Notes under the pieces: generated by a model
The model's database searches: none
The model's input: only the letters and a program-made list of their open reading frames with translations
Told to the model about the DNA's origin: nothing
Part shown: one piece after another, positions 1-54,055 of the stretch
How positions within the stretch are numbered: the first letter of the stretch is position 1
Layout: every line of letters starts with the position of its first letter
Made by a program: the position numbers and the translations under genes
NCBI GenBank assembly: GCA_004213215.1
Contig: SHAO01000002.1
Coordinates: 1 to 54,055 of the forward strand
Direction: 5' to 3'
DNA: 54,055 nt
DNA from: Candidatus Pelagibacterales bacterium
Lineage (GTDB): Bacteria; Pseudomonadota; Alphaproteobacteria; Pelagibacterales; Pelagibacteraceae

Positions 1-539
1 GCTTGTTCTAAAACTAACTTAGCATCAACTACTTCTATACCAGCTTTATTTAAAGCTGACACAGCAGGACCATTTACAACATCGATCGCTAATTTTTTAT
101 TTTTAAAATAAGAGTTAGATAAATCTTTTATCTCAGTAACCCATTTTTCTAATTGAATTCCAGCCTGATCTCCATTACTGAAATAATCCCAAGTTATTGC
201 TGGTCTTATTTCATCAATTAGATTTAAGTGGTTAGATAATCCTTCGCAATTAAAATATTCATAGAGAATTACAGGTCCGTCAACAGGCACAAAACAATAC
301 CTAGTTAAATTGTGCATATTATAAACACTCATATTAACAGTGTCTAATGCATATCTAACATTTACAGGGTCAAACAATATACAAGCTTCGAGATTATTTT
401 TTTCTAGTTCTTTTTTAACTCTATCTAACCTATACGATCTAAGTTTAGTAAAATTTATTTCATCTTCTTTTAATCTTTTCTTTGTTATGAAGTTGGAAAG
501 AGGTTTTGTGTCTGGAGATATTTTTCTTTTAAATTTCAT
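1..539 (-). CDS. M24-family (creatinase/prolidase-like) protein, DddP-like, 3' end cut by window
   Basis: Partial gene, 179 codons visible, starting with ATG one base after the Rieske gene's stop and running off the left edge. It is not in the ORF track. The visible part is the N-terminal creatinase-like domain; the stretch FDPVNVRYALDTVNM closely resembles, from memory, the corresponding region of the DMSP lyase DddP (FDPLNIRYATDSTNM). DddP is an M24-fold protein that cleaves dimethylsulfoniopropionate to DMS and acrylate, but relatives include prolidases, creatinase and ectoine hydrolases. The catalytic C-terminal pita-bread domain, which would decide, lies outside the window. Tight coupling to the oxygenase suggests a shared pathway. 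Family assignment is fairly secure; DMSP lyase activity is inference only. Confidence 0.7.
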   Translation of the reverse strand, partial: MKFKRKISPDTKPLSNFITKKRLKEDEINFTKLRSYRLDRVKKELEKNNLEACILFDPVNVRYALDTVNMSVYNMHNLTRYCFVPVDGPVILYEYFNCEGLSNHLNLIDEIRPAITWDYFSNGDQAGIQLEKWVTEIKDLSNSYFKNKKLAIDVVNGPAVSALNKAGIEVVDAKLVLEQ

Positions 540-540
540 A

Positions 541-1737
541 TTAAACTAAATTTGTTGCTATCCATTTATGAAAATGATGAGTTGGATTATCCATTACAGG
601 TGAAAAATTTCCCCCATTATAAGATGGTGAATTTCTTCCTTCTTGCATTCCTTCAATAATACCAACATCTTCTGATTGTACTCCATGCCAAAGTTTTAAA
701 TTTTGTTTTCGCAAATTTTTTAATTTTTTTGAATTTGCAGCTACATTTCCTACATAATAAATTTCCATATGTTCTATCGTTAATTCGTGGCTAACTGGCT
801 CCAACCAATAAGCATAATAGTGATCTTTATGAATTCCTAGCATCACATTTGGAAAGAGCGCTACATATTCAGCTACATGAAATTTATCTTTAGGCCAATT
901 AGGAAAGCATGGAAATTTAAGCTTACCTTTTAATCTTGGGTTATAAACAGTAGTACCCTGTCCAGCAAATCTATTAGGTAAACCTTCTATATGATAATGA
1001 TCACTAATTTTAGAATAAGAATTTAATCCTGGGTGTACCCATGGAAGATGATAACTTTCACAATAGTTTTCAATTGCAAATTTCCAATTACATTTTGCGG
1101 TTAATTTAAAATAACCAAAGTCTTTAGAATGTCGAATTAGTTGCTGATCTTTTTTTGGCCAAAACTTAGACCAACGATCTTGTAATGGCTTAATATATTG
1201 TTCAAAAGGAATTTCGTTATTAGAAATATTTATTATAATCATGTCTAACCAAACATAGGAACGAACTTCTTTAAGCCCACTAGCAGATTTATTAAAATCT
1301 TTTGAATTATGTTTGTTCATCCCACCTAAATGAGGAGTAGCTACTAGTTTTCCTTCAAGATTATAGGACCAAGAGTGATAAGGACATCTTAATACATTTT
1401 TAATAGAACATTTTTTTTGTAAAATTTTGTAACCTCTATGACTACACACATTATGATATACTTTAATTTTATTACTTTTAGTTCTTAATAAAATTAGAGG
1501 AATACCGAGAAGATCGAATGGTTTAGCATCACCAGCCTTAGGAATTGAGCTTGCAACGCCGACAACCACCCATTTATCTTGGAATATTTTCTTTCTTTCA
1601 ATATTGGTGTATTCTTTATTATTATAGCATTCATTGGGAAGCCCATGAGCTTTACTTATGGGTTTGTTTACAACGTCTAATTTTTCCTTTTTTACAACGT
1701 CATAAATATTTCTGTGACCATTAAGCTTAGAAGTCAT
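541..1737 (-). CDS. Rieske non-heme iron oxygenase, alpha subunit
   Basis: A 398-residue aromatic-ring-hydroxylating-type oxygenase. The Rieske 2Fe-2S motif is visible as C98-x-H100 and C118-x2-H121 (NVCSHRG ... RCPYHSW). The mononuclear iron site is seen in ENYCESYHLPWVHP, with H230 and H235 as likely ligands and an acidic third ligand expected in the C-terminal part. Relatives include glycine betaine, carnitine and stachydrine monooxygenases that oxidatively N-demethylate quaternary amines, as well as true ring dioxygenases. No reductase gene is adjacent. It is divergent from the MTHFR-like and GcvT-like demethylase genes and directly upstream of the M24 gene, so a demethylating role on a methylated osmolyte is likely. 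The substrate cannot be read from sequence. Confidence 0.88.
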   Translation of the reverse strand: MTSKLNGHRNIYDVVKKEKLDVVNKPISKAHGLPNECYNNKEYTNIERKKIFQDKWVVVGVASSIPKAGDAKPFDLLGIPLILLRTKSNKIKVYHNVCSHRGYKILQKKCSIKNVLRCPYHSWSYNLEGKLVATPHLGGMNKHNSKDFNKSASGLKEVRSYVWLDMIIINISNNEIPFEQYIKPLQDRWSKFWPKKDQQLIRHSKDFGYFKLTAKCNWKFAIENYCESYHLPWVHPGLNSYSKISDHYHIEGLPNRFAGQGTTVYNPRLKGKLKFPCFPNWPKDKFHVAEYVALFPNVMLGIHKDHYYAYWLEPVSHELTIEHMEIYYVGNVAANSKKLKNLRKQNLKLWHGVQSEDVGIIEGMQEGRNSPSYNGGNFSPVMDNPTHHFHKWIATNLV

Positions 1738-1742
1738 ATTAA
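1714..1742 (+). promoter_or_regulatory. Possible promoter for the MTHFR-like leader
   Basis: GTGACC, a 17-base spacer and TATTAA match sigma70 boxes at 4 of 6 positions each. They lie inside the start of the divergent Rieske gene. Transcription from here would begin near 1750, exactly at the 5' end of the long stem described next. The match is weak on its own; position is the main argument. Confidence 0.3.
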
Positions 1743-1751
1743 AACCCTAAC

Positions 1752-1829
1752 ATTTTCGGGAAAATAGGCAACAAATTTGAAACAAAATTGCTGGACATCA
1801 TCTGGTGTTCGCTGATATATCCCGAAGAT
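1752..1829 (+). promoter_or_regulatory. Structured 5' leader, candidate riboswitch (three-way junction)
   Basis: The 93-base gap between the divergent genes holds a nested structure on the plus strand. P1 is a 10-bp stem, 1752-1761 with 1820-1829 (ATTTTCGGGA / TCCCGAAGAT, one G-U). P2 is GGCAA 1767-1771 with TTGCT 1788-1792. P3 is a 7-bp hairpin, GGACATC 1793-1799 with GGTGTTC 1804-1810, around ATCT. P2 and P3 abut, giving a three-way junction. P1 ends one base before the ATG at 1831, so folding would hide the initiation region. At least four G-U pairs occur, which would become A-C mismatches on the other strand, favouring a plus-strand RNA over a DNA operator. It does not match a riboswitch class I recognise. 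Ligand unknown. Confidence 0.5.
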
Positions 1830-1830
1830 T

Positions 1831-2559
1831 ATGAATTTTTCTTTAGAGATAGGACTCAAAACTGACCTCAGCACTCTGCCTAATATTAAAGATATTTATA
1901 TAACGCTTTTAAGAGGGGACCAATATAAAGATGTAGCTAACAAAGCTAAAGAATTAGTAAATCTTGGGAAGAACCCAGTTCCACACTTTCCAGCTAGATC
2001 AATTAAAGATCAAAATGAGCTTAAGGATTATGTAAATATGTGTAAAGATTTTGGCGTAAAACAAGCTCTTATAATTGGAGGAGGAGCTCAACCTGTTGGA
2101 GATTTTCACTGTTCACTTCAATTATTTGAGACAGGTTTGTTCGAAGGCTTCAAGATAGGAATTGCTGGACATCCAGAGGGTTCCCCTGATATATCCGACT
2201 CAGATTTAGAAAAAGCTATGATAGATAAGAAACCATACGCAGATTATATAGTTACGCAATGGCTAATGGAAACTTCTCCAATAGTAGATTTTATTTCTAA
2301 ACAAAGTTTACCAGTACATGTAGGGATAGCTGGGCCCGCCAAAATTACAAGCTTACTTAAGTTTGCTAGTATTGTTGGGGCAAAAAATTCTCTTAACTTT
2401 TTAAAATCAAACGCAAGTAAAGCAGTTGATTTATTTAAACCAAGAAAACCAGACGATATGATTGAAAAAATAAAAAGCGTTTCTCAAAATTTTCATATTT
2501 ATACATTTGGTGGACTTAATGAAACAAACAAATGGTTATCGGAGAACAACTATGCCTAA
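1831..2559 (+). CDS. Methylenetetrahydrofolate reductase-like protein (short MetF family)
   Basis: A 242-residue TIM-barrel protein of the MTHFR superfamily, shorter than classical MetF (about 290-300). Visible hallmarks are VPHFPAR (residues about 50-56), the GGGAQPVGDF loop and GIAGHPEGSPD. In this family the enzyme interconverts 5-methyl- and 5,10-methylene-tetrahydrofolate using flavin. The GcvT-like demethylase gene begins inside its last codons (8-base overlap), so the natural reading is that it takes methyl-THF made by that enzyme and oxidises it for C1 catabolism. The leader is structured and may control translation. The short form may lack part of the NADH/flavin-binding surface; activity is inferred. 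Confidence 0.8.
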   Translation: MNFSLEIGLKTDLSTLPNIKDIYITLLRGDQYKDVANKAKELVNLGKNPVPHFPARSIKDQNELKDYVNMCKDFGVKQALIIGGGAQPVGDFHCSLQLFETGLFEGFKIGIAGHPEGSPDISDSDLEKAMIDKKPYADYIVTQWLMETSPIVDFISKQSLPVHVGIAGPAKITSLLKFASIVGAKNSLNFLKSNASKAVDLFKPRKPDDMIEKIKSVSQNFHIYTFGGLNETNKWLSENNYA

Positions 2560-3994
2560 AAAAAAGAAAAAATCTAAAAAGAAAAAATCTAAAAAAATTA
2601 AAGCAAAAAAAATTAAATCAGTTTCTTTTAAGCCTGAAAAAGTCGATTATAGTAAAGTTAGACACGAAACATCTGTCGATCAATCAGACAGACATGTTCC
2701 CTATAACTTAAGACAAAGTGGACCTACAAAAGTTGAAATGCTAATTTCAACAAGAGTGAGAAAATCACCTTATTGGCACCTCTCAATGAAAGCAGGTTGC
2801 TGGAGAGCTACAGTTTATAATCGTATTTATCATCCTCGTGGGTATGTAAGACCTGAAAAAGGCGGAGCGATGGTCGAGTATGCAGCTATTAAAAATCATG
2901 TAACAATGTGGAACGTTGCTGTTGAAAGACAAATTCGTGTTAAGGGACCTGACGCTGAAAAATTTACTGATTATGTAATAACACGTGATGCAACTAAAAT
3001 TTCAACAATGAGAGGACGTTATGTTATTCTTTGCAATAATAAAGGTGGAGTATTAAATGATCCAGTTTTATTAAGAGTTGCTGACGATGAATTTTGGTTT
3101 AGTTTATCTGATTCTGATATTGGGATGTATATGCAGGGTGTAAACGCAGACAAAAGATTCAATGTTGAAATTGATGAAATTGACGCTTGTCCCGTACAAA
3201 TTCAAGGTCCTAAATCAAAAGCATTAATGAATGATTTAATTGGAGATCAAGTTGATCTAGACAATATGCCATTCTACGGTTTAGCTGAAGCTAAAGTTGG
3301 AGGAAGAAGTTGTGTAATTTCACAATCTGGCTTCTCTGGTGAAGCTGGATATGAAATTTATCTTCGCAACGCAACTTTGTATGCTGAAGATATGTGGAAT
3401 GCTGTACTTAAAGCAGGAAAAAAACATAAGCTAATGGTTATTGCTCCCGCACACCATAGAAGAATCCAAGCAGGAATATTGTCTTGGGGTCAAGACATGG
3501 ATAATGAGCATAATCCTTTTCAATGTAATTTAGGTTATCAAGTTTCATTGTCTGGAAAAGGTGAATGGAATAAACAAACTGATTATGTAGGTAAAGAAGC
3601 TCTAGAGAAAATGAAAGATCAAATTGGTAATGGTAAAAATCCATATAAGTTGCAACTAGTTGGTTTAGAATTGGGAGGAAAACCTGTTGAGGAATATGCT
3701 CCTGACTTTTGGCTAATATCTGACGCTAAAGGCGGGAAACCAGTTGGTTATATTACTTCACCTTGGTATCACCCTGAAAAAAAACAAAATATTGCTATGG
3801 GTTATGTACCTTACGAAGGGCATAAAAATGCTAAAGGTTTTCCAATTGGAAATTTTGGTAAAAAATACAAAGTTCATTTGCCAAAAAAATATGCTAGCAA
3901 ACCAGTTGATGCAAAAGTTGTTCCAGTGCCGTTTACACAATCTTTTAATGCTAATACGCGTGAGGCAGAAGTTTTGGCTACTCTAAATAAATAA
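2552..3994 (+). CDS. GcvT/DmdA/LigM-type folate-dependent demethylase with lysine-rich N-terminus
   Basis: A 480-residue aminomethyltransferase-fold protein. The ORF track starts at 2507, but the ATG at 2552 preceded by GGAG is the better start and overlaps the MTHFR-like gene by 8 bases. The body has the GcvT layout (VEYAAIKNHVTMWNV, QIQGPKSKALM, SGFSGEAGYEIY, then a C-terminal domain). Characterised relatives remove methyl groups to THF: DmdA from DMSP (about 365 aa), LigM from vanillate (about 470 aa). Length is nearer LigM, so it is not DmdA itself. The first about 30 residues are almost only lysine, serine and isoleucine (MPKKKKKSKKKKSKK), absent from usual relatives. Substrate unknown. 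Confidence 0.85.
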   Translation: MPKKKKKSKKKKSKKIKAKKIKSVSFKPEKVDYSKVRHETSVDQSDRHVPYNLRQSGPTKVEMLISTRVRKSPYWHLSMKAGCWRATVYNRIYHPRGYVRPEKGGAMVEYAAIKNHVTMWNVAVERQIRVKGPDAEKFTDYVITRDATKISTMRGRYVILCNNKGGVLNDPVLLRVADDEFWFSLSDSDIGMYMQGVNADKRFNVEIDEIDACPVQIQGPKSKALMNDLIGDQVDLDNMPFYGLAEAKVGGRSCVISQSGFSGEAGYEIYLRNATLYAEDMWNAVLKAGKKHKLMVIAPAHHRRIQAGILSWGQDMDNEHNPFQCNLGYQVSLSGKGEWNKQTDYVGKEALEKMKDQIGNGKNPYKLQLVGLELGGKPVEEYAPDFWLISDAKGGKPVGYITSPWYHPEKKQNIAMGYVPYEGHKNAKGFPIGNFGKKYKVHLPKKYASKPVDAKVVPVPFTQSFNANTREAEVLATLNK

Positions 3995-4621
3995 TTAGAT
4001 ATTAAAGCTAGCTTTAATACCGTCAATTATAAATTGAGTTGCTAACGCAGCTAGAATAAAAGCAAATACTCTAGAAGTAGCGTGTAAGATTTGTTGTGGT
4101 ATATATTTTGTAGTAAAACTTGCTCCAATCATTAAAAATAAACTAACGATTAGTGCAGCCACTAAAGCAAGAATAACTGATAATTGAAACTCTATATTAG
4201 TAGAATAATTACCCAATAGTAATATAATTGTAGCTAGCGTCGAAGGGCCAGCAATAAAAGGTATTGCCATAGGAAAAACAATAATTTCATCAAAGTTTTT
4301 TTCATCTAAAGCAGCTTCGACTTTTTTCTCTCGTCTTATTTTTCTTTTTTCAAATAATATATCAATAGCTATAAACATAAGAATAAACCCACCAGCAATT
4401 TTTAATGAATCTAAAGTAACCCCAATAGCGTCCAGCAAATACTTACCTACATAAGCAAATAAGATTGTTATAAAAAAAGCTATAATTACACTTTTTAAAG
4501 CTATCTGATTTTTTTTTTTAATATTAGCACCTTCTGTTAAACTAATAAAAAAAGGTAGATTTCCTATGGTATCTATAGTGATAAAGAACAAAATAAAGGA
4601 ATTTAGAAAAACTTCTGTCAT
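3995..4621 (-). CDS. MarC-family integral membrane protein
   Basis: A 208-residue protein with about six membrane-spanning segments. It carries MarC/UPF0056 landmarks: FITIDTIGNLPFF near the N-terminus, the central GGFILMFIAIDILF, and FPMAIPFIAGPSTLATII. MarC proteins are inner-membrane proteins of unsettled transport function; the early link to multiple antibiotic resistance has not held up. It is convergent with the demethylase gene, stop codons adjacent, and divergent from the Yip1-like gene. No evidence ties it functionally to either neighbour. Confidence 0.9.
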   Translation of the reverse strand: MTEVFLNSFILFFITIDTIGNLPFFISLTEGANIKKKNQIALKSVIIAFFITILFAYVGKYLLDAIGVTLDSLKIAGGFILMFIAIDILFEKRKIRREKKVEAALDEKNFDEIIVFPMAIPFIAGPSTLATIILLLGNYSTNIEFQLSVILALVAALIVSLFLMIGASFTTKYIPQQILHATSRVFAFILAALATQFIIDGIKASFNI

Positions 4622-4669
4622 AGCGTTATTTCATATATTTTAATGGCAACAATATGATATAGAAACAAA

Positions 4670-5191
4670 ATGAATTCAGTATTTGTTAATAGAATTATAA
4701 GAGCTTGCAAACTTGACGTTAGTTTATATGAAGAGGTGGAAGCAGACCAGTCGGCTACTCTTCAAGCAGCTCTCGTTGTGGTTCTCTCAAGCATAGCTGC
4801 AGGTATTGGAGCTATATCACTTGGAGCTTCAAATTTTTTAATGGCACCATTACTTTCTCTAATGAGTTGGTACATATGGGCTTATTTAATTTATTTTATA
4901 GGAGCAAAACTTTTTCCTGAAGCAAATACGGAGGCAGATCATGGTCAGCTTTTGAGAACAATAGGTTTTTCAAGCGCACCTGGACTTATTAGAATATTTG
5001 GTTTTACACCTGAATTAATGAGCATAACTTTTATAGGGTCCGGTATATGGATGATGGTTGCAATGGTAGTTGCAGTAAGACAAGCTTTGGATTACCAAAG
5101 TACTTGGAGAGCAATTGGTGTAGTTATTATTGGTTTTCTAGTTCAAGCAATAGTATTGGTAATGCTAATAAGAATTTTTGGCCCTAGTTAA
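4670..5191 (+). CDS. Yip1-domain membrane protein
   Basis: A 173-residue protein with about five hydrophobic segments and a short cytoplasmic N-terminus. The pattern of YEEVEAD, a glycine/alanine-rich first pair of helices, LRTIGFSSAPGLIRIFG in the middle and a hydrophobic end fits bacterial Yip1-domain proteins (PF04893 type), whose function is unknown. It stands alone on the plus strand, divergent from marC, and its stop overlaps the stop of a small minus-strand zinc-ribbon gene. Confidence 0.75.
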   Translation: MNSVFVNRIIRACKLDVSLYEEVEADQSATLQAALVVVLSSIAAGIGAISLGASNFLMAPLLSLMSWYIWAYLIYFIGAKLFPEANTEADHGQLLRTIGFSSAPGLIRIFGFTPELMSITFIGSGIWMMVAMVVAVRQALDYQSTWRAIGVVIIGFLVQAIVLVMLIRIFGPS

Positions 5192-5319
5192 ATTGGAAAA
5201 ATAGTTTTTGATCTATAACATGAGTCACAAATTTTATAACCATGTTTGATTAAATTATGAGAAACACTTTCATTTTCTTCTTTGCATTCTTCACAAATAT
5301 TATTCAGTGTATCGTTCAT
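5188..5319 (-). CDS. Small zinc-ribbon-like protein (43 aa)
   Basis: Too short for the ORF track. Two CxxC pairs, CEEC near residues 9-12 and CDSC near 31-34, separated by about 18 residues, have the spacing of a treble-clef or zinc-ribbon knuckle. The start codon overlaps the stop of the upstream DUF4864-like gene in an ATGA arrangement, so it is probably translationally coupled. No function can be named; a zinc-binding regulatory or chaperone role is only a guess. The ordered cysteine spacing and coupled start are the reasons to call it real. Confidence 0.6.
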   Translation of the reverse strand: MNDTLNNICEECKEENESVSHNLIKHGYKICDSCYRSKTIFPI

Positions 5320-5777
5320 ATTGTTTCTCCTAAATAAATTGAGTCAGACACTCCAGTTGTCATCCAACAGTCTTTAAATTTTCCTTCTTGCTCTACTTTT
5401 TCTATTTGCCAAATAAAATAATATTTTTTTTTATCTTTAGATAAAATATAAACTTTAAACATAAATTTATTTGGTGATTCTTTTAAAATTTCTGCTTTTG
5501 TATTTTCATGACTAATTAACATTTCATAGTTATCGCTATAAATCATTTTTTTAAAATTTTCCAAAGGGCCTGTGGCAGCTTTATTCATTGGATGAGCAAA
5601 TTCCCAAGTTTGTTCAATACCTGCATCTTTATAAGGTGTATTGTTATCTTTTAGTGAATTTAATTGAATCATAAGTACATCAAATGGTTTTAAATTTGAA
5701 TTCGGTTTAACTAAATCTGCGCTAGAAGTATTTGTGAAAAAGAAAAAAAAAATAATTAATTTAAGTAGTATTTTCAT
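5316..5777 (-). CDS. Secreted DUF4864-like protein
   Basis: A 153-residue protein with an N-terminal signal peptide (lysine followed by a run of Leu/Ile/Phe, likely cleavage after TSSA). The mature part resembles DUF4864: an early LNSLKDNNTPYKDAGIEQTW block, FAHPMNKAATGP, then beta-rich sequence ending with a CWMTTGV segment. The family appears periplasmic and is uncharacterised. It follows the GNAT-like gene directly (5777/5778) and overlaps the small zinc-ribbon gene, so all three may share a transcript. Confidence 0.65.
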   Translation of the reverse strand: MKILLKLIIFFFFFTNTSSADLVKPNSNLKPFDVLMIQLNSLKDNNTPYKDAGIEQTWEFAHPMNKAATGPLENFKKMIYSDNYEMLISHENTKAEILKESPNKFMFKVYILSKDKKKYYFIWQIEKVEQEGKFKDCWMTTGVSDSIYLGETI

Positions 5778-6878
5778 TTATAGATCTATAATTGCATCAC
5801 CATCTAAATAGGATGGGTACCAATATTTATTTTGGGCCAAAAGTACATTTAATTTTTTATTATTTGGTTTATAGCAAAAAGGATTATGAAGTAATTCTTT
5901 TTTAAATGGATTAAAAGAATTCATACACAATACTTTTTCTTTATCAAAACCCCTAAACTCAAATATATCACAATTTCTTCTTCTAGCTTCAGCTATATTA
6001 GTGCCAATTAAATTTTTGGATACTTCTTGCGAATGATCTAAAGTGACTAAATCGAGCAACAAAGCCGATTTTATTCCCTTTTTTAAATTATTTTTTTCAA
6101 TGCATATACTGTACCCATTTATTTTTTTATTTTTTACACTTAAGTAAATCCAAGCTTTTCTATTTTTAACAAAATAGTCTAAATGCCATTTTAATGAATC
6201 TTTGTCTCTTCGAAATAAAAACTTATTTTTTTGGGAATTTTTAATTTTTTCCCAAAAATGATTAAATTTTTTATCAAATTCACTGTGTTTTATTATATTT
6301 TTGGATGAAAATTTGTTCTTCCAAGAATTTATTTTTTTTTGAAAAAGCAGCAGTAATAAAGATGAGCAAATATTTAAAATAAATTTTTTAAAAGGAAAAG
6401 ATATATTTTTAAATAAAGATTTTGTTATATTTTTTATATTTAAAGCAATTACTAACGAATAATTTAAGCTTTCCACTGGCACTTCTTTAACTTTAATGGC
6501 TTTCATAATTTTATTACTTATTTCATTGAGGTTAGTTATCAAGAATAAATCAATACTAGATTGTGAAAAATATTTTCTTAATAATACAATTGAATGAGAT
6601 CTATATTGTTTATCTACTACCCAACCATATAGTATTGAAGAAAGATATGGTTTTTTATTTAGAAAATATTGCATCGGAAATTGTCCTATATGACCTACAA
6701 CTTTTTTATTATCTTCTATCACCCAACCTTTAGTCCATTTTATTCGGCTACTTTTTAAACTTGGATTTTTTTTCCACAAGTTAAGCCAGCGTTTATAATT
6801 TATTAAATTCATATTATGTCTTTTTAAAAGAACTTTTATTTTTTTATAATCTCTAATAGAAACATTTCTTATATTCAT
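5778..6878 (-). CDS. GNAT-like acyltransferase family protein
   Basis: A 366-residue, very lysine- and asparagine-rich protein. The first about 120 residues look like a GNAT N-acetyltransferase half (WVIEDNKKVVGHIGQFP followed by LYGWVVDKQYRSHSIV), and a second possible GNAT-like part lies near residues 200-300 (WIYLSVKNKKINGYSIC). A short hydrophobic patch (CSSLLLLLF) sits between. I do not recognise a specific family; acyl transfer to a small molecule or cell-surface component is plausible. It is the first gene of the minus-strand trio that continues with the DUF4864-like gene. Confidence 0.5.
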   Translation of the reverse strand: MNIRNVSIRDYKKIKVLLKRHNMNLINYKRWLNLWKKNPSLKSSRIKWTKGWVIEDNKKVVGHIGQFPMQYFLNKKPYLSSILYGWVVDKQYRSHSIVLLRKYFSQSSIDLFLITNLNEISNKIMKAIKVKEVPVESLNYSLVIALNIKNITKSLFKNISFPFKKFILNICSSLLLLLFQKKINSWKNKFSSKNIIKHSEFDKKFNHFWEKIKNSQKNKFLFRRDKDSLKWHLDYFVKNRKAWIYLSVKNKKINGYSICIEKNNLKKGIKSALLLDLVTLDHSQEVSKNLIGTNIAEARRRNCDIFEFRGFDKEKVLCMNSFNPFKKELLHNPFCYKPNNKKLNVLLAQNKYWYPSYLDGDAIIDL

Positions 6879-6888
6879 GATGTTTTCA

Positions 6889-7131
6889 TTATTTGTTTTC
6901 AGCTGGAATTAGTTTTCCATCTTCGTACTTTGAAGGCGAATATTTTGTATTAGGCGAAAAATCACCATAAAATCTTAAGAATCCTAAAGCTAGTATAAAT
7001 AAAAATAAACTAATTATACAAAGTTTTATGATTGGATATTTTTTTTTTTCAAGATTCAATAACCATGTGTAAAAAAAATATAGAAAAAATGGCCCAAATA
7101 TTGCAAACAAAAGTAAGATTTTTTTAATCAT
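6889..7131 (-). CDS. Small two-helix membrane protein, unknown
   Basis: 80 residues with two hydrophobic helices (about residues 4-24 and 36-56) and a polar, proline-containing tail. The start lies inside the end of the BtuF-like gene (8-base overlap), so it is probably co-translated with it. No family is recognised. The overlap and operon position argue that it is real. Confidence 0.55.
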   Translation of the reverse strand: MIKKILLLFAIFGPFFLYFFYTWLLNLEKKKYPIIKLCIISLFLFILALGFLRFYGDFSPNTKYSPSKYEDGKLIPAENK

Positions 7132-8062
7132 AGTATTTTATCCACCCATTTCTTTTATGATTAAAATTAAATAAATCAGGATGTATTATTTCAGCAAATA
7201 TTTCTAAAGATTCTAACAATCTTGGGCCAGGTCTATTAAAAAATTGATTTCCATCACCTACAAAAATTTTTTTATTTTTAAAAGCTTTTAAGGATTGCCA
7301 ATTATTATTTTTTTTTAAAACATTTTTTAATTCGTATTTAGTTTTTTCAATATTAAAACCACAAGGAAGAAAAATTATTATTTCAGGATCTTTTTTGACA
7401 AGTTCTTCAAACTCAGTCCAATGAGAATTTTTTCCAGATTTTCCTAAGATATTAGTTCCACCAGCTATTTCCACCATTTCTGGAATCCAATTTCCAGCCA
7501 TCATCAATGGTTCAATCCATTCAATACAGGCAACAGAAGGTTTGCTTTTTTGTTTAGAAGATAACTCTTTAATTCTTTCTAATCTCTCATTTAAATTTTT
7601 GATGAGTTTATTATTGATTTGGTTTTCTATATTAAGTTCTTTAGCTACTCTTTTTATATCATTAAAAACATCGTTTAATGTATTTGGTTGTAAAGATATT
7701 ATTTTAGTATTTTTTTTTAGATTTTTACTTACTATACTTTCTACTTCAGAAAAACTTACAGCACACACTTCACAATGTGCCTGGGTAATTATATAGTCAG
7801 GATTTAACTCTTTAAGCTTTGGTACATCCACCTTATAAACTGATAGCGAATTTTCTAATATTATATTAATTTGTTTATCAATTTCTGCACTTGTTCCATC
7901 TACATTTATTTTAGGTGAAGTTAGTTTAGCTACATGATTTAATCCATGAGGATAGTCGCATTCATGAGAACGTCCTATGATTGAATTTTTTTGGCCTAAA
8001 AAAGCAACTATCTCTGTTGCACTTGGTATGAGTGTGACAATTTTTGTAGAATTATTATTCAT
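7124..8062 (-). CDS. BtuF/FhuD-like periplasmic-binding-fold protein without a signal peptide
   Basis: A 312-residue class III substrate-binding fold (cobalamin/siderophore type). Landmarks are IVTLIPSATEIVAFLG, RSHECDYP, QAHCEVCAVS and GNWIPEMVEIAGG, the pattern annotated in many bacteria as cobalamin-binding protein. The N-terminus (MNNNSTKIV) has no secretion signal and no lipobox, so as written it would be cytoplasmic. There are no ABC permease or ATPase genes beside it, which argues against a simple transport role. The CEVC motif is notable as a possible metal or redox site. It is divergent from the dimethylglycine dehydrogenase operon. Confidence 0.75.
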   Translation of the reverse strand: MNNNSTKIVTLIPSATEIVAFLGQKNSIIGRSHECDYPHGLNHVAKLTSPKINVDGTSAEIDKQINIILENSLSVYKVDVPKLKELNPDYIITQAHCEVCAVSFSEVESIVSKNLKKNTKIISLQPNTLNDVFNDIKRVAKELNIENQINNKLIKNLNERLERIKELSSKQKSKPSVACIEWIEPLMMAGNWIPEMVEIAGGTNILGKSGKNSHWTEFEELVKKDPEIIIFLPCGFNIEKTKYELKNVLKKNNNWQSLKAFKNKKIFVGDGNQFFNRPGPRLLESLEIFAEIIHPDLFNFNHKRNGWIKYYD

Positions 8063-8084
8063 CTTAAGTAAATTTTCTTGACCT

Positions 8085-8090
8085 ATTATA
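8085..8090 (-). promoter_or_regulatory. TATAAT -10-like box for the BtuF-like gene
   Basis: Read on the minus strand this is an exact TATAAT lying 22 bases upstream of the ATG at 8062. The -35 region is poor, and such hexamers are common in AT-rich DNA, so this is only a suggestion. The divergent 71-base gap must also hold the promoter of the 8134 operon. Confidence 0.25.
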
Positions 8091-8133
8091 TCCTTGCATT
8101 TAGTAATTACATAATTTTAATCATATTTATTTT

Positions 8134-10566
8134 ATGAAATCAAAAGCCAAAGTAGTCGTAATTGGAGGAGGGGTGGTCGGAGTTAGTATGCTCTACCATT
8201 TAGCAAAAAAAGGCTGGTCTGATGTTGTTTGCGTTGAAAGAAAAGAGTTAACTTCTGGATCAACATGGCATGCAGCGGGATTGTTGCCTCTATTCAACAT
8301 GAGTTATTCTGTAGGACAGTTACATAAGTATGCTGTTGATTTTTATAAAACTTTAGAAAAAGAAACAGGAAAAAGTGTTGGGTTTAGTGTGGTTTCAAAT
8401 ATTCGTTTGGCAAGCACAAAAGATAGAATGGATGAATATCATCAATATGCTGGAGTAGCTAAAACAATTGGCGTTGATGTAAAATTTTTAACGCCTAAAC
8501 AAGTAAAAGAGATTTGGCCTTTATGTAATGTCGAAGACTTGGTGGGTGCAATACAGCATCCTGAGGATGGATATATTCAACCAGCAGATTTAACGCAGGC
8601 TTTAGCCGCAGGCGCTAGAAATAGAGGAGCAGAAATTTATAGAAACACAACAGTAATAGGAATTAAACAAACAAAAAATGGCTGGGTCGTAGAAACCGAT
8701 AAAGGTACTATTGAATGCGAACATGTTGTTTCGTGTACTGGAAATTTTGCTAGACAAACTGGTAAAATGGTTGGTCTTGAAATTCCAGCAATTCCAGTAG
8801 AGCATCAATATATAGTTACAGAACCCCACCCCGAAATTCAAAAAAGAAAGAAGGATGGTTTACCAGAAATGGGCGTTCTTAGAGATAGTGATAGTAGATG
8901 GTATATGCGAGAAGAAGCTGGAGGATTAATTTTAGGTCCATATGAAGACGGTGCACCATGCTGTTATGTTGATGGTCCTTCAAAAGATTCAGAATATGAA
9001 TTATTTCAAGAAGATCTAGATAGACTTGCTCCACATATAGAAGGAGCTATTCATCGCGTTCCTGCTTTTGGTGAAGTAGGAGTTAAAAAAGTTTATAATG
9101 GAGCTATTTGTTATACACCAGATGGAAATCCAATTGTGGGCCCCGCTTGGGGTTTAAAAAATTTTTGGATCAATGAAGGACATAGTTTTGGTATTACTGC
9201 AGCAGGTGGAGCAGGCTGGCAACTTGCTGAATGGATAGTTGATGGTGAACCAACAGTTGATATGCTTGGTGTTGAGCCGAGAAGGTATGGAGATTATGCA
9301 ACCAAATCTTACTTAAAAGAAAAAAATGAAGAAGCATATAACCATGTATTTAAAGTCCATTACCCAGATGAAGAAAGGGGAGCTGCTAGAGAATTAAGAA
9401 CTTCGCCTTGTTATGATAGAATGAAAAGTCTAGGTGCAGTTTTTGGTCAAAAATTTGGCTGGGAGAGACCAAACTTTTTTGCAGTTGATGGAATGGAACA
9501 AAAAGACGATTGGTCTTTTAGAAGATCTAAATGGTTTAAAGCAATAGAAAAAGAGTGCAAAAATGTTAGAGAAAATGTTGGGTTATTAGATATGACAGCA
9601 TTTGCTAAATGTAGAATAAAAGGACCAGGAGCCGAAAATTTTTTAGATTATTTAGTAGCTAATAAACTTCCTAAAAAAATAGGAAGAATAGGTTTATGTC
9701 ATGCTCTAAACACAAAAGGAGGAGTTCACTCTGAATTTACAATCATGAGGGAAGATGAAGATAGTTTTTATTTAGTTTCTGCAGGAGCAAATCAAAGATT
9801 AGATCATGATTGGATTAATAAATGGATGCCAAAAGATGGAAGTGTTCAATTTGAAAATTTAACTAACTCAGTAGGTGTTTTAGTTATATCAGGCCCAAAG
9901 GCTAGAGAGTTAATCTCGAGAGTTTCAAAAGATGATTTTTCAAATGATAATTTTAAATGGTTAAGTGCAAAAAATATAAATGTTGGAAACGCACCAGTTA
10001 ATGCAATGAGAGTAAATTTTGTAGGTGAACTAGGATGGGAATTACATCATCCAATTGAATACCAAAATCATATTTTTGATAAATTAATAGAAGCTGGAAA
10101 AGATTTGGGACTCAAACCTTATGGGATTAGAGCTATGAATAGTTTAAGGCTTGAAAAATCTTATAAATTGGTTGGAACTGAACTATCAATTGAATATTCC
10201 CCTTATGAATCTGGATTAGATAGATTTATTCATCCGAATAAAGGAAATTTTATAGGATTAGAGGCTTTAAATAGATGGAGAGAAAAAGGTTTTAACAATA
10301 AATTAGTAACTCTAGAAATTCATGACGTAAAAGATGCAGATGTATTAGGAAATAATCCAATTTACGATAATGGAAAAGTTGTTGGAAGAGCAACAGGAGG
10401 AGATTTTGGTTTTAGATTAAGTAAATCAATAGCTCTAGGAATGGTTAAACCAGAGATTGCGACAACAGGTCAAAAATTGAAAATTGATATTCTTGGTAAA
10501 ATGTATGATGTTACTGTTTTAGAAGAGAGTCCTTATGATCCAGAAAATAAATTATTAAGAGCTTAA
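8134..10566 (+). CDS. Dimethylglycine/sarcosine dehydrogenase-type FAD-GcvT fusion
   Basis: An 810-residue two-part enzyme. Residues about 6-26 hold the FAD-binding GGGVVGVSMLYHLAKKG; STWHAAG near residue 50 contains the histidine that carries covalent FAD in mammalian dimethylglycine and sarcosine dehydrogenases. The C-terminal half is a GcvT fold (VGLLDMTAFAKCRIKGPGAE, GELGWELHHP) that passes the released one-carbon unit to THF. Such enzymes oxidatively demethylate N-methylated glycines and give electrons to ETF, and the next three genes are exactly EtfB, EtfA and ETF-QO, the first overlapping by one base. Dimethylglycine versus sarcosine or another N-methyl amine cannot be decided from sequence. 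Confidence 0.9.
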   Translation: MKSKAKVVVIGGGVVGVSMLYHLAKKGWSDVVCVERKELTSGSTWHAAGLLPLFNMSYSVGQLHKYAVDFYKTLEKETGKSVGFSVVSNIRLASTKDRMDEYHQYAGVAKTIGVDVKFLTPKQVKEIWPLCNVEDLVGAIQHPEDGYIQPADLTQALAAGARNRGAEIYRNTTVIGIKQTKNGWVVETDKGTIECEHVVSCTGNFARQTGKMVGLEIPAIPVEHQYIVTEPHPEIQKRKKDGLPEMGVLRDSDSRWYMREEAGGLILGPYEDGAPCCYVDGPSKDSEYELFQEDLDRLAPHIEGAIHRVPAFGEVGVKKVYNGAICYTPDGNPIVGPAWGLKNFWINEGHSFGITAAGGAGWQLAEWIVDGEPTVDMLGVEPRRYGDYATKSYLKEKNEEAYNHVFKVHYPDEERGAARELRTSPCYDRMKSLGAVFGQKFGWERPNFFAVDGMEQKDDWSFRRSKWFKAIEKECKNVRENVGLLDMTAFAKCRIKGPGAENFLDYLVANKLPKKIGRIGLCHALNTKGGVHSEFTIMREDEDSFYLVSAGANQRLDHDWINKWMPKDGSVQFENLTNSVGVLVISGPKARELISRVSKDDFSNDNFKWLSAKNINVGNAPVNAMRVNFVGELGWELHHPIEYQNHIFDKLIEAGKDLGLKPYGIRAMNSLRLEKSYKLVGTELSIEYSPYESGLDRFIHPNKGNFIGLEALNRWREKGFNNKLVTLEIHDVKDADVLGNNPIYDNGKVVGRATGGDFGFRLSKSIALGMVKPEIATTGQKLKIDILGKMYDVTVLEESPYDPENKLLRA

Positions 10567-11315
10567 TGAAAATTTTAGTTGCTGTTAAAAGAGTCATTGA
10601 TTACAACGTCCAAATCAGGGTTAAAGAAGATGGTACAGGCGTTCACACAGATAATGTCAAAATGTCAACAAATCCACCGGATGATAATGCTATTGAGGAA
10701 GCAGTAAAGTTAAAAGAATCTGGTAAAGTAAAAGAAATCGTTGCTGTTACAGTTGGAGAAGAAAAAGCACAGGAAACAGTTAGAAAAGCTTTAGCTGTAG
10801 GTGCTGATAGAGGAATTCATGTTAAAGCAGATAGTTATATTGAACCTCTAGGCATTGCAAAAATTTTAAAAAAAGTTGTAGAAAAAGAAAAGCCAGATAT
10901 GGTTTTTTTAGGCAAACAGGCTATTGATGATGATTGTAATCAAACAGGTCAAATGTTAGCTGCTATTTTGAATTGGCCGCAGGGAACTTTCACATCTAAA
11001 ATTAATCTAAAAGAAAAAACTGTGGAGATAGTAAGAGAAATTGACGAGGGTTTAGAAACTTTAGAAATAAATCTACCCGCAGTAATTACTTGCGATTTAA
11101 GACTTAATGAACCTCGTTTTGCTTCTTTACCGAATATTATGAAAGCAAAGAAAAAACCTATAGACCAAATGATTGCAAAAGATTTAGGAATAGATATTAA
11201 AAATAGAATCCAACAATTAAAAGTAGAAGAGCCACCTAAGAGAAAAAGCGGAATTAAAGTTTCAAGCGTGGCAGAATTAGTAAGCAAACTTAAAAATGAA
11301 GCAAAGGTAATATAA
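10566..11315 (+). CDS. etfB: Electron transfer flavoprotein, beta subunit
   Basis: 249 residues, the normal length. Visible features are the N-terminal KILVAVKRVIDYNV, the NPPDDNAIEEAVKLKE block, LGKQAIDDDCNQTGQM and the ADLGI-equivalent loop KDLGID. With EtfA it carries one FAD and shuttles electrons from dehydrogenases to ETF-ubiquinone oxidoreductase. It overlaps the upstream dehydrogenase and the downstream etfA by one base each, so expression is tightly coupled to the methylamine-oxidising enzyme. Confidence 0.96.
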   Translation: MKILVAVKRVIDYNVQIRVKEDGTGVHTDNVKMSTNPPDDNAIEEAVKLKESGKVKEIVAVTVGEEKAQETVRKALAVGADRGIHVKADSYIEPLGIAKILKKVVEKEKPDMVFLGKQAIDDDCNQTGQMLAAILNWPQGTFTSKINLKEKTVEIVREIDEGLETLEINLPAVITCDLRLNEPRFASLPNIMKAKKKPIDQMIAKDLGIDIKNRIQQLKVEEPPKRKSGIKVSSVAELVSKLKNEAKVI

Positions 11316-12268
11316 TGTCAGTCTTATTAGTAGCAGAACATGATAATTCAAATTTAAAGGCGTTCACTTTAAATGCTATTAGCGCAGCTTCGAAAATAAA
11401 TAATGATATTCATGTTTTAGTTGCTGGATTTGAATGTGATAACGTTTCAAAAGAAGTAGCATCAATTCCATTAGTAAAAAAAGTTTTACTTTGTGACTCA
11501 CAGAATTATAAAAATTATTTGCCAGAAAATTTAGCTCCATTAATAACTAAAGTTTCAGAAAAATATGATCACATTGTTGCATCAGCAAATACCTTTGGAA
11601 AAAATTTTATGCCAAGAGTGGCAGCTGCATTAGATGTATCTCAAATAAGTGATGTTATTAAGGTTAATGATTCGGAAACTTTTCTCAGACCTGTTTACGC
11701 TGGAAATGCTTTTGCTACAGTTAAAAGTAATGATAAAAAGAAATGTGTAACTATTAGACCAACTTCTTTTGATCCTGCTCCCAAAACAGGAGGATCGGCA
11801 CAAGTTGAAAAAATAGAAGCAGTAGCCGTACCAAATATTTCAAAATTTATTAAAAGAGAAGAGACAAAATCAGAAAGACCAGAACTAGGAACTGCTCGTA
11901 TCGTTATATCTGGCGGAAGGGGCATGCAAAGTGGAGAGAATTTTAAACTTATTAATTCAATAGCCGATAAATTAAATGCAGCAGTAGGTGCTTCAAGAGC
12001 AGCAGTTGATGCCGGCTATATTGGAAATGACCATCAAGTAGGTCAAACTGGAAAAGTGGTAGTGCCAGATTTGTATATTGCAGTTGGAATCTCAGGCGCA
12101 ATTCAACATTTAGCTGGCATGAAGGAGAGTAAAATTATTGTCGCAATTAACAAAGACGGTGAAGCACCCATTTTTAGTGTTGCGGATTATGGGTTAGAAG
12201 CAGATTTATTTACAGCACTACCAGAATTTTTATCTGAACTGAACAAACTGAATACTATCCAAAAATAA
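11315..12268 (+). CDS. etfA: Electron transfer flavoprotein, alpha subunit
   Basis: 317 residues. The FAD-binding C-terminal domain shows the family signature: SGGRGMQSGENF, GASRAAVDAGY, QVGQTGKVV, PDLYIAVGISGAIQHLAGM and AINKDGEAPIFSVADYGL. It forms the heterodimer with EtfB encoded just upstream and carries the redox-active FAD. The ETF-QO gene follows 21 bases later, completing the chain to quinone. Confidence 0.96.
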   Translation: MSVLLVAEHDNSNLKAFTLNAISAASKINNDIHVLVAGFECDNVSKEVASIPLVKKVLLCDSQNYKNYLPENLAPLITKVSEKYDHIVASANTFGKNFMPRVAAALDVSQISDVIKVNDSETFLRPVYAGNAFATVKSNDKKKCVTIRPTSFDPAPKTGGSAQVEKIEAVAVPNISKFIKREETKSERPELGTARIVISGGRGMQSGENFKLINSIADKLNAAVGASRAAVDAGYIGNDHQVGQTGKVVVPDLYIAVGISGAIQHLAGMKESKIIVAINKDGEAPIFSVADYGLEADLFTALPEFLSELNKLNTIQK

Positions 12269-12289
12269 TTAGTTTGATATAGTCTTTCC

Positions 12290-13897
12290 ATGGCTAGAGA
12301 GGCAATGGAATATGATGTAGTAATTGTTGGTGCAGGACCAGCCGGTTTATCAACAGCTATAAAGCTTAAAAAACTTGATTCTAATCTAAATGTCTGTGTC
12401 CTTGAAAAAGGATCGGAAGTTGGTGCTCATATTTTAAGTGGAAATGTTTTTGAAACCAAAGCTCTTGATGAACTATTGCCTAATTGGAATAATGAAGGAT
12501 CTCCTATAAAAACAAAAGTTTCAAGGGAAAAATTCTTATTTTTAGGAAAAAACTCTTCTTTGAGTTGGCCAACATGGCTTTTACCTTCAGTGCAAAAAAA
12601 TCATAAAAATTATATTATCAGCCTTGCTAATCTTTGTCGTTGGTTAGCCGAACAAGCTGAAAAGCTAGGTGTTGAAATATTTCCAGGTTTTCCAGCAAGC
12701 GAAGTTCTTTATAATGAAGATGGATCAGTAAAAGGTGTAGCCACTTTAGACATGGGGTTAGATAAAGAAGGTAATAAAAAAGACACCTATCAAGAAGGAA
12801 TGGAACTACATGCCAAAGTTACAGTTTTTTCAGAAGGTTGTAGAGGTCATTTAGGAAAACAATTAATTAAAAAATTTAATCTTGATGAAGGAAAAAACCC
12901 TCAACAATATGGCATCGGTTTTAAGGAAATTTGGGAGGTAAGTGAAGAACAGCATCAAGAAGGAATGATTATGCATACCATAGGCTGGCCCCTTGATAAT
13001 AAAACTTACGGAGGTAGTTTTATATATCATGCAGAAAATAAACAAATTTATTTTGGGTATGTGGTTGGTCTTGATTATAAAAATCCATACCTTTCTCCTT
13101 TTGATGAATTTCAAAGATTTAAAACACATAAAGCTATTCGCAAAATATTAGAAGGTGGAAAACGTATCGCTTTTGGTGCTAGAGCTTTGATTGAAGGTGG
13201 TATACAAAGTTTACCTAAAATGTTTATGCCTGGAGCATTATTAATTGGTTGTGATGCTGGGACTTTAAATATGCCAAAAATCAAAGGTTCACATACAGCA
13301 ATGAAAAGTGGGATAGTTGCAGCAGAAGCAATTTTTGAAAATATAAAAAATAAAGCAGATTTATCAATTTATGAAAAAAAATTTAAAGAAAGCTGGGCTT
13401 ATAAAGAATTATATGCTGCAAGAAATGTAAAACCCAGTTTTAGTTGGGGCTTAATTCTTGGAATTATTTTTACTGGAATTGATCAAATTTTATTTAGAGG
13501 TAAATTACCTTTTACATTAAAACATAAACATGCTGATCACAAATCTTTGAAAACAGCTAACCAAATGCCTAAAATAGAATACCCCAAACCTGATGGTAAA
13601 CTTACTTTTGATAAAACTAGCTCAGTTTATTTAACAGGAACAAATCATACGGAAAACCAACCTGTTCATCTAAAACTTAAGGATCCCAACTTACCAATTA
13701 ATTATACATTAAAAGAATATGACGAACCTGCACAAAGATATTGTCCAGTAGGAGTTTATGAAATTCAACAAGATAAATTTGTAATTAATTCACAAAACTG
13801 CATTCATTGCAAAACTTGTGACATTAAAGAACCATCACAAAATATAACTTGGGTATCCCCTGAAGGAGGAGGAGGACCAAAGTATGGCAACATGTAG
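12290..13897 (+). CDS. Electron transfer flavoprotein-ubiquinone oxidoreductase
   Basis: 535 residues, matching ETF-QO/ETFDH. N-terminal FAD motif VVIVGAGPAGLSTAIKL; membrane-facing central region; C-terminal 4Fe-4S binding cysteines in RYCPVGVYE and CIHCKTCDIKEP, with the typical ending GGGGPKYGNM. It accepts electrons from reduced ETF at the inner membrane and passes them to ubiquinone. A start five codons further in (MEYDVV) is possible; I kept the first ATG. It closes the dehydrogenase-ETF operon and is convergent with the DUF2237 gene four bases away. Confidence 0.96.
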   Translation: MAREAMEYDVVIVGAGPAGLSTAIKLKKLDSNLNVCVLEKGSEVGAHILSGNVFETKALDELLPNWNNEGSPIKTKVSREKFLFLGKNSSLSWPTWLLPSVQKNHKNYIISLANLCRWLAEQAEKLGVEIFPGFPASEVLYNEDGSVKGVATLDMGLDKEGNKKDTYQEGMELHAKVTVFSEGCRGHLGKQLIKKFNLDEGKNPQQYGIGFKEIWEVSEEQHQEGMIMHTIGWPLDNKTYGGSFIYHAENKQIYFGYVVGLDYKNPYLSPFDEFQRFKTHKAIRKILEGGKRIAFGARALIEGGIQSLPKMFMPGALLIGCDAGTLNMPKIKGSHTAMKSGIVAAEAIFENIKNKADLSIYEKKFKESWAYKELYAARNVKPSFSWGLILGIIFTGIDQILFRGKLPFTLKHKHADHKSLKTANQMPKIEYPKPDGKLTFDKTSSVYLTGTNHTENQPVHLKLKDPNLPINYTLKEYDEPAQRYCPVGVYEIQQDKFVINSQNCIHCKTCDIKEPSQNITWVSPEGGGGPKYGNM

Positions 13898-13901
13898 CAG
13901 T

Positions 13902-14282
13902 CTAAGAAATATCAATAGCAAATTTTTTAAGTTGTTCTAAAGATATAACTTCAAGAGTTTTATAATTAGTTTTTTTTAAAAAAATTTTACATGCTGTTCC
14001 TGCTTTAATTGATTGAGAGTAGGTTCCTGCACAAACACACCAACAATCACCATCTTTTAATCCAGGAAAACCAAACTCTGTATGAGGCGTTATTAAATCG
14101 TTTCCAGCTTCTTTTGCCCAGTTTAAGAATTTTGTATTTACTTTAGCACAAACTGTGTGAAGACCCTGGTCCATTTCATCTGTATTACAGCAACCATCTC
14201 TATACCAACCTGTCAGAGGATTAGAAGAGCAAGACTCAAGATTTTCACCTAAAACATTTTTTTGAATTTTTTCTTCAGACAT
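13902..14282 (-). CDS. DUF2237 family protein
   Basis: 126 residues rich in conserved cysteines and aromatic residues, with the family's typical run: NVLGENLESCSSNPLTGWYRDGCC, HTVCAKVNTKFL, TPHTEFGFPGLKDGDCWCVC. Function is unknown. Its start codon overlaps the stop of hisI (shared base 14282), so it is co-expressed with hisI here. Family membership is clear from the CCNT and DGDCWC motifs. Confidence 0.85.
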   Translation of the reverse strand: MSEEKIQKNVLGENLESCSSNPLTGWYRDGCCNTDEMDQGLHTVCAKVNTKFLNWAKEAGNDLITPHTEFGFPGLKDGDCWCVCAGTYSQSIKAGTACKIFLKKTNYKTLEVISLEQLKKFAIDIS

Positions 14283-14749
14283 TATAATTTTGTGGGATTA
14301 GGCTCATCTTTATAAACTGTTTTTGGGTCAAAAATTTTTTTCTTTTCTTTAAATTCCATTTCTAATTCTTTTTCATTTTTAATTTTCCCCAAAGGTATGG
14401 ATCTGTAAAAGCAAGAACGAAAACCTACATGGCAGCTTGCACCATTTCCAATGTCGACTAATAACCAAATTGAATCTTGATCATCATCTATTCTAATTTC
14501 TTTAACTATTTGAACAAAACCACTTATTTGTCCTTTATGCCATAATTTTTTTCTTGAGCGGCTCCAGTAATGTGCTTCTTTAGTTTCAATTGTTTTTTTT
14601 AAAGCTTCAGCATTCATATACCCGTGCATCAAGATGTCGCCGTTTTTAAAATCGCTAGTAATAACTGGTATCAGGCCATTTTCATCAAATTTTGGCTCTA
14701 AAAACTTACCTTCTTCAACCTCTTTAATACTTTCTCTTTTTTTAAACAT
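14282..14749 (-). CDS. hisI: Phosphoribosyl-AMP cyclohydrolase
   Basis: 155 residues. Catalyses ring opening of phosphoribosyl-AMP, the third step of histidine synthesis, in the cytoplasm. Motifs: GDILMHGYMNAEAL, EAHYWSRSRKKLWHKG and the metal-binding CHVGFRSCFYR. The HisE pyrophosphohydrolase domain fused in enterobacteria is absent, as usual in alphaproteobacteria; the C-terminus extends about 20 residues beyond the core. It is divergent from folE with a 44-base gap. Confidence 0.95.
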   Translation of the reverse strand: MFKKRESIKEVEEGKFLEPKFDENGLIPVITSDFKNGDILMHGYMNAEALKKTIETKEAHYWSRSRKKLWHKGQISGFVQIVKEIRIDDDQDSIWLLVDIGNGASCHVGFRSCFYRSIPLGKIKNEKELEMEFKEKKKIFDPKTVYKDEPNPTKL

Positions 14750-14793
14750 AAATTATATTATATAGATATTAAGATAATTATAAAATTAATATT

Positions 14794-15405
14794 ATGAAAT
14801 TAGTAAAAGACGCAAATCAAATTAAAGAAAAAAAAGAAGTTATCTCAGATGAACAAGCTGAGGAGGCAATTAAGACAATTATTCAATGGATTGGTGAAGA
14901 CCCTAACCGTGAAGGGCTACTTTCAACTCCCAAAAGAGTAATAAAAGCTTTTAAAGAATATTTTCAAGGTTACAAACAAGATCCAAATAAATATTTATCT
15001 AAAACGTTTACTGAAGTGGACGGTTACGATGATATGGTAATTGAAAAAAATATAAGTCTACAAAGTCATTGCGAACATCACATGGCTCCAATTATAGGTG
15101 TTGCCCATGTTGCATATATACCTTCTAGTAAAGTTGTGGGTCTAAGTAAGCTCGCACGCGTTGTTGAAGTTTTTTCAAAAAGACTACAAACACAAGAACG
15201 CCTAACAATGCAGATTGCAAAAACAATAATGGACGTATTACAACCTAGAGGTGTTGCTGTTACTATAGATGCTTCTCATCAATGCATGACAAATAGAGGT
15301 ATAAAAAAAGAAAGCGCTACTACCGTCACTAATTACTTCCTAGGAGCTTTTAAGGATGATTTAAGTTTTCAAAATCGTTACTTAAGATATATTAACAAAG
15401 ATTAA
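14794..15405 (+). CDS. folE: GTP cyclohydrolase I
   Basis: 203 residues, standard length. Makes dihydroneopterin triphosphate from GTP, the entry to folate synthesis. Zinc and active-site features: EKNISLQSHCEHHMAPIIG, then LSKLARVVEVFSKRLQTQERLT and DASHQCMTNRG. Relevant to this window because so many neighbours use THF (GcvT-like enzymes, MTHFR-like protein) and because a CADD-type pABA gene lies 19 kb downstream. Confidence 0.97.
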   Translation: MKLVKDANQIKEKKEVISDEQAEEAIKTIIQWIGEDPNREGLLSTPKRVIKAFKEYFQGYKQDPNKYLSKTFTEVDGYDDMVIEKNISLQSHCEHHMAPIIGVAHVAYIPSSKVVGLSKLARVVEVFSKRLQTQERLTMQIAKTIMDVLQPRGVAVTIDASHQCMTNRGIKKESATTVTNYFLGAFKDDLSFQNRYLRYINKD

Positions 15406-15430
15406 TATTAATTAGTTCCACATTTTCAAA

Positions 15431-16432
15431 ATGAGTAATAAGTTTAAAGCTATAGTTCTTGAACAGTCTGGCGAACTCTTTTCAAGAGAGGTGAAAACTC
15501 TAGATAAAAGTTTTTTAAATTCTGGAGATGTTTTAGCAAAAGTAGAATACTCTAATTTAAATTTCAAAGATGCCATGATTCTAAAAAATGGTGGTAAATT
15601 AGTTAAGGAATATCCAAGAATACCAGGTATAGATTTTTCAGGAACAGTTGAAGAAAGTAGCGTTGATGATTTTAAGAAGGGTGACCAAATTATAGTAAAT
15701 GGTGCTAGAGTTGGCGAACTATATCATGGTGGATACTCTCAATATGCTAAAGTTAAAAAAGAATTTATAATCAAAAAACCAAACGGGATTAGCAGTAGAC
15801 AAGCAATGATTTTAGGCACAGGTGGGTTTACTGCTGTATTATGTGCGTTTGCAATAAAAGCAAGAGAAGAACTTTTATTAGGCGAAAAAGTTAAAGATGT
15901 TTTGGTAACCGGAGCTACCGGCGGAGTAGGAATAGTTGCAGTTATGGCTTTATCAAAATTAGGATGTAATGTGACAGCTGTTACTGGAAAAATGGAACAA
16001 AGTAATTTCTTAAAAGAACTAGGTGCTAAAAATATTATCAATCGAAAAGAACTGGAAACTGAACCTAAACTTCTTGGTAAAGGAGCATGGGATGGGGTAG
16101 TAGATACCGTGGGTGGCAATATTTTAGCTAATGCAATTTCTCAAACAAAACATTCAGGAATAGTCGCTGCTTGTGGTAATGCTAGTGGAAACAAGCTAAA
16201 TACTTCAGTAATTCCTTTTATTTTAAGAGGTATAAAGCTATGGGGAGTAGACTCAGTTGCAGTTAGTAAAAAAAGAAAAGAATTTGTTTGGGGCGAGATG
16301 TCTAAATTAATTGATTTTAATTTATTAGAAAAATCAATTAAGACAACTAGTCTAGAAGAATTATTAAATATTTTTCCGAAAATGCTTGAGGGAAAATTAT
16401 CTAATAAAGTGTTGATAGATGTAAATAAATAA
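15431..16432 (+). CDS. AcuI/YhdH-type acrylyl-CoA reductase (MDR family)
   Basis: 333 residues, a medium-chain NADPH-dependent reductase lacking catalytic zinc ligands. Landmarks: NFKDAMILKNGGK, YPRIPGIDFSGTV, VLVTGATGGVGIVAV (nucleotide binding) and the YhdH/AcuI-like WDGVVDTVGG. AcuI reduces acryloyl-CoA to propionyl-CoA and detoxifies acrylate formed from DMSP cleavage or 3-hydroxypropionate. A DddP-like gene lies 15 kb away, but relatives also act on other enoyl compounds. Its stop overlaps the start of a LysR-type regulator. Confidence 0.8.
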   Translation: MSNKFKAIVLEQSGELFSREVKTLDKSFLNSGDVLAKVEYSNLNFKDAMILKNGGKLVKEYPRIPGIDFSGTVEESSVDDFKKGDQIIVNGARVGELYHGGYSQYAKVKKEFIIKKPNGISSRQAMILGTGGFTAVLCAFAIKAREELLLGEKVKDVLVTGATGGVGIVAVMALSKLGCNVTAVTGKMEQSNFLKELGAKNIINRKELETEPKLLGKGAWDGVVDTVGGNILANAISQTKHSGIVAACGNASGNKLNTSVIPFILRGIKLWGVDSVAVSKKRKEFVWGEMSKLIDFNLLEKSIKTTSLEELLNIFPKMLEGKLSNKVLIDVNK

Positions 16433-17322
16433 TGGATTGGGATAAACTCAAAATATTTCATGCCGTAGCCGAGGCTGGAAATTTTACAAAAGCTACCTAC
16501 ACATTAAATTTAAGTCAGTCAGCAATCAGTAGACAAATACAATCATTAGAACAAGAATTGAAAACCCAATTATTTGAAAGACACGCTAGGGGTTTATCTT
16601 TAACAGAAAATGGAGAGTATCTTTTTAAAACAGCTCATGAAGTTATATCTAAACTTAAAGATGTAGAATCAACTTTGATGGATAAAAAAGATAAACCTAG
16701 TGGGAAATTAACAGTTACTACAGTTGTTAGTTTTGGTACCACTTGGTTAACACCAAGGATTCAGGAGTTTATGAAACTTAATCCTGAAATTGAAATTGAG
16801 TTAATTTTTGATGACAAAGAGCTTGATCTTAGTACTCGCCAAGCTGATATTGGTATATGGATGAGACGTCCTAAACAATTAAATCATATACAAAAAAAAC
16901 TAATTGATATTCATTATCATATTTATGGCTCTGCAAAATATTTAGAAAAATATGGACATCCGAAAAATTTATCAGATTTAAATAAACATAAGTTTATTTC
17001 GTATGGTAGAGGTGCCCCCTCTCCAGTTTTTAATCCTGACTGGGCTTTAAAAGTAGGCAATAAAGACGATAAAAAAAGAAAACCAATAATGAAAGTAAAC
17101 AGTGTTTATGGTCTTTTACTTGCAGTTCAAAGTGGGGTAGGTTTAGCAGCTCTTCCTGATTATATAACTATGTCAGTACCAAATATTATAAGAGTTTTAC
17201 CTAAAGTTGAGGGACCCAAAACAGAAGCTCACTTTGTTTATCCGCAATCACTTAAGAATGTTGCGAGGGTAATTGCTTTTAGAAATTTTTTGTATAGCAA
17301 AATAAGTAAGTGGGAGTTCTAA
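16432..17322 (+). CDS. LysR-family transcriptional regulator
   Basis: 296 residues. N-terminal winged helix-turn-helix (KIFHAVAEAGNFTKAT, LSQSAISRQIQSLE) followed by a periplasmic-binding-like effector domain of the GcvA/CysB type (ADIGIWMRRP, LAVQSGVGLAALPDY). TAATG overlap with the AcuI-like gene implies co-translation, unusual for LysR regulators, which more often are divergent from targets. It may autoregulate the pair; the effector is unknown. Confidence 0.92.
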   Translation: MDWDKLKIFHAVAEAGNFTKATYTLNLSQSAISRQIQSLEQELKTQLFERHARGLSLTENGEYLFKTAHEVISKLKDVESTLMDKKDKPSGKLTVTTVVSFGTTWLTPRIQEFMKLNPEIEIELIFDDKELDLSTRQADIGIWMRRPKQLNHIQKKLIDIHYHIYGSAKYLEKYGHPKNLSDLNKHKFISYGRGAPSPVFNPDWALKVGNKDDKKRKPIMKVNSVYGLLLAVQSGVGLAALPDYITMSVPNIIRVLPKVEGPKTEAHFVYPQSLKNVARVIAFRNFLYSKISKWEF

Positions 17323-17325
17323 ATT

Positions 17326-17643
17326 TTACTTATAAGTTTCAGTTTTAATTTTCAAGCGTGCACCTTCTTCTATAGATAAGGTTTTTTGATTTAAAACGCC
17401 CTCAATGTTTGCTGTTTTTTTTATATTTATTTGATCAGAGCTTACATTTCCTTCGAGCTTACCGCCCAAATAAGCTTTTTTTGACTTAATGTTACCTTTA
17501 ATATTTGATTTTGAGTGAGTTAGTATTTCTCCAGCTGTTATATCTCCATTTATTTTTGCATCTATTATAATTTTATCTTTTTCTACCACTTCACCTTCAA
17601 TGGAAACGTCCGATAAAAGTATTGATGTTTTTTCTTCAGTCAT
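17326..17643 (-). CDS. Bactofilin-family polymer-forming protein
   Basis: 105 residues from the ATG at 17643; the ORF track's longer start adds ten unlikely residues. The core is a short right-handed beta-helix of repeated about 15-residue rungs (VSIEGEVVEKDKIII, INGDITAGEILTH, IKGNIKSKKAYLGG, LEGNVSSDQINI), typical of bactofilins, which polymerise without nucleotides and organise envelope or peptidoglycan enzymes. It is convergent with the LysR gene and its 5' side faces the Fur-box region. Confidence 0.85.
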   Translation of the reverse strand: MTEEKTSILLSDVSIEGEVVEKDKIIIDAKINGDITAGEILTHSKSNIKGNIKSKKAYLGGKLEGNVSSDQINIKKTANIEGVLNQKTLSIEEGARLKIKTETYK

Positions 17644-17721
17644 AATAATTTCTATACAACTAACCATATACATAGAAAACCTTGTCTCCTATACTCTTTT
17701 TAGTTGCATTTAGTGCGACAT

Positions 17722-17765
17722 ATTGATATTGATAATCATTCTCATTGATATTGATAATCATTATC
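17722..17765 (+). promoter_or_regulatory. Two tandem Fur-box-like operators
   Basis: A 22-base unit is repeated directly, 17722-17743 and 17744-17765, with one mismatch. Each contains a 19-base site: GATATTGATAATCATTCTC (17725-17743) and GATATTGATAATCATTATC (17747-17765). The second matches the classical Fur consensus GATAATGATAATCATTATC at 18 of 19 positions, the first at 17 of 19. They sit 45 bases upstream of the ferric-iron binding protein start. Iron-dependent repression of the transporter is the obvious reading. Confidence 0.85.
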
Positions 17766-17810
17766 ATTAAACGTTATGGTTTAATTAATTATTATAAATG
17801 GGAGGAAAAA

Positions 17811-18824
17811 ATGAAAAAGATAATTTTATTTATATCTGTTTTTTTTACTTTAATTAACATTTCTAATGCAAATGAAGTAAATATTTTTAGTGCAAGACAT
17901 TATGATTCAGATGTTCAATTATACAAAAAATTTACAGCAAAAACTGGAATTGTAGTTAATGTTGTATCGGGCAAAGATAAGGCTCTTCAAAAAAGAATAA
18001 TTGAAGAAGGAGAAGACTGTATTGCAGATTTATACATTACAGCAGATGCTGGAAGACTAGGCGCATTTCAAGAAAAAGGAATGTTTCAAAGATCTAAATC
18101 AGCCGCTTTAAAAAAAGCAATACCATCTAATTTTAGATCAAATTATTGGTATGGAATCGCAAAGAGAGCACGTGTAATTTATTATAATCCAACACGCACA
18201 AATCCCCCAGGTGATTTAAGTTATGAAGACTTAGCTGATCCTAAATATAAGGGAAAAGTTGTAATTAGAAAATCTAACAATGTTTATAATCAGTCTCTCG
18301 TTGCTTCTTTAATTGCCAATAATGGTAAAAAGAAAACTGCAGAGTGGGCAAAAGGTCTAGTAAATAACATGGCAAGAACACCCAAAGGTAATGATAGAGC
18401 ACAAATTCTAGCTGTTGCCGCTGGAGAAGCTGATTATGCTGTTGCAAATACATATTACATAGCATTGATGTTGTCTGGTAAAAAAGGACCTGAGCAACAA
18501 GCTGCAGCTAAAAAGATAAAACCTTTTTTTCCAAATCAAGATGGAAGAGGAACTCATATGAATATTAGTGGAGGAGGAGTATTAAAACATTCTCCTAACA
18601 AAGCTAACGCAATAAAGCTTTTGGAGTTCTTACTAACCAAAGACGCTCAAGAACATATTGTTAATAATACATTCGAATACCCAATGATTGAGGGTGTCGA
18701 ACCAAATGAATTGATAGCTCAGTTTGGTCTTGGATTTAAACAAGATTTAAAAACTAAGGTATCAAAATACGGAAAAAATCAAGCTGCTGCCTTAAAGATA
18801 ATGACAGAAGCAGGTTGGGAATAA
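17811..18824 (+). CDS. Ferric iron ABC transporter, periplasmic binding protein (FbpA/FutA type)
   Basis: 337 residues starting at ATG 17811, directly after GGAGGAAAAA; the track's start at 17745 lies inside the Fur boxes. A signal peptide is visible (KKIILFISVFFTLI ... SNA). The mature protein begins NEVNIFSARHYDSD as in Fe(III)-binding proteins, and tyrosines that chelate iron are expected in AVANTYYIALM. It delivers Fe(III) in the periplasm to the permease and ATPase encoded downstream. Control by the tandem Fur boxes is strongly suggested. Confidence 0.94.
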   Translation: MKKIILFISVFFTLINISNANEVNIFSARHYDSDVQLYKKFTAKTGIVVNVVSGKDKALQKRIIEEGEDCIADLYITADAGRLGAFQEKGMFQRSKSAALKKAIPSNFRSNYWYGIAKRARVIYYNPTRTNPPGDLSYEDLADPKYKGKVVIRKSNNVYNQSLVASLIANNGKKKTAEWAKGLVNNMARTPKGNDRAQILAVAAGEADYAVANTYYIALMLSGKKGPEQQAAAKKIKPFFPNQDGRGTHMNISGGGVLKHSPNKANAIKLLEFLLTKDAQEHIVNNTFEYPMIEGVEPNELIAQFGLGFKQDLKTKVSKYGKNQAAALKIMTEAGWE

Positions 18825-18839
18825 AAGTTACCCTTAAAC

Positions 18840-19028
18840 ATGAAGCGCACATACAAAAGAAAATTTTATTTAAGCAAGCCCTTACTTGATTTAAATACAT
18901 CTTCTTCAGGATGTGCGCCGTGTTTAAAAGAGGCTTCAAAAATTAATAGCCAAGTTAATAGAAGACCATTAAATGAGATAAAGATAGAAGAAATAAAAAA
19001 AATTGTAAGATCAATTTTTAAAAAATAA
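18840..19028 (+). CDS. Small basic CxxC protein inside the iron operon (62 aa)
   Basis: 62 residues, pI high, with one CxxC motif (SSGCAPCLKEA) near residue 25 and a lysine/isoleucine-rich helical tail. It lies between the binding protein and the permease, 15 bases after one and 4 before the other, so it is on the Fur-controlled transcript. No signal peptide is evident, so it would be cytoplasmic. I do not recognise the family. A metal-binding or redox accessory role in iron uptake is a guess from position and the cysteine pair. Confidence 0.55.
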   Translation: MKRTYKRKFYLSKPLLDLNTSSSGCAPCLKEASKINSQVNRRPLNEIKIEEIKKIVRSIFKK

Positions 19029-19032
19029 AAAA

Positions 19033-20640
19033 ATGATATTAAAAAAAATTAATTTTTGGTATATAAATTCTTTTCTAATTTCAGTATTAGTTGCATTACC
19101 AATAATAACTGTTTTTTTAGGTTTTTTTGAAACTACTTCAGATTATTTTTCGCTTTTAAGAGATACATTTTTATTAAAATATATTTCTAATTCTATTTTT
19201 CTTTTATTTGGAGTTTTATTTTTAACCTTTATTTTTGGAGTTGGGTCAGCTTATTTTGTTTCATTTTACGATTTTCCTGGAGCTAATTTTTTCAAATGGG
19301 CTTTAATATTATCATTTGCTGTTCCTGCTTATATTTATGCTTACTCGCTTACAGCTTTTTTTGAAAATTATGGTACAGCATTTTCAATTCTTACTTATTT
19401 TTTTGGTTCATATGAGTACAATCCATTTATTCCAAAAGTAGATGGTTTATTTGGATCTATATTATCTATTTCTTTTTCTTTATTTGGTTACGTATATGTT
19501 TTAACAAGAGCATCGTTTTATTATCAATCACAAAATCTAATAGATGTTGGAAAAAATCTTGGATTATCTTCAAAAAAAACATTTTTAAAAATTATTTTAC
19601 CATCTGCGAGACCAGCCATAGTAGTGGGCCTATCTTTGGTTGCTATGGAAACGTTATCAGATTTTGGGACTGTTTCTTTTTTTAGCATATCAACACTTAC
19701 TACTGCCATCTATAATGCTTGGATCGCCTTTGATGATTTAGCTTCAGCAAATCAACTTTCATTTATACTTTTATTATTTATTTTATTTTTATTTTTTGTT
19801 GAAAACTTTTCAAGAAAGAGAGCCAAATATCATTCTCCATTGAGAGGTGGATTTCTTAGCAGACCTAAAATTAAACTTAAGGGACTAAAGTCTTTTTATG
19901 CTATATTTTTTTGTAGTTTGTTATTTTTTTGCAGTTTCCTTTTTCCTGTTTTACAAATGATATATTGGACTTTAAAGTTTCCTAAATATTTGCAGGATCT
20001 AAATTTTTGGAACATTGGATTTAATACTCTTTTATTAGTTTTTCTATCATGTGTTTTAATGATTGTTTTTTCTTTTATCGCAAATTATGGAAATAGAGTT
20101 ACTAAAAGTAAATTTCTTGAAGTTCTAACAACTTTTTCTATATCTGGGTATGCTATTCCAGGGGTTATACTTGCAGTAGCTTTTATAACTTTAGTTTCTT
20201 ATTTGGATAACTTTGTATTTATTAATTTTAAGACAATGTTTATAGGATCAATTTTTGGTTTAGTTATAGTTTACTTTGTTAGATTTTTTGCTTTATCTTC
20301 AAATGGTATTAAATCTGGGTATTTAAAGATTAATAAGTCAATGGACGAAAGTGCTTATCTTTTAGGATACTCCAAATTTAAAACCTTTACTAAGGTTCAT
20401 ATTCCATATCTAAAAAATAGTGTTTTATTAGTTAGCATACTGATTGGAATTGAAATAGTAAAAGAATTACCGATAACTCTGATACTTAGACCATTTAATT
20501 TTGAAACATTTGCTACAACTGCATATATTTATGCTTCACAGGACCTTCTCGAAGCTGCTGCAGCACCATCTTTATTTCTTATTTTAATATCGAGTGTGTT
20601 TATTTTATTAGTTTCGAAATATATATTATCTGATAAATAA
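19033..20640 (+). CDS. Ferric iron ABC transporter permease (FbpB type, fused halves)
   Basis: 535 residues with about 12 membrane helices in two homologous halves, as in FbpB/AfuB permeases. EAA-loop-like motifs can be seen in each half: IDVGKNLGLSSKKTFLKIILPSARPA and MDESAYLLGYSKFKTFTKVHIP. It forms the inner-membrane channel for iron received from the binding protein. Very high Phe/Ile/Leu content is normal for such an AT-rich genome. Confidence 0.94.
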   Translation: MILKKINFWYINSFLISVLVALPIITVFLGFFETTSDYFSLLRDTFLLKYISNSIFLLFGVLFLTFIFGVGSAYFVSFYDFPGANFFKWALILSFAVPAYIYAYSLTAFFENYGTAFSILTYFFGSYEYNPFIPKVDGLFGSILSISFSLFGYVYVLTRASFYYQSQNLIDVGKNLGLSSKKTFLKIILPSARPAIVVGLSLVAMETLSDFGTVSFFSISTLTTAIYNAWIAFDDLASANQLSFILLLFILFLFFVENFSRKRAKYHSPLRGGFLSRPKIKLKGLKSFYAIFFCSLLFFCSFLFPVLQMIYWTLKFPKYLQDLNFWNIGFNTLLLVFLSCVLMIVFSFIANYGNRVTKSKFLEVLTTFSISGYAIPGVILAVAFITLVSYLDNFVFINFKTMFIGSIFGLVIVYFVRFFALSSNGIKSGYLKINKSMDESAYLLGYSKFKTFTKVHIPYLKNSVLLVSILIGIEIVKELPITLILRPFNFETFATTAYIYASQDLLEAAAAPSLFLILISSVFILLVSKYILSDK

Positions 20641-20648
20641 TAAATTGT

Positions 20649-21707
20649 ATGAACAAGAGTTTTTTAGAAATTTTAGATGTAACTTTTGCTGCAAGTAACA
20701 CAAATAAAGTTAAAAATGTTACGTTTGATATAGAGCAAGAGGGTGAAATTATTTGTTTATTAGGTCCATCAGGAATAGGGAAAACAACAATACTCAGAAC
20801 TATTGCTGGATTAGAAAAAATTGAAACTGGAAAAATTATTCTAAAAGGAAAAACTATTTCATCCCCTGATTTTCATATGGAACCAGAAAAAAGAAATATT
20901 GCTCTTTCTTTTCAAGAAAACTGTTTGTTTCCCCATTATAATGTTATTGATAATATTAAATTTGGCGCAGATCGAAATAAGGATAAAAAATTTAATTTTT
21001 CAGTATATGATATAATTAATTTACTACATCTAGAAGAAATTCAGCAAAAGTATCCACACGAAATTAGCGCAGGAGAAGCCCAGAGAGTTTCTTTGGCGCG
21101 TTCTTTAATGTCTAAACCAGATTTACTTCTTTTAGATGAGCCATTTTCAAATATTGATCAAAGCTTAAAGGAAGAGTTACAGCTAAAAATAAAAAAAATT
21201 CTAAATGAAATTAATATTTCAACAATAATAGTAACTCACGATTCTTACGAAGCTTTTTATATGAGCAATAAATGTGGAATTATTCTTAATCAGTCTTTGA
21301 AACAGTTTGATATACCTTATAATATTTATCATTACCCTAATTCAGTAGAAGTAGTTAATTTTTTAAATAGAGGAATATTAATAGAAGCCAAGGTTACAGG
21401 AGAAGATAGTCTTGAAAATACAGAGTTAGGGACAATTAAAGGTAATTTTATTAAAAAACAAAATCTTGGTTCATTAGTTAAACTGTTAATTCAACCAGAA
21501 GATTTGGAACATGATGATCAAAGTAATTTAAAATTAGAAGTGGTGGACAGAAAATTTAGAGGTACTAATTTTATATATACACTTAAAACAATGAATAATC
21601 AGCTTATTCCAGTATTTGTTCATTCGCATCATGAACATCAACATAAAATTAAAGATAGATTTGGAATTAAAAGACCTATTTATATTGATCATTTAGTTTG
21701 CTTTTAA
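20649..21707 (+). CDS. Ferric iron ABC transporter ATPase (FbpC type)
   Basis: 352 residues. Walker A GPSGIGKTT, signature ISAGEAQRVSLARSL (a variant of LSGGQ), Walker B LLLLDEPFSNID and switch histidine in VTHDSYEA. A TOBE-like C-terminal domain follows (LLIQPEDLE), as in the CysA/FbpC branch. It ends with a histidine-rich stretch (HSHHEHQHKIKDRFG), which might bind metal and is unusual. It completes the iron uptake operon. Confidence 0.94.
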   Translation: MNKSFLEILDVTFAASNTNKVKNVTFDIEQEGEIICLLGPSGIGKTTILRTIAGLEKIETGKIILKGKTISSPDFHMEPEKRNIALSFQENCLFPHYNVIDNIKFGADRNKDKKFNFSVYDIINLLHLEEIQQKYPHEISAGEAQRVSLARSLMSKPDLLLLDEPFSNIDQSLKEELQLKIKKILNEINISTIIVTHDSYEAFYMSNKCGIILNQSLKQFDIPYNIYHYPNSVEVVNFLNRGILIEAKVTGEDSLENTELGTIKGNFIKKQNLGSLVKLLIQPEDLEHDDQSNLKLEVVDRKFRGTNFIYTLKTMNNQLIPVFVHSHHEHQHKIKDRFGIKRPIYIDHLVCF

Positions 21708-21736
21708 AACTACACCAATATAAAACTTATTTGATT

Positions 21737-21797
21737 GGGGTGTCTTTACAGACTGAGATTATACTCTACGAACCTGGCCGGTAATTCAGTTAGGGAA
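21737..21797 (+). promoter_or_regulatory. TPP riboswitch (THI element)
   Basis: The conserved order of a thiamin pyrophosphate aptamer is present: GGGGTGTC, ACTGAGA (21752-21758), GAACCTGGCCGGTAAT and TTAGGGAAA. It is a compact version without a P3a extension. The aptamer's closing strand (TAGGGAAAA) is also the ribosome-binding sequence, 5-10 bases before the ATG at 21802, so TPP binding should block translation directly. No separate terminator is visible. Confidence 0.93.
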
Positions 21798-21801
21798 AAT
21801 T

Positions 21802-23256
21802 ATGCACAATCAAATATATTTTTTAAATCAGAATCTCACACTATTATTAATTTTTATAATTAGTTTATTATTTGCATCAATTGGAATTTTCTATTCAAGA
21901 AAACACCGAGGTTTGAAGAATTATTTAACTGCTGGTAGAAATGTTGGAACATTATCTTTAACTACTAGTTTAATTGCTTCAGCATTGGGAGCCTGGATAT
22001 TATTTGGTCCCGCTTCTGCTGCAACGTGGGGAGGCATTGGTTCGGTTATTGGCTATTCTCTTGGAACAGCTTTTCCAATGATAGCTCTCATTTTTTTAGG
22101 AGAAAAGATAAGAAAAATTTTTCCAAAGGGCAATACTTTAACAGAATTTATTTATAAAAAATTTGGTAAAAGTCTTTTCAAATTAATTTTAATATTAATT
22201 ATTTTTTATATGTTTATATTTTTATGTGCAGAAGTTACTGCAGTATCAATGTTAGTAAATTATATTTCTGGTACACCATTATGGTTAACTGCAATATTAG
22301 TAATTACTACCACATTGATTTATACTTTGTATGGAGGACTAAGAGCATCTATTTTTACAGATAATATTCAATTTTTCATAATATTAATTTTACTATTTTT
22401 TTCAGCTTATTACTTATTTTTTGTAAACATAAATAATATATCCTTAGAATTAGTCAAAAATAATTCAAGTCATTTATTAAGTGGAAAATATATACCTAAC
22501 TATACTGCTGGATTAACTTTTTTTATTGCAGTAGCAGCCACAAATCTTTTTCATCAAGGAAATTGGCAAAGAGTTTTTGCTGCAAAAAATAACAAAATTT
22601 TGAAAAAAAGTCTTTTGCTTTCATTTTTTATAATTATTCCAATTGTTTTTTTTATGGGAACAACTGGACTAATGGCAATATCGATTGATGGAAAAATAAA
22701 CCCAGATTTAGCTTTTTTTTCCATTTTCTTAAAAAAAAACGCAAAGTTTTTATCCATAATTATTATTATTATGGCGGTATCATTAACTATTAGCACCATC
22801 GATACTTTAGTAAATGCAATCTCAAGTATAACTATAGTAGATGGAAAAAGAGTTTATAAAACAAAAAGAAAAAGTAATTTTTTATTATTTTCTAAAGTTT
22901 TTATAATTACTTTATCTATTATTTCACTGATAATTGCTTCAAAAGGCTATAGCATTTTATACCTTTTTCTATTAGCAGACCTTTTATGTTGCTCTGCTGT
23001 CTTTACAGTTTTTTATGGTTTTTACCAAAAAAGATTTAATGAAAAAAATTCAATGATTTCAATAGTAATAGGTTTATTTCTTGGTTTGCTTCTATTTCCT
23101 AGTGTAGATTTTTCAAGAAGTATATTGGTAGGGACAATGTTGCCATTTGATTTATTTCCTCAAATTGTATCTAGTTCTTTGTTATTCTGGTCTTTTTTAC
23201 TAGCAACAATTGTGCCAGCCATTACTATAATAAGTTATGATTCCTTTAAAAGATGA
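21802..23256 (+). CDS. thiV: Sodium:solute symporter, thiamin-precursor transporter (ThiV type)
   Basis: 484 residues, about 13 membrane helices, SSS family (LTAGRNVGTLSLTTSLIASALGAW near residue 45; GGLRASIFTDNIQF; VSLTISTIDTLVNAISSI). In SAR11 an SSS protein behind a TPP riboswitch, ThiV, is the proposed importer of the pyrimidine precursor HMP, which these auxotrophs need for growth. The riboswitch immediately upstream supports the same assignment here. Substrate is inferred from regulation, not from residues. Confidence 0.85.
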   Translation: MHNQIYFLNQNLTLLLIFIISLLFASIGIFYSRKHRGLKNYLTAGRNVGTLSLTTSLIASALGAWILFGPASAATWGGIGSVIGYSLGTAFPMIALIFLGEKIRKIFPKGNTLTEFIYKKFGKSLFKLILILIIFYMFIFLCAEVTAVSMLVNYISGTPLWLTAILVITTTLIYTLYGGLRASIFTDNIQFFIILILLFFSAYYLFFVNINNISLELVKNNSSHLLSGKYIPNYTAGLTFFIAVAATNLFHQGNWQRVFAAKNNKILKKSLLLSFFIIIPIVFFMGTTGLMAISIDGKINPDLAFFSIFLKKNAKFLSIIIIIMAVSLTISTIDTLVNAISSITIVDGKRVYKTKRKSNFLLFSKVFIITLSIISLIIASKGYSILYLFLLADLLCCSAVFTVFYGFYQKRFNEKNSMISIVIGLFLGLLLFPSVDFSRSILVGTMLPFDLFPQIVSSSLLFWSFLLATIVPAITIISYDSFKR

Positions 23257-23917
23257 TAACCCAACAAGAAATCGACCTATAGTAACTTATTTTTTAATTG
23301 GTTTGTGTGTTGTTGTATTTTTAATTCAACTTGGATCGCAGTCTTATAAAACTGGACAGCTTTTTTATTCATATGGTTTAATCCCTTCAGTTTTAATGGG
23401 ACACGATACATTGCCAATTAGTCTTTATGCCGTCCCTGCATATATGACAATTTTTTCTTCTATGTTTATGCACGGCGGATGGATCCACTTAATTGGAAAT
23501 ATGTGGTATATGAAGATTTTTGCTGACAATATAGAAGATAATCTTGGAACGTTAAATTTTATCATTTTTTATATTTTATGTGGAATTGGTGCAGCAATGG
23601 CGCAGGTGTTAATTGATACACACTCTCAAGTGCCTATGGTTGGAGCTAGCGGGGCTATTGGTGGCGTATTAGGAGCTTATTTGATTAATCATCCAAATGC
23701 CAGAGTGCTTGTTTTAATCCCTTATTTTATTCTTACTATTATAAAAATTAGAGCTTTTTATGTTCTTGGTTTTTGGTTTATTATTCAATTTATTTCAAGC
23801 GATGGAGGAGTTGCTTATGCTGCTCATATTGGTGGTTTTATTTCTGGAATGATTTTGATACTCTTCTTTAACAAAAAAATAAAAAGCAAGGTTGTAAAAG
23901 GACCTTGGAGTAAATGA
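23237..23917 (+). CDS. Rhomboid-family intramembrane serine protease
   Basis: 226 residues, six membrane helices. Catalytic serine in GASGAIGGVLGAY and histidine in AHIGGFISGM; the HGGWIHLIGNMWYM loop contains the conserved His/Asn of the oxyanion region. The N-terminus MIPLKDDNPTRN is typical of bacterial rhomboids. It overlaps the end of thiV by 20 bases and the start of the site-2 protease gene by 4, placing two intramembrane proteases side by side. Confidence 0.94.
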   Translation: MIPLKDDNPTRNRPIVTYFLIGLCVVVFLIQLGSQSYKTGQLFYSYGLIPSVLMGHDTLPISLYAVPAYMTIFSSMFMHGGWIHLIGNMWYMKIFADNIEDNLGTLNFIIFYILCGIGAAMAQVLIDTHSQVPMVGASGAIGGVLGAYLINHPNARVLVLIPYFILTIIKIRAFYVLGFWFIIQFISSDGGVAYAAHIGGFISGMILILFFNKKIKSKVVKGPWSK

Positions 23918-25020
23918 ATTATATAATACCATTCCTATTTTTAATTACAATTGTCGTATTTATTCATGAATATGGACATTATTATTTTGCTAAAAAATTT
24001 GGCGTAGGCGTTACAGACTTCTCCATAGGTTTCGGAAGAGAAATTTTTGGATGGAATGATAAATCAGGAACTCGTTGGAAAATTTGCTGGATTCCATTGG
24101 GAGGATATGTAAAATTTTTTGGAGACAGAAATGTTTTTAGCGAAGCAGAACAAAAAAAAATAATTGATAAATATAACGAAGTTGATAGAAAAAAACTATT
24201 CATTCTAAAACCTTTATATCAGCGATCTATTATTGTTGCTGCTGGTCCACTAGCTAATTATATTTTAGCAATTCTAATTTTTGCAATAATTAATATGGTT
24301 TCTGGAAAAGACATGACTCCAGCTGTGATTAATGAAGTTGTAAAAGATAGTCCTGCTTATGTAGCTGGAATGAAAAAAAATGATAAAATTATATATATTG
24401 ATAACAATAAAGTTGAAAGTATTTTACAAGTTTCGACTTTTATAAATACCTCAATGTCAGAAAAAATTAAATTTTTAGTAATTAGAAATGACCAGGAAAT
24501 TTCTTTTTTTGTTAAACCAAATTTAGTTGAAGGGAAAGATTCTTTGGGGAATTCTGTTAAAAAAAGAATGATAGGAATTAAACTTTCTCCATTAAATAAC
24601 GAGTTTCAAAAAAAACCACTTGGACCCAGCAATGCAATATATTATTCTGTTAAAGAAGTTTGGTTTGTCACTACTACTTCATTAAATTATTTAGGAAAAA
24701 TTATTACAGGGTCAGGCGATTCTTCACAGCTCGGGGGGCCAATTAGGATAGCAAAAATTACTGGCCAGGTTGCAGAATATGGTTTTATACCTTTTCTCAG
24801 TATAATGGCTTATATTTCAATAAGCTTAGGTTTAATAAATTTGTTTCCAATTCCAATGTTAGATGGAGGCCATTTAATGTTTTATTTAGTTGAGAAAATT
24901 TTAGGAAAACCTTTGAGTGAAAAAACTCAAGAAGGTTTTTTTCGAATCGGTTTATTTTTACTTTTTTCTTTAATGTTTTTCGTTACTTTTAACGATTTAA
25001 AGGATTTAGGCTTGTTTTAA
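23914..25020 (+). CDS. rseP: RseP-family site-2 metalloprotease
   Basis: 368 residues. Zinc site HEYGH near residue 20 (VVFIHEYGHYYFAKKFG) and the third ligand motif NLFPIPMLDGGH near residue 310; GPLANYILAI between. One PDZ domain is visible (KDSPAYVAGMKKNDKIIYID) where E. coli RseP has two, consistent with its shorter length. It cleaves membrane anchors of regulators. Its usual neighbours in proteobacteria (dxr, bamA) are absent here; instead it follows a rhomboid protease (ATGA overlap). Confidence 0.92.
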   Translation: MNYIIPFLFLITIVVFIHEYGHYYFAKKFGVGVTDFSIGFGREIFGWNDKSGTRWKICWIPLGGYVKFFGDRNVFSEAEQKKIIDKYNEVDRKKLFILKPLYQRSIIVAAGPLANYILAILIFAIINMVSGKDMTPAVINEVVKDSPAYVAGMKKNDKIIYIDNNKVESILQVSTFINTSMSEKIKFLVIRNDQEISFFVKPNLVEGKDSLGNSVKKRMIGIKLSPLNNEFQKKPLGPSNAIYYSVKEVWFVTTTSLNYLGKIITGSGDSSQLGGPIRIAKITGQVAEYGFIPFLSIMAYISISLGLINLFPIPMLDGGHLMFYLVEKILGKPLSEKTQEGFFRIGLFLLFSLMFFVTFNDLKDLGLF

Positions 25021-25077
25021 ACAAGGTTTTTCAATACTTTAAAGCCTAGTAAAAACCTAATAAAATCAAGGCTTTTT
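25011..25077 (+). other. Interleaved inverted repeats between rseP and the HU gene
   Basis: Several complementary segments interlock: CTTGT/ACAAG around the rseP stop, AGGTTTTT (25024-25031) with AAAAACCT (25051-25058), and AAAGCCT (25041-25047) with AGGCTTT (25069-25075) followed by TTAG. The last two cross over, so they are either alternative folds or a pseudoknot. A transcription terminator for rseP is the simplest use; leader control of HU is possible. Confidence 0.45.
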
Positions 25078-25186
25078 AGCAAATAAACAATATATTGTGT
25101 TGATATCTTTAACATACACTAAAAAAAATGTTGATTTTCCTCATATTTCTGCGAAGAGTAAAAAAAAGCACAAAAAAGGGGCTAAA

Positions 25187-25462
25187 ATGAACAAAAAACA
25201 ACTAGTTGGAAAAATATCATCATCAATGAATCTTAGTAAAGCCGACGCAGAACGTACTTTTGACGGAATTACTGAGATTATTTTAAGCTGCTTAAAAAGT
25301 GATGAGCAAGTTAAAATCGCTGGTTTTGGTACTTATAAAGTAGCAAAAAGAAAAGCTAGAGTGGGCAGAAATCCAAGAACTGGAGAACAAATACAAATAG
25401 CTGCTTCACAAAAAGTTAAATTTTTACCAGCAAAAGCGCTTAAGGAAATGTTTAACAAATAA
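25187..25462 (+). CDS. HU-family DNA-binding protein
   Basis: 91 residues from the ATG at 25187, preceded by AAAAAAGGGG; the track's start at 25097 adds a non-homologous 30 residues. Sequence follows HU closely: MNKKQLVGKIS, KIAGFGTYKVAKRKARVGRNPRTGE, and VKFLPAKALKEMFNK. It is a small histone-like dimer that bends DNA and compacts the nucleoid. It stands as its own unit with a strong terminator. Confidence 0.96.
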   Translation: MNKKQLVGKISSSMNLSKADAERTFDGITEIILSCLKSDEQVKIAGFGTYKVAKRKARVGRNPRTGEQIQIAASQKVKFLPAKALKEMFNK

Positions 25463-25468
25463 TGATTT

Positions 25469-25506
25469 AAAACAGCCTTTATATCTATTTTAATAAAGGC
25501 TGTTTT
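25469..25506 (+). terminator. Rho-independent terminator of the HU gene
   Basis: AAAACAGCCTTTA pairs with TAAAGGCTGTTTT around an 11-base AT loop, followed by T residues. The stem is symmetric enough to serve the convergent minus-strand gene ending at 25518 as well. Confidence 0.9.
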
Positions 25507-25517
25507 TACTTTGAGTT

Positions 25518-26552
25518 TTAAAAATTTTTATTTTCTTCCCAAATTTTTTCCCAATCTATATTAGGAGAGAGTCCAAAAATTGAGTTTATATTAGTACAAT
25601 GCAGAGCCAAAGACGGTATTGGTGACAGGCAGTACTCCAGTTTATATATATCATGAAGAGGTTGTTCAAACGGGTCATGTTCAAATTGGCACATTAAAAC
25701 AAATCTTTCCCAATATTTTTCTAAAATAATTTTACTAGTTAAAAAAGTACATAAAGTTTCTTCAACTTTTCTCCAATGTTTGTTTGAACCAAGAAAGATA
25801 TTTGTATTTTCAATTTTGGAATATAAATAGGGGTAGTCCGTAGGACAAATAAATAATTCTCTATTCATTTGTGATGATATGCGTTCATAAGTAGAAACCA
25901 TTTCATAAATTGAATCTAGTTGGTGAAGATAGTCATCTTCAACAAAGTAAATTAAATCATTACATCTATCTTTTGCAACTAGCAGAGATTTATGTATGTT
26001 TGACATATTTGATATTTGATTCTTAGTTACTTCTTGTTTTTTAGAATTAATATTTTTAATATTATTTACAAATTCATTTACATTTAATGAGATAATTGAA
26101 TTTGGCAAATTAGACTTATCTAACTGCTTTTTTATTTGCTTTAAGTCATTACTTTCTGAATTATGGTCAATCACAATAATATCAAATTTAATTTTAGGTA
26201 AAAGTAACTTTGCTTTATTTAATGATTTAATAATAGAATTTAAGGATCTAAAAGTGTACTCAGATTTATTTTGATCAAATAATCTTTTTTTATTTTGAGT
26301 AAGCATATTAACACTAGTGCATGACCTAAAAATTACAGTTAAGGCGTTTACTTTACGTGATATTTTAGTCTCACCTAAAGGAAGAGTAATTGATTTTTTT
26401 CCTTGAATATTTAAATTTTCATTAAGCTTTTTTTCTTGTGTAGGTACATAAAAATTACTCTGGTCAATTATTTCATAGCCAAAAATTCTACAAATTTTTA
26501 TAAAAATCTTTTTGAGAAAATTTTTTTTTATTTTTGTATTTTGTTTTCTCAT
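25518..26552 (-). CDS. Glycosyltransferase-like protein (GT-A fold suspected)
   Basis: 344 residues. A basic N-terminus is followed, near residues 70-160, by a nucleotide-sugar-transferase-like segment (ALTVIFRSC, KFDIIVIDHNSES) and near residue 205 the acidic cluster YFVEDDYLHQLDSI, like a DxD metal site. The C-terminal part (SLALHCTNINSIFGLSP) has no motif I know. It may add sugars to a surface polymer. It follows the ABA4-like gene ten bases later on the same strand; no other envelope genes are near. Confidence 0.55.
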   Translation of the reverse strand: MRKQNTKIKKNFLKKIFIKICRIFGYEIIDQSNFYVPTQEKKLNENLNIQGKKSITLPLGETKISRKVNALTVIFRSCTSVNMLTQNKKRLFDQNKSEYTFRSLNSIIKSLNKAKLLLPKIKFDIIVIDHNSESNDLKQIKKQLDKSNLPNSIISLNVNEFVNNIKNINSKKQEVTKNQISNMSNIHKSLLVAKDRCNDLIYFVEDDYLHQLDSIYEMVSTYERISSQMNRELFICPTDYPYLYSKIENTNIFLGSNKHWRKVEETLCTFLTSKIILEKYWERFVLMCQFEHDPFEQPLHDIYKLEYCLSPIPSLALHCTNINSIFGLSPNIDWEKIWEENKNF

Positions 26553-26562
26553 ATTTTATTTC

Positions 26563-27036
26563 TTAATCATGAAAGCCAAGTTTTTTTGCATAAAATATTC
26601 TTATAATCCAATATAAAATCAAGCCTATAGGACCAGTTAAATAAACTAAGATTAACGGAACACAAACCATGGTGCGAGGCATATTATATTTAACCCCATC
26701 TCTTGAAATCCAGGATCCTAAAAAAATATTTAGAGCTAAAAAATGCAACCAAAAAATAAGAAGAAAGCTTTCTGTAGCAAAAATTGTATATAAATTATCT
26801 AGGCTTAGATATAATTTAAATACATCAAAAATTGACTCCCCTAGCAAAACGGTTTGATATAATATGTAAATATAGGCAGTTGATAAAATTAAAGGTAAAA
26901 TTATCGAGTTAACAAAAAATGTTGTAAATTTTGAATCTGGAATAATTATTAACATAAGCCAAAATGGTAAAATACCAAAATTCATCCACAAGTATATATT
27001 TTCAAAAGTTAAGTATTGTTGAAATTGAATTAGCAT
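26563..27036 (-). CDS. ABA4-like membrane protein (DUF4281)
   Basis: 157 residues with four hydrophobic helices. Landmarks of the ABA4-like family are visible: NFGILPFWLMLIIIP near the N-terminus and WLHFLALNIFLGSWISRDG, then VPLILVYLTGPIGLILYWIIR at the C-terminal end. Plant ABA4 is required for neoxanthin synthesis; bacterial members are uncharacterised. Since this genome makes carotenoids and retinal, a link to isoprenoid pigments is conceivable but unsupported by position, as the crt genes are 18 kb away. Confidence 0.75.
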   Translation of the reverse strand: MLIQFQQYLTFENIYLWMNFGILPFWLMLIIIPDSKFTTFFVNSIILPLILSTAYIYILYQTVLLGESIFDVFKLYLSLDNLYTIFATESFLLIFWLHFLALNIFLGSWISRDGVKYNMPRTMVCVPLILVYLTGPIGLILYWIIRIFYAKKLGFHD

Positions 27037-27071
27037 AAAGGTTTAGTTGTATAATATAGTATATAAAAATC

Positions 27072-27632
27072 ATGAATCCTATAAAAAATAAAAAAAATCT
27101 AGATGCAACAATTCAAGAAATTAGAAATTTTTCTTATTCGTATTTGGAGAAATATAGCCCTTCAAAGCAACAATTAAGAACTTATTTGTTCAAAAAACTT
27201 GTTAAAAAAAATCAAAATATATCCAACAAAAAGGAAATTTTTAATTTAATTGATGTAGTTATTTCTTCATTAATTGATCAAAAACTCCTAAACGATAAAT
27301 ACTATTCAGACGCAAAATCCAAAGCCCTTTTGCAAAGAGGATACTCATTAAATAAAATTAGATATAGTTTGATTAAAAAAGGTATAGATGAACAACATAT
27401 TAAAGCCAGTATTTCAAAAATAAAAGAAAATGAAACTGACCCTGATTTTTTTTCAGCAATTAAAATATGTAAAAAAAGAAGAATTGGCCCAAATAGAGAA
27501 GAGAGTAATAGGCCTTTATTTTATAAAAAAGATATTTCTATCCTTGCAAGATCAGGTTTTAGCTACGAGGTATCAAAAAGAGTTTTAGAAATACCAAAAG
27601 AAGAATACAAAAAATTTTGTAAGATGATTTAA
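27072..27632 (+). CDS. recX: RecX-family regulatory protein
   Basis: 186 residues, three-helix repeat protein of the RecX family: YLEKYSPSKQQLRTYLFKKL, LIDQKLLNDKYYSDAKSKALLQRGYSLNKIRYSLIKKGI, and ISILARSGFSYEVSKRVLE. RecX caps or dismantles RecA filaments. No recA is adjacent, as is common in alphaproteobacteria. Identity is good though the sequence is diverged and lysine-rich. Confidence 0.85.
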   Translation: MNPIKNKKNLDATIQEIRNFSYSYLEKYSPSKQQLRTYLFKKLVKKNQNISNKKEIFNLIDVVISSLIDQKLLNDKYYSDAKSKALLQRGYSLNKIRYSLIKKGIDEQHIKASISKIKENETDPDFFSAIKICKKRRIGPNREESNRPLFYKKDISILARSGFSYEVSKRVLEIPKEEYKKFCKMI

Positions 27633-27769
27633 ATTTTTTTTATTTTTTTTTTATTATTTTTAGATAAATAATAATTTAATTGTTTTTTAAGAGCTCTTTT
27701 CACATAAAGAAAAAATAAGATCCCAAATATAGAAACAGATATTACAATAATAAGTATTGTTTTTAACAT
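27629..27769 (-). CDS. Possible single-helix membrane microprotein (46 aa)
   Basis: Too short for the ORF track. One N-terminal membrane helix (TILIIVISVSIFGILFFLYV) followed by a lysine/asparagine tail. It fills the otherwise empty gap after recX and overlaps its stop by four bases. Poly-A/T composition means such an ORF could arise by chance; moderate to low confidence. Confidence 0.35.
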   Translation of the reverse strand: MLKTILIIVISVSIFGILFFLYVKRALKKQLNYYLSKNNKKKIKKI

Positions 27770-27806
27770 GTTTTATATTAATCAATTTTCTTTAATTTGT
27801 TGATTT

Positions 27807-28097
27807 CTATCTAGAAAGTCTTGATTTCGCTGAAATTACTATTTTGGAATTTTTTTGTAAGGGCATCAAGGAATGTTGGTAAAAATTATCCTCGTTAATT
27901 ATAGAAATTGCGTGTTCAGCAATAGTTTTTCCCGTACTTTTTTTAACTACATAATTAGCCCCGCTAGTCACACCAGATTGAATAATTGATGCTGTACTAA
28001 AACCTGATGTTGCTGGCCCTACAAAAGCTAAAGGAGCCATAAAACATCCCGATAGAGTTACACCTAACGCTGCAATTATAAACAATTTTTTAATCAT
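27807..28097 (-). CDS. Small lipoprotein, unknown
   Basis: 96 residues from the ATG at 28097, preceded by AAAAGAG; the track's 28166 start is too early. Signal with lipobox LSGC at residues about 14-17 (MIKKLFIIAALGVTLSGC), so it is a membrane-anchored lipoprotein. After the cysteine comes a glycine/serine-rich segment (FVGPATSGFSTASIIQSG) and a conserved-looking VVKKSTGKTIAEHAIS. Function unknown. Confidence 0.75.
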   Translation of the reverse strand: MIKKLFIIAALGVTLSGCFMAPLAFVGPATSGFSTASIIQSGVTSGANYVVKKSTGKTIAEHAISIINEDNFYQHSLMPLQKNSKIVISAKSRLSR

Positions 28098-28181
28098 CGA
28101 CTCTTTTCGATTAAATCTTATATTTTTTGCAAGCAAAAAAAAAGAAGCAAATTTACAATTTTTCACAACTTAAAGTTGTAA

Positions 28182-28967
28182 TTATTTTTCAATATCGAGT
28201 GCTCTTTTGGCAATTATTGATGAATTTTTAAAATTATTTTTTCCGTAGTAAAATTTTTCTTCTTCGTGTGTAGTCATGTATCCTCCAGCATGCTCTAAAA
28301 TAGCGTGTCCAGCAGCAATGTCCCATTCATATGCTCTAGCATTTGCGGCATAGATATCAGCTTCACCAGCTGCTATAGCACAAAATTTTAAAGAGCTAGA
28401 CATTTTAAGCATCTGTGAAACTTTATATTTTTTGTAAATATTTATAACTTCAATTGGAGTTTTTCCTGAGTTTTCTAATCCTATTATTTTACCAACATTG
28501 ATTTTTTTACAATTTAAATTTATTTTTTTCCCCTTATTAATTTCAAAAGACAAACCTTTACCATAAGAAAAAAACAATCTTTCTTTCGCGGGAGCAAAAA
28601 TGATGCCAAGAACTGGTTTTAAGTCAATTATTAATGCTGCATTTAAAGTATATTCATCTTTTTTTCTTATATAGTCCCTAGTTCCATCTATTGGGTCAAC
28701 TAACCAAAAGTTTTTTTCTTCATTTTTAATTTTTAAGTTTATCGTTTCTTCAGAAATAATAGATATATTTGGAGTAAGACGTTTAATCTGATTTCTTAAG
28801 AGTTCATCAACAGCTAAATCTCCATCTGTCACAGGCGATTTATCAGGCTTAATTGTAATTTTTACACCTCTCTTACTAATTTCTTTAGCAATTTTTCCAG
28901 CTTGCAAGAATGTATCTAGCAGGTCTTCAGTAATATTTTTTATGTTTAGGCTATTCAATTTTATCAA
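28182..28967 (-). CDS. cysQ: 3'(2'),5'-bisphosphate nucleotidase (CysQ, inositol monophosphatase family)
   Basis: 261 residues. Metal and phosphate site motifs: DKSPVTDGDLAVDELL, SEETI, DPIDGTRDYI and EWDIAAGHAILEHAGG. CysQ removes phosphate from PAP, a by-product of sulfate assimilation, or from related substrates. The start lies inside the end of the DUF3553 gene. The sulfur link fits a window rich in sulfur metabolism, though SAR11 uses reduced sulfur, so another substrate is possible. Confidence 0.9.
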   Translation of the reverse strand: MIKLNSLNIKNITEDLLDTFLQAGKIAKEISKRGVKITIKPDKSPVTDGDLAVDELLRNQIKRLTPNISIISEETINLKIKNEEKNFWLVDPIDGTRDYIRKKDEYTLNAALIIDLKPVLGIIFAPAKERLFFSYGKGLSFEINKGKKINLNCKKINVGKIIGLENSGKTPIEVINIYKKYKVSQMLKMSSSLKFCAIAAGEADIYAANARAYEWDIAAGHAILEHAGGYMTTHEEEKFYYGKNNFKNSSIIAKRALDIEK

Positions 28968-29127
28968 TTCTTTCTAAAAAAATTTCTTTACTGTTTATAA
29001 CCTTCTTTCCAACATTTTCAAAATTAACAGTTACCTTGTGTTTAATAATAGATTGGATTTGACCAGTTCCCCAATTTATATTTTTAGGATTAATTACATA
29101 ATCTCCTGGCTCATAATTTAAAAACAT
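28951..29127 (-). CDS. DUF3553 family protein (58 aa)
   Basis: Not in the ORF track. 58 residues: [19 protein letters not shown], then [14 protein letters not shown]. This matches the DUF3553 pattern (W-G-x-G-Q, VNFEhaGKk) known in alphaproteobacteria as a stand-alone beta-rich (SH3/Tudor-like) protein resembling the CarD/UvrD C-terminal fold. It overlaps the start of cysQ by 17 bases, so the two are co-translated. Role unknown; nucleic-acid or RNA polymerase binding is speculative. Confidence 0.8.
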
Positions 29128-29173
29128 CTATGGAAAAATACCATTTTATGTAATAAAACAAATACATTATTTT

Positions 29174-30322
29174 ATGATAAATATAGCTAAAAAAGTTAAC
29201 TCTTTAGGTTTTTTAAAGAACCCAAAACAAACAAAAGTGGTTGTTGCCATGTCAGGAGGAGTAGATTCATCTACTGTAGCTGGCTTGATGAAAAAGGAGG
29301 GTTATAATGTGATTGGCATTACTCTCAAACTTTATGATGATGCAAAATCATCAAAAAAAAGCAAACAATGTTGCGCCGGGCAGGATATTTTGGACGCAAA
29401 GAGGGTATCTCAACAACTCAATATTAATCATAAAATTTTATATTACCAAAAAAAATTTAAAAAAGATGTTATCGATTCATTTGTTGACAGCTATCTTGGT
29501 GGAGAGACACCAATACCCTGTGTAAAATGTAATCAAACTGTTAAATTTAGAGATCTGTATGATTATGCACAGGAATTAAATGCGGATGCTTTAGTTACAG
29601 GTCATTATGTTAATAGAATTCAAAAAAATGGAAATGCAGAAATGTATAGAGCAGCTGATTTAACTAGAGATCAGAGTTATTTTCTTTTTGCAACCACTCA
29701 AGAACAGCTTAATTTTTTAAGATTTCCATTGGGGGCTATGCATAAAGGAGAAACACGCCAAGTAGCTTCCGAACTTAATTTAAATGTTGCAGACAAGCCA
29801 GATAGTCAGGATATATGTTTTGTGCCTAATGGAAATTATGCATCAGTAATTAACAAATATAGACCAGAATCTTTTAAAGAAGGCGATATCTTGGACATTC
29901 AAGGTAAAATAATTGGAAAACATGAAGGAATAATCAATTTTACAATTGGTCAAAGAAAAGGCATTAAAATATCAAATCAAGAACCATTGTATGTTGTAGA
30001 TATTATTGCAAAAGAAAATAAAGTTATTGTGGGAAGAAAAGAAGATTTATTTGTTAAAAAAATTTATTTAAAAGACATAAATCTTTTAAGTGATTTAGAA
30101 AATTATCAAAATGATTTATTTATAAAAGTAAGATCAACAGGAAAACTAATTAAAGCTAAAATATTAATGAACAAAACTGGTGGAGAAGTGGAATTATACG
30201 AAGATGAAACGGGAATATCTCCTGGGCAAGCCTGTGTATTTTATTCTAAAAATGAACTTGGGGATAAAGTTTTAGGGGGCGGATGGATAACCCGTACATT
30301 AAACAAATATTTATCCCCATAG
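29174..30322 (+). CDS. mnmA: tRNA-uridine 2-sulfurtransferase
   Basis: 382 residues. Thiolates U34 of Lys, Glu and Gln tRNAs. ATP-binding PP-loop [15 protein letters not shown], catalytic cysteine in [14 protein letters not shown] and the second cysteine in [20 protein letters not shown] and TIGQRKG are family signatures. Length is normal apart from about 20 extra residues at the N-terminus. Divergent from DUF3553/cysQ. Confidence 0.97.
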
Positions 30323-30351
30323 TTATCAACCTCAAATTTTATAATAAAAAA

Positions 30352-30545
30352 CAACTAAATAGTGATTTAGTTTATTGTAAAGGAGTTTATATTAAAGGGT
30401 GACTTAAGGGGCAACCCTTAACTGGCCAGACAAAGAAAGACCGAGAGGTTCAAGCTTGTAGGGCAGAAAACTCCGCAAAGTAGCGCTTAACATAGCGGGG
30501 TGGCGGGTTCGGCGGTAGCGCATTACAACGACGAGCCAAAAATTG
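30352..30545 (+). ncRNA. Unidentified structured RNA
   Basis: The 260 bases between mnmA and the next gene hold no good ORF but a GC-richer, highly foldable sequence closed by a strong terminator. Stems on the plus strand: AACTAAA/TTTAGTT at the 5' end, GGAGTTT (about 30380) with AAACTCC, TTAAGGGG/CCCTTAA, ACC-GAGA-GGT with a GNRA loop, and CCGC/GCGG; GTAGCGC occurs twice. TATAAT at 30340-30345 gives a possible start near 30352. I compared it by memory with tmRNA, RNase P, SRP, 6S and common riboswitches and found no match; a diverged 6S or tmRNA piece is not excluded. Confidence 0.5.
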
Positions 30546-30584
30546 AAAGTTCTAGCACGAAAGTGTTAGAACTTTTGGTTTTTT
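30546..30584 (+). terminator. Strong rho-independent terminator after the structured RNA
   Basis: A 13-bp stem, AAAGTTCTAGCAC with GTGTTAGAACTTT (one G-U), capped by a GAAA tetraloop, followed by TTTTGGTTTTTT. On the other strand it also has a T-rich tail, so it can end the minus-strand membrane-protein gene whose stop is at 30583. Confidence 0.93.
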
Positions 30585-31290
30585 AGGCCTGTCTTTTTTT
30601 CCAAAATAGAAATGTTAGCAAGTAAAAGGAAACTACGCCAATAAAGTAATTCCACTCCAAGGCATGTTTAAAATGTGTGTGACCACTTGATGTTAATATA
30701 GGTAAAGAAGCTATAGCTACAATAGATAGCAAAGCAACTAATATCATTTTAAATATTAGAACCTTTTTATTAATGAAATCTAAAATTTTATTTTTTACTT
30801 TAAAGAGAAAAATTACTAACAACGCTTGGGCTATTATTTCAAATACAATGAATCCTAGTAAGATAAATCTTCTAAAAAATTTATATAAGTCATACTCAAA
30901 ATTAACTCCTAAAAAAATGGAATGAGCAATTAAAAATATAGCTGAACTTACACCAAAAAATAAAAATTTATAATTTGTTTCTTTTTGATTATTGATTGAC
31001 TGAGCCATATTGTTATTTGCAAACCAATATTTAATTAAAAGAAAAGCTGTTATTATCATTCCTGGTTTAAAAATAAGATAGGTGGGGTAATTTCTAGCTG
31101 TTCTACTTATTGATACACCACCATCAATGTATGGTATAGTAAAAGCACTTCTACCCAATTGATCTACTACAAAAATTGTATTTTCAAAAATTAGATAGTT
31201 TACTGAAATAAACAGACAAATATTTAGGATAATTACAGGTAAGAAAAAAATCCAAATACTTATTCTTCTTATACGGATAATCTCTTCCAC
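30583..31290 (-). CDS. Multi-pass membrane protein, Frag1/DRAM/Sfk1-like
   Basis: 235 residues with about six membrane helices. The start is GTG; an in-frame stop lies close upstream and no ATG precedes the first helix. The extracytoplasmic loop IPYIDGGVSISRTARNYP and the last-helix HALEWNYFIGV recall Frag1/DRAM/Sfk1 proteins (P-x-I-S/D-G loop, H-x3-E near the end), which in eukaryotes act in GPI-lipid remodelling and autophagy; bacterial roles are unknown. Family call is tentative. It may be co-transcribed with the basic microprotein 9 bases upstream. Confidence 0.6.
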   Translation of the reverse strand: MEEIIRIRRISIWIFFLPVIILNICLFISVNYLIFENTIFVVDQLGRSAFTIPYIDGGVSISRTARNYPTYLIFKPGMIITAFLLIKYWFANNNMAQSINNQKETNYKFLFFGVSSAIFLIAHSIFLGVNFEYDLYKFFRRFILLGFIVFEIIAQALLVIFLFKVKNKILDFINKKVLIFKMILVALLSIVAIASLPILTSSGHTHFKHALEWNYFIGVVSFYLLTFLFWKKRQA

Positions 31291-31298
31291 TAGATCTA

Positions 31299-31382
31299 CT
31301 ATTTTCGTTTATTTCTTTTACGAGCTCTTCTCTTTTTTGAACCCCTTTTTCTACGTCCCCTGTGTTTTTTTGGGTACCCCAT
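31299..31382 (-). CDS. Tiny highly basic protein (27 aa)
   Basis: Too short for the ORF track. 27 residues, about 17 of them Lys or Arg: it begins MGYPKKHRGRRKRGSKKRR. Arginine codons include CGT, CGA and AGG in an otherwise AT-rich genome, and the local G content is raised, which argues against chance. AAGGAT lies 14 bases before the ATG. Size and charge recall the smallest ribosomal proteins (bTHX, COX24/bS22-like), though no specific match is evident. A TATAAT-like box is at 31403-31408 on the minus strand. Confidence 0.5.
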   Translation of the reverse strand: MGYPKKHRGRRKRGSKKRRARKRNKRK

Positions 31383-31464
31383 AATTTTTTTTATCCTTAA
31401 TAATTATATTAATTGACCTTATTATGTGGATATAGCATTGTCTTATTTTGTTATCAAATGTTTT

Positions 31465-32643
31465 ATGAAAAAATCAATTAAAACTTTTTTAAAAACTGCA
31501 GCAAAGGATTATCTATCTAGATCGGTAAATCCTCCTGTGGTGCGGGCATCGACAATACTGTTTAAAACGATGCAAGAATTAAGAAAGCATCAAAAAGATA
31601 TAGCAAAAGGAAAAGATGTTGAGCATTGGGATTACGGAAGACAAGGTACTCAAACAACAGTTCAATTACAAAAGTTACTTAGAGGATTAGAAGAAGCTTA
31701 CCAAGTCTTTTTGACGCCTACTGGATTTAGTGCAGTTGCTTTAGCAATAATGAGTATATGTAGACCAGGTGACGAAATAGTAATTTCTGATGGTGTGTAC
31801 AGACCAACGCAAAAACTTACAGATGATTTACTTAAAGAATTTAATGTGAAGGCAGTTTGGTATAATCCAAATAAATTTGAAGATCTAAAAAATAAAATTA
31901 CTAAAAAAACGAAATTAATTTATGTTGAAAATCCTGGTAGCAATACTTTTGAAATGCAGGATCTTGGTAAAGTAGTTTCTTTAGCTAAAAGTAAAAATAT
32001 TTTAACAGCTATAGATAATACTTGGGCAACAGCATATTTTTTTAAGCCTTTAAAATTAGGCTTTGATATAGCAATTACTTCTGCGACTAAATATTATTCT
32101 GGACATAGTGATGTTATGGGTGGAACTGTTGCTGTAAATAAAAAAGCTTATAAAAAAGTTTGGTGGTACAATCATGTTTCTGGATATCGTCTATCTCCAG
32201 ATGATGCTTATTTGATTATAAGGGGCCTAAGAACTTTAGATGTAAGAATGGATAAACATCAAGCAAGCACAAAGAAAGTTATTAATTTTCTAAAAACGCA
32301 AAAAAAAGTGTCTAAAATATTATATCCTTACAAAACTTCTTCAAAAGAATTTAAGTTATGGAAAAAATATTATTCAGGAGCCTCTGGTTTGGTAAGTTTA
32401 ATTATTAAAAGTAATAATAAAAATTCAGTATACAAATTTGTAAATACATTGGAGTTATTTGGGATTGGTTATAGCTGGGGAGGTTTTGAAAGTCTTGCGG
32501 TTTATACTGATCCTGTAGAATTAGGAAATAGACGATATTTTAAATTAGAAAAAAATGAACATCTTGTTCGTCTGCATATTGGTCTTGAAGAACCAAAAGA
32601 TTTAATTAGCGATTTAAGAAGTTCATTAAAATTTGTTAAATGA
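31465..32643 (+). CDS. Cystathionine beta-lyase-like PLP enzyme (Cys/Met metabolism family)
   Basis: 392 residues from the ATG at 31465; the track's upstream 13 residues are probably untranslated. PLP lysine in SATKYYSGHSDVMGG, preceding AIDNTWATAYFF, and HWDYGRQGTQTT for the phosphate/tetramer contact. The sequence resembles MetC cystathionine beta-lyase (SWGGFESL and LVRLHIGLE near the end), which makes homocysteine from cystathionine; related lyases acting on other thioethers cannot be excluded. An MFS gene overlaps by four bases, suggesting a paired transporter. Confidence 0.88.
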   Translation: MKKSIKTFLKTAAKDYLSRSVNPPVVRASTILFKTMQELRKHQKDIAKGKDVEHWDYGRQGTQTTVQLQKLLRGLEEAYQVFLTPTGFSAVALAIMSICRPGDEIVISDGVYRPTQKLTDDLLKEFNVKAVWYNPNKFEDLKNKITKKTKLIYVENPGSNTFEMQDLGKVVSLAKSKNILTAIDNTWATAYFFKPLKLGFDIAITSATKYYSGHSDVMGGTVAVNKKAYKKVWWYNHVSGYRLSPDDAYLIIRGLRTLDVRMDKHQASTKKVINFLKTQKKVSKILYPYKTSSKEFKLWKKYYSGASGLVSLIIKSNNKNSVYKFVNTLELFGIGYSWGGFESLAVYTDPVELGNRRYFKLEKNEHLVRLHIGLEEPKDLISDLRSSLKFVK

Positions 32644-33872
32644 CCAAAGAAAATTTTTTTCCAAGCAAAGTAGCGTTAATTACACTTATTTCAGCATGTT
32701 TCATAGTAGCGATATTTATGGGACTTCGTATGGTTTTTGGATTATTTACAGATTTTTTTGTAAATGATTTACAGTGCACAGTTACGGAGTTTGGTTTAGC
32801 AATAGGATTGCAGATGTTAATGTGGGGCATGTTCGCTCCAATCTTTGGTGCGCTGGCAGATAAAATTGGAAGTGCAAAAGTTACAATAATTGCAGCTGGT
32901 TTTGTAGCATTAGGAATTTATTTACTTTATTCGGGACCAAATACAGGAATATTTTTTCAAATTAATTTAGGTTTATTAATTGGTATAGGTTTAGGAGGTA
33001 CAGCAATAAGTGTTCAGATTGCTGCAGTAGGAAAACATTTCCCAAATAAAACTAGAGGAATGGCTATAGGAATTGTAGTCTCTATGGCATCAATAGGTTA
33101 TTTTTTTTCTCCTATATATACAAAATTTGCTTTATCTGAGTTTGGTTGGGAAAAAACATTAAACACATATTTGTACTTTGTTATATTTGGAATTATTGCT
33201 GCAATTTTTCTTCGTGAAGTCAAAAAGGAAAAAAATATAAACGAAAGTATTCAAAAAGAAGACAACCAAACACTTGTAGAAGCTCTAAAAGAAGCCTTTA
33301 ATCATAAAGGTTTTATACTTTTAATTTTTGGTTTTTTTGTTTGTGGCTTTAATATAACTTTAGTTTCAGCCCACATACCGAGCTATATCCAAGAACGTGG
33401 ATTTGAAATATGGACGGCTGCTGCCATTTTATCTTTAATTGGTCTTTTTAATGTTTTTGGAACATTATCATTTGGTTATTTATCAGGAAAATATAGTAAA
33501 AAAATTTTATTGAGTATTTTGTATTTTGCTCGTGGAATTGTGTTGTTGTTATTTCTGATTCTTCCTACATCAACCTACGTAGCATTAGGTTTTGGAGTGC
33601 TCTACGGATTTCTTTGGTTAGCAACTATTCCACCGACAAATGGGATTATTTCACAAGTTTTTGGAACAAAATATTTAGCTACGTTATATGGTGTAGTATT
33701 TTTTAGTCATCAAATAGGATCGTTCCTAGGAGCTTATCTGGGAGGATATTTTTATGATCAATATGGATCATTTGATTACGCTTGGTATTTATCTATAGCT
33801 CTTTCTTTTTTTGCAACTTTAGTCCACTTACCGATTGACGAAAAGCCTCTACCTAGACTTGCTACAACTTGA
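32640..33872 (+). CDS. Major facilitator superfamily transporter
   Basis: 410 residues, 12 predicted helices. MFS loop 2-3 motif is recognisable in GALADKIGSAKVT, and the second-half equivalent in GYLSGKYSKKI. The pattern resembles the oxalate/formate-antiporter or monocarboxylate branch (MGLRMVFGLFTDFF). ATGA overlap with the MetC-like gene ties it to that enzyme, perhaps for a sulfur amino acid or its keto acid product. Substrate unknown. Confidence 0.9.
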   Translation: MTKENFFPSKVALITLISACFIVAIFMGLRMVFGLFTDFFVNDLQCTVTEFGLAIGLQMLMWGMFAPIFGALADKIGSAKVTIIAAGFVALGIYLLYSGPNTGIFFQINLGLLIGIGLGGTAISVQIAAVGKHFPNKTRGMAIGIVVSMASIGYFFSPIYTKFALSEFGWEKTLNTYLYFVIFGIIAAIFLREVKKEKNINESIQKEDNQTLVEALKEAFNHKGFILLIFGFFVCGFNITLVSAHIPSYIQERGFEIWTAAAILSLIGLFNVFGTLSFGYLSGKYSKKILLSILYFARGIVLLLFLILPTSTYVALGFGVLYGFLWLATIPPTNGIISQVFGTKYLATLYGVVFFSHQIGSFLGAYLGGYFYDQYGSFDYAWYLSIALSFFATLVHLPIDEKPLPRLATT

Positions 33873-33899
33873 AGTTGATAAATTTCTTATTTTGTGCTG

Positions 33900-33954
33900 T
33901 TAATCATTCTTGATTAAAGTTAAGAAAAAAGTAAGTATTAATATTATTAACTTA
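33900..33954 (+). other. Two AT-rich hairpins in the CADD-gene leader
   Basis: TTAATCA-TTCT-TGATTAA (33900-33917) is a perfect 7-bp hairpin, and TAAG...TTAAT/ATTAA.CTTA (33932-33954) ends directly before the GGAG ribosome site. The first may end MFS transcription; the second could mask initiation. AT palindromes are common here, so weight is low. Confidence 0.35.
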
Positions 33955-33964
33955 GGAGAAACAA

Positions 33965-34636
33965 ATGTTTTCAAAAGAACTAAACGAAAAGTTAGACAAA
34001 TACCACTTACTAAATCATCCATTTTATAAATCTTGGAACGAAGGTAAGTTAACAAGAGAAATAATAAAAGATTATGCTGAACAATATTATCAACATGTAA
34101 AAGCATTTCCTCGTTATATCAGTGCCACTCATTCATTATGTGAAGATATTGAAAAAAGAAAAATTCTTTTGGAAAATCTTCAAGATGAAGAAAATAAAGA
34201 TGCTGATCATCCAAAACTTTGGAAAAATTTTGCAGCAGCAATGGGAGCGGATAAATCAAAAATAGATTCAGTGGCTAAAGAAAAATTTACTGGAGATATG
34301 ATTGATAATTTTTTCAAAAATGGAAGAGCTAGTTATGCAGAAGGTTTAGCTTCTCTTTACACTTATGAAAGACAAATTCCAGAAATAGCTGAAACAAAAA
34401 TTAGAGGATTAAAAAATCATTATGGAGTTTCTTCAAAAGAAGGTTTAGAATTTTTTGAAGTTCATAAAGCTGCTGACACATATCATAGAGTAGCTTGTGA
34501 AAAATTACTTGATGGTTTATCTAAAACCGAGCAAGCTAAAGCAGAAAAATCAGCTTTATCTACAGCTAAATATCTTTGGAATTTTTTAACTGGAATGGCA
34601 GTTAAACATAATATTCCAATGCAAGCAGCTGCTTAG
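33965..34636 (+). CDS. CADD-type PqqC-like di-metal oxygenase (para-aminobenzoate synthesis)
   Basis: 223 residues, all-helical heme-oxygenase-like fold. The six metal ligands of the CADD family can be matched: Glu in QDEEN, His in ADHPKLW, Glu in YTYERQIPE, and His, Asp, His in FFEVHKAADTYHRV. Chlamydia CADD makes the pABA part of folate from its own tyrosine using Fe/Mn and oxygen; a tyrosine directly precedes the YERQ glutamate here too. GGAG lies six bases before the ATG. It fits the folate-heavy genome as a replacement for PabABC. Confidence 0.85.
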   Translation: MFSKELNEKLDKYHLLNHPFYKSWNEGKLTREIIKDYAEQYYQHVKAFPRYISATHSLCEDIEKRKILLENLQDEENKDADHPKLWKNFAAAMGADKSKIDSVAKEKFTGDMIDNFFKNGRASYAEGLASLYTYERQIPEIAETKIRGLKNHYGVSSKEGLEFFEVHKAADTYHRVACEKLLDGLSKTEQAKAEKSALSTAKYLWNFLTGMAVKHNIPMQAAA

Positions 34637-34675
34637 TTAGATTTAATCTTAAAATTAAGATATTTATAGAGACAT

Positions 34676-34717
34676 TATAGACGGTTTTGCAAAAGAGCCG
34701 TCTATAGTAATTTTTAA
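34676..34717 (+). terminator. Rho-independent terminator of the CADD gene
   Basis: TATAGACGG pairs with CCGTCTATA (34698-34706) around a TTTTGCAAAAGAG loop, followed shortly by TTTTT. It separates the CADD gene from the apr operon. Confidence 0.85.
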
Positions 34718-34723
34718 AATATT

Positions 34724-35527
34724 ATGATTTATAATAATCCATTTTTAAAACTTTCAGAATTAGTCCCTCCGATTGCTATGCAGGGATTTTTAATCACGAT
34801 GATTGTCCTAGTAATATTAGGAACTTTGGTTGATATAATTCATAAAAAAAATGTAAAATATTTTTTCGAAAATGCAAAAAAAGCTAAAAAATCTGCAACA
34901 AAAGAATTAAGAGCTGGAGAGAAAGCCTCTGTCATTGCCAAAACAATTGTTTACGATATTGGAACTACTTCAGAATTAGGTGCTGGCAAAAGAAGAGTTG
35001 CACATTTGTTGGGAATGTATGGAACTATATTATTTTGGATAGCTTCAGCCGTTATGATTTTTTTCTATTCTTCTTCTTCATCTTCTACCGCTCCATCTGC
35101 ATGGCCTGTAATATGGCACGTAGGTGCAATCATGACTGTTTTAGGTGGAAGTTGGTTTTGGTTTTTTCTAAGAGTTGACGTTTATTCAGAAGCACAACCC
35201 TGGTACAGAATTATTAAAGCTGATTTGTTTGTTCTTGCGCTAATAGCAACATCTTTGTTTGGTTTAATCTGGTCTTATTTACAATCTCTTAACTTAAACG
35301 ATAGATGGGATGATAAAGTATTTTTAGTTTTATATGTTATTTCTAACCTTGTATTATTCGGTGGAGTTTATTGGTCTAAATTTGCTCATATGTTTTATAA
35401 ACCAGGAGCCGCAATACAAAAAAATTTAGCTGAGGCCGACGGTTCAAGGGACAATCTACCTCCTGAAGCTGATGCACCAGAAAAATTTGGGCTTGGTATT
35501 AAACGTGAGGCACCAAAGCACTATTAA
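34724..35527 (+). CDS. aprM: Adenylylsulfate reductase membrane anchor (AprM)
   Basis: 267 residues with about five membrane helices (starts LVPPIAMQGFLITMIVLVIL; SAVMIFFYSSSSSS; AIMTVLGGSWFWFFLR), similar in layout to the DsrM/QmoC/heterodisulfide-reductase-like membrane subunits. In SAR11 and other sulfur-oxidising bacteria AprM precedes aprBA and links the soluble enzyme to quinone. The assignment depends mainly on its place right before aprB and aprA. Confidence 0.82.
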   Translation: MIYNNPFLKLSELVPPIAMQGFLITMIVLVILGTLVDIIHKKNVKYFFENAKKAKKSATKELRAGEKASVIAKTIVYDIGTTSELGAGKRRVAHLLGMYGTILFWIASAVMIFFYSSSSSSTAPSAWPVIWHVGAIMTVLGGSWFWFFLRVDVYSEAQPWYRIIKADLFVLALIATSLFGLIWSYLQSLNLNDRWDDKVFLVLYVISNLVLFGGVYWSKFAHMFYKPGAAIQKNLAEADGSRDNLPPEADAPEKFGLGIKREAPKHY

Positions 35528-35601
35528 TATGAATACTAAATCTATAAATAATAAGGTTAATTCGATATTGAGTAAAATTTTGAAGAAAGGAATAAACTAA
35601 A

Positions 35602-36072
35602 ATGTCAACTTTTGTATACATGACGCGTTGTGATGGTTGTGGGCATTGTGTAGATATTTGTCCATCTGATATTATGCATATCGATGAAACTATTAGACGT
35701 GCTAAAAATATTGAACCTAATTTTTGTTGGGAATGTTATTCGTGTGTAAAAGCATGTCCAAATCATGCAATAGATGTTCGCGGTTATGCCGATTTTGCTC
35801 CTATGGGCCATAGTGTAAGAGTTAGAAGAGAAGAAGAAAAAGGAACAATTTCTTGGAAAATAAAATTTAGAAATGGAACAATAAAAGATTTTGTTTCCCC
35901 GATAACTACTAAACCCTGGGGTAAATTTATTCCTAAACTGGCTGAGGCTGAAAAACCTGATCAAGGTGAGATTAGATCTCAAATTCTTTATAATGAACCA
36001 GAAGGGTTAAATACGAAAAAGGAATTACCAACTGTTAGTAAAGCTTCATTTAAAAAAGGTGTTTATTATTAA
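35602..36072 (+). CDS. aprB: Adenylylsulfate reductase beta subunit
   Basis: 156 residues. Two 4Fe-4S clusters: CDGCGHCVDICPSD near residue 10-22 and CWECYSCVKACPNHA near residue 47-61. The C-terminal tail wraps the alpha subunit in known structures (KFIPKLAEAEKPDQGE). It relays electrons between the FAD of AprA and the membrane. Overlaps aprA by one base. GAAAGGAAT precedes the start. Confidence 0.96.
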   Translation: MSTFVYMTRCDGCGHCVDICPSDIMHIDETIRRAKNIEPNFCWECYSCVKACPNHAIDVRGYADFAPMGHSVRVRREEEKGTISWKIKFRNGTIKDFVSPITTKPWGKFIPKLAEAEKPDQGEIRSQILYNEPEGLNTKKELPTVSKASFKKGVYY

Positions 36073-37931
36073 TGGCTAAACATAAAACACATTTTGAAGA
36101 TTGTGATGTGCTTGTTGTTGGCGGTGGTATGGCAGGAACTGGTGCTGCTTTCGAAGCAAGACACTGGGGAAGAGATTTAAAAATCATTTGTGTAGAAAAA
36201 GCAAATATTGATCGTAGCGGAGCTGTTGCTCAAGGACTTTATGCAATTAATTGTTACATGGGCATGCAGTGGAATGAAAATCAACCAGAAGATCATGTTA
36301 GATATGCTCGTAACGATCTAATGGGCATGGTGAGAGAAGATCTTGGGTATGATATGGCACGTCATGTTGATTCAACGGTACATATGTTTGATGAGTGGGG
36401 ATTACCAATGATGAAAAATGAAAAAACAGGTCGATACCTTCGTGAAGGTAAATGGCAAATAATGATTCATGGAGAAAGTTATAAACCAATTGTTGCCGAA
36501 GCTGCAAAAAAATCTGCTGACAAAATATATAACAGAATTATGATTACTCATTTGTTAATGGATGAAACCAAAGAGAACAGAGTTGGTGGTGCAGTTGGAT
36601 TTAATATGCGTACTGGTGATTATTATGTCTTTCGTGCTAAAACAGTAATTGTAGCAGCTGGTGGTGCTTCACATATTTTTAAGCCAAGGGCCGTAGGCGA
36701 AGGTATGGGGCGAACTTGGTATGCGCCATGGAGTAATGGTTCAGCTTATGCATTGCCAATTGCTGTTGGTGCAAAAATGACTCAAATGGAAAATAGAATT
36801 GTTTTATGTAGATTTAAAGATGGTTACGGTCCAGTAGGTGCATATTTTTTACATTTAAAAACTTATACACAAAATGCTAATGGTGAGAACTATGAAAAAA
36901 AATGGTATGACCATACAAAAAAAATGGTTGGTGAATACATTGACCACCATCCAACTCCAACTTGTTTACGTAACCACGCTTTTATTCAAGAAACAATGGC
37001 TGGTGGTGGACCAATTCAAATGGTTACAACAGAAGCATTTCAAGATCCCCATCTGGAAACAGTTGGATGGGAAAATTTTTTAGGCATGACTGTAGGACAA
37101 GCAGTAGTATGGGCTTCTCAAAATATTGATCCAAAATATACTAATCCAGAGCTAACAACATCTGAACCATATGTAATGGGTTCCCACGCAACTTGCTCTG
37201 GTGCTTGGGTAAGTGGTCCAGAAGATCTTTCTCCACCAGAATATTTTTGGGGATATAACAGAATGTTAACTGTTGAAGGGCTTTTTGGAGCAGGGGATAC
37301 CGTTGGTGGAAGTGCTCATAAATTTTCGTCAGGTTCTTTTACTGAAGGACGATTAGCTGCAAAAGCAGCTGTAAAATATATTGAAGATCAAAAAGCTGAA
37401 AATATAAATGTTTCAGACAAACAATGTGAAAATTTTAAAAAAATTATTTATAAGCCATTAGAAAACTATACTGTTGGGCGGAATGAAATTACTGGAGGAA
37501 CAGTTTCGCCAAGTTATATTTCTCCAATTCAAGGACTTCAAAGACTTCAAAGAATTATGGATGAGTACGTTGGTGGTATAGCTACTAATTACATGACTAA
37601 TGGTAACATGCTTAAAAGAGGTCTAGAATTATTGGAGTGGTTACAAGAAGATTTAGAAAATGTTGGAGCAGAAGACTACCATCAATTAATGCGAGCTTGG
37701 GAATTGAAGCATCGCGCACTCACTTCTCAATGTGTGACCGAACATACAATGTTCCGCGAAGAGACGCGTTGGCCAGGCTATTACTATAGAGGCGACCATC
37801 TTAAACTAGATGATGAAAATTGGCATTGTTTGACTGTATCTAGACGCGACCCTAAAACTGGTAAGTTTACTTTAGAAAAAGTACCTGTTTATCATATCGT
37901 TGATGAAAAAGAGAAAAAGAAAGCCTCCTAG
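36072..37931 (+). CDS. aprA: Adenylylsulfate reductase alpha subunit
   Basis: 619 residues, normal length. FAD-binding VLVVGGGMAGTGAAFEA, the AprA active-site regions RSGAVAQGLYAINCYMG, VVAAGGASHIFKPR, and FGAGDTVGGSAHKFSSGSF. Interconverts sulfite plus AMP with adenosine phosphosulfate. In an aerobic heterotroph without dissimilatory sulfate reduction genes it is expected to work oxidatively, disposing of sulfite. The neighbouring sulfonate-cleaving enzymes and sulfite exporter support this. Confidence 0.97.
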   Translation: MAKHKTHFEDCDVLVVGGGMAGTGAAFEARHWGRDLKIICVEKANIDRSGAVAQGLYAINCYMGMQWNENQPEDHVRYARNDLMGMVREDLGYDMARHVDSTVHMFDEWGLPMMKNEKTGRYLREGKWQIMIHGESYKPIVAEAAKKSADKIYNRIMITHLLMDETKENRVGGAVGFNMRTGDYYVFRAKTVIVAAGGASHIFKPRAVGEGMGRTWYAPWSNGSAYALPIAVGAKMTQMENRIVLCRFKDGYGPVGAYFLHLKTYTQNANGENYEKKWYDHTKKMVGEYIDHHPTPTCLRNHAFIQETMAGGGPIQMVTTEAFQDPHLETVGWENFLGMTVGQAVVWASQNIDPKYTNPELTTSEPYVMGSHATCSGAWVSGPEDLSPPEYFWGYNRMLTVEGLFGAGDTVGGSAHKFSSGSFTEGRLAAKAAVKYIEDQKAENINVSDKQCENFKKIIYKPLENYTVGRNEITGGTVSPSYISPIQGLQRLQRIMDEYVGGIATNYMTNGNMLKRGLELLEWLQEDLENVGAEDYHQLMRAWELKHRALTSQCVTEHTMFREETRWPGYYYRGDHLKLDDENWHCLTVSRRDPKTGKFTLEKVPVYHIVDEKEKKKAS

Positions 37932-37952
37932 ACTATAATATATAGAGAATAA

Positions 37953-38303
37953 ATGGATCTTCTCAAGAAAACAGACGAAGAAATCATAGAAATTGCCAAT
38001 CCAATTTGGGACAATCTTATAAAAACATCCAATCAAAAAAACTATGGTGGTTTTACGAGAGACTTTTCTTCACAAATGCTATTTGGTGCCAATGAGGTAG
38101 AGTTGGGGAAACAATGGGCAAACAATAAGTTATTAACCAATTTGTCAGAAAAAAAAGAGGTATTAGGATGTTTGAGAAGAAATCTGCATGTAACTATACT
38201 TTATAAACAGACTAGCAATACCATTCCTGGCGATTTTTTGGGAAGACTTGTGCTTGGTCTAGAAGATGATGAAGTTAAAGTCTTTGGCGCAACCATTTAT
38301 TAG
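37953..38303 (+). CDS. Conserved hypothetical protein in the apr operon (116 aa)
   Basis: 116 residues, no signal peptide or membrane helix, mixed alpha/beta. Possible landmarks are a cysteine-arginine segment (LGCLRRNLHVTILYKQ) and GDFLGRLVLGLEDDEVKVFGATIY. It begins 21 bases after aprA in the same direction and precedes the sulfite-exporter gene, so a role in sulfite oxidation or APS handling is likely by context. I do not recognise its family. Confidence 0.75.
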   Translation: MDLLKKTDEEIIEIANPIWDNLIKTSNQKNYGGFTRDFSSQMLFGANEVELGKQWANNKLLTNLSEKKEVLGCLRRNLHVTILYKQTSNTIPGDFLGRLVLGLEDDEVKVFGATIY

Positions 38304-38359
38304 TTTATCTATTTATTGACATTATTATATTTCAAGAATATTTATTAATTAAATATTTT

Positions 38360-39463
38360 ATGGAAGTTTTCTTACCCATAGCTGAAGTTCAAATAAACAT
38401 TGTTTTATTTCTTTTTGTAAGTTTTGTAGTAGGCTTTCTTTCCGGTTTATTCGGTGTCGGAGGTGGATTTCTTATGACTCCATTATTAATATTTATGGGG
38501 ATACCCCCAGCTTATGCGGTTGCTAATGAAGCAAATAATATTTTAGCTTCATCTTCATCAGGAACTTTAACTCATTGGTTTAAAAAAACTTTGGATGTTA
38601 AAATAGGCTGGTTAATAGTTATAGGTGGGTTGGTAGGAACTTTTATTGGAATCTTAACATTTAGTTATTTCAAAGGAATTGGAAAAATAGATATAGTAAT
38701 TGCGTTGGCCTATATGTATGTTCTGGCCATTATAGGAAGTTTTATGCTTAGAGATGGTTTAGTAGAACTTAATTTGTTTAAAAAGAAAATAATAGTTAAA
38801 AAAAAACTACATACTCATTATTGGATACACGGACTTCCTTTTAGAATGAGATTTAAAACATCCAAAGTATACGAAAGTGCTTTAGTTCCACTTTTTCTAG
38901 GAGTTGTTGTTGGTTTTGTTTCAGCAATTATGGGTGTAGGGGGGGCGTTCTTAATGGTTCCAGCAATGATATATTTAATTGGCATGCCAACAAAACTTGT
39001 TCCTGGAACTTCTTTATTTGTTACAATATTTGTTACTGGTTTTGTTACTATTTCACATGCTTTTACTTATCATACAATTGATTTAGTGCTTGTTTTAATA
39101 TTGATCACGGGATCTATAGTAGGAGTTCATGCTGGTCAAAAAATTGGACAACGACTTGAAAGTTCACAGTTGAAAGCTTTATTAGCTATACTTATGCTTT
39201 CAGTAGGACTTCTTATGGCGTATGAAACTTTTTTTAAAAACGGTGAAGCTGGGGAGGCGAGCTTAAAACTTCCAACAGATAAAATTGCAGAAATAAGTGG
39301 ATTCGGAAATTCAATTTATAATTTATCCAATCAGTATCCAATTGTTTACGGGGTTTTATCAATTTTTTTAGCTCTTTCAGCTGGTATTTTATTTTCTTAT
39401 GCAAGAAGACAAATAAGCAAAAGAATTAATGCACCCAAAACATTACCACCAAAAGCAATATAA
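38360..39463 (+). CDS. TauE/SafE-family exporter, probably sulfite
   Basis: 367 residues with about eight to nine helices in two inverted halves, each with the family's glycine motif: GLFGVGGGFLMTPLL (near residue 30) and AIMGVGGAFLMVPAM (near residue 195). TauE/SafE proteins export sulfite, sulfoacetate or similar anions. Placed after aprMBA and near sulfonate lyases, it probably relieves sulfite build-up. A long cytoplasmic basic linker (KKKIIVKKKLHTHYWIHG) separates the halves. Confidence 0.9.
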   Translation: MEVFLPIAEVQINIVLFLFVSFVVGFLSGLFGVGGGFLMTPLLIFMGIPPAYAVANEANNILASSSSGTLTHWFKKTLDVKIGWLIVIGGLVGTFIGILTFSYFKGIGKIDIVIALAYMYVLAIIGSFMLRDGLVELNLFKKKIIVKKKLHTHYWIHGLPFRMRFKTSKVYESALVPLFLGVVVGFVSAIMGVGGAFLMVPAMIYLIGMPTKLVPGTSLFVTIFVTGFVTISHAFTYHTIDLVLVLILITGSIVGVHAGQKIGQRLESSQLKALLAILMLSVGLLMAYETFFKNGEAGEASLKLPTDKIAEISGFGNSIYNLSNQYPIVYGVLSIFLALSAGILFSYARRQISKRINAPKTLPPKAI

Positions 39464-39472
39464 GTTTATTAA

Positions 39473-39778
39473 GTGAAAAAATTTTTATTAATTTTGTTAA
39501 TTATAGTTTTTAATAGTAAAGCTTTTGCAGACGACAAAATGATTTTAGGTTTAGAGGTTTACAAAAATAAAGCTATGTGCGGAACTTGCCATACATTAAA
39601 TGCTGCCGGATCTAACGGACAAATTGGCCCTAACCTTGATATGCTTAAGCCACAGATAGATCAAATTATTTATACTGTGACAAATGGTATAGGAGTTATG
39701 GCTGCTTGGGAGGGTATTTTGACGTCTGAAGAAATCGAAGCGGTTGCTTATTACGTATATAACAGTACAACAAATTAA
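39473..39778 (+). CDS. Small class I c-type cytochrome, GTG start
   Basis: 101 residues. Signal peptide (KKFLLILLIIVFNSKAFA), heme-binding CGTCH near residue 36, and likely methionine ligand in GIGVMAAW near residue 77. The start codon is GTG ten bases after the TauE-like gene; no ATG alternative precedes the signal peptide. A periplasmic one-heme carrier. Next to sulfite handling genes it could accept electrons from a sulfite or thiosulfate oxidising step, although no SorA-type sulfite dehydrogenase is seen here. Confidence 0.88.
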   Translation: MKKFLLILLIIVFNSKAFADDKMILGLEVYKNKAMCGTCHTLNAAGSNGQIGPNLDMLKPQIDQIIYTVTNGIGVMAAWEGILTSEEIEAVAYYVYNSTTN

Positions 39779-39780
39779 TA

Positions 39781-40239
39781 ATGAAATTTTATAAAAATAA
39801 AAAGTCCAACATACATAGACATGGATTGTCTGCAGCAATAAATATTAAAAAAGGTCAAAAAATTATTCAGTATAAAGGAAAGAAAGTTAGTATTAGCAAA
39901 GTAGAAGCAGATCCAAAATATGATAATGAAAAAGAAATTTACTTGTTCAATTTAAATAAACGATATGATTTGGATGGTGATTTTAAATTTAATACTGCTA
40001 GATTAATCAATCATTCATGTAATCCCAATTGTGAAGTTTTAGATCATAATAAACAATTATGGATTTTTGCGATGAGAGATATTAAAAAAAATGAAGAATT
40101 AACTTATGATTATGGATTTAGTTTTGATAAAGATTACAAGCAATACGTATGTAAGTGTGGTTCAAAAAATTGTATTGGGTACATAGTTAGAGAAGGATCT
40201 AGATGGAGAATCAAGAAATCTAGGTCTATTTCAGTTTAG
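39781..40239 (+). CDS. SET-domain protein (lysine methyltransferase-like)
   Basis: 152 residues, essentially one SET domain: SNIHRHGLSAAINIKKGQKI, then the cofactor/pseudoknot motifs RLINHSCNPNCEV and EELTYDYGF, and a post-SET zinc cluster CKCGSKNCIG. All catalytic elements look intact. SET proteins methylate lysines, classically in eukaryotic histones; bacterial free-standing ones are less common and possibly act on ribosomal or DNA-binding proteins such as HU. It follows the cytochrome by two bases and is convergent with the next gene (14-base overlap). Confidence 0.9.
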   Translation: MKFYKNKKSNIHRHGLSAAINIKKGQKIIQYKGKKVSISKVEADPKYDNEKEIYLFNLNKRYDLDGDFKFNTARLINHSCNPNCEVLDHNKQLWIFAMRDIKKNEELTYDYGFSFDKDYKQYVCKCGSKNCIGYIVREGSRWRIKKSRSISV

Positions 40240-41140
40240 AGATAGCCTTAATATGTGAAGGCTTAATTTCACAACAGCCACCCAAAATTGTTGCACCTTT
40301 ATTCATCATTTTTTTAGAAAAATTTAAAAATGTTTCGCCAGTATAGTCATCTCGTGTTCCCATAGTTTCAACAGGATTGGCTCCAATTTCGTCCGTAGGT
40401 AATGCAAACTTGTGAACTGGCACAGGCTCTTCATCTTTCCAAAGATTGGCCTTATAACCAAATGGAATTTTTAAATCTTTCATTTCATTAGCTGTACTTT
40501 CTATAATTTCTGGGGATACACATGCTAAAATTACACCCAGCAAACTGTTGTTTTTACACCTTTTAACTACTTCAGTTATACTTTCACCAGATGGAAGTCT
40601 GCTGTTTTTTTTAATATGCAAACCGACAAGCACAGGTAAATTAAACTTTTCTGTTACGTTGAGTGCTATTTCGCATTCTTTACTTCCGGACATAACATCT
40701 AAATAAAAAAAATCAACAAAGGGTTTTATTAATTTAGCTTGGTCATAAAATCCTTTTTCGATTATTTTCTTTTCTCTTTCATCTAAAACATACGTGTCGT
40801 TTTGTGCAGGCAAACTTCCTGCTATTAAAATATTTTTTTTTGAAATTTCTTTAGCTTTTAAAGCAAGTTCTCCAGCTTTTTCATTAGCATAATCAAAAAG
40901 ATTTTCCACATTATTTTGTACCATTCTGACCCTTCTTCCAGCAAAATTATTTGTTACTATTACATCAGCTCCAGATTTAATAAAATCCAAATGTGAATCG
41001 ATTACCATTTGGTGATATTTTTTATCTATTAATGCAGTTCCTGACCAAAGACTTCCTTTAGGTTTTAAGCCTTTTGAAAGAATATGTTGACCCATGCCAC
41101 CGTCAAGTATTCTAATTTTTGAAAAGTAACTTAAGTTCAT
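40226..41140 (-). CDS. Homocysteine S-methyltransferase family protein (BHMT/MmuM-like)
   Basis: 304 residues, TIM barrel with zinc-binding cysteines: one in LACVSPE near residue 205 and the pair in GGCCEIKPSHI at the C-terminus. N-terminal ILDGGMGQHILSKG is the family signature. Members transfer methyl groups from betaine, S-methylmethionine or dimethyl sulfonium compounds to homocysteine. It overlaps the UxaA-like gene by one base, an unexpected partnership for a lyase, so the real methyl donor is unclear. DMSP or betaine would fit the organism. Confidence 0.88.
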   Translation of the reverse strand: MNLSYFSKIRILDGGMGQHILSKGLKPKGSLWSGTALIDKKYHQMVIDSHLDFIKSGADVIVTNNFAGRRVRMVQNNVENLFDYANEKAGELALKAKEISKKNILIAGSLPAQNDTYVLDEREKKIIEKGFYDQAKLIKPFVDFFYLDVMSGSKECEIALNVTEKFNLPVLVGLHIKKNSRLPSGESITEVVKRCKNNSLLGVILACVSPEIIESTANEMKDLKIPFGYKANLWKDEEPVPVHKFALPTDEIGANPVETMGTRDDYTGETFLNFSKKMMNKGATILGGCCEIKPSHIKAISKLK

Positions 41141-42306
41141 TATGCACTTCTAAAGAGTTTAGTCATTATAAACTCTTTGTGACCAAGCGCTTCAGCGCAG
41201 GTTAAACGACCACTCGCAGTTCTTATAGTAGTTTTAATCAACTCATCTCCAGCTTGATTCATATTCATTTCTCTTTTTAAAATTTTTGAAACATCTAGAT
41301 CAATATGTTCCTCCATATTAGTTGCTGTACTGGGATTTCCCGTCAACTTTATAACAGGCTCGATTGCATTTCCAATAATATTTCCTTGTCCAGTTGGAAA
41401 TAGGTGAATATTAAATCCGGCAGCAGCTTGCAATGTTAAACACTCACCAGCAGCAGATGAGGTGTCCATAAAATAAAGACCTGGCCCTTTTTTAGGTTCC
41501 TCTGCTGGTTTAAGAACATCAATGAATTTTCTTGATCCAATTTTTTGAAAATTACCAAAAGCTTTTTCCTCAATTGTTGTTAGACCTCCAGCAATATTAC
41601 CAGCCGTCGGTTGGCTTTCTGAAAGATCGTTAGTTGCTTCTTTAAGAATAAAATCATTATAATCACTCCATGTTTTCATGAATTTTTTTGAAGCCTCAGT
41701 ACTTGCACCTCTTGTAGCACAAACTTTTTCAGCTCCTGTAAGTTCTGATGTTTCTCCAAAGCACAGATGAACTCCTAGTGGTTCTAGTTTATCCATTAAG
41801 TTTCCAACCGCTGGATTAGCTGCCAAACCAGATGTGGTATCAGATTCTCCGCATTTTACAGAGATCCATAAATCACTTAAAGGACATTCTTCTCTTTGTT
41901 TTTCGGATGCCCATTGTGAAAATTCTTGAGCTTTTTTTGAAGCTTTCATTGTAGTTTTAATATCTCCACTTCCTTCTATACTAAAACCTTCAACAGGTTT
42001 TCCAGTTATAGCAATTGCATCTACAATTTTTTTTGTCCATTTAGGCTCTATACCAATAACAACAACTGCAGCAACATTGGGATTTTTTCCTGTGCCGATC
42101 ATAGTATCAAAAAATAATTCTAAATCTGCGCCAAATTGAAGTCTTCCGTAAGCATGGGGTATTGCAAATGTTCCTTTTATATTATTTGCAACGGCTTCGG
42201 CACATGCATTTGAAATATCATCTACTGGTAAAATCACCACATGGTTCCTTGTACCAACTCTTCCATTTTCTCTTTTATATCCTAAAAAAATTTTTGGAAT
42301 TTCCAT
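41140..42306 (-). CDS. UxaA-family lyase, large subunit (SuyB-like candidate)
   Basis: 388 residues, the catalytic part of the altronate/galactarate dehydratase family ([78 protein letters not shown]). Metal-binding Cys/His residues occur in these blocks. Split large and small subunits of this family include SuyAB, which cleaves (2R)-3-sulfolactate to pyruvate and sulfite. Direct divergence from xsc and nearness to sulfite-oxidising genes favour SuyB over a sugar-acid dehydratase, but sequence alone does not settle it. Confidence 0.75.
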
Positions 42307-42309
42307 ATA

Positions 42310-42597
42310 TTACCACTTCTTAGTTTTAACGTTATGAACATGAACATGATCACCTTTTTTAATTGAAGCCACTACTTTCCCAATGTCATGACCATATTTT
42401 AGTATTGTATCACCCGCCTTAAAATCTATAAGAGCAATTTTGTGACCTAGTGGAATTGCATTAATTGACTTAATTTTAATTGTTTTGTCATTTTCCATTA
42501 TCCAACCAATACATTCTTGATTTTTTTTAGTCTTATCAATTACAACTACAGCTACATTGTCTTTTTCATCATGAATTATCAAATCTGTTTGAGACAT
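42310..42597 (-). CDS. SAF-domain small subunit of the UxaA-family lyase (SuyA-like candidate)
   Basis: 95 residues, one SAF domain: IHDEKDNVAVVVIDKT, INAIPLGHKIALIDFKAGDTILKYG, and GDHVHVHNVKTKKW near the end, matching the N-terminal domain of altronate dehydratase. In the two-subunit enzymes it pairs with the large subunit encoded three bases downstream. As SuyA it would complete the sulfolactate sulfo-lyase. Confidence 0.78.
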   Translation of the reverse strand: MSQTDLIIHDEKDNVAVVVIDKTKKNQECIGWIMENDKTIKIKSINAIPLGHKIALIDFKAGDTILKYGHDIGKVVASIKKGDHVHVHNVKTKKW

Positions 42598-42656
42598 TTT
42601 CCTACTGGATATAGCCTTAAAATTGATATAATTAAAGTAATTTTTAGGTATTTATC
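42598..42656 (+). promoter_or_regulatory. Divergent promoter region between suyA-like and xsc
   Basis: 59 bases between the two start codons must contain both promoters. On the plus strand TATAAT (42627-42632) with a weak ACTGGA 17 bases upstream would start xsc transcription near 42639. No clear operator repeat was seen. Confidence 0.45.
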
Positions 42657-44435
42657 ATGACTAAAATGACAACAGAAGAGGCCTTTGTAAAAGTTTTACA
42701 GATGCACGGTATACAACATTCGTTCGGAATTATAGGTTCAGCCTTTATGCCTATTTCGGATCTTTTTCCGAAAGCTGGTATTACTTTTTGGGATGTTGCG
42801 CATGAATCAAATGGTGGACTTATAGCAGATGGCTATACGCGTTCTACTGGAAAAATAGCAATGTGCATAGCTCAAAACGGTCCAGGCATTACTGGTCTTG
42901 TTACTCCTATTAAAACTGCATATTGGAATCATACTCCAATGTTATTGGTAACTCCGCAAGCAGCGAACAAAACTATGGGTCAAGGTGGTTTTCAAGAAGT
43001 TGAGCAAATGAATCTTTTTAAAGATATGGTTTGTTATCAAGAAGAAGTTAGAGATCCATCTCGTATGGCGGAAGTACTAAATCGAGTTATAGAAAAAGCA
43101 ATTAGAGGTTCTGCACCAGCTCAAATTAATGTTCCAAGAGATTATTGGACACAAGTAATTGATATTGATCTTCCACCAATTGTACGATTAGAACATCAAG
43201 CGGGAGGAGCTGAAGCTGTTAATGAAGCTGCAAAATTATTATCAGAAGCAAAGTTTCCAGTAATTTTATCTGGAGCAGGTGTAGTAATAGGTAATGCTAT
43301 TGAGGAATGCAAAAAGTTAGCTGAAAGATTGGATGCACCAGTTTGTTCAGGCTATCAACACAATGATAGTTTCCCAGGAAGTCATCCACTTGCTGTTGGA
43401 CCTTTAGGTTATAACGGGTCAAAAGCTGCTATGCAATTAATTTCTAAAGCAGATGTTGTGTTAGCTCTAGGAACGAGGTTAAATCCTTTTTCAACGTTGC
43501 CAGGATATGGAATTGATTACTGGCCAAAGAAAGCAAGTATTATACAAGTTGATATTAATTCAGATAGAATAGGTTTAACAAAAAAAGTTACAGTTGGAGT
43601 TTGTGGTGATGCAAAATTAGTAGCACAACAATTACTATTGAAACTGTCAAAAACAGCTGGCGACTTTGATAGAGAGAAACGTAAAGCATTAATTCATCAA
43701 ACAAAATCTGCTTGGTTACAAACTCTTACAAGTCTAGATCATGAAGAGGATGATCCAGGAACAACATGGAATAAGGATGCACGCGAAAGAGATAATAATA
43801 GAATGTCACCTCGTATGGCTTGGAGAGCAATTCAAGCAGGTTTACCAGCTGATGCTATCATTTCTAGTGATATAGGAAATAACTGTGCTATTGGAAATGC
43901 GTACCCAACTTTTGAAAAAGGAAGAAAATATTTAGCACCTGGTCTCTTCGGACCATGTGGGTATGGTTTTCCTGCAATACTCGGAGCAAAAATAGGATGT
44001 CCTAATACTCCAGTAGTTGGTTTTGCTGGTGACGGAGCTTTTGGAATCAGTATGAGTGAGATGAGCTCGTGCAATCGTAAAGAATGGCCATCAATTACAA
44101 TGGTAATTTTTAGAAACTACCAATGGGGAGCAGAAAAGAGAAATTCTATTCTTTGGTTCGATGATAATTTTATTGGAACTGAACTCGATCCTGAATTGAG
44201 CTATGCAAAAGTAGCAATAGGTTGTGGTTTAAAAGGTGTTGAAGTTAAAACTCAAGATGAATTGACCGAAGCATTAAAAAAATCATGTGAAGATCAAAAA
44301 AAAGGAATAACAACCTTTATAGAAGTTATATTAAACCAAGAGCTTGGCGAACCATTTAGAAGAGATGCTATGAAAAAACCTGTTAAGGTTGCAGGAATTG
44401 ATCCAAAGGATATGCGCCCTCAAAAAACCCAGTAA
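42657..44435 (+). CDS. xsc: Sulfoacetaldehyde acetyltransferase
   Basis: 592 residues, thiamin-diphosphate enzyme. Xsc converts sulfoacetaldehyde plus phosphate to acetyl phosphate and sulfite, the desulfonation step for taurine and isethionate. Signature regions: MTTEEAFVKVLQMHGI, GIIGSAFMPISDLFP, AHESNGGLIADGYTRSTGK (catalytic Glu context), DPGTTWNKDARERDNN, SPRMAWRAIQ, and the ThDP-binding GDGAFGISMSEMSSCNR. Dependence on ThDP connects it to the thiamin-precursor transporter in this window. Released sulfite can go to AprABM or the TauE-like exporter. Confidence 0.95.
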   Translation: MTKMTTEEAFVKVLQMHGIQHSFGIIGSAFMPISDLFPKAGITFWDVAHESNGGLIADGYTRSTGKIAMCIAQNGPGITGLVTPIKTAYWNHTPMLLVTPQAANKTMGQGGFQEVEQMNLFKDMVCYQEEVRDPSRMAEVLNRVIEKAIRGSAPAQINVPRDYWTQVIDIDLPPIVRLEHQAGGAEAVNEAAKLLSEAKFPVILSGAGVVIGNAIEECKKLAERLDAPVCSGYQHNDSFPGSHPLAVGPLGYNGSKAAMQLISKADVVLALGTRLNPFSTLPGYGIDYWPKKASIIQVDINSDRIGLTKKVTVGVCGDAKLVAQQLLLKLSKTAGDFDREKRKALIHQTKSAWLQTLTSLDHEEDDPGTTWNKDARERDNNRMSPRMAWRAIQAGLPADAIISSDIGNNCAIGNAYPTFEKGRKYLAPGLFGPCGYGFPAILGAKIGCPNTPVVGFAGDGAFGISMSEMSSCNRKEWPSITMVIFRNYQWGAEKRNSILWFDDNFIGTELDPELSYAKVAIGCGLKGVEVKTQDELTEALKKSCEDQKKGITTFIEVILNQELGEPFRRDAMKKPVKVAGIDPKDMRPQKTQ

Positions 44436-44522
44436 AATCATAAAAAAAAAAGTAATTTTTATGAAAAAAGAACTTAAAAATCTTATGTTTCTTTGATATT
44501 TAAAAGCACATTAAATCAGTTT

Positions 44523-44528
44523 TATAAT
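44523..44528 (+). promoter_or_regulatory. TATAAT -10-like box of the proteorhodopsin gene
   Basis: Exact TATAAT, 55 bases before the rhodopsin ATG, would give a leader of about 50 bases. TTGATA lies 24 bases upstream, too far for a standard -35, so the rest of the promoter is unclear. Confidence 0.35.
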
Positions 44529-44583
44529 AAAAATTATTAAATTGATTAATTTAAATTTAAACAATAATGAGAAAGAAATCTTT

Positions 44584-45354
44584 ATGAAAAAAATGAGCAT
44601 TTTTGCATTAGCAACTCTAGCACTTTTAGGTGTTACAAGTTCTGCAAATGCAGCTACTACAGTATTAGCAACAAACGATTTTGTTGGAATTACTTTTTGG
44701 GTAGTATCAATGGGTATGATTGCATCTACTGTATTCTTTTTTGCTGAAAGAGGAACTGTAGCACAAGCGTGGAGACCTTCAGTATCAGTTGCTGGATTAG
44801 TTACTGGTGTAGCATTCGTTCACTACATGTACATGAGAGGTATATGGGTAGAAACTGGTGAAACGCCAACAGTATACAGATATATAGATTGGTTAATTAC
44901 TGTACCTCTACAAATTATAGAATTTTATTTAATACTTGCTGCCGTTAATAAAGTTCCCGGTTCAATGTTCTGGAGACTTTTAGTGGCATCACTAGTTATG
45001 TTAGTGTTTGGATACCTTGGAGAAGCTGGATACATGTCAGCTCTATTTGCTTTTATTATTGCAACAGCTGCATGGATATACATTTTGTTTGAATTATTTT
45101 CAGGCGCCGCTGGTAAAGCAATGAAGAAAAGCGGTAACAAAGCTATGAAAACTGCTTTTGCTGCAATGAGAATGATTGTAACAGTTGGTTGGGCTATTTA
45201 TCCTTTAGGATATCTATTTGGTTATCTTTTAGGTGGAGTAGACGCTAACTCATTAAATGTCATTTATAATTTAGCTGACTTTGTTAACAAGATAGCTTTT
45301 GGTTTAGTTATCTGGCATTGCGCTATGCTAAATACTTCTGTTTCTAAAAGATAA
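44584..45354 (+). CDS. Proteorhodopsin, blue-absorbing type
   Basis: 256 residues from ATG 44584 (the track's 14 upstream residues precede the signal peptide MKKMSIFALATLALLG). Seven helices. Helix C reads RYIDWLITVPLQIIEF: Asp is the Schiff-base counterion (D97 in the reference protein) and Glu the proton donor (E108), so it is an outward proton pump. The position equal to 105 is glutamine, the blue-tuned form expected in open ocean water. Retinal lysine is in DFVNKIAFG. The histidine near the counterion (FVHYMYMRG) is conserved. Confidence 0.97.
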   Translation: MKKMSIFALATLALLGVTSSANAATTVLATNDFVGITFWVVSMGMIASTVFFFAERGTVAQAWRPSVSVAGLVTGVAFVHYMYMRGIWVETGETPTVYRYIDWLITVPLQIIEFYLILAAVNKVPGSMFWRLLVASLVMLVFGYLGEAGYMSALFAFIIATAAWIYILFELFSGAAGKAMKKSGNKAMKTAFAAMRMIVTVGWAIYPLGYLFGYLLGGVDANSLNVIYNLADFVNKIAFGLVIWHCAMLNTSVSKR

Positions 45355-45382
45355 TAAACAGAATATTTAATTAGTAATTTGG

Positions 45383-45417
45383 TAGGGCGGATTTAATTAT
45401 CCGCCCTATTTTTTTTT
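45383..45417 (+). terminator. Rho-independent terminator after proteorhodopsin
   Basis: TAGGGCGGAT pairs with ATCCGCCCTA around TTAATT, followed by nine T residues. A perfect GC-rich 10-bp stem. It separates rhodopsin transcription from the carotenoid genes 27 bases downstream, so very high rhodopsin expression need not drag along the enzymes. Confidence 0.95.
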
Positions 45418-45443
45418 GTAACAAATTTCTGTTACAATCAATT

Positions 45444-46910
45444 ATGGAAAGTAAATCTAAAAAAATTATTGTAATAGGTTCGGGTTTTGGAGGCATTGCG
45501 GCAGCTCTAAGACTAAGGGCAAAAAAATATGAAGTAACTCTAATTGAAAAACATCAAGATCTAGGTGGAAGAGCCAGAGTTTTTAAAAAAAATGGGTTTA
45601 CTTTTGATGGTGGCCCAACCGTGATTACTGCACCATATTTAATCAACGAATTATTTGAATTATTTAATAAAAAATCTAAAGACTATATTAATATAGTCCC
45701 TCTAAAGACATGGTATAGGTTTATTTTTGAAGACGGGACAAAGTTTGATTACTCAGGAAATGAAGATTTAATGAAAGATCAAATTAAAAAAATAAATAAA
45801 GAAGATTCCAAAGGTTATGAGAATCTTGTCAATTTTACAAAAAAGATTTTTAATAAAGGGTATATAGAATTATCAGATATATCATTTGATAAACCATTTT
45901 CCATGATTAAACACTTGCCCGCGTTACTAAGTTTAAAAAGCTATAAATCTGTTTATTCATTAGTTTCTTCATATGTTAAAAATGAAAAGTTGAGAAGAAT
46001 TTTAAGCATGCACCCACTGCTAGTTGGAGGAAATCCTTTTACTACCACTTCTATATATGGATTAATTTTATATCTAGAAAAAAAATGGGGAATCCATTAT
46101 TCCATGGGCGGCACAGGGCAAATAATCAAGGGTTTAGAAAGATTAATGATTGAGGAAAATATTAAAATAATAAAAGGTAAAGAAGTTAGTAGTTTTATAA
46201 TTAATAACAAAAGAATACAAAAAATTAAGCTTAGCGATGGTAACGAAATATATACCGACAACGTAGTATGTAATGCTGATCCACCTTTAATTTATGACAA
46301 TTTAAAAATAAATAGCAATCTATTATTTTCATTAAAAAGAAAACGAATGGAATATTCTATGGGATTATTTGTTTATTACTTTGGTACAAAAAAAACTTAC
46401 AAAGATATTGAGCATCATACAATAAAATTTGGAAACAAATATAAGGAGCACCTTGAAGATATATTTAAGAAAAAGAAACTAAACAAAGATATTAGTTATT
46501 ATTTACATAGAGCTACAGCTACAGATAAATCCATGGCACCAAAATACCACGAATGTTTTTATGTTTTAGTTCCTGTTCCAAATAACTTATCAGGGATTAA
46601 TTGGTCAGTAGAGGGAGAAAAAATGAAAGATTTGATCATAAATAAAATGGAAAATGATCTATTACCTGAACTTAAAAAAAATATTATTGAAGATTTTTAT
46701 TTAACACCAGATTACTTTGAAAAAGAATTGAATACTAAATATGGCTCTGGTTTTTCTATTCAACCAAAGTTTAGTCAATCAGCTTATTTCAGATTTCATA
46801 ATAAATCTGAAATCTGTGATAATTTATATTTTGTTGGTGCAGGAACTCATCCTGGAGCTGGGATTCCAGGAGTACTGTCTTCAGCTAAAGTTCTAGATAA
46901 AATTTTGTAA
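45444..46910 (+). CDS. crtI: Phytoene desaturase
   Basis: 488 residues. FAD-binding VIGSGFGGIAAALRLRAK, then LIEKHQDLGGRARVF, and near the C-terminus GAGTHPGAGIPGVL, all CrtI hallmarks. Converts phytoene to lycopene at the membrane. It starts the carotenoid/retinal operon and overlaps crtB by one base. Confidence 0.96.
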   Translation: MESKSKKIIVIGSGFGGIAAALRLRAKKYEVTLIEKHQDLGGRARVFKKNGFTFDGGPTVITAPYLINELFELFNKKSKDYINIVPLKTWYRFIFEDGTKFDYSGNEDLMKDQIKKINKEDSKGYENLVNFTKKIFNKGYIELSDISFDKPFSMIKHLPALLSLKSYKSVYSLVSSYVKNEKLRRILSMHPLLVGGNPFTTTSIYGLILYLEKKWGIHYSMGGTGQIIKGLERLMIEENIKIIKGKEVSSFIINNKRIQKIKLSDGNEIYTDNVVCNADPPLIYDNLKINSNLLFSLKRKRMEYSMGLFVYYFGTKKTYKDIEHHTIKFGNKYKEHLEDIFKKKKLNKDISYYLHRATATDKSMAPKYHECFYVLVPVPNNLSGINWSVEGEKMKDLIINKMENDLLPELKKNIIEDFYLTPDYFEKELNTKYGSGFSIQPKFSQSAYFRFHNKSEICDNLYFVGAGTHPGAGIPGVLSSAKVLDKIL

Positions 46911-47758
46911 TGTCAAAAAGTTATTTATCAATTTATGCCAAGTCATTTAGTTGGGCAGGTTTTTTTTTACCAAAAAAAATATATCAAAAGTGTTCTATTC
47001 TTTATGACTTTTGTAGATCGGTAGATGATATTGCTGATCAAGATCTAGACTTAAATATTAAAATAAAACAATTTAATGAATTTAAAGATAATTTTTTAAA
47101 TAAAAATTCAAACGAGAAAATTATAAAACAAATGCATGAATTAATTGACAGATGTAAAATATCAGAAAAAATAGTTCATGATTTATTTGACGGAGTTGAA
47201 TCTGATTTAAAAAAAGAAGTTAGAATCAAATCGAAAAAAGAATTGCTAATCTACTCTTATAGAGTTGCTGGTACCGTAGGATTAATGATGGCAAAAATAT
47301 TATATGTCAAAGAAGAAAACTCTCTTAAAGCGGCAATTGATCTTGGTATTGCAATGCAGTTAACTAATATTTCTAGAGATGTAGTTGAAGACAACAAAAA
47401 AAATAGAAAATATATAGATTCAAACTTTGAAACTATAAAAGAAACTTTAATGGCTGCTGATGCTTTTTATAAAAGTTCATTTTTATCAATAAACGATATT
47501 CCGCTTAGCTGTAGATTTGCAATTATAGTTGCAAGAAGAGTTTATCGTCAAATTGGTATGAATATTTTAAGAAAAAAAAATATCGAAAATTATAATAATT
47601 CAGGAAAAATATATGTATCAAATCTAGGAAAATTTTTTCAAACAGTATTATCTATTTTTGATTTTTTTATACTTTTGATTATGCGTTCTAAAGGACATTA
47701 TAGAGAATCTGAACACCAAATAATTAATGAGGAAATAAATTTAAATGAAAGAATTTGA
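46910..47758 (+). CDS. crtB: Phytoene synthase
   Basis: 282 residues. Two aspartate-rich prenyl diphosphate sites: DFCRSVDDIADQD near residue 36 and ISRDVVEDNKKNRKY near residue 160. Condenses two GGPP into phytoene. The GGPP synthase gene (crtE) is not in this window. Overlaps crtY by 14 bases. Confidence 0.95.
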   Translation: MSKSYLSIYAKSFSWAGFFLPKKIYQKCSILYDFCRSVDDIADQDLDLNIKIKQFNEFKDNFLNKNSNEKIIKQMHELIDRCKISEKIVHDLFDGVESDLKKEVRIKSKKELLIYSYRVAGTVGLMMAKILYVKEENSLKAAIDLGIAMQLTNISRDVVEDNKKNRKYIDSNFETIKETLMAADAFYKSSFLSINDIPLSCRFAIIVARRVYRQIGMNILRKKNIENYNNSGKIYVSNLGKFFQTVLSIFDFFILLIMRSKGHYRESEHQIINEEINLNERI

Positions 47759-48806
47759 TTATGTAATTATAGGGGGTGGTTGTTCTGGTTTATCACTAGC
47801 ATACGAATTAGAAATTCATAAGAAGTTAGAAAATAAAACATTAGCAATTATAGAACCAAGAAATGAATATGAGAGAGACAAAACCTGGTCTTTTTGGAAA
47901 GTTGTTAATCACAATTTTGATGATTGTGTTAAAAAAAGTTGGAATAATTTTTCTATTAAAACATCCGGTAGCTCTAAAGAGATAAAATGTGATAATTTTC
48001 CATATCAAAGTATAGACAGTGGATTGTTTTATAAAAAAATAAATAAAACTCTAAAAAAGAATAAAAATATTAGTTTTCACAAAAAGATAAAAGATATAAA
48101 TACAGATAATTCATTTATTTTTAATAGTGTTCCATCTTTCAAAATTGACCAAAATAATCTTTGGCAACATTTTCATGGTGTGGAAATTCAAACTACGGAT
48201 AATTTTTTTGATGATACGGTTATTAATTTAATGGACTTTGATTGTGAGCAAAGAAATAATGTTCACTTCTTTTATGTTTTACCTTTTAAAAAAAATCAAG
48301 CAATGATCGAAACAACTTGGTTGTCCAAAGAAGACAAGTCTCTAAAAGATTACGATTCCCAAATAAAAAACTATATTAATCGGTTAGGGTTAAAAGATTA
48401 CAAAATAAATTTTAAAGAAGAAGGTGCCATTCCACTTTTCCATCCTATAAACGAAAAAGAAAAGAATAAAATAAATATTGGAACAGCTGGTGGCATGACA
48501 AGATTAAGCACTGGTTATACATTTCTTAATATTCAAGAACATAGTAAATATTTAAGAATGCATATTGAAAATATTCAAAGCGCAAAAAGATACAAAATAG
48601 GAAAAAAATATCAGATTTTAGATAAAGTATTTTTAAGAGTTTTGGAAAAATATCCAGAAAAAATGCCTAATACATTTTTTAATATGTTTAGTGATTCCTC
48701 GGAAACTGTTATTAAATTTTTATCAAACAAAAGTAATATTTTAGAGGATATATCTATAATTTTTAAAATGCCTAAATTTACTTTTATAAAATCGCTATTT
48801 GCATAA
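47745..48806 (+). CDS. crtY: Lycopene beta-cyclase (CrtY type)
   Basis: 353 residues. N-terminal nucleotide-binding YVIIGGGCSGLSLAYEL, the cyclase motif RDKTWSFW near residue 45, and GTAGGMTRLSTGYTF near residue 250. Forms the beta rings of beta-carotene. Diverged and rich in Asn/Lys, but the motifs are in the right order. It lies between crtB and blh. Confidence 0.94.
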   Translation: MKEFDYVIIGGGCSGLSLAYELEIHKKLENKTLAIIEPRNEYERDKTWSFWKVVNHNFDDCVKKSWNNFSIKTSGSSKEIKCDNFPYQSIDSGLFYKKINKTLKKNKNISFHKKIKDINTDNSFIFNSVPSFKIDQNNLWQHFHGVEIQTTDNFFDDTVINLMDFDCEQRNNVHFFYVLPFKKNQAMIETTWLSKEDKSLKDYDSQIKNYINRLGLKDYKINFKEEGAIPLFHPINEKEKNKINIGTAGGMTRLSTGYTFLNIQEHSKYLRMHIENIQSAKRYKIGKKYQILDKVFLRVLEKYPEKMPNTFFNMFSDSSETVIKFLSNKSNILEDISIIFKMPKFTFIKSLFA

Positions 48807-48809
48807 AAA

Positions 48810-49769
48810 ATGAATTATAAAATGCATAATAAAATTCGTGAGTTAGGTGAAGAACATTCTGGACTCTTTTTAATTTTGGTAGTTATTTTAATTGTTCTTG
48901 GCATATTTTTTCCTATCTCGGAAGTTTCATTTTTGCCAATTTTTTGTTTTTTTTTAGTTTCAACAATTGGAATATCTCATGGTTCATTAGATAATATAAA
49001 AGGTGAAAAGCTCTTGAAAATTTATAAAATAAAAAATAAGTTCTTTTTTTATTTAGCTTATATTTTGTTAGCCTGCGTTGTTATTATTGTCTGGAATTTT
49101 TTACCTTCCTTTGCACTAATTGTTTTCTTATTAGTTGCTGCTTATCATTTTGGAAAAGAAGATACGCAACTTTTTCTTAAGATAAATTACGCTAAACAAG
49201 GTATAACTTTATATGGCAAAAACAGTTATTTCTTTATTCTTTTTAAAGGATTGTTAGTAATTATTGCACCATTATTTTTTCATTATGAAGAAACCATAAA
49301 TATTTTTAAAATATTAGATTCTAACTTTGGTTTACAAGAAAATTTTATTAATATATTTTTTGCAATAGGTATTTTTTCTTACTTTCACTTTAGTTTTATA
49401 TCAAATATTCCTACTTATGGCTCAGGAGCAATTTTAATTGACGGTATGTCTATAATTTTGCTGAATTATTTCTTTCCTCCTTTAATTGCATTTACTATGT
49501 ACTTTTGTTTTCTACATTCCGTAAGACATTCAGTCTCATTAATTGCTATGCTTAATAAAAAAAACTTTAAAAAAGGAACTCAATTATTCATCAAAAAAGC
49601 TCTTCCTTTGACAATAATAACAGCTGTTTTGTTTTTAATAGCTGCGGTTTTTTTATCTAATTCCTATGAATCAAACGAATCTATATTGAAGGTTATATTT
49701 ATTGGATTGGCGTCATTAACATTTCCGCATATATTGCTTGAGTATTTAATTGAGAAAAATGAAAAATAA
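48810..49769 (+). CDS. blh: Beta-carotene 15,15'-dioxygenase (Brp/Blh family)
   Basis: 319 residues, multi-helix membrane protein. Conserved histidine-containing motifs expected to bind iron: ISHGSLDNIKGEK near residue 50, AAYHFGKEDTQ near 110, SYFHFSF near 190 and FLHSVRHSVSLI near 230. Cleaves beta-carotene to two retinals, the chromophore of the rhodopsin encoded 3.5 kb upstream. It overlaps the start of ispH. Confidence 0.94.
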   Translation: MNYKMHNKIRELGEEHSGLFLILVVILIVLGIFFPISEVSFLPIFCFFLVSTIGISHGSLDNIKGEKLLKIYKIKNKFFFYLAYILLACVVIIVWNFLPSFALIVFLLVAAYHFGKEDTQLFLKINYAKQGITLYGKNSYFFILFKGLLVIIAPLFFHYEETINIFKILDSNFGLQENFINIFFAIGIFSYFHFSFISNIPTYGSGAILIDGMSIILLNYFFPPLIAFTMYFCFLHSVRHSVSLIAMLNKKNFKKGTQLFIKKALPLTIITAVLFLIAAVFLSNSYESNESILKVIFIGLASLTFPHILLEYLIEKNEK

Positions 49770-50700
49770 AAAAATTAAAATTTTATTAGCTGCCCCAAGG
49801 GGCTTTTGTGCTGGAGTTGTAAGAGCAATAGAAATAGTAGAAAAAGCCTTAAAGAAGTATGGTAAACCAGTTTATGTAAGACATGAGATTGTTCATAATA
49901 AGCATGTAGTGGAAGGTTTAAAAAAAAAAGGAGCTATTTTTGTGGAAGAGTTAAGTGACATTCAGGATAGCGCACGTCCAGTTATTTTTTCAGCTCACGG
50001 TGTTCCTAAAAAAGTACCAGAAGAAGCTACCAGAAGAAATATGTTTCAAGTTGACGCAACATGCCCGTTAGTTACTAAAGTTCATAGAGAAGCTGAAAGA
50101 CATAATAAAAATGGTTATAAGATTATTCTCATTGGACATAAAGGACATCCAGAAGTAGTGGGTACGATGGGTCAAATCCCAAAAGAAAATATTTTTTTGA
50201 TTGAAACCATAGAAGATGCAAAAGAGCTCAATATTGATGGCCCAGTAGCTTATGTAACACAAACAACTCTTTCGGTTGATGATACAAAAGATATTATAAA
50301 AGTATTAGAAAAAAATTTTCCTGGAATTAAAGGCCCTACAAAAGAGGATATATGTTATGCAACAACAAATAGACAAAATGCAGTAAAAAAAGTAGCATCT
50401 AAATGCGATATGTTTTTGGTAATTGGAAGTGATAATTCTTCAAATTCAAAGAGATTGGTGGAAGTAGCTAAAAAAGCTGGCTGTTTTAGGGCGCAACTTG
50501 TAGATTTCAAAAGAGAGTTACCATTAAAAGAAATATTAGAGTGTAATACAATTGGTTTAACATCAGGAGCTTCTGCTCCAGAAAAATTAGTTCAAGATTT
50601 TATTTCTGAGATAAAAAAATACTCTTCAGTATCTATAGAAGAATATATTACTTCAAAAGAGAATATAACTTTTAAACTTCCTTCTACATTAGTAAATTAA
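49759..50700 (+). CDS. ispH: 4-hydroxy-3-methylbut-2-enyl diphosphate reductase
   Basis: 313 residues from ATG 49759; the track's 49750 start is a TTG inside blh. Makes IPP and DMAPP in the last step of the MEP pathway. 4Fe-4S cysteines in RGFCAGVVRA, DATCPLVTK and DICYATTNRQNAV; HEIVHN and TSGASAP are signatures. Its placement at the end of the retinal operon couples precursor supply to carotenoid production. An 11-base overlap with blh suggests translational coupling. Confidence 0.96.
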   Translation: MKNKKIKILLAAPRGFCAGVVRAIEIVEKALKKYGKPVYVRHEIVHNKHVVEGLKKKGAIFVEELSDIQDSARPVIFSAHGVPKKVPEEATRRNMFQVDATCPLVTKVHREAERHNKNGYKIILIGHKGHPEVVGTMGQIPKENIFLIETIEDAKELNIDGPVAYVTQTTLSVDDTKDIIKVLEKNFPGIKGPTKEDICYATTNRQNAVKKVASKCDMFLVIGSDNSSNSKRLVEVAKKAGCFRAQLVDFKRELPLKEILECNTIGLTSGASAPEKLVQDFISEIKKYSSVSIEEYITSKENITFKLPSTLVN

Positions 50701-51851
50701 AGTATAACCAGGTCTAATTTTTGTTTACCTAGTCTCTCGTTACCTTTTTCTGTTAAAAGATATGTCTCACCTAAATTCATTGCTAATTGGTTTTCAGAAT
50801 CCATCAATATTATATGCATAAAAAAAACCATTCCAGGCTTTAAGATTAAAGGATTATCAGCAAGTATCATAGGAGGTGTATCCATCCAATTTGGAGAAAA
50901 AGTTGCTCCTAATGAATAACCACAGGCATTCATTCTTGATTTTATATATCCACGATCATCAAGTATTTTTGCATGTATATCAAAAACTTCACCTACAGTA
51001 TTTCCAGGCACAAGTTTACCCTCACATTTACTTAAAGCTTCTAAACATGCGTCGTACATTTTATAATGTTTTAAATTTGCTTTACCTATTGGAATAGTTC
51101 TAAACATTGCAGAATGGTAATGTTTAAAAGTTCCTGCCCATTCAATAGTTAATTGGTCAGGGTCAGTTAAGATTCTTTTTTCTGATTGGTATCTGCATAA
51201 TAAAGCGTTGTGACCAGATCCTATTATAAATTCATTTGCCGGATAATCTCCTCCATTTTCAAATATAACTTTTTGCATTTCAGCTAAGATTTTTGCTTCA
51301 CTAACACCTGCTTTTGCATTTTTCCAAACCTCACTCAAAGCTTTATCTGCTAACTCAGCAGCTTTTCTCACATATAAAATTTCTTCAGCAGATTTAATTA
51401 CCCTTAATTTTGAAATTAATTCAGATCTATCTTCAATTTTAAAATTATCATTTAGCGTCTTATTTAATAGCATGGCGCTTTTGCCAGTGAATCCGTAGGC
51501 ATCATATTCAATTCCAATTTTTTTGTTCTCAAGATTAAATTCATTTAGAATTTTCTTAAGATCATCATTTGGGTTTGCACCATCTTTATCAATCCAAATT
51601 CTTATATCTTTAATAATAGATGTATTCTGTGCTTGCCTTAAATCTGGAGCTCTTGTTAATAAAACAAGATTTCCAAATTTATCTAAGATTAAACATTGAA
51701 AAAAAACATATCCAAAAGTATCATAACCTGTAAGCCAATACATTGATTCTTGCTTAAACATTAATAAAGCATCAATATTTGCTTCACTCATATTTTTCAG
51801 AACTTTTTCTTTACGATTTGTGAATTCTTTTTTTGTAAAATGAAGAGCCAC
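50697..51851 (-). CDS. M24-family hydrolase with altered metal site (creatinase/DoeA-like)
   Basis: 384 residues: N-terminal creatinase domain (LMFKQESMYWLTGYDTFGY) and pita-bread C-terminal domain. Where metallopeptidases have two metal-binding aspartates and a GHG histidine, this protein reads IEWAGTFKHYHSAMFRT and GYSLGATFSP, so the standard dinuclear metal site looks lost. Creatinase and some ectoine-hydrolase-like relatives work without these ligands. A C-N hydrolase for a small compatible solute is more likely than a peptidase. It is convergent with ispH (4-base overlap) and upstream of nothing related. Confidence 0.78.
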   Translation of the reverse strand: MALHFTKKEFTNRKEKVLKNMSEANIDALLMFKQESMYWLTGYDTFGYVFFQCLILDKFGNLVLLTRAPDLRQAQNTSIIKDIRIWIDKDGANPNDDLKKILNEFNLENKKIGIEYDAYGFTGKSAMLLNKTLNDNFKIEDRSELISKLRVIKSAEEILYVRKAAELADKALSEVWKNAKAGVSEAKILAEMQKVIFENGGDYPANEFIIGSGHNALLCRYQSEKRILTDPDQLTIEWAGTFKHYHSAMFRTIPIGKANLKHYKMYDACLEALSKCEGKLVPGNTVGEVFDIHAKILDDRGYIKSRMNACGYSLGATFSPNWMDTPPMILADNPLILKPGMVFFMHIILMDSENQLAMNLGETYLLTEKGNERLGKQKLDLVIL

Positions 51852-51859
51852 TTTTTAAA

Positions 51860-52231
51860 TTATTCTACAAATTTTTTTAGATTTGGTTTAGTATAATTAG
51901 GTCCTTTCATAACTTTTCCTTTTTCATTAAATATAGGTTTTCCATCATTGCCTAATTTACTCATATTAGCTCTTTGAACCTCTTTAAAACATTTGTCTAA
52001 ATTAATTCCATAAGCACATCCCGCCCCATAGGTTACGTATAGAATGTCTGTCAAAGCATCAGCTACTTCTTTCAAATTTTTTGTTTTCATAGCTTCTTCT
52101 AATTCATTTAACTCTTCTTTTATCAGGTCATATCTAAGCTGAATCGTTTTTTCATTTGGAAAATGAGGTTTAGTCTCTACCCTTTGACCAAAAGTTTCCA
52201 TAAATATTTTTACGTCCGTAAAATTACTCAT
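51860..52231 (-). CDS. MazG-like/all-alpha NTP pyrophosphohydrolase
   Basis: 123 residues from ATG 52231 with GGGAG upstream; the track's extra 13 residues lie in the SDR gene's end. Metal-binding motifs EELNELEEAMK and EVADALTDILYVTYG fit the MazG-like superfamily (EExxE ... ExxD). Such enzymes hydrolyse nucleoside triphosphates, often damaged or non-canonical ones. Extra C-terminal sequence KLGNDGKPIFNEKGKVMKGP is typical of a phage/bacterial subfamily with this length. Confidence 0.85.
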   Translation of the reverse strand: MSNFTDVKIFMETFGQRVETKPHFPNEKTIQLRYDLIKEELNELEEAMKTKNLKEVADALTDILYVTYGAGCAYGINLDKCFKEVQRANMSKLGNDGKPIFNEKGKVMKGPNYTKPNLKKFVE

Positions 52232-52247
52232 AAATTTATTACTCCCT

Positions 52248-53015
52248 TTATATTGCGGTCCACCCACCATCTATTAAAATTGAAGTTCCTGTAATCATTG
52301 ATGAAGCATCTGAAGCTAAAAAAGCTACTGTTGTTGCGACATCACTAACATCTGCGTATCTACCTAATGGAATATTTTTTAATGTAAAATTTTTAAATTT
52401 TTTATTCGCTAAAAAATTTTTAGTCATTGATGTTATAACAAAGGTTGGACATACAGTATTTACTCTAATATTATTTTTAGCTAAATCAATAGCCATACCT
52501 TTAGTCAGTCCTTCCAAACCAAATTTTGTCATATTGTAAACACTTCTGATAGGACCACCAACATGTCCCATTTGAGAAGACATGTTAATAATAGAACCTC
52601 CTATTTTTTTTCTATTTTTTGTTTCTAGCATTTTCAGAACACATAGCTGTGCTACATGAAAAGTCGATATTGTATTAAGTTTTACCATATGTTCTAAATT
52701 TTTTTTTTGAATTTTTGTAAAATGTTCTGGAATATTTGTTCCAGCATTATTGACTAAAATATCTATTCTTTTTTGCTTATTTATAATATTTTTTATTTGG
52801 GTATAGTTTGTTAAATCACATGCGTAAGAAACACATTTTGATTTAAACCTTTTTATAATTTTAGATACTTTATCTAAATCTTTTTGTGTTCTGCTTATAA
52901 TTATTAAATTAGCTCCAGCCTCAGCCAAAGCAATAGCACAAGCTTTACCAATACCTTTCCCTGCACCAGTTACTAGGGCGGTTTTATTTTTTAAATTAAT
53001 TTTTTTAAGATACAT
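52248..53015 (-). CDS. Short-chain dehydrogenase/reductase
   Basis: 255 residues, classical SDR. Cofactor motif TGAGKGIGKACAIAL, NNAG, catalytic serine in NMSSQMG and YxxxK in YNMTKFG; ends with TGTSILIDGGW. NAD(P)-dependent oxidation or reduction of an alcohol or keto group, similar to gluconate 5-dehydrogenase and related enzymes. Substrate unknown. It sits between terC and the MazG-like gene on the same strand. Confidence 0.92.
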   Translation of the reverse strand: MYLKKINLKNKTALVTGAGKGIGKACAIALAEAGANLIIISRTQKDLDKVSKIIKRFKSKCVSYACDLTNYTQIKNIINKQKRIDILVNNAGTNIPEHFTKIQKKNLEHMVKLNTISTFHVAQLCVLKMLETKNRKKIGGSIINMSSQMGHVGGPIRSVYNMTKFGLEGLTKGMAIDLAKNNIRVNTVCPTFVITSMTKNFLANKKFKNFTLKNIPLGRYADVSDVATTVAFLASDASSMITGTSILIDGGWTAI

Positions 53016-53017
53016 GT

Positions 53018-53593
53018 CTATATAAATAATTTCAAATCACTATAAATTAATTCCAAGGATACTGCTAGAACTGCAAATAAACCTAACCAACCTATCCATT
53101 TATATTTTTTGATCCATTTTGATATAATGTTAGCAATTGTAGCCATTAGTATAATAGATAAAGTTAAACCAAAAATTAGCAGACCATAGTGATCTCTTGC
53201 CGCACCAGCTACTCCTAGGACATTATCAAGACTCATGCTTATGTCAGCAATTATTATTGTCATTATTGCTGTTAATATATTTTTATTATCAGAATTAATT
53301 TTTCTTTTGTCTTCAATTTTATTTATGATTACGTCTTTATAAAGCTTATAAGCAACATAAAGAAGTAACAATCCGCCAAAAAATTTTAGACCATTAATTT
53401 GAAGAAGATAAGCAGTCATTAATGTAAAAATAATCCTTAAAACAATTGCTGCACAAATACCCCAAAATATAATTTTTTTTCTTAAATTATTTTTAAATTT
53501 AGAGGCTGCCATGCCAATAATAATTGCATTATCTCCTGCTAAAACTAGATCAATAAATACGATTTGAAAAAAAATAATTATTTGCTCAGTCAT
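53018..53593 (-). CDS. TerC-family integral membrane protein (YjbE-like)
   Basis: 191 residues with about six to seven helices. Conserved acidic membrane motifs FIDLVLAGDNAIIIGMA and ADISMSLDNVLGVAGA are diagnostic of TerC/Alx/YjbE. Members export manganese or take part in metal homeostasis during protein secretion; older links are to tellurite resistance. Two bases upstream of the SDR start, so probably an operon. Confidence 0.93.
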   Translation of the reverse strand: MTEQIIIFFQIVFIDLVLAGDNAIIIGMAASKFKNNLRKKIIFWGICAAIVLRIIFTLMTAYLLQINGLKFFGGLLLLYVAYKLYKDVIINKIEDKRKINSDNKNILTAIMTIIIADISMSLDNVLGVAGAARDHYGLLIFGLTLSIILMATIANIISKWIKKYKWIGWLGLFAVLAVSLELIYSDLKLFI

Positions 53594-53798
53594 TGTTTGA
53601 TTTCTTCTATTATCACGACATAAGCTTTTTCTGTAATAAATTTTTTGGTTCTTTGAGTGCTAATTTACAACAATAGCTTAAAACCTTTTGTATATAGCCA
53701 TTAATTTAGGATAAAAAAAATAGTAATTTAACTTTTATCATAATTAAAAAATTAGTACTATCCTCGGAGTTTAAAATAACAATCAAAGAGGGATGATT

Positions 53799-54055
53799 AT
53801 GACAACAATTAGAAGCAGAGACAGACGCTTATACAATAAAGATCTGGCCCCTACAGATAAAAAGAAAAAAAATTGGGGTTGGTTTGAAATCTTTAATGTT
53901 TGGGCAAATGATGTTCAAAGTCTATTTGGTTATACTTTGGCAGCATCTTTGTTCTTAACTTACGGTCTAAATGGTTGGGCTGTATTCTTAGCGATTCTTC
54001 TCGCAGGATTTTTTATAATGTGGTTAGTAAACCTTTCAGGAGCTCCAAGTGTTAA
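53799..54055 (+). CDS. NCS1-family nucleobase/hydantoin:cation symporter, 5' end only
   Basis: Not in the ORF track because it runs off the right edge; 85 codons visible. AGAGGGATGATT upstream gives a good ribosome site. The N-terminus (MTTIRSRDRRLYNKDLAPTD) and the first helices with FEIFNVWANDVQSLFGYTLAA are typical of NCS1 transporters for purines, pyrimidines, hydantoin or allantoin. Substrate cannot be judged. The 205-base gap upstream (53594-53798) is AT-rich and shows only a weak AGGATA/TATCCT repeat, nothing else identified. Confidence 0.85.
   Translation, partial: MTTIRSRDRRLYNKDLAPTDKKKKNWGWFEIFNVWANDVQSLFGYTLAASLFLTYGLNGWAVFLAILLAGFFIMWLVNLSGAPSV

Follow-up and report, generated by a model that had tools for sequence, protein, structure and literature searches.

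The first 3994 nucleotides of the analyzed stretch of DNA (the window, 54,055 nucleotides in length) probably comprise two units that are transcribed divergently from a promoter region between them; the probability of this explanation as a whole is estimated at about 0.5. The first unit would be a core gene pair consisting of a short metF and the gene of a GcvT/DmdA-superfamily aminomethyltransferase (AMT), and the second an accessory operon that starts with the genes of a Rieske oxygenase and an M24 protein. It is tentatively proposed, at somewhat short of even odds, that AMT of the SAR11_1265 type is an unrecognized, tetrahydrofolate (THF)-dependent enzyme for the demethylation of glycine betaine and thus a nitrogen counterpart of DmdA; it would be core in SAR11 and shared with haloarchaea apparently by transfer. 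Base 1 of the window is also base 1 of its contig, the genome (0.98 Mb) is 78% complete, and its relatives are Pelagibacteraceae. The relevant features are as follows.

3..539, minus strand: truncated M24 "pita-bread" protein (N-terminal 179 aa), similar to DddP but not a member of its clade; second gene of the accessory operon
541..1737, minus strand: Rieske non-haem iron oxygenase alpha subunit, 398 aa (PF00355 and PF00848); first gene of the accessory operon
1738..1830, no strand: divergent intergenic region of 93 bp between the oxygenase gene and metF
1831..2559, plus strand: short methylenetetrahydrofolate-reductase-like protein (MetF-like), 242 aa, presumed orthologue of SAR11_1264
2552..3994, plus strand: AMT, 480 aa (PF01571 and PF08669), presumed orthologue of SAR11_1265
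8134..10566, plus strand: FAD-GcvT fusion of the dimethylglycine/sarcosine dehydrogenase type (DMGDH-like), co-segregating with AMT
10566..11315, plus strand: electron transfer flavoprotein (ETF) subunit, beta type
11315..12268, plus strand: ETF alpha subunit
12290..13897, plus strand: ETF-ubiquinone oxidoreductase (ETF-QO), the probable electron outlet for the dehydrogenase

All four genes named for this locus in an earlier sequence-only reading were identified by Pfam, PDB, and NCBIfam matches. The overlaps which that reading placed on each strand were found on one of them: metF and the AMT gene overlap by 8 bp, whereas the oxygenase and M24 genes are separated by 1 bp. Of the DddP-like M24 gene, only the N-terminal part is present, because the window begins at the first base of the contig and the contig end interrupts the gene; full-length orthologues are approximately 411 aa long. 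The DMGDH-like gene and the accompanying ETF and ETF-QO genes (8134–13897) lie 4 kb from the AMT gene.

The MetF-like protein has no Pfam match and scores 24 bits against the classical MetF family of NCBIfam (cut-off 310); its similarity to a 5,10-methylene-THF reductase structure (PDB 7xg9, 6e-34) identifies it as an MTHFR relative. As for AMT, the closest named family is DmdA (NCBIfam PRK12486, 244 bits with a cut-off of 410; PDB 3tfh, 4e-44), and scores against the GcvT families of NCBIfam (160 and 135 bits) are likewise below the cut-offs (300 and 236, respectively). The protein had been described as being of LigM length. Its additional length of approximately 30 residues comes from a Lys-rich tail at the N-terminus, which is missing in genus g3 according to a comparison of start positions. 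The score against LigM is 32 bits (cut-off 580), and LigM-like O-demethylation was rejected.

In the maximum-likelihood tree, AMT sequences formed a separate branch with full support (100/100), which adjoins DmdA, is far from the DMGDH domains, and is also distinct from GcvT and LigM. The branch contains sequences of Pelagibacterales, scattered Alphaproteobacteria, and six haloarchaea, and the DmdA references (3tfh, the protein C45 of the window genome itself, and the DmdA of genome G500) are located outside it; DmdA identity of AMT was rejected because of this separation. The nesting of the haloarchaeal sequences within those of Alphaproteobacteria is suggestive of transfer. Beyond Pelagibacterales, matches with an identity of at least 50% were found in just 11 of the sampled alphaproteobacterial genomes, and the family is therefore patchy. 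AMT retains the GYExY motif with the THF-binding Glu and Tyr of DmdA (3tfh) and, by analogy, might share the transfer of an onium methyl group to THF. In contrast to DmdA, it has betaine genes as neighbours, and at the position of the DMSP-specific Trp of DmdA (W171, PMC7487153) all AMT sequences in which the motif was found contain Phe; the marker is not strict, with Tyr at this position in the G500 DmdA.

Family membership and the metF-AMT pairing indicate that the pair of the window is probably orthologous to SAR11_1264/SAR11_1265 (PMC3160333), with the same adjacency. A strong AMT or DmdA-type match was detected in 176 of 197 Pelagibacterales genomes, and metF directly precedes the AMT gene in every complete Pelagibacterales locus fetched, with or without the oxygenase. 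The transcripts of SAR11_1264 and SAR11_1265 drop together 5–10-fold in the stationary phase of HTCC1062 (PMC5069961). SAR11_1265 was "annotated as probable AMT with unknown substrate" and was guessed to remove the second methyl group of DMSP (Sun et al. 2011, PMC3160333); whereas the substrate was then thought to be a DMSP intermediate, the neighbours and co-occurrence analyzed here point to glycine betaine. A gene pair that is core in SAR11, the most abundant bacteria of the ocean, and that has been open since 2011 would thus gain a concrete, testable assignment.

More evidence on the substrate was obtained from AMT loci outside SAR11. In Haloarcula marismortui, a region of ~16 kb contains the AMT and MTHFR genes, two genes of DMGDH-like FAD oxidoreductases, and one gene each of a Rieske oxygenase, a BCCT transporter, and threonine ammonia-lyase. 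Formate-THF ligase and dihydropteroate synthase are encoded just outside it. The AMT gene is near that of MTHFR on all six haloarchaeal plasmids, five of which carry one or two DMGDH-like FAD oxidoreductase genes, and most of the six also contain folP, formate-THF ligase, folD, glyA, ilvA, or BCCT transporter genes. Such gene sets read as a possible route from betaine via glycine and serine to pyruvate. The passages of PMC3102087 on dimethylglycine-oxidase-like genes near BCCT transporters in haloarchaea interpret them as possible betaine catabolism and do not name AMT; the paper also reports that growth of H. walsbyi was not enhanced by betaine and that H. utahensis was unable to grow on it. 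Among the 11 alphaproteobacterial AMT loci, a DMGDH-like gene is located within 9 kb in seven and sarcosine-oxidase genes are present in five, with the order sox-DMGDH-metF-AMT in two genomes (G426 and G653); four of the 11 contain no betaine genes.

In addition, the distribution of AMT and of the DMGDH-like gene of the window was compared in 143 genomes of the family: 110 contain both and 25 neither, and eight are discordant (five with only the DMGDH-like gene, three with only AMT), absences being partly listed by name and otherwise inferred from not being among the positives. The Fisher test value (p = 8e-20) is inflated by shared ancestry, and a better test is provided by genus g6, where four genomes have both genes and 12 have neither, the two genes being on different contigs. 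In genus g3 the two genes are near each other, and part of the co-loss there could reflect one deletion or a missing contig.

Taken together, neighbours and co-occurrence lead us to infer that AMT transfers methyl from an N-betaine to THF. Location beside the MTHFR gene suggests 5-methyl-THF as the product and hence a redox-neutral, DmdA-like transfer with an onium compound as the methyl donor; location beside DMGDH, sarcosine oxidase, and betaine transporter genes points to glycine betaine as this donor, although other betaines from which dimethylglycine is formed would fit DMGDH neighbours as well. According to this scheme, one methyl group of a trimethylammonium betaine, most likely glycine betaine, would be moved to THF with formation of dimethylglycine and 5-methyl-THF. 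The short MetF would then oxidize 5-methyl-THF back to 5,10-methylene-THF for energy or biosynthesis, and dimethylglycine would be passed to the FAD-GcvT dehydrogenase (8134–10566) with its ETF and ETF-QO. Orthology, synteny, the separate clades, and co-occurrence are results of computation, while the catalytic steps, glycine betaine as the donor, the direction of MetF, and any role of M24 are proposals.

An argument against such a route is the assignment of the first glycine betaine methyl group to the SAR11 BHMT (PMC3160333), a step that has been ascribed to BHMT without experimental proof (PMC12478193). BHMT, GbcAB, and MtgBCD (PMC12478193) share the presumed substrate and product with the proposed AMT route, but they use homocysteine, oxygen, or cobalamin, whereas AMT would use folate directly. 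A search for a folate-dependent betaine demethylase in a limited collection of literature returned nothing. BHMT ties the first betaine demethylation to methionine demand; a folate route, if correct, would decouple the two, provide an outlet to C1 oxidation, and explain how the first betaine methyl group is oxidized beyond methionine synthesis by BHMT. The AMT gene would also become a marker for betaine respiration, with a testable orthologue in culturable haloarchaea.

Analysis of the accessory operon showed that the oxygenase is a relative of the quaternary-ammonium (Group V) oxygenases with a clade of its own. Its nearest PDB structures are CntA, then 3n0q and Stc2 (quaternary-ammonium or uncharacterized relatives), and its score against the glycine betaine monooxygenase GbcA of NCBIfam is 121 bits (cut-off 670). 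In the tree, SAR11 sequences share a clade with proteins of Alphaproteobacteria, Acinetobacter, Pseudomonas, Oceanisphaera, and Cupriavidus, while CntA and Stc2 are placed outside it; the signature of this clade is ENYCE(S/A)YHLP. The Glu that bridges the Rieske and mononuclear iron sites, a Group V feature, is retained in the window protein (ENYCESYH) and in all 44 aligned sequences. With CntA and Stc2 (PMC10952381) the oxygenase thus has in common the fold, the bridging Glu, and betaine contexts. It lacks the Cys-X-X-Cys pair beside the iron site, with Ser (Ser or Ala in the clade) and Leu at the positions of Cys206 and Cys209; this pair has been described for CntA and Stc2 and stated to be present in some Group V members (PMC10952381).

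The best NCBIfam family of a full-length M24 orthologue is DddP (358 bits, cut-off 600), with 98 bits for the window fragment. The residues that we take to be the metal ligands and the catalytic Asp of DddP (FDTD...D, HG...DE, E, E) are aligned in the full-length orthologue and not visible in the truncated window copy. While the M24 fold and these residues are shared with DddP (4rzy, 4b28), the score is below the cut-off, the neighbours are betaine rather than acrylate genes, with no acrylate genes seen beside the SAR11 copies, and SAR11 and f32 M24 proteins form a clade apart from both DddP structures and from acuI-linked proteins. DddP identity was rejected on the basis of the score and the tree, and it is very improbable that the protein is a DMSP lyase; the C-S cleavage suggested by the sequence-only reading loses its support with the position of the protein outside the DddP clade. 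In Rhizobium, Paraburkholderia, Caballeronia, Pseudomonas, and Oceanisphaera, M24 relatives adjoin Rieske oxygenases, which belong to two different clades. One such Rhizobium locus (L250) contains genes of 4-hydroxyproline epimerase, a betaine ABC transporter, DAO, ALDH, and a DHDPS-type protein, another (L249) contains formaldehyde-detoxification genes, and in Parasedimentitalea an M24 relative is found beside DMGDH-like, MttB-like, and sarcosine-oxidase genes. Its recurrence in betaine loci makes the M24 protein a likely recurrent partner of betaine demethylation, and a dispensable one, because several SAR11 oxygenase operons are without it.

The other DMSP explanation concerns AMT, which, as Sun et al. 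speculated for SAR11_1265, could catalyze the second demethylation of DMSP catabolism, from methylmercaptopropionate (MMPA) to mercaptopropionate. Besides this published suggestion (PMC3160333), the rank of DmdA as the nearest named family favours it. The separate AMT clade argues against it, and so do the loci outside SAR11, where the neighbours of AMT are not dmd genes but those of DMGDH, sarcosine oxidase, and BCCT transporters. Moreover, MMPA is a thioether and a poor methyl donor, and to our knowledge haloarchaea are not DMSP demethylators. This explanation is considered unlikely.

The oxygenase was found in 179 of 397 Pelagibacterales genomes (about half). Of the 61 genomes where both could be placed, 58 have it at a distance of up to 10 kb from AMT, and the M24 gene directly follows it in 11 of the 13 nearest loci; together with the constant metF-AMT adjacency, this shows that the packing of the four genes noted in the sequence-only reading is not due to chance. 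Past the M24 gene, the operon in relatives encodes one or two HalD-family 2-oxoglutarate enzymes, whose HxD motif is of the hydroxylase type, and then a class II aldolase and proteins resembling carnitine dehydrogenase and FrhB; some loci lack part of this set. FrhB, the only later operon gene searched for, was not found in the 78%-complete genome of the window. In genus g3, the island often contains OpuAB/OpuAC, BHMT-like, DMGDH-like (second copy), and small methyltransferase genes. BHMT-like, DMGDH-like, OpuAC, OpuAB, and ALDH genes are located on the far side in a sister genome of the window (L117), and OpuAC, permease, and GFA genes in another locus (L041). Outside SAR11, members of the oxygenase and M24 clades are repeatedly encountered, in many cases side by side, in betaine clusters of Alpha-, Beta-, and Gammaproteobacteria. 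Their companions in Rhizobium, Paraburkholderia, Pseudomonas, Oceanisphaera, and others are BCCT, Opu, DMGDH, 4-hydroxyproline epimerase, or formaldehyde-detoxification genes. Betaine clusters with the Rieske oxygenase and M24 were also looked for in the limited collection of literature, and nothing was found. The oxygenase-M24 unit looks like an optional extra betaine pathway that may oxidatively dismantle a further quaternary-ammonium compound and feed the same C1/dimethylglycine pool; two hitherto unassigned enzyme clades would thereby be added to betaine catabolism. Candidate substrates are glycine betaine, a proline-type betaine, a carnitine-type compound, or homarine.

With homarine or another N-methylpyridinium compound in place of an aliphatic betaine, the operon would be the SAR11 version of a conserved homarine pathway of environmental bacteria, published in 2026 according to its citation in PMC13390433. 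Oxygenase orthologues occur in compact RO-ALDH-FAD reductase-DAO-cupin clusters with LysR (Acinetobacter, Pseudomonas, Oceanisphaera, Cupriavidus), which could be that operon, and the orthologue of genome G605 lies, judging by its sequence, beside genes of a luciferase-like monooxygenase and ALDH. However, the SAR11 operon has Opu, BHMT, and DMGDH neighbours instead of DAO and cupin genes, and the M24 protein accompanies Stc2-type oxygenases in hydroxyproline-betaine clusters, so homarine appears rather improbable. Degradation of gamma-butyrobetaine, carnitine, or trimethyllysine to glycine betaine or trimethylamine by the 2-oxoglutarate hydroxylases, aldolase, aldehyde dehydrogenase, and carnitine dehydrogenase seems still a little less probable. 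It would agree with the two HalD-family enzymes and their HxD motif, with a BADH-like ALDH, with CntA as the nearest structure of the oxygenase, and with the score of the L-carnitine-dehydrogenase-like gene (345 bits, cut-off 414). On the other hand, the latter gene is absent or replaced by a HIBADH-like gene in some loci, and the later operon genes would lie past the end of the contig; a search of this incomplete genome for one of them, FrhB, gave no match. The aldolase of the trimethyllysine route is of the PLP type, whereas that of the operon is of class II.

The two units could also be merely co-located, in which case a variable island would lie beside a conserved gene pair and the halves would be functionally unrelated. 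Each half occurs without the other, and the site is also occupied by ergothioneine genes, kinase/nucleotidyltransferase genes, and others. Nevertheless, the inserted genes are repeatedly methyl or betaine genes, and the Haloarcula betaine cluster also joins AMT, MTHFR, and a Rieske oxygenase; mere co-location is therefore regarded as doubtful. If true, it would leave the reading of each half unchanged. As for the sequence-only reading, its idea of demethylation is supported, and transfer to folate fits; that oxidation and transfer make up a single pathway holds in part, since metF-AMT is kept in genomes without the oxygenase. Betaine was among the substrates it listed, and most evidence points to N-betaines and not to DMSP, arsenic, or sulfonium compounds, the idea of DMSP or a sulfonium compound being weakly supported. 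Neighbourhoods and trees revealed neither a dispersal of the genes in relatives nor a firm grouping of the proteins with enzymes of unrelated pathways, either of which that reading had named as counterevidence.

Between the two units, the 93 bp of intergenic DNA show 84% conservation in the nearest relatives. No Rfam match was obtained for a riboswitch upstream of metF, and a riboswitch was rejected. The conserved block next to metF was not called in a consensus promoter scan of the region, but it looks like a promoter when read by eye. The same block recurs upstream of metF in many Pelagibacterales, including those without the oxygenase.

An additional family of GcvT-like proteins with a length of approximately 380 aa and the motif TGWSSELGYE was found in Alphaproteobacteria (loci L268-L276, L279, and L280), and the maximum-likelihood AMT tree places it as sister to DmdA. 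The AMT itself is strongly conserved apart from its Lys-rich N-terminal tail of variable length (window positions 2552-2650; AMT starts in L040, L042, L049, and L088). Such tails were found in the genus of the window and in related genera (g6); AMT of the genus g3 has none.

At the metF-AMT site, two small proteins, APS-kinase-like and NMN-adenylyltransferase-like, move as a pair, which occurs both with and without the Rieske oxygenase. In some SAR11 genomes, ergothioneine-type EgtB/EgtD genes adjoin metF-AMT at the same site, and L037 has an EgtD equivalog where M24 would otherwise lie.

L136:8739-9149 and 11466-11840, small-protein pair
L098:7667-8453, small-protein pair
L125:7277-9456, EgtB/EgtD-type genes
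L115:6962-9096, EgtB/EgtD-type genes
L037:5728-6633, EgtB/EgtD-type genes
L085:6704-7588, EgtB/EgtD-type genes

In another genome, G500 (L202:8082-14100), about 4 kb lie between an oxygenase of the clade of the window enzyme and a genuine dmdA (577 bits) and an acuI-like gene. Contig C50 of the window's own genome (L235:5163-7644) holds the gene of a second Rieske oxygenase, a distant one with 34-36% identity; this gene is divergent from that of a 468-aa protein weakly similar to the oxygenase. A compact cluster, BCCT/LysR-Rieske oxygenase-ALDH-FAD reductase-DAO-EutQ/cupin (L242, L253, L252, and L244), was detected in Acinetobacter, Cupriavidus, Oceanisphaera, and Pseudomonas plasmid records and is possibly the homarine operon.
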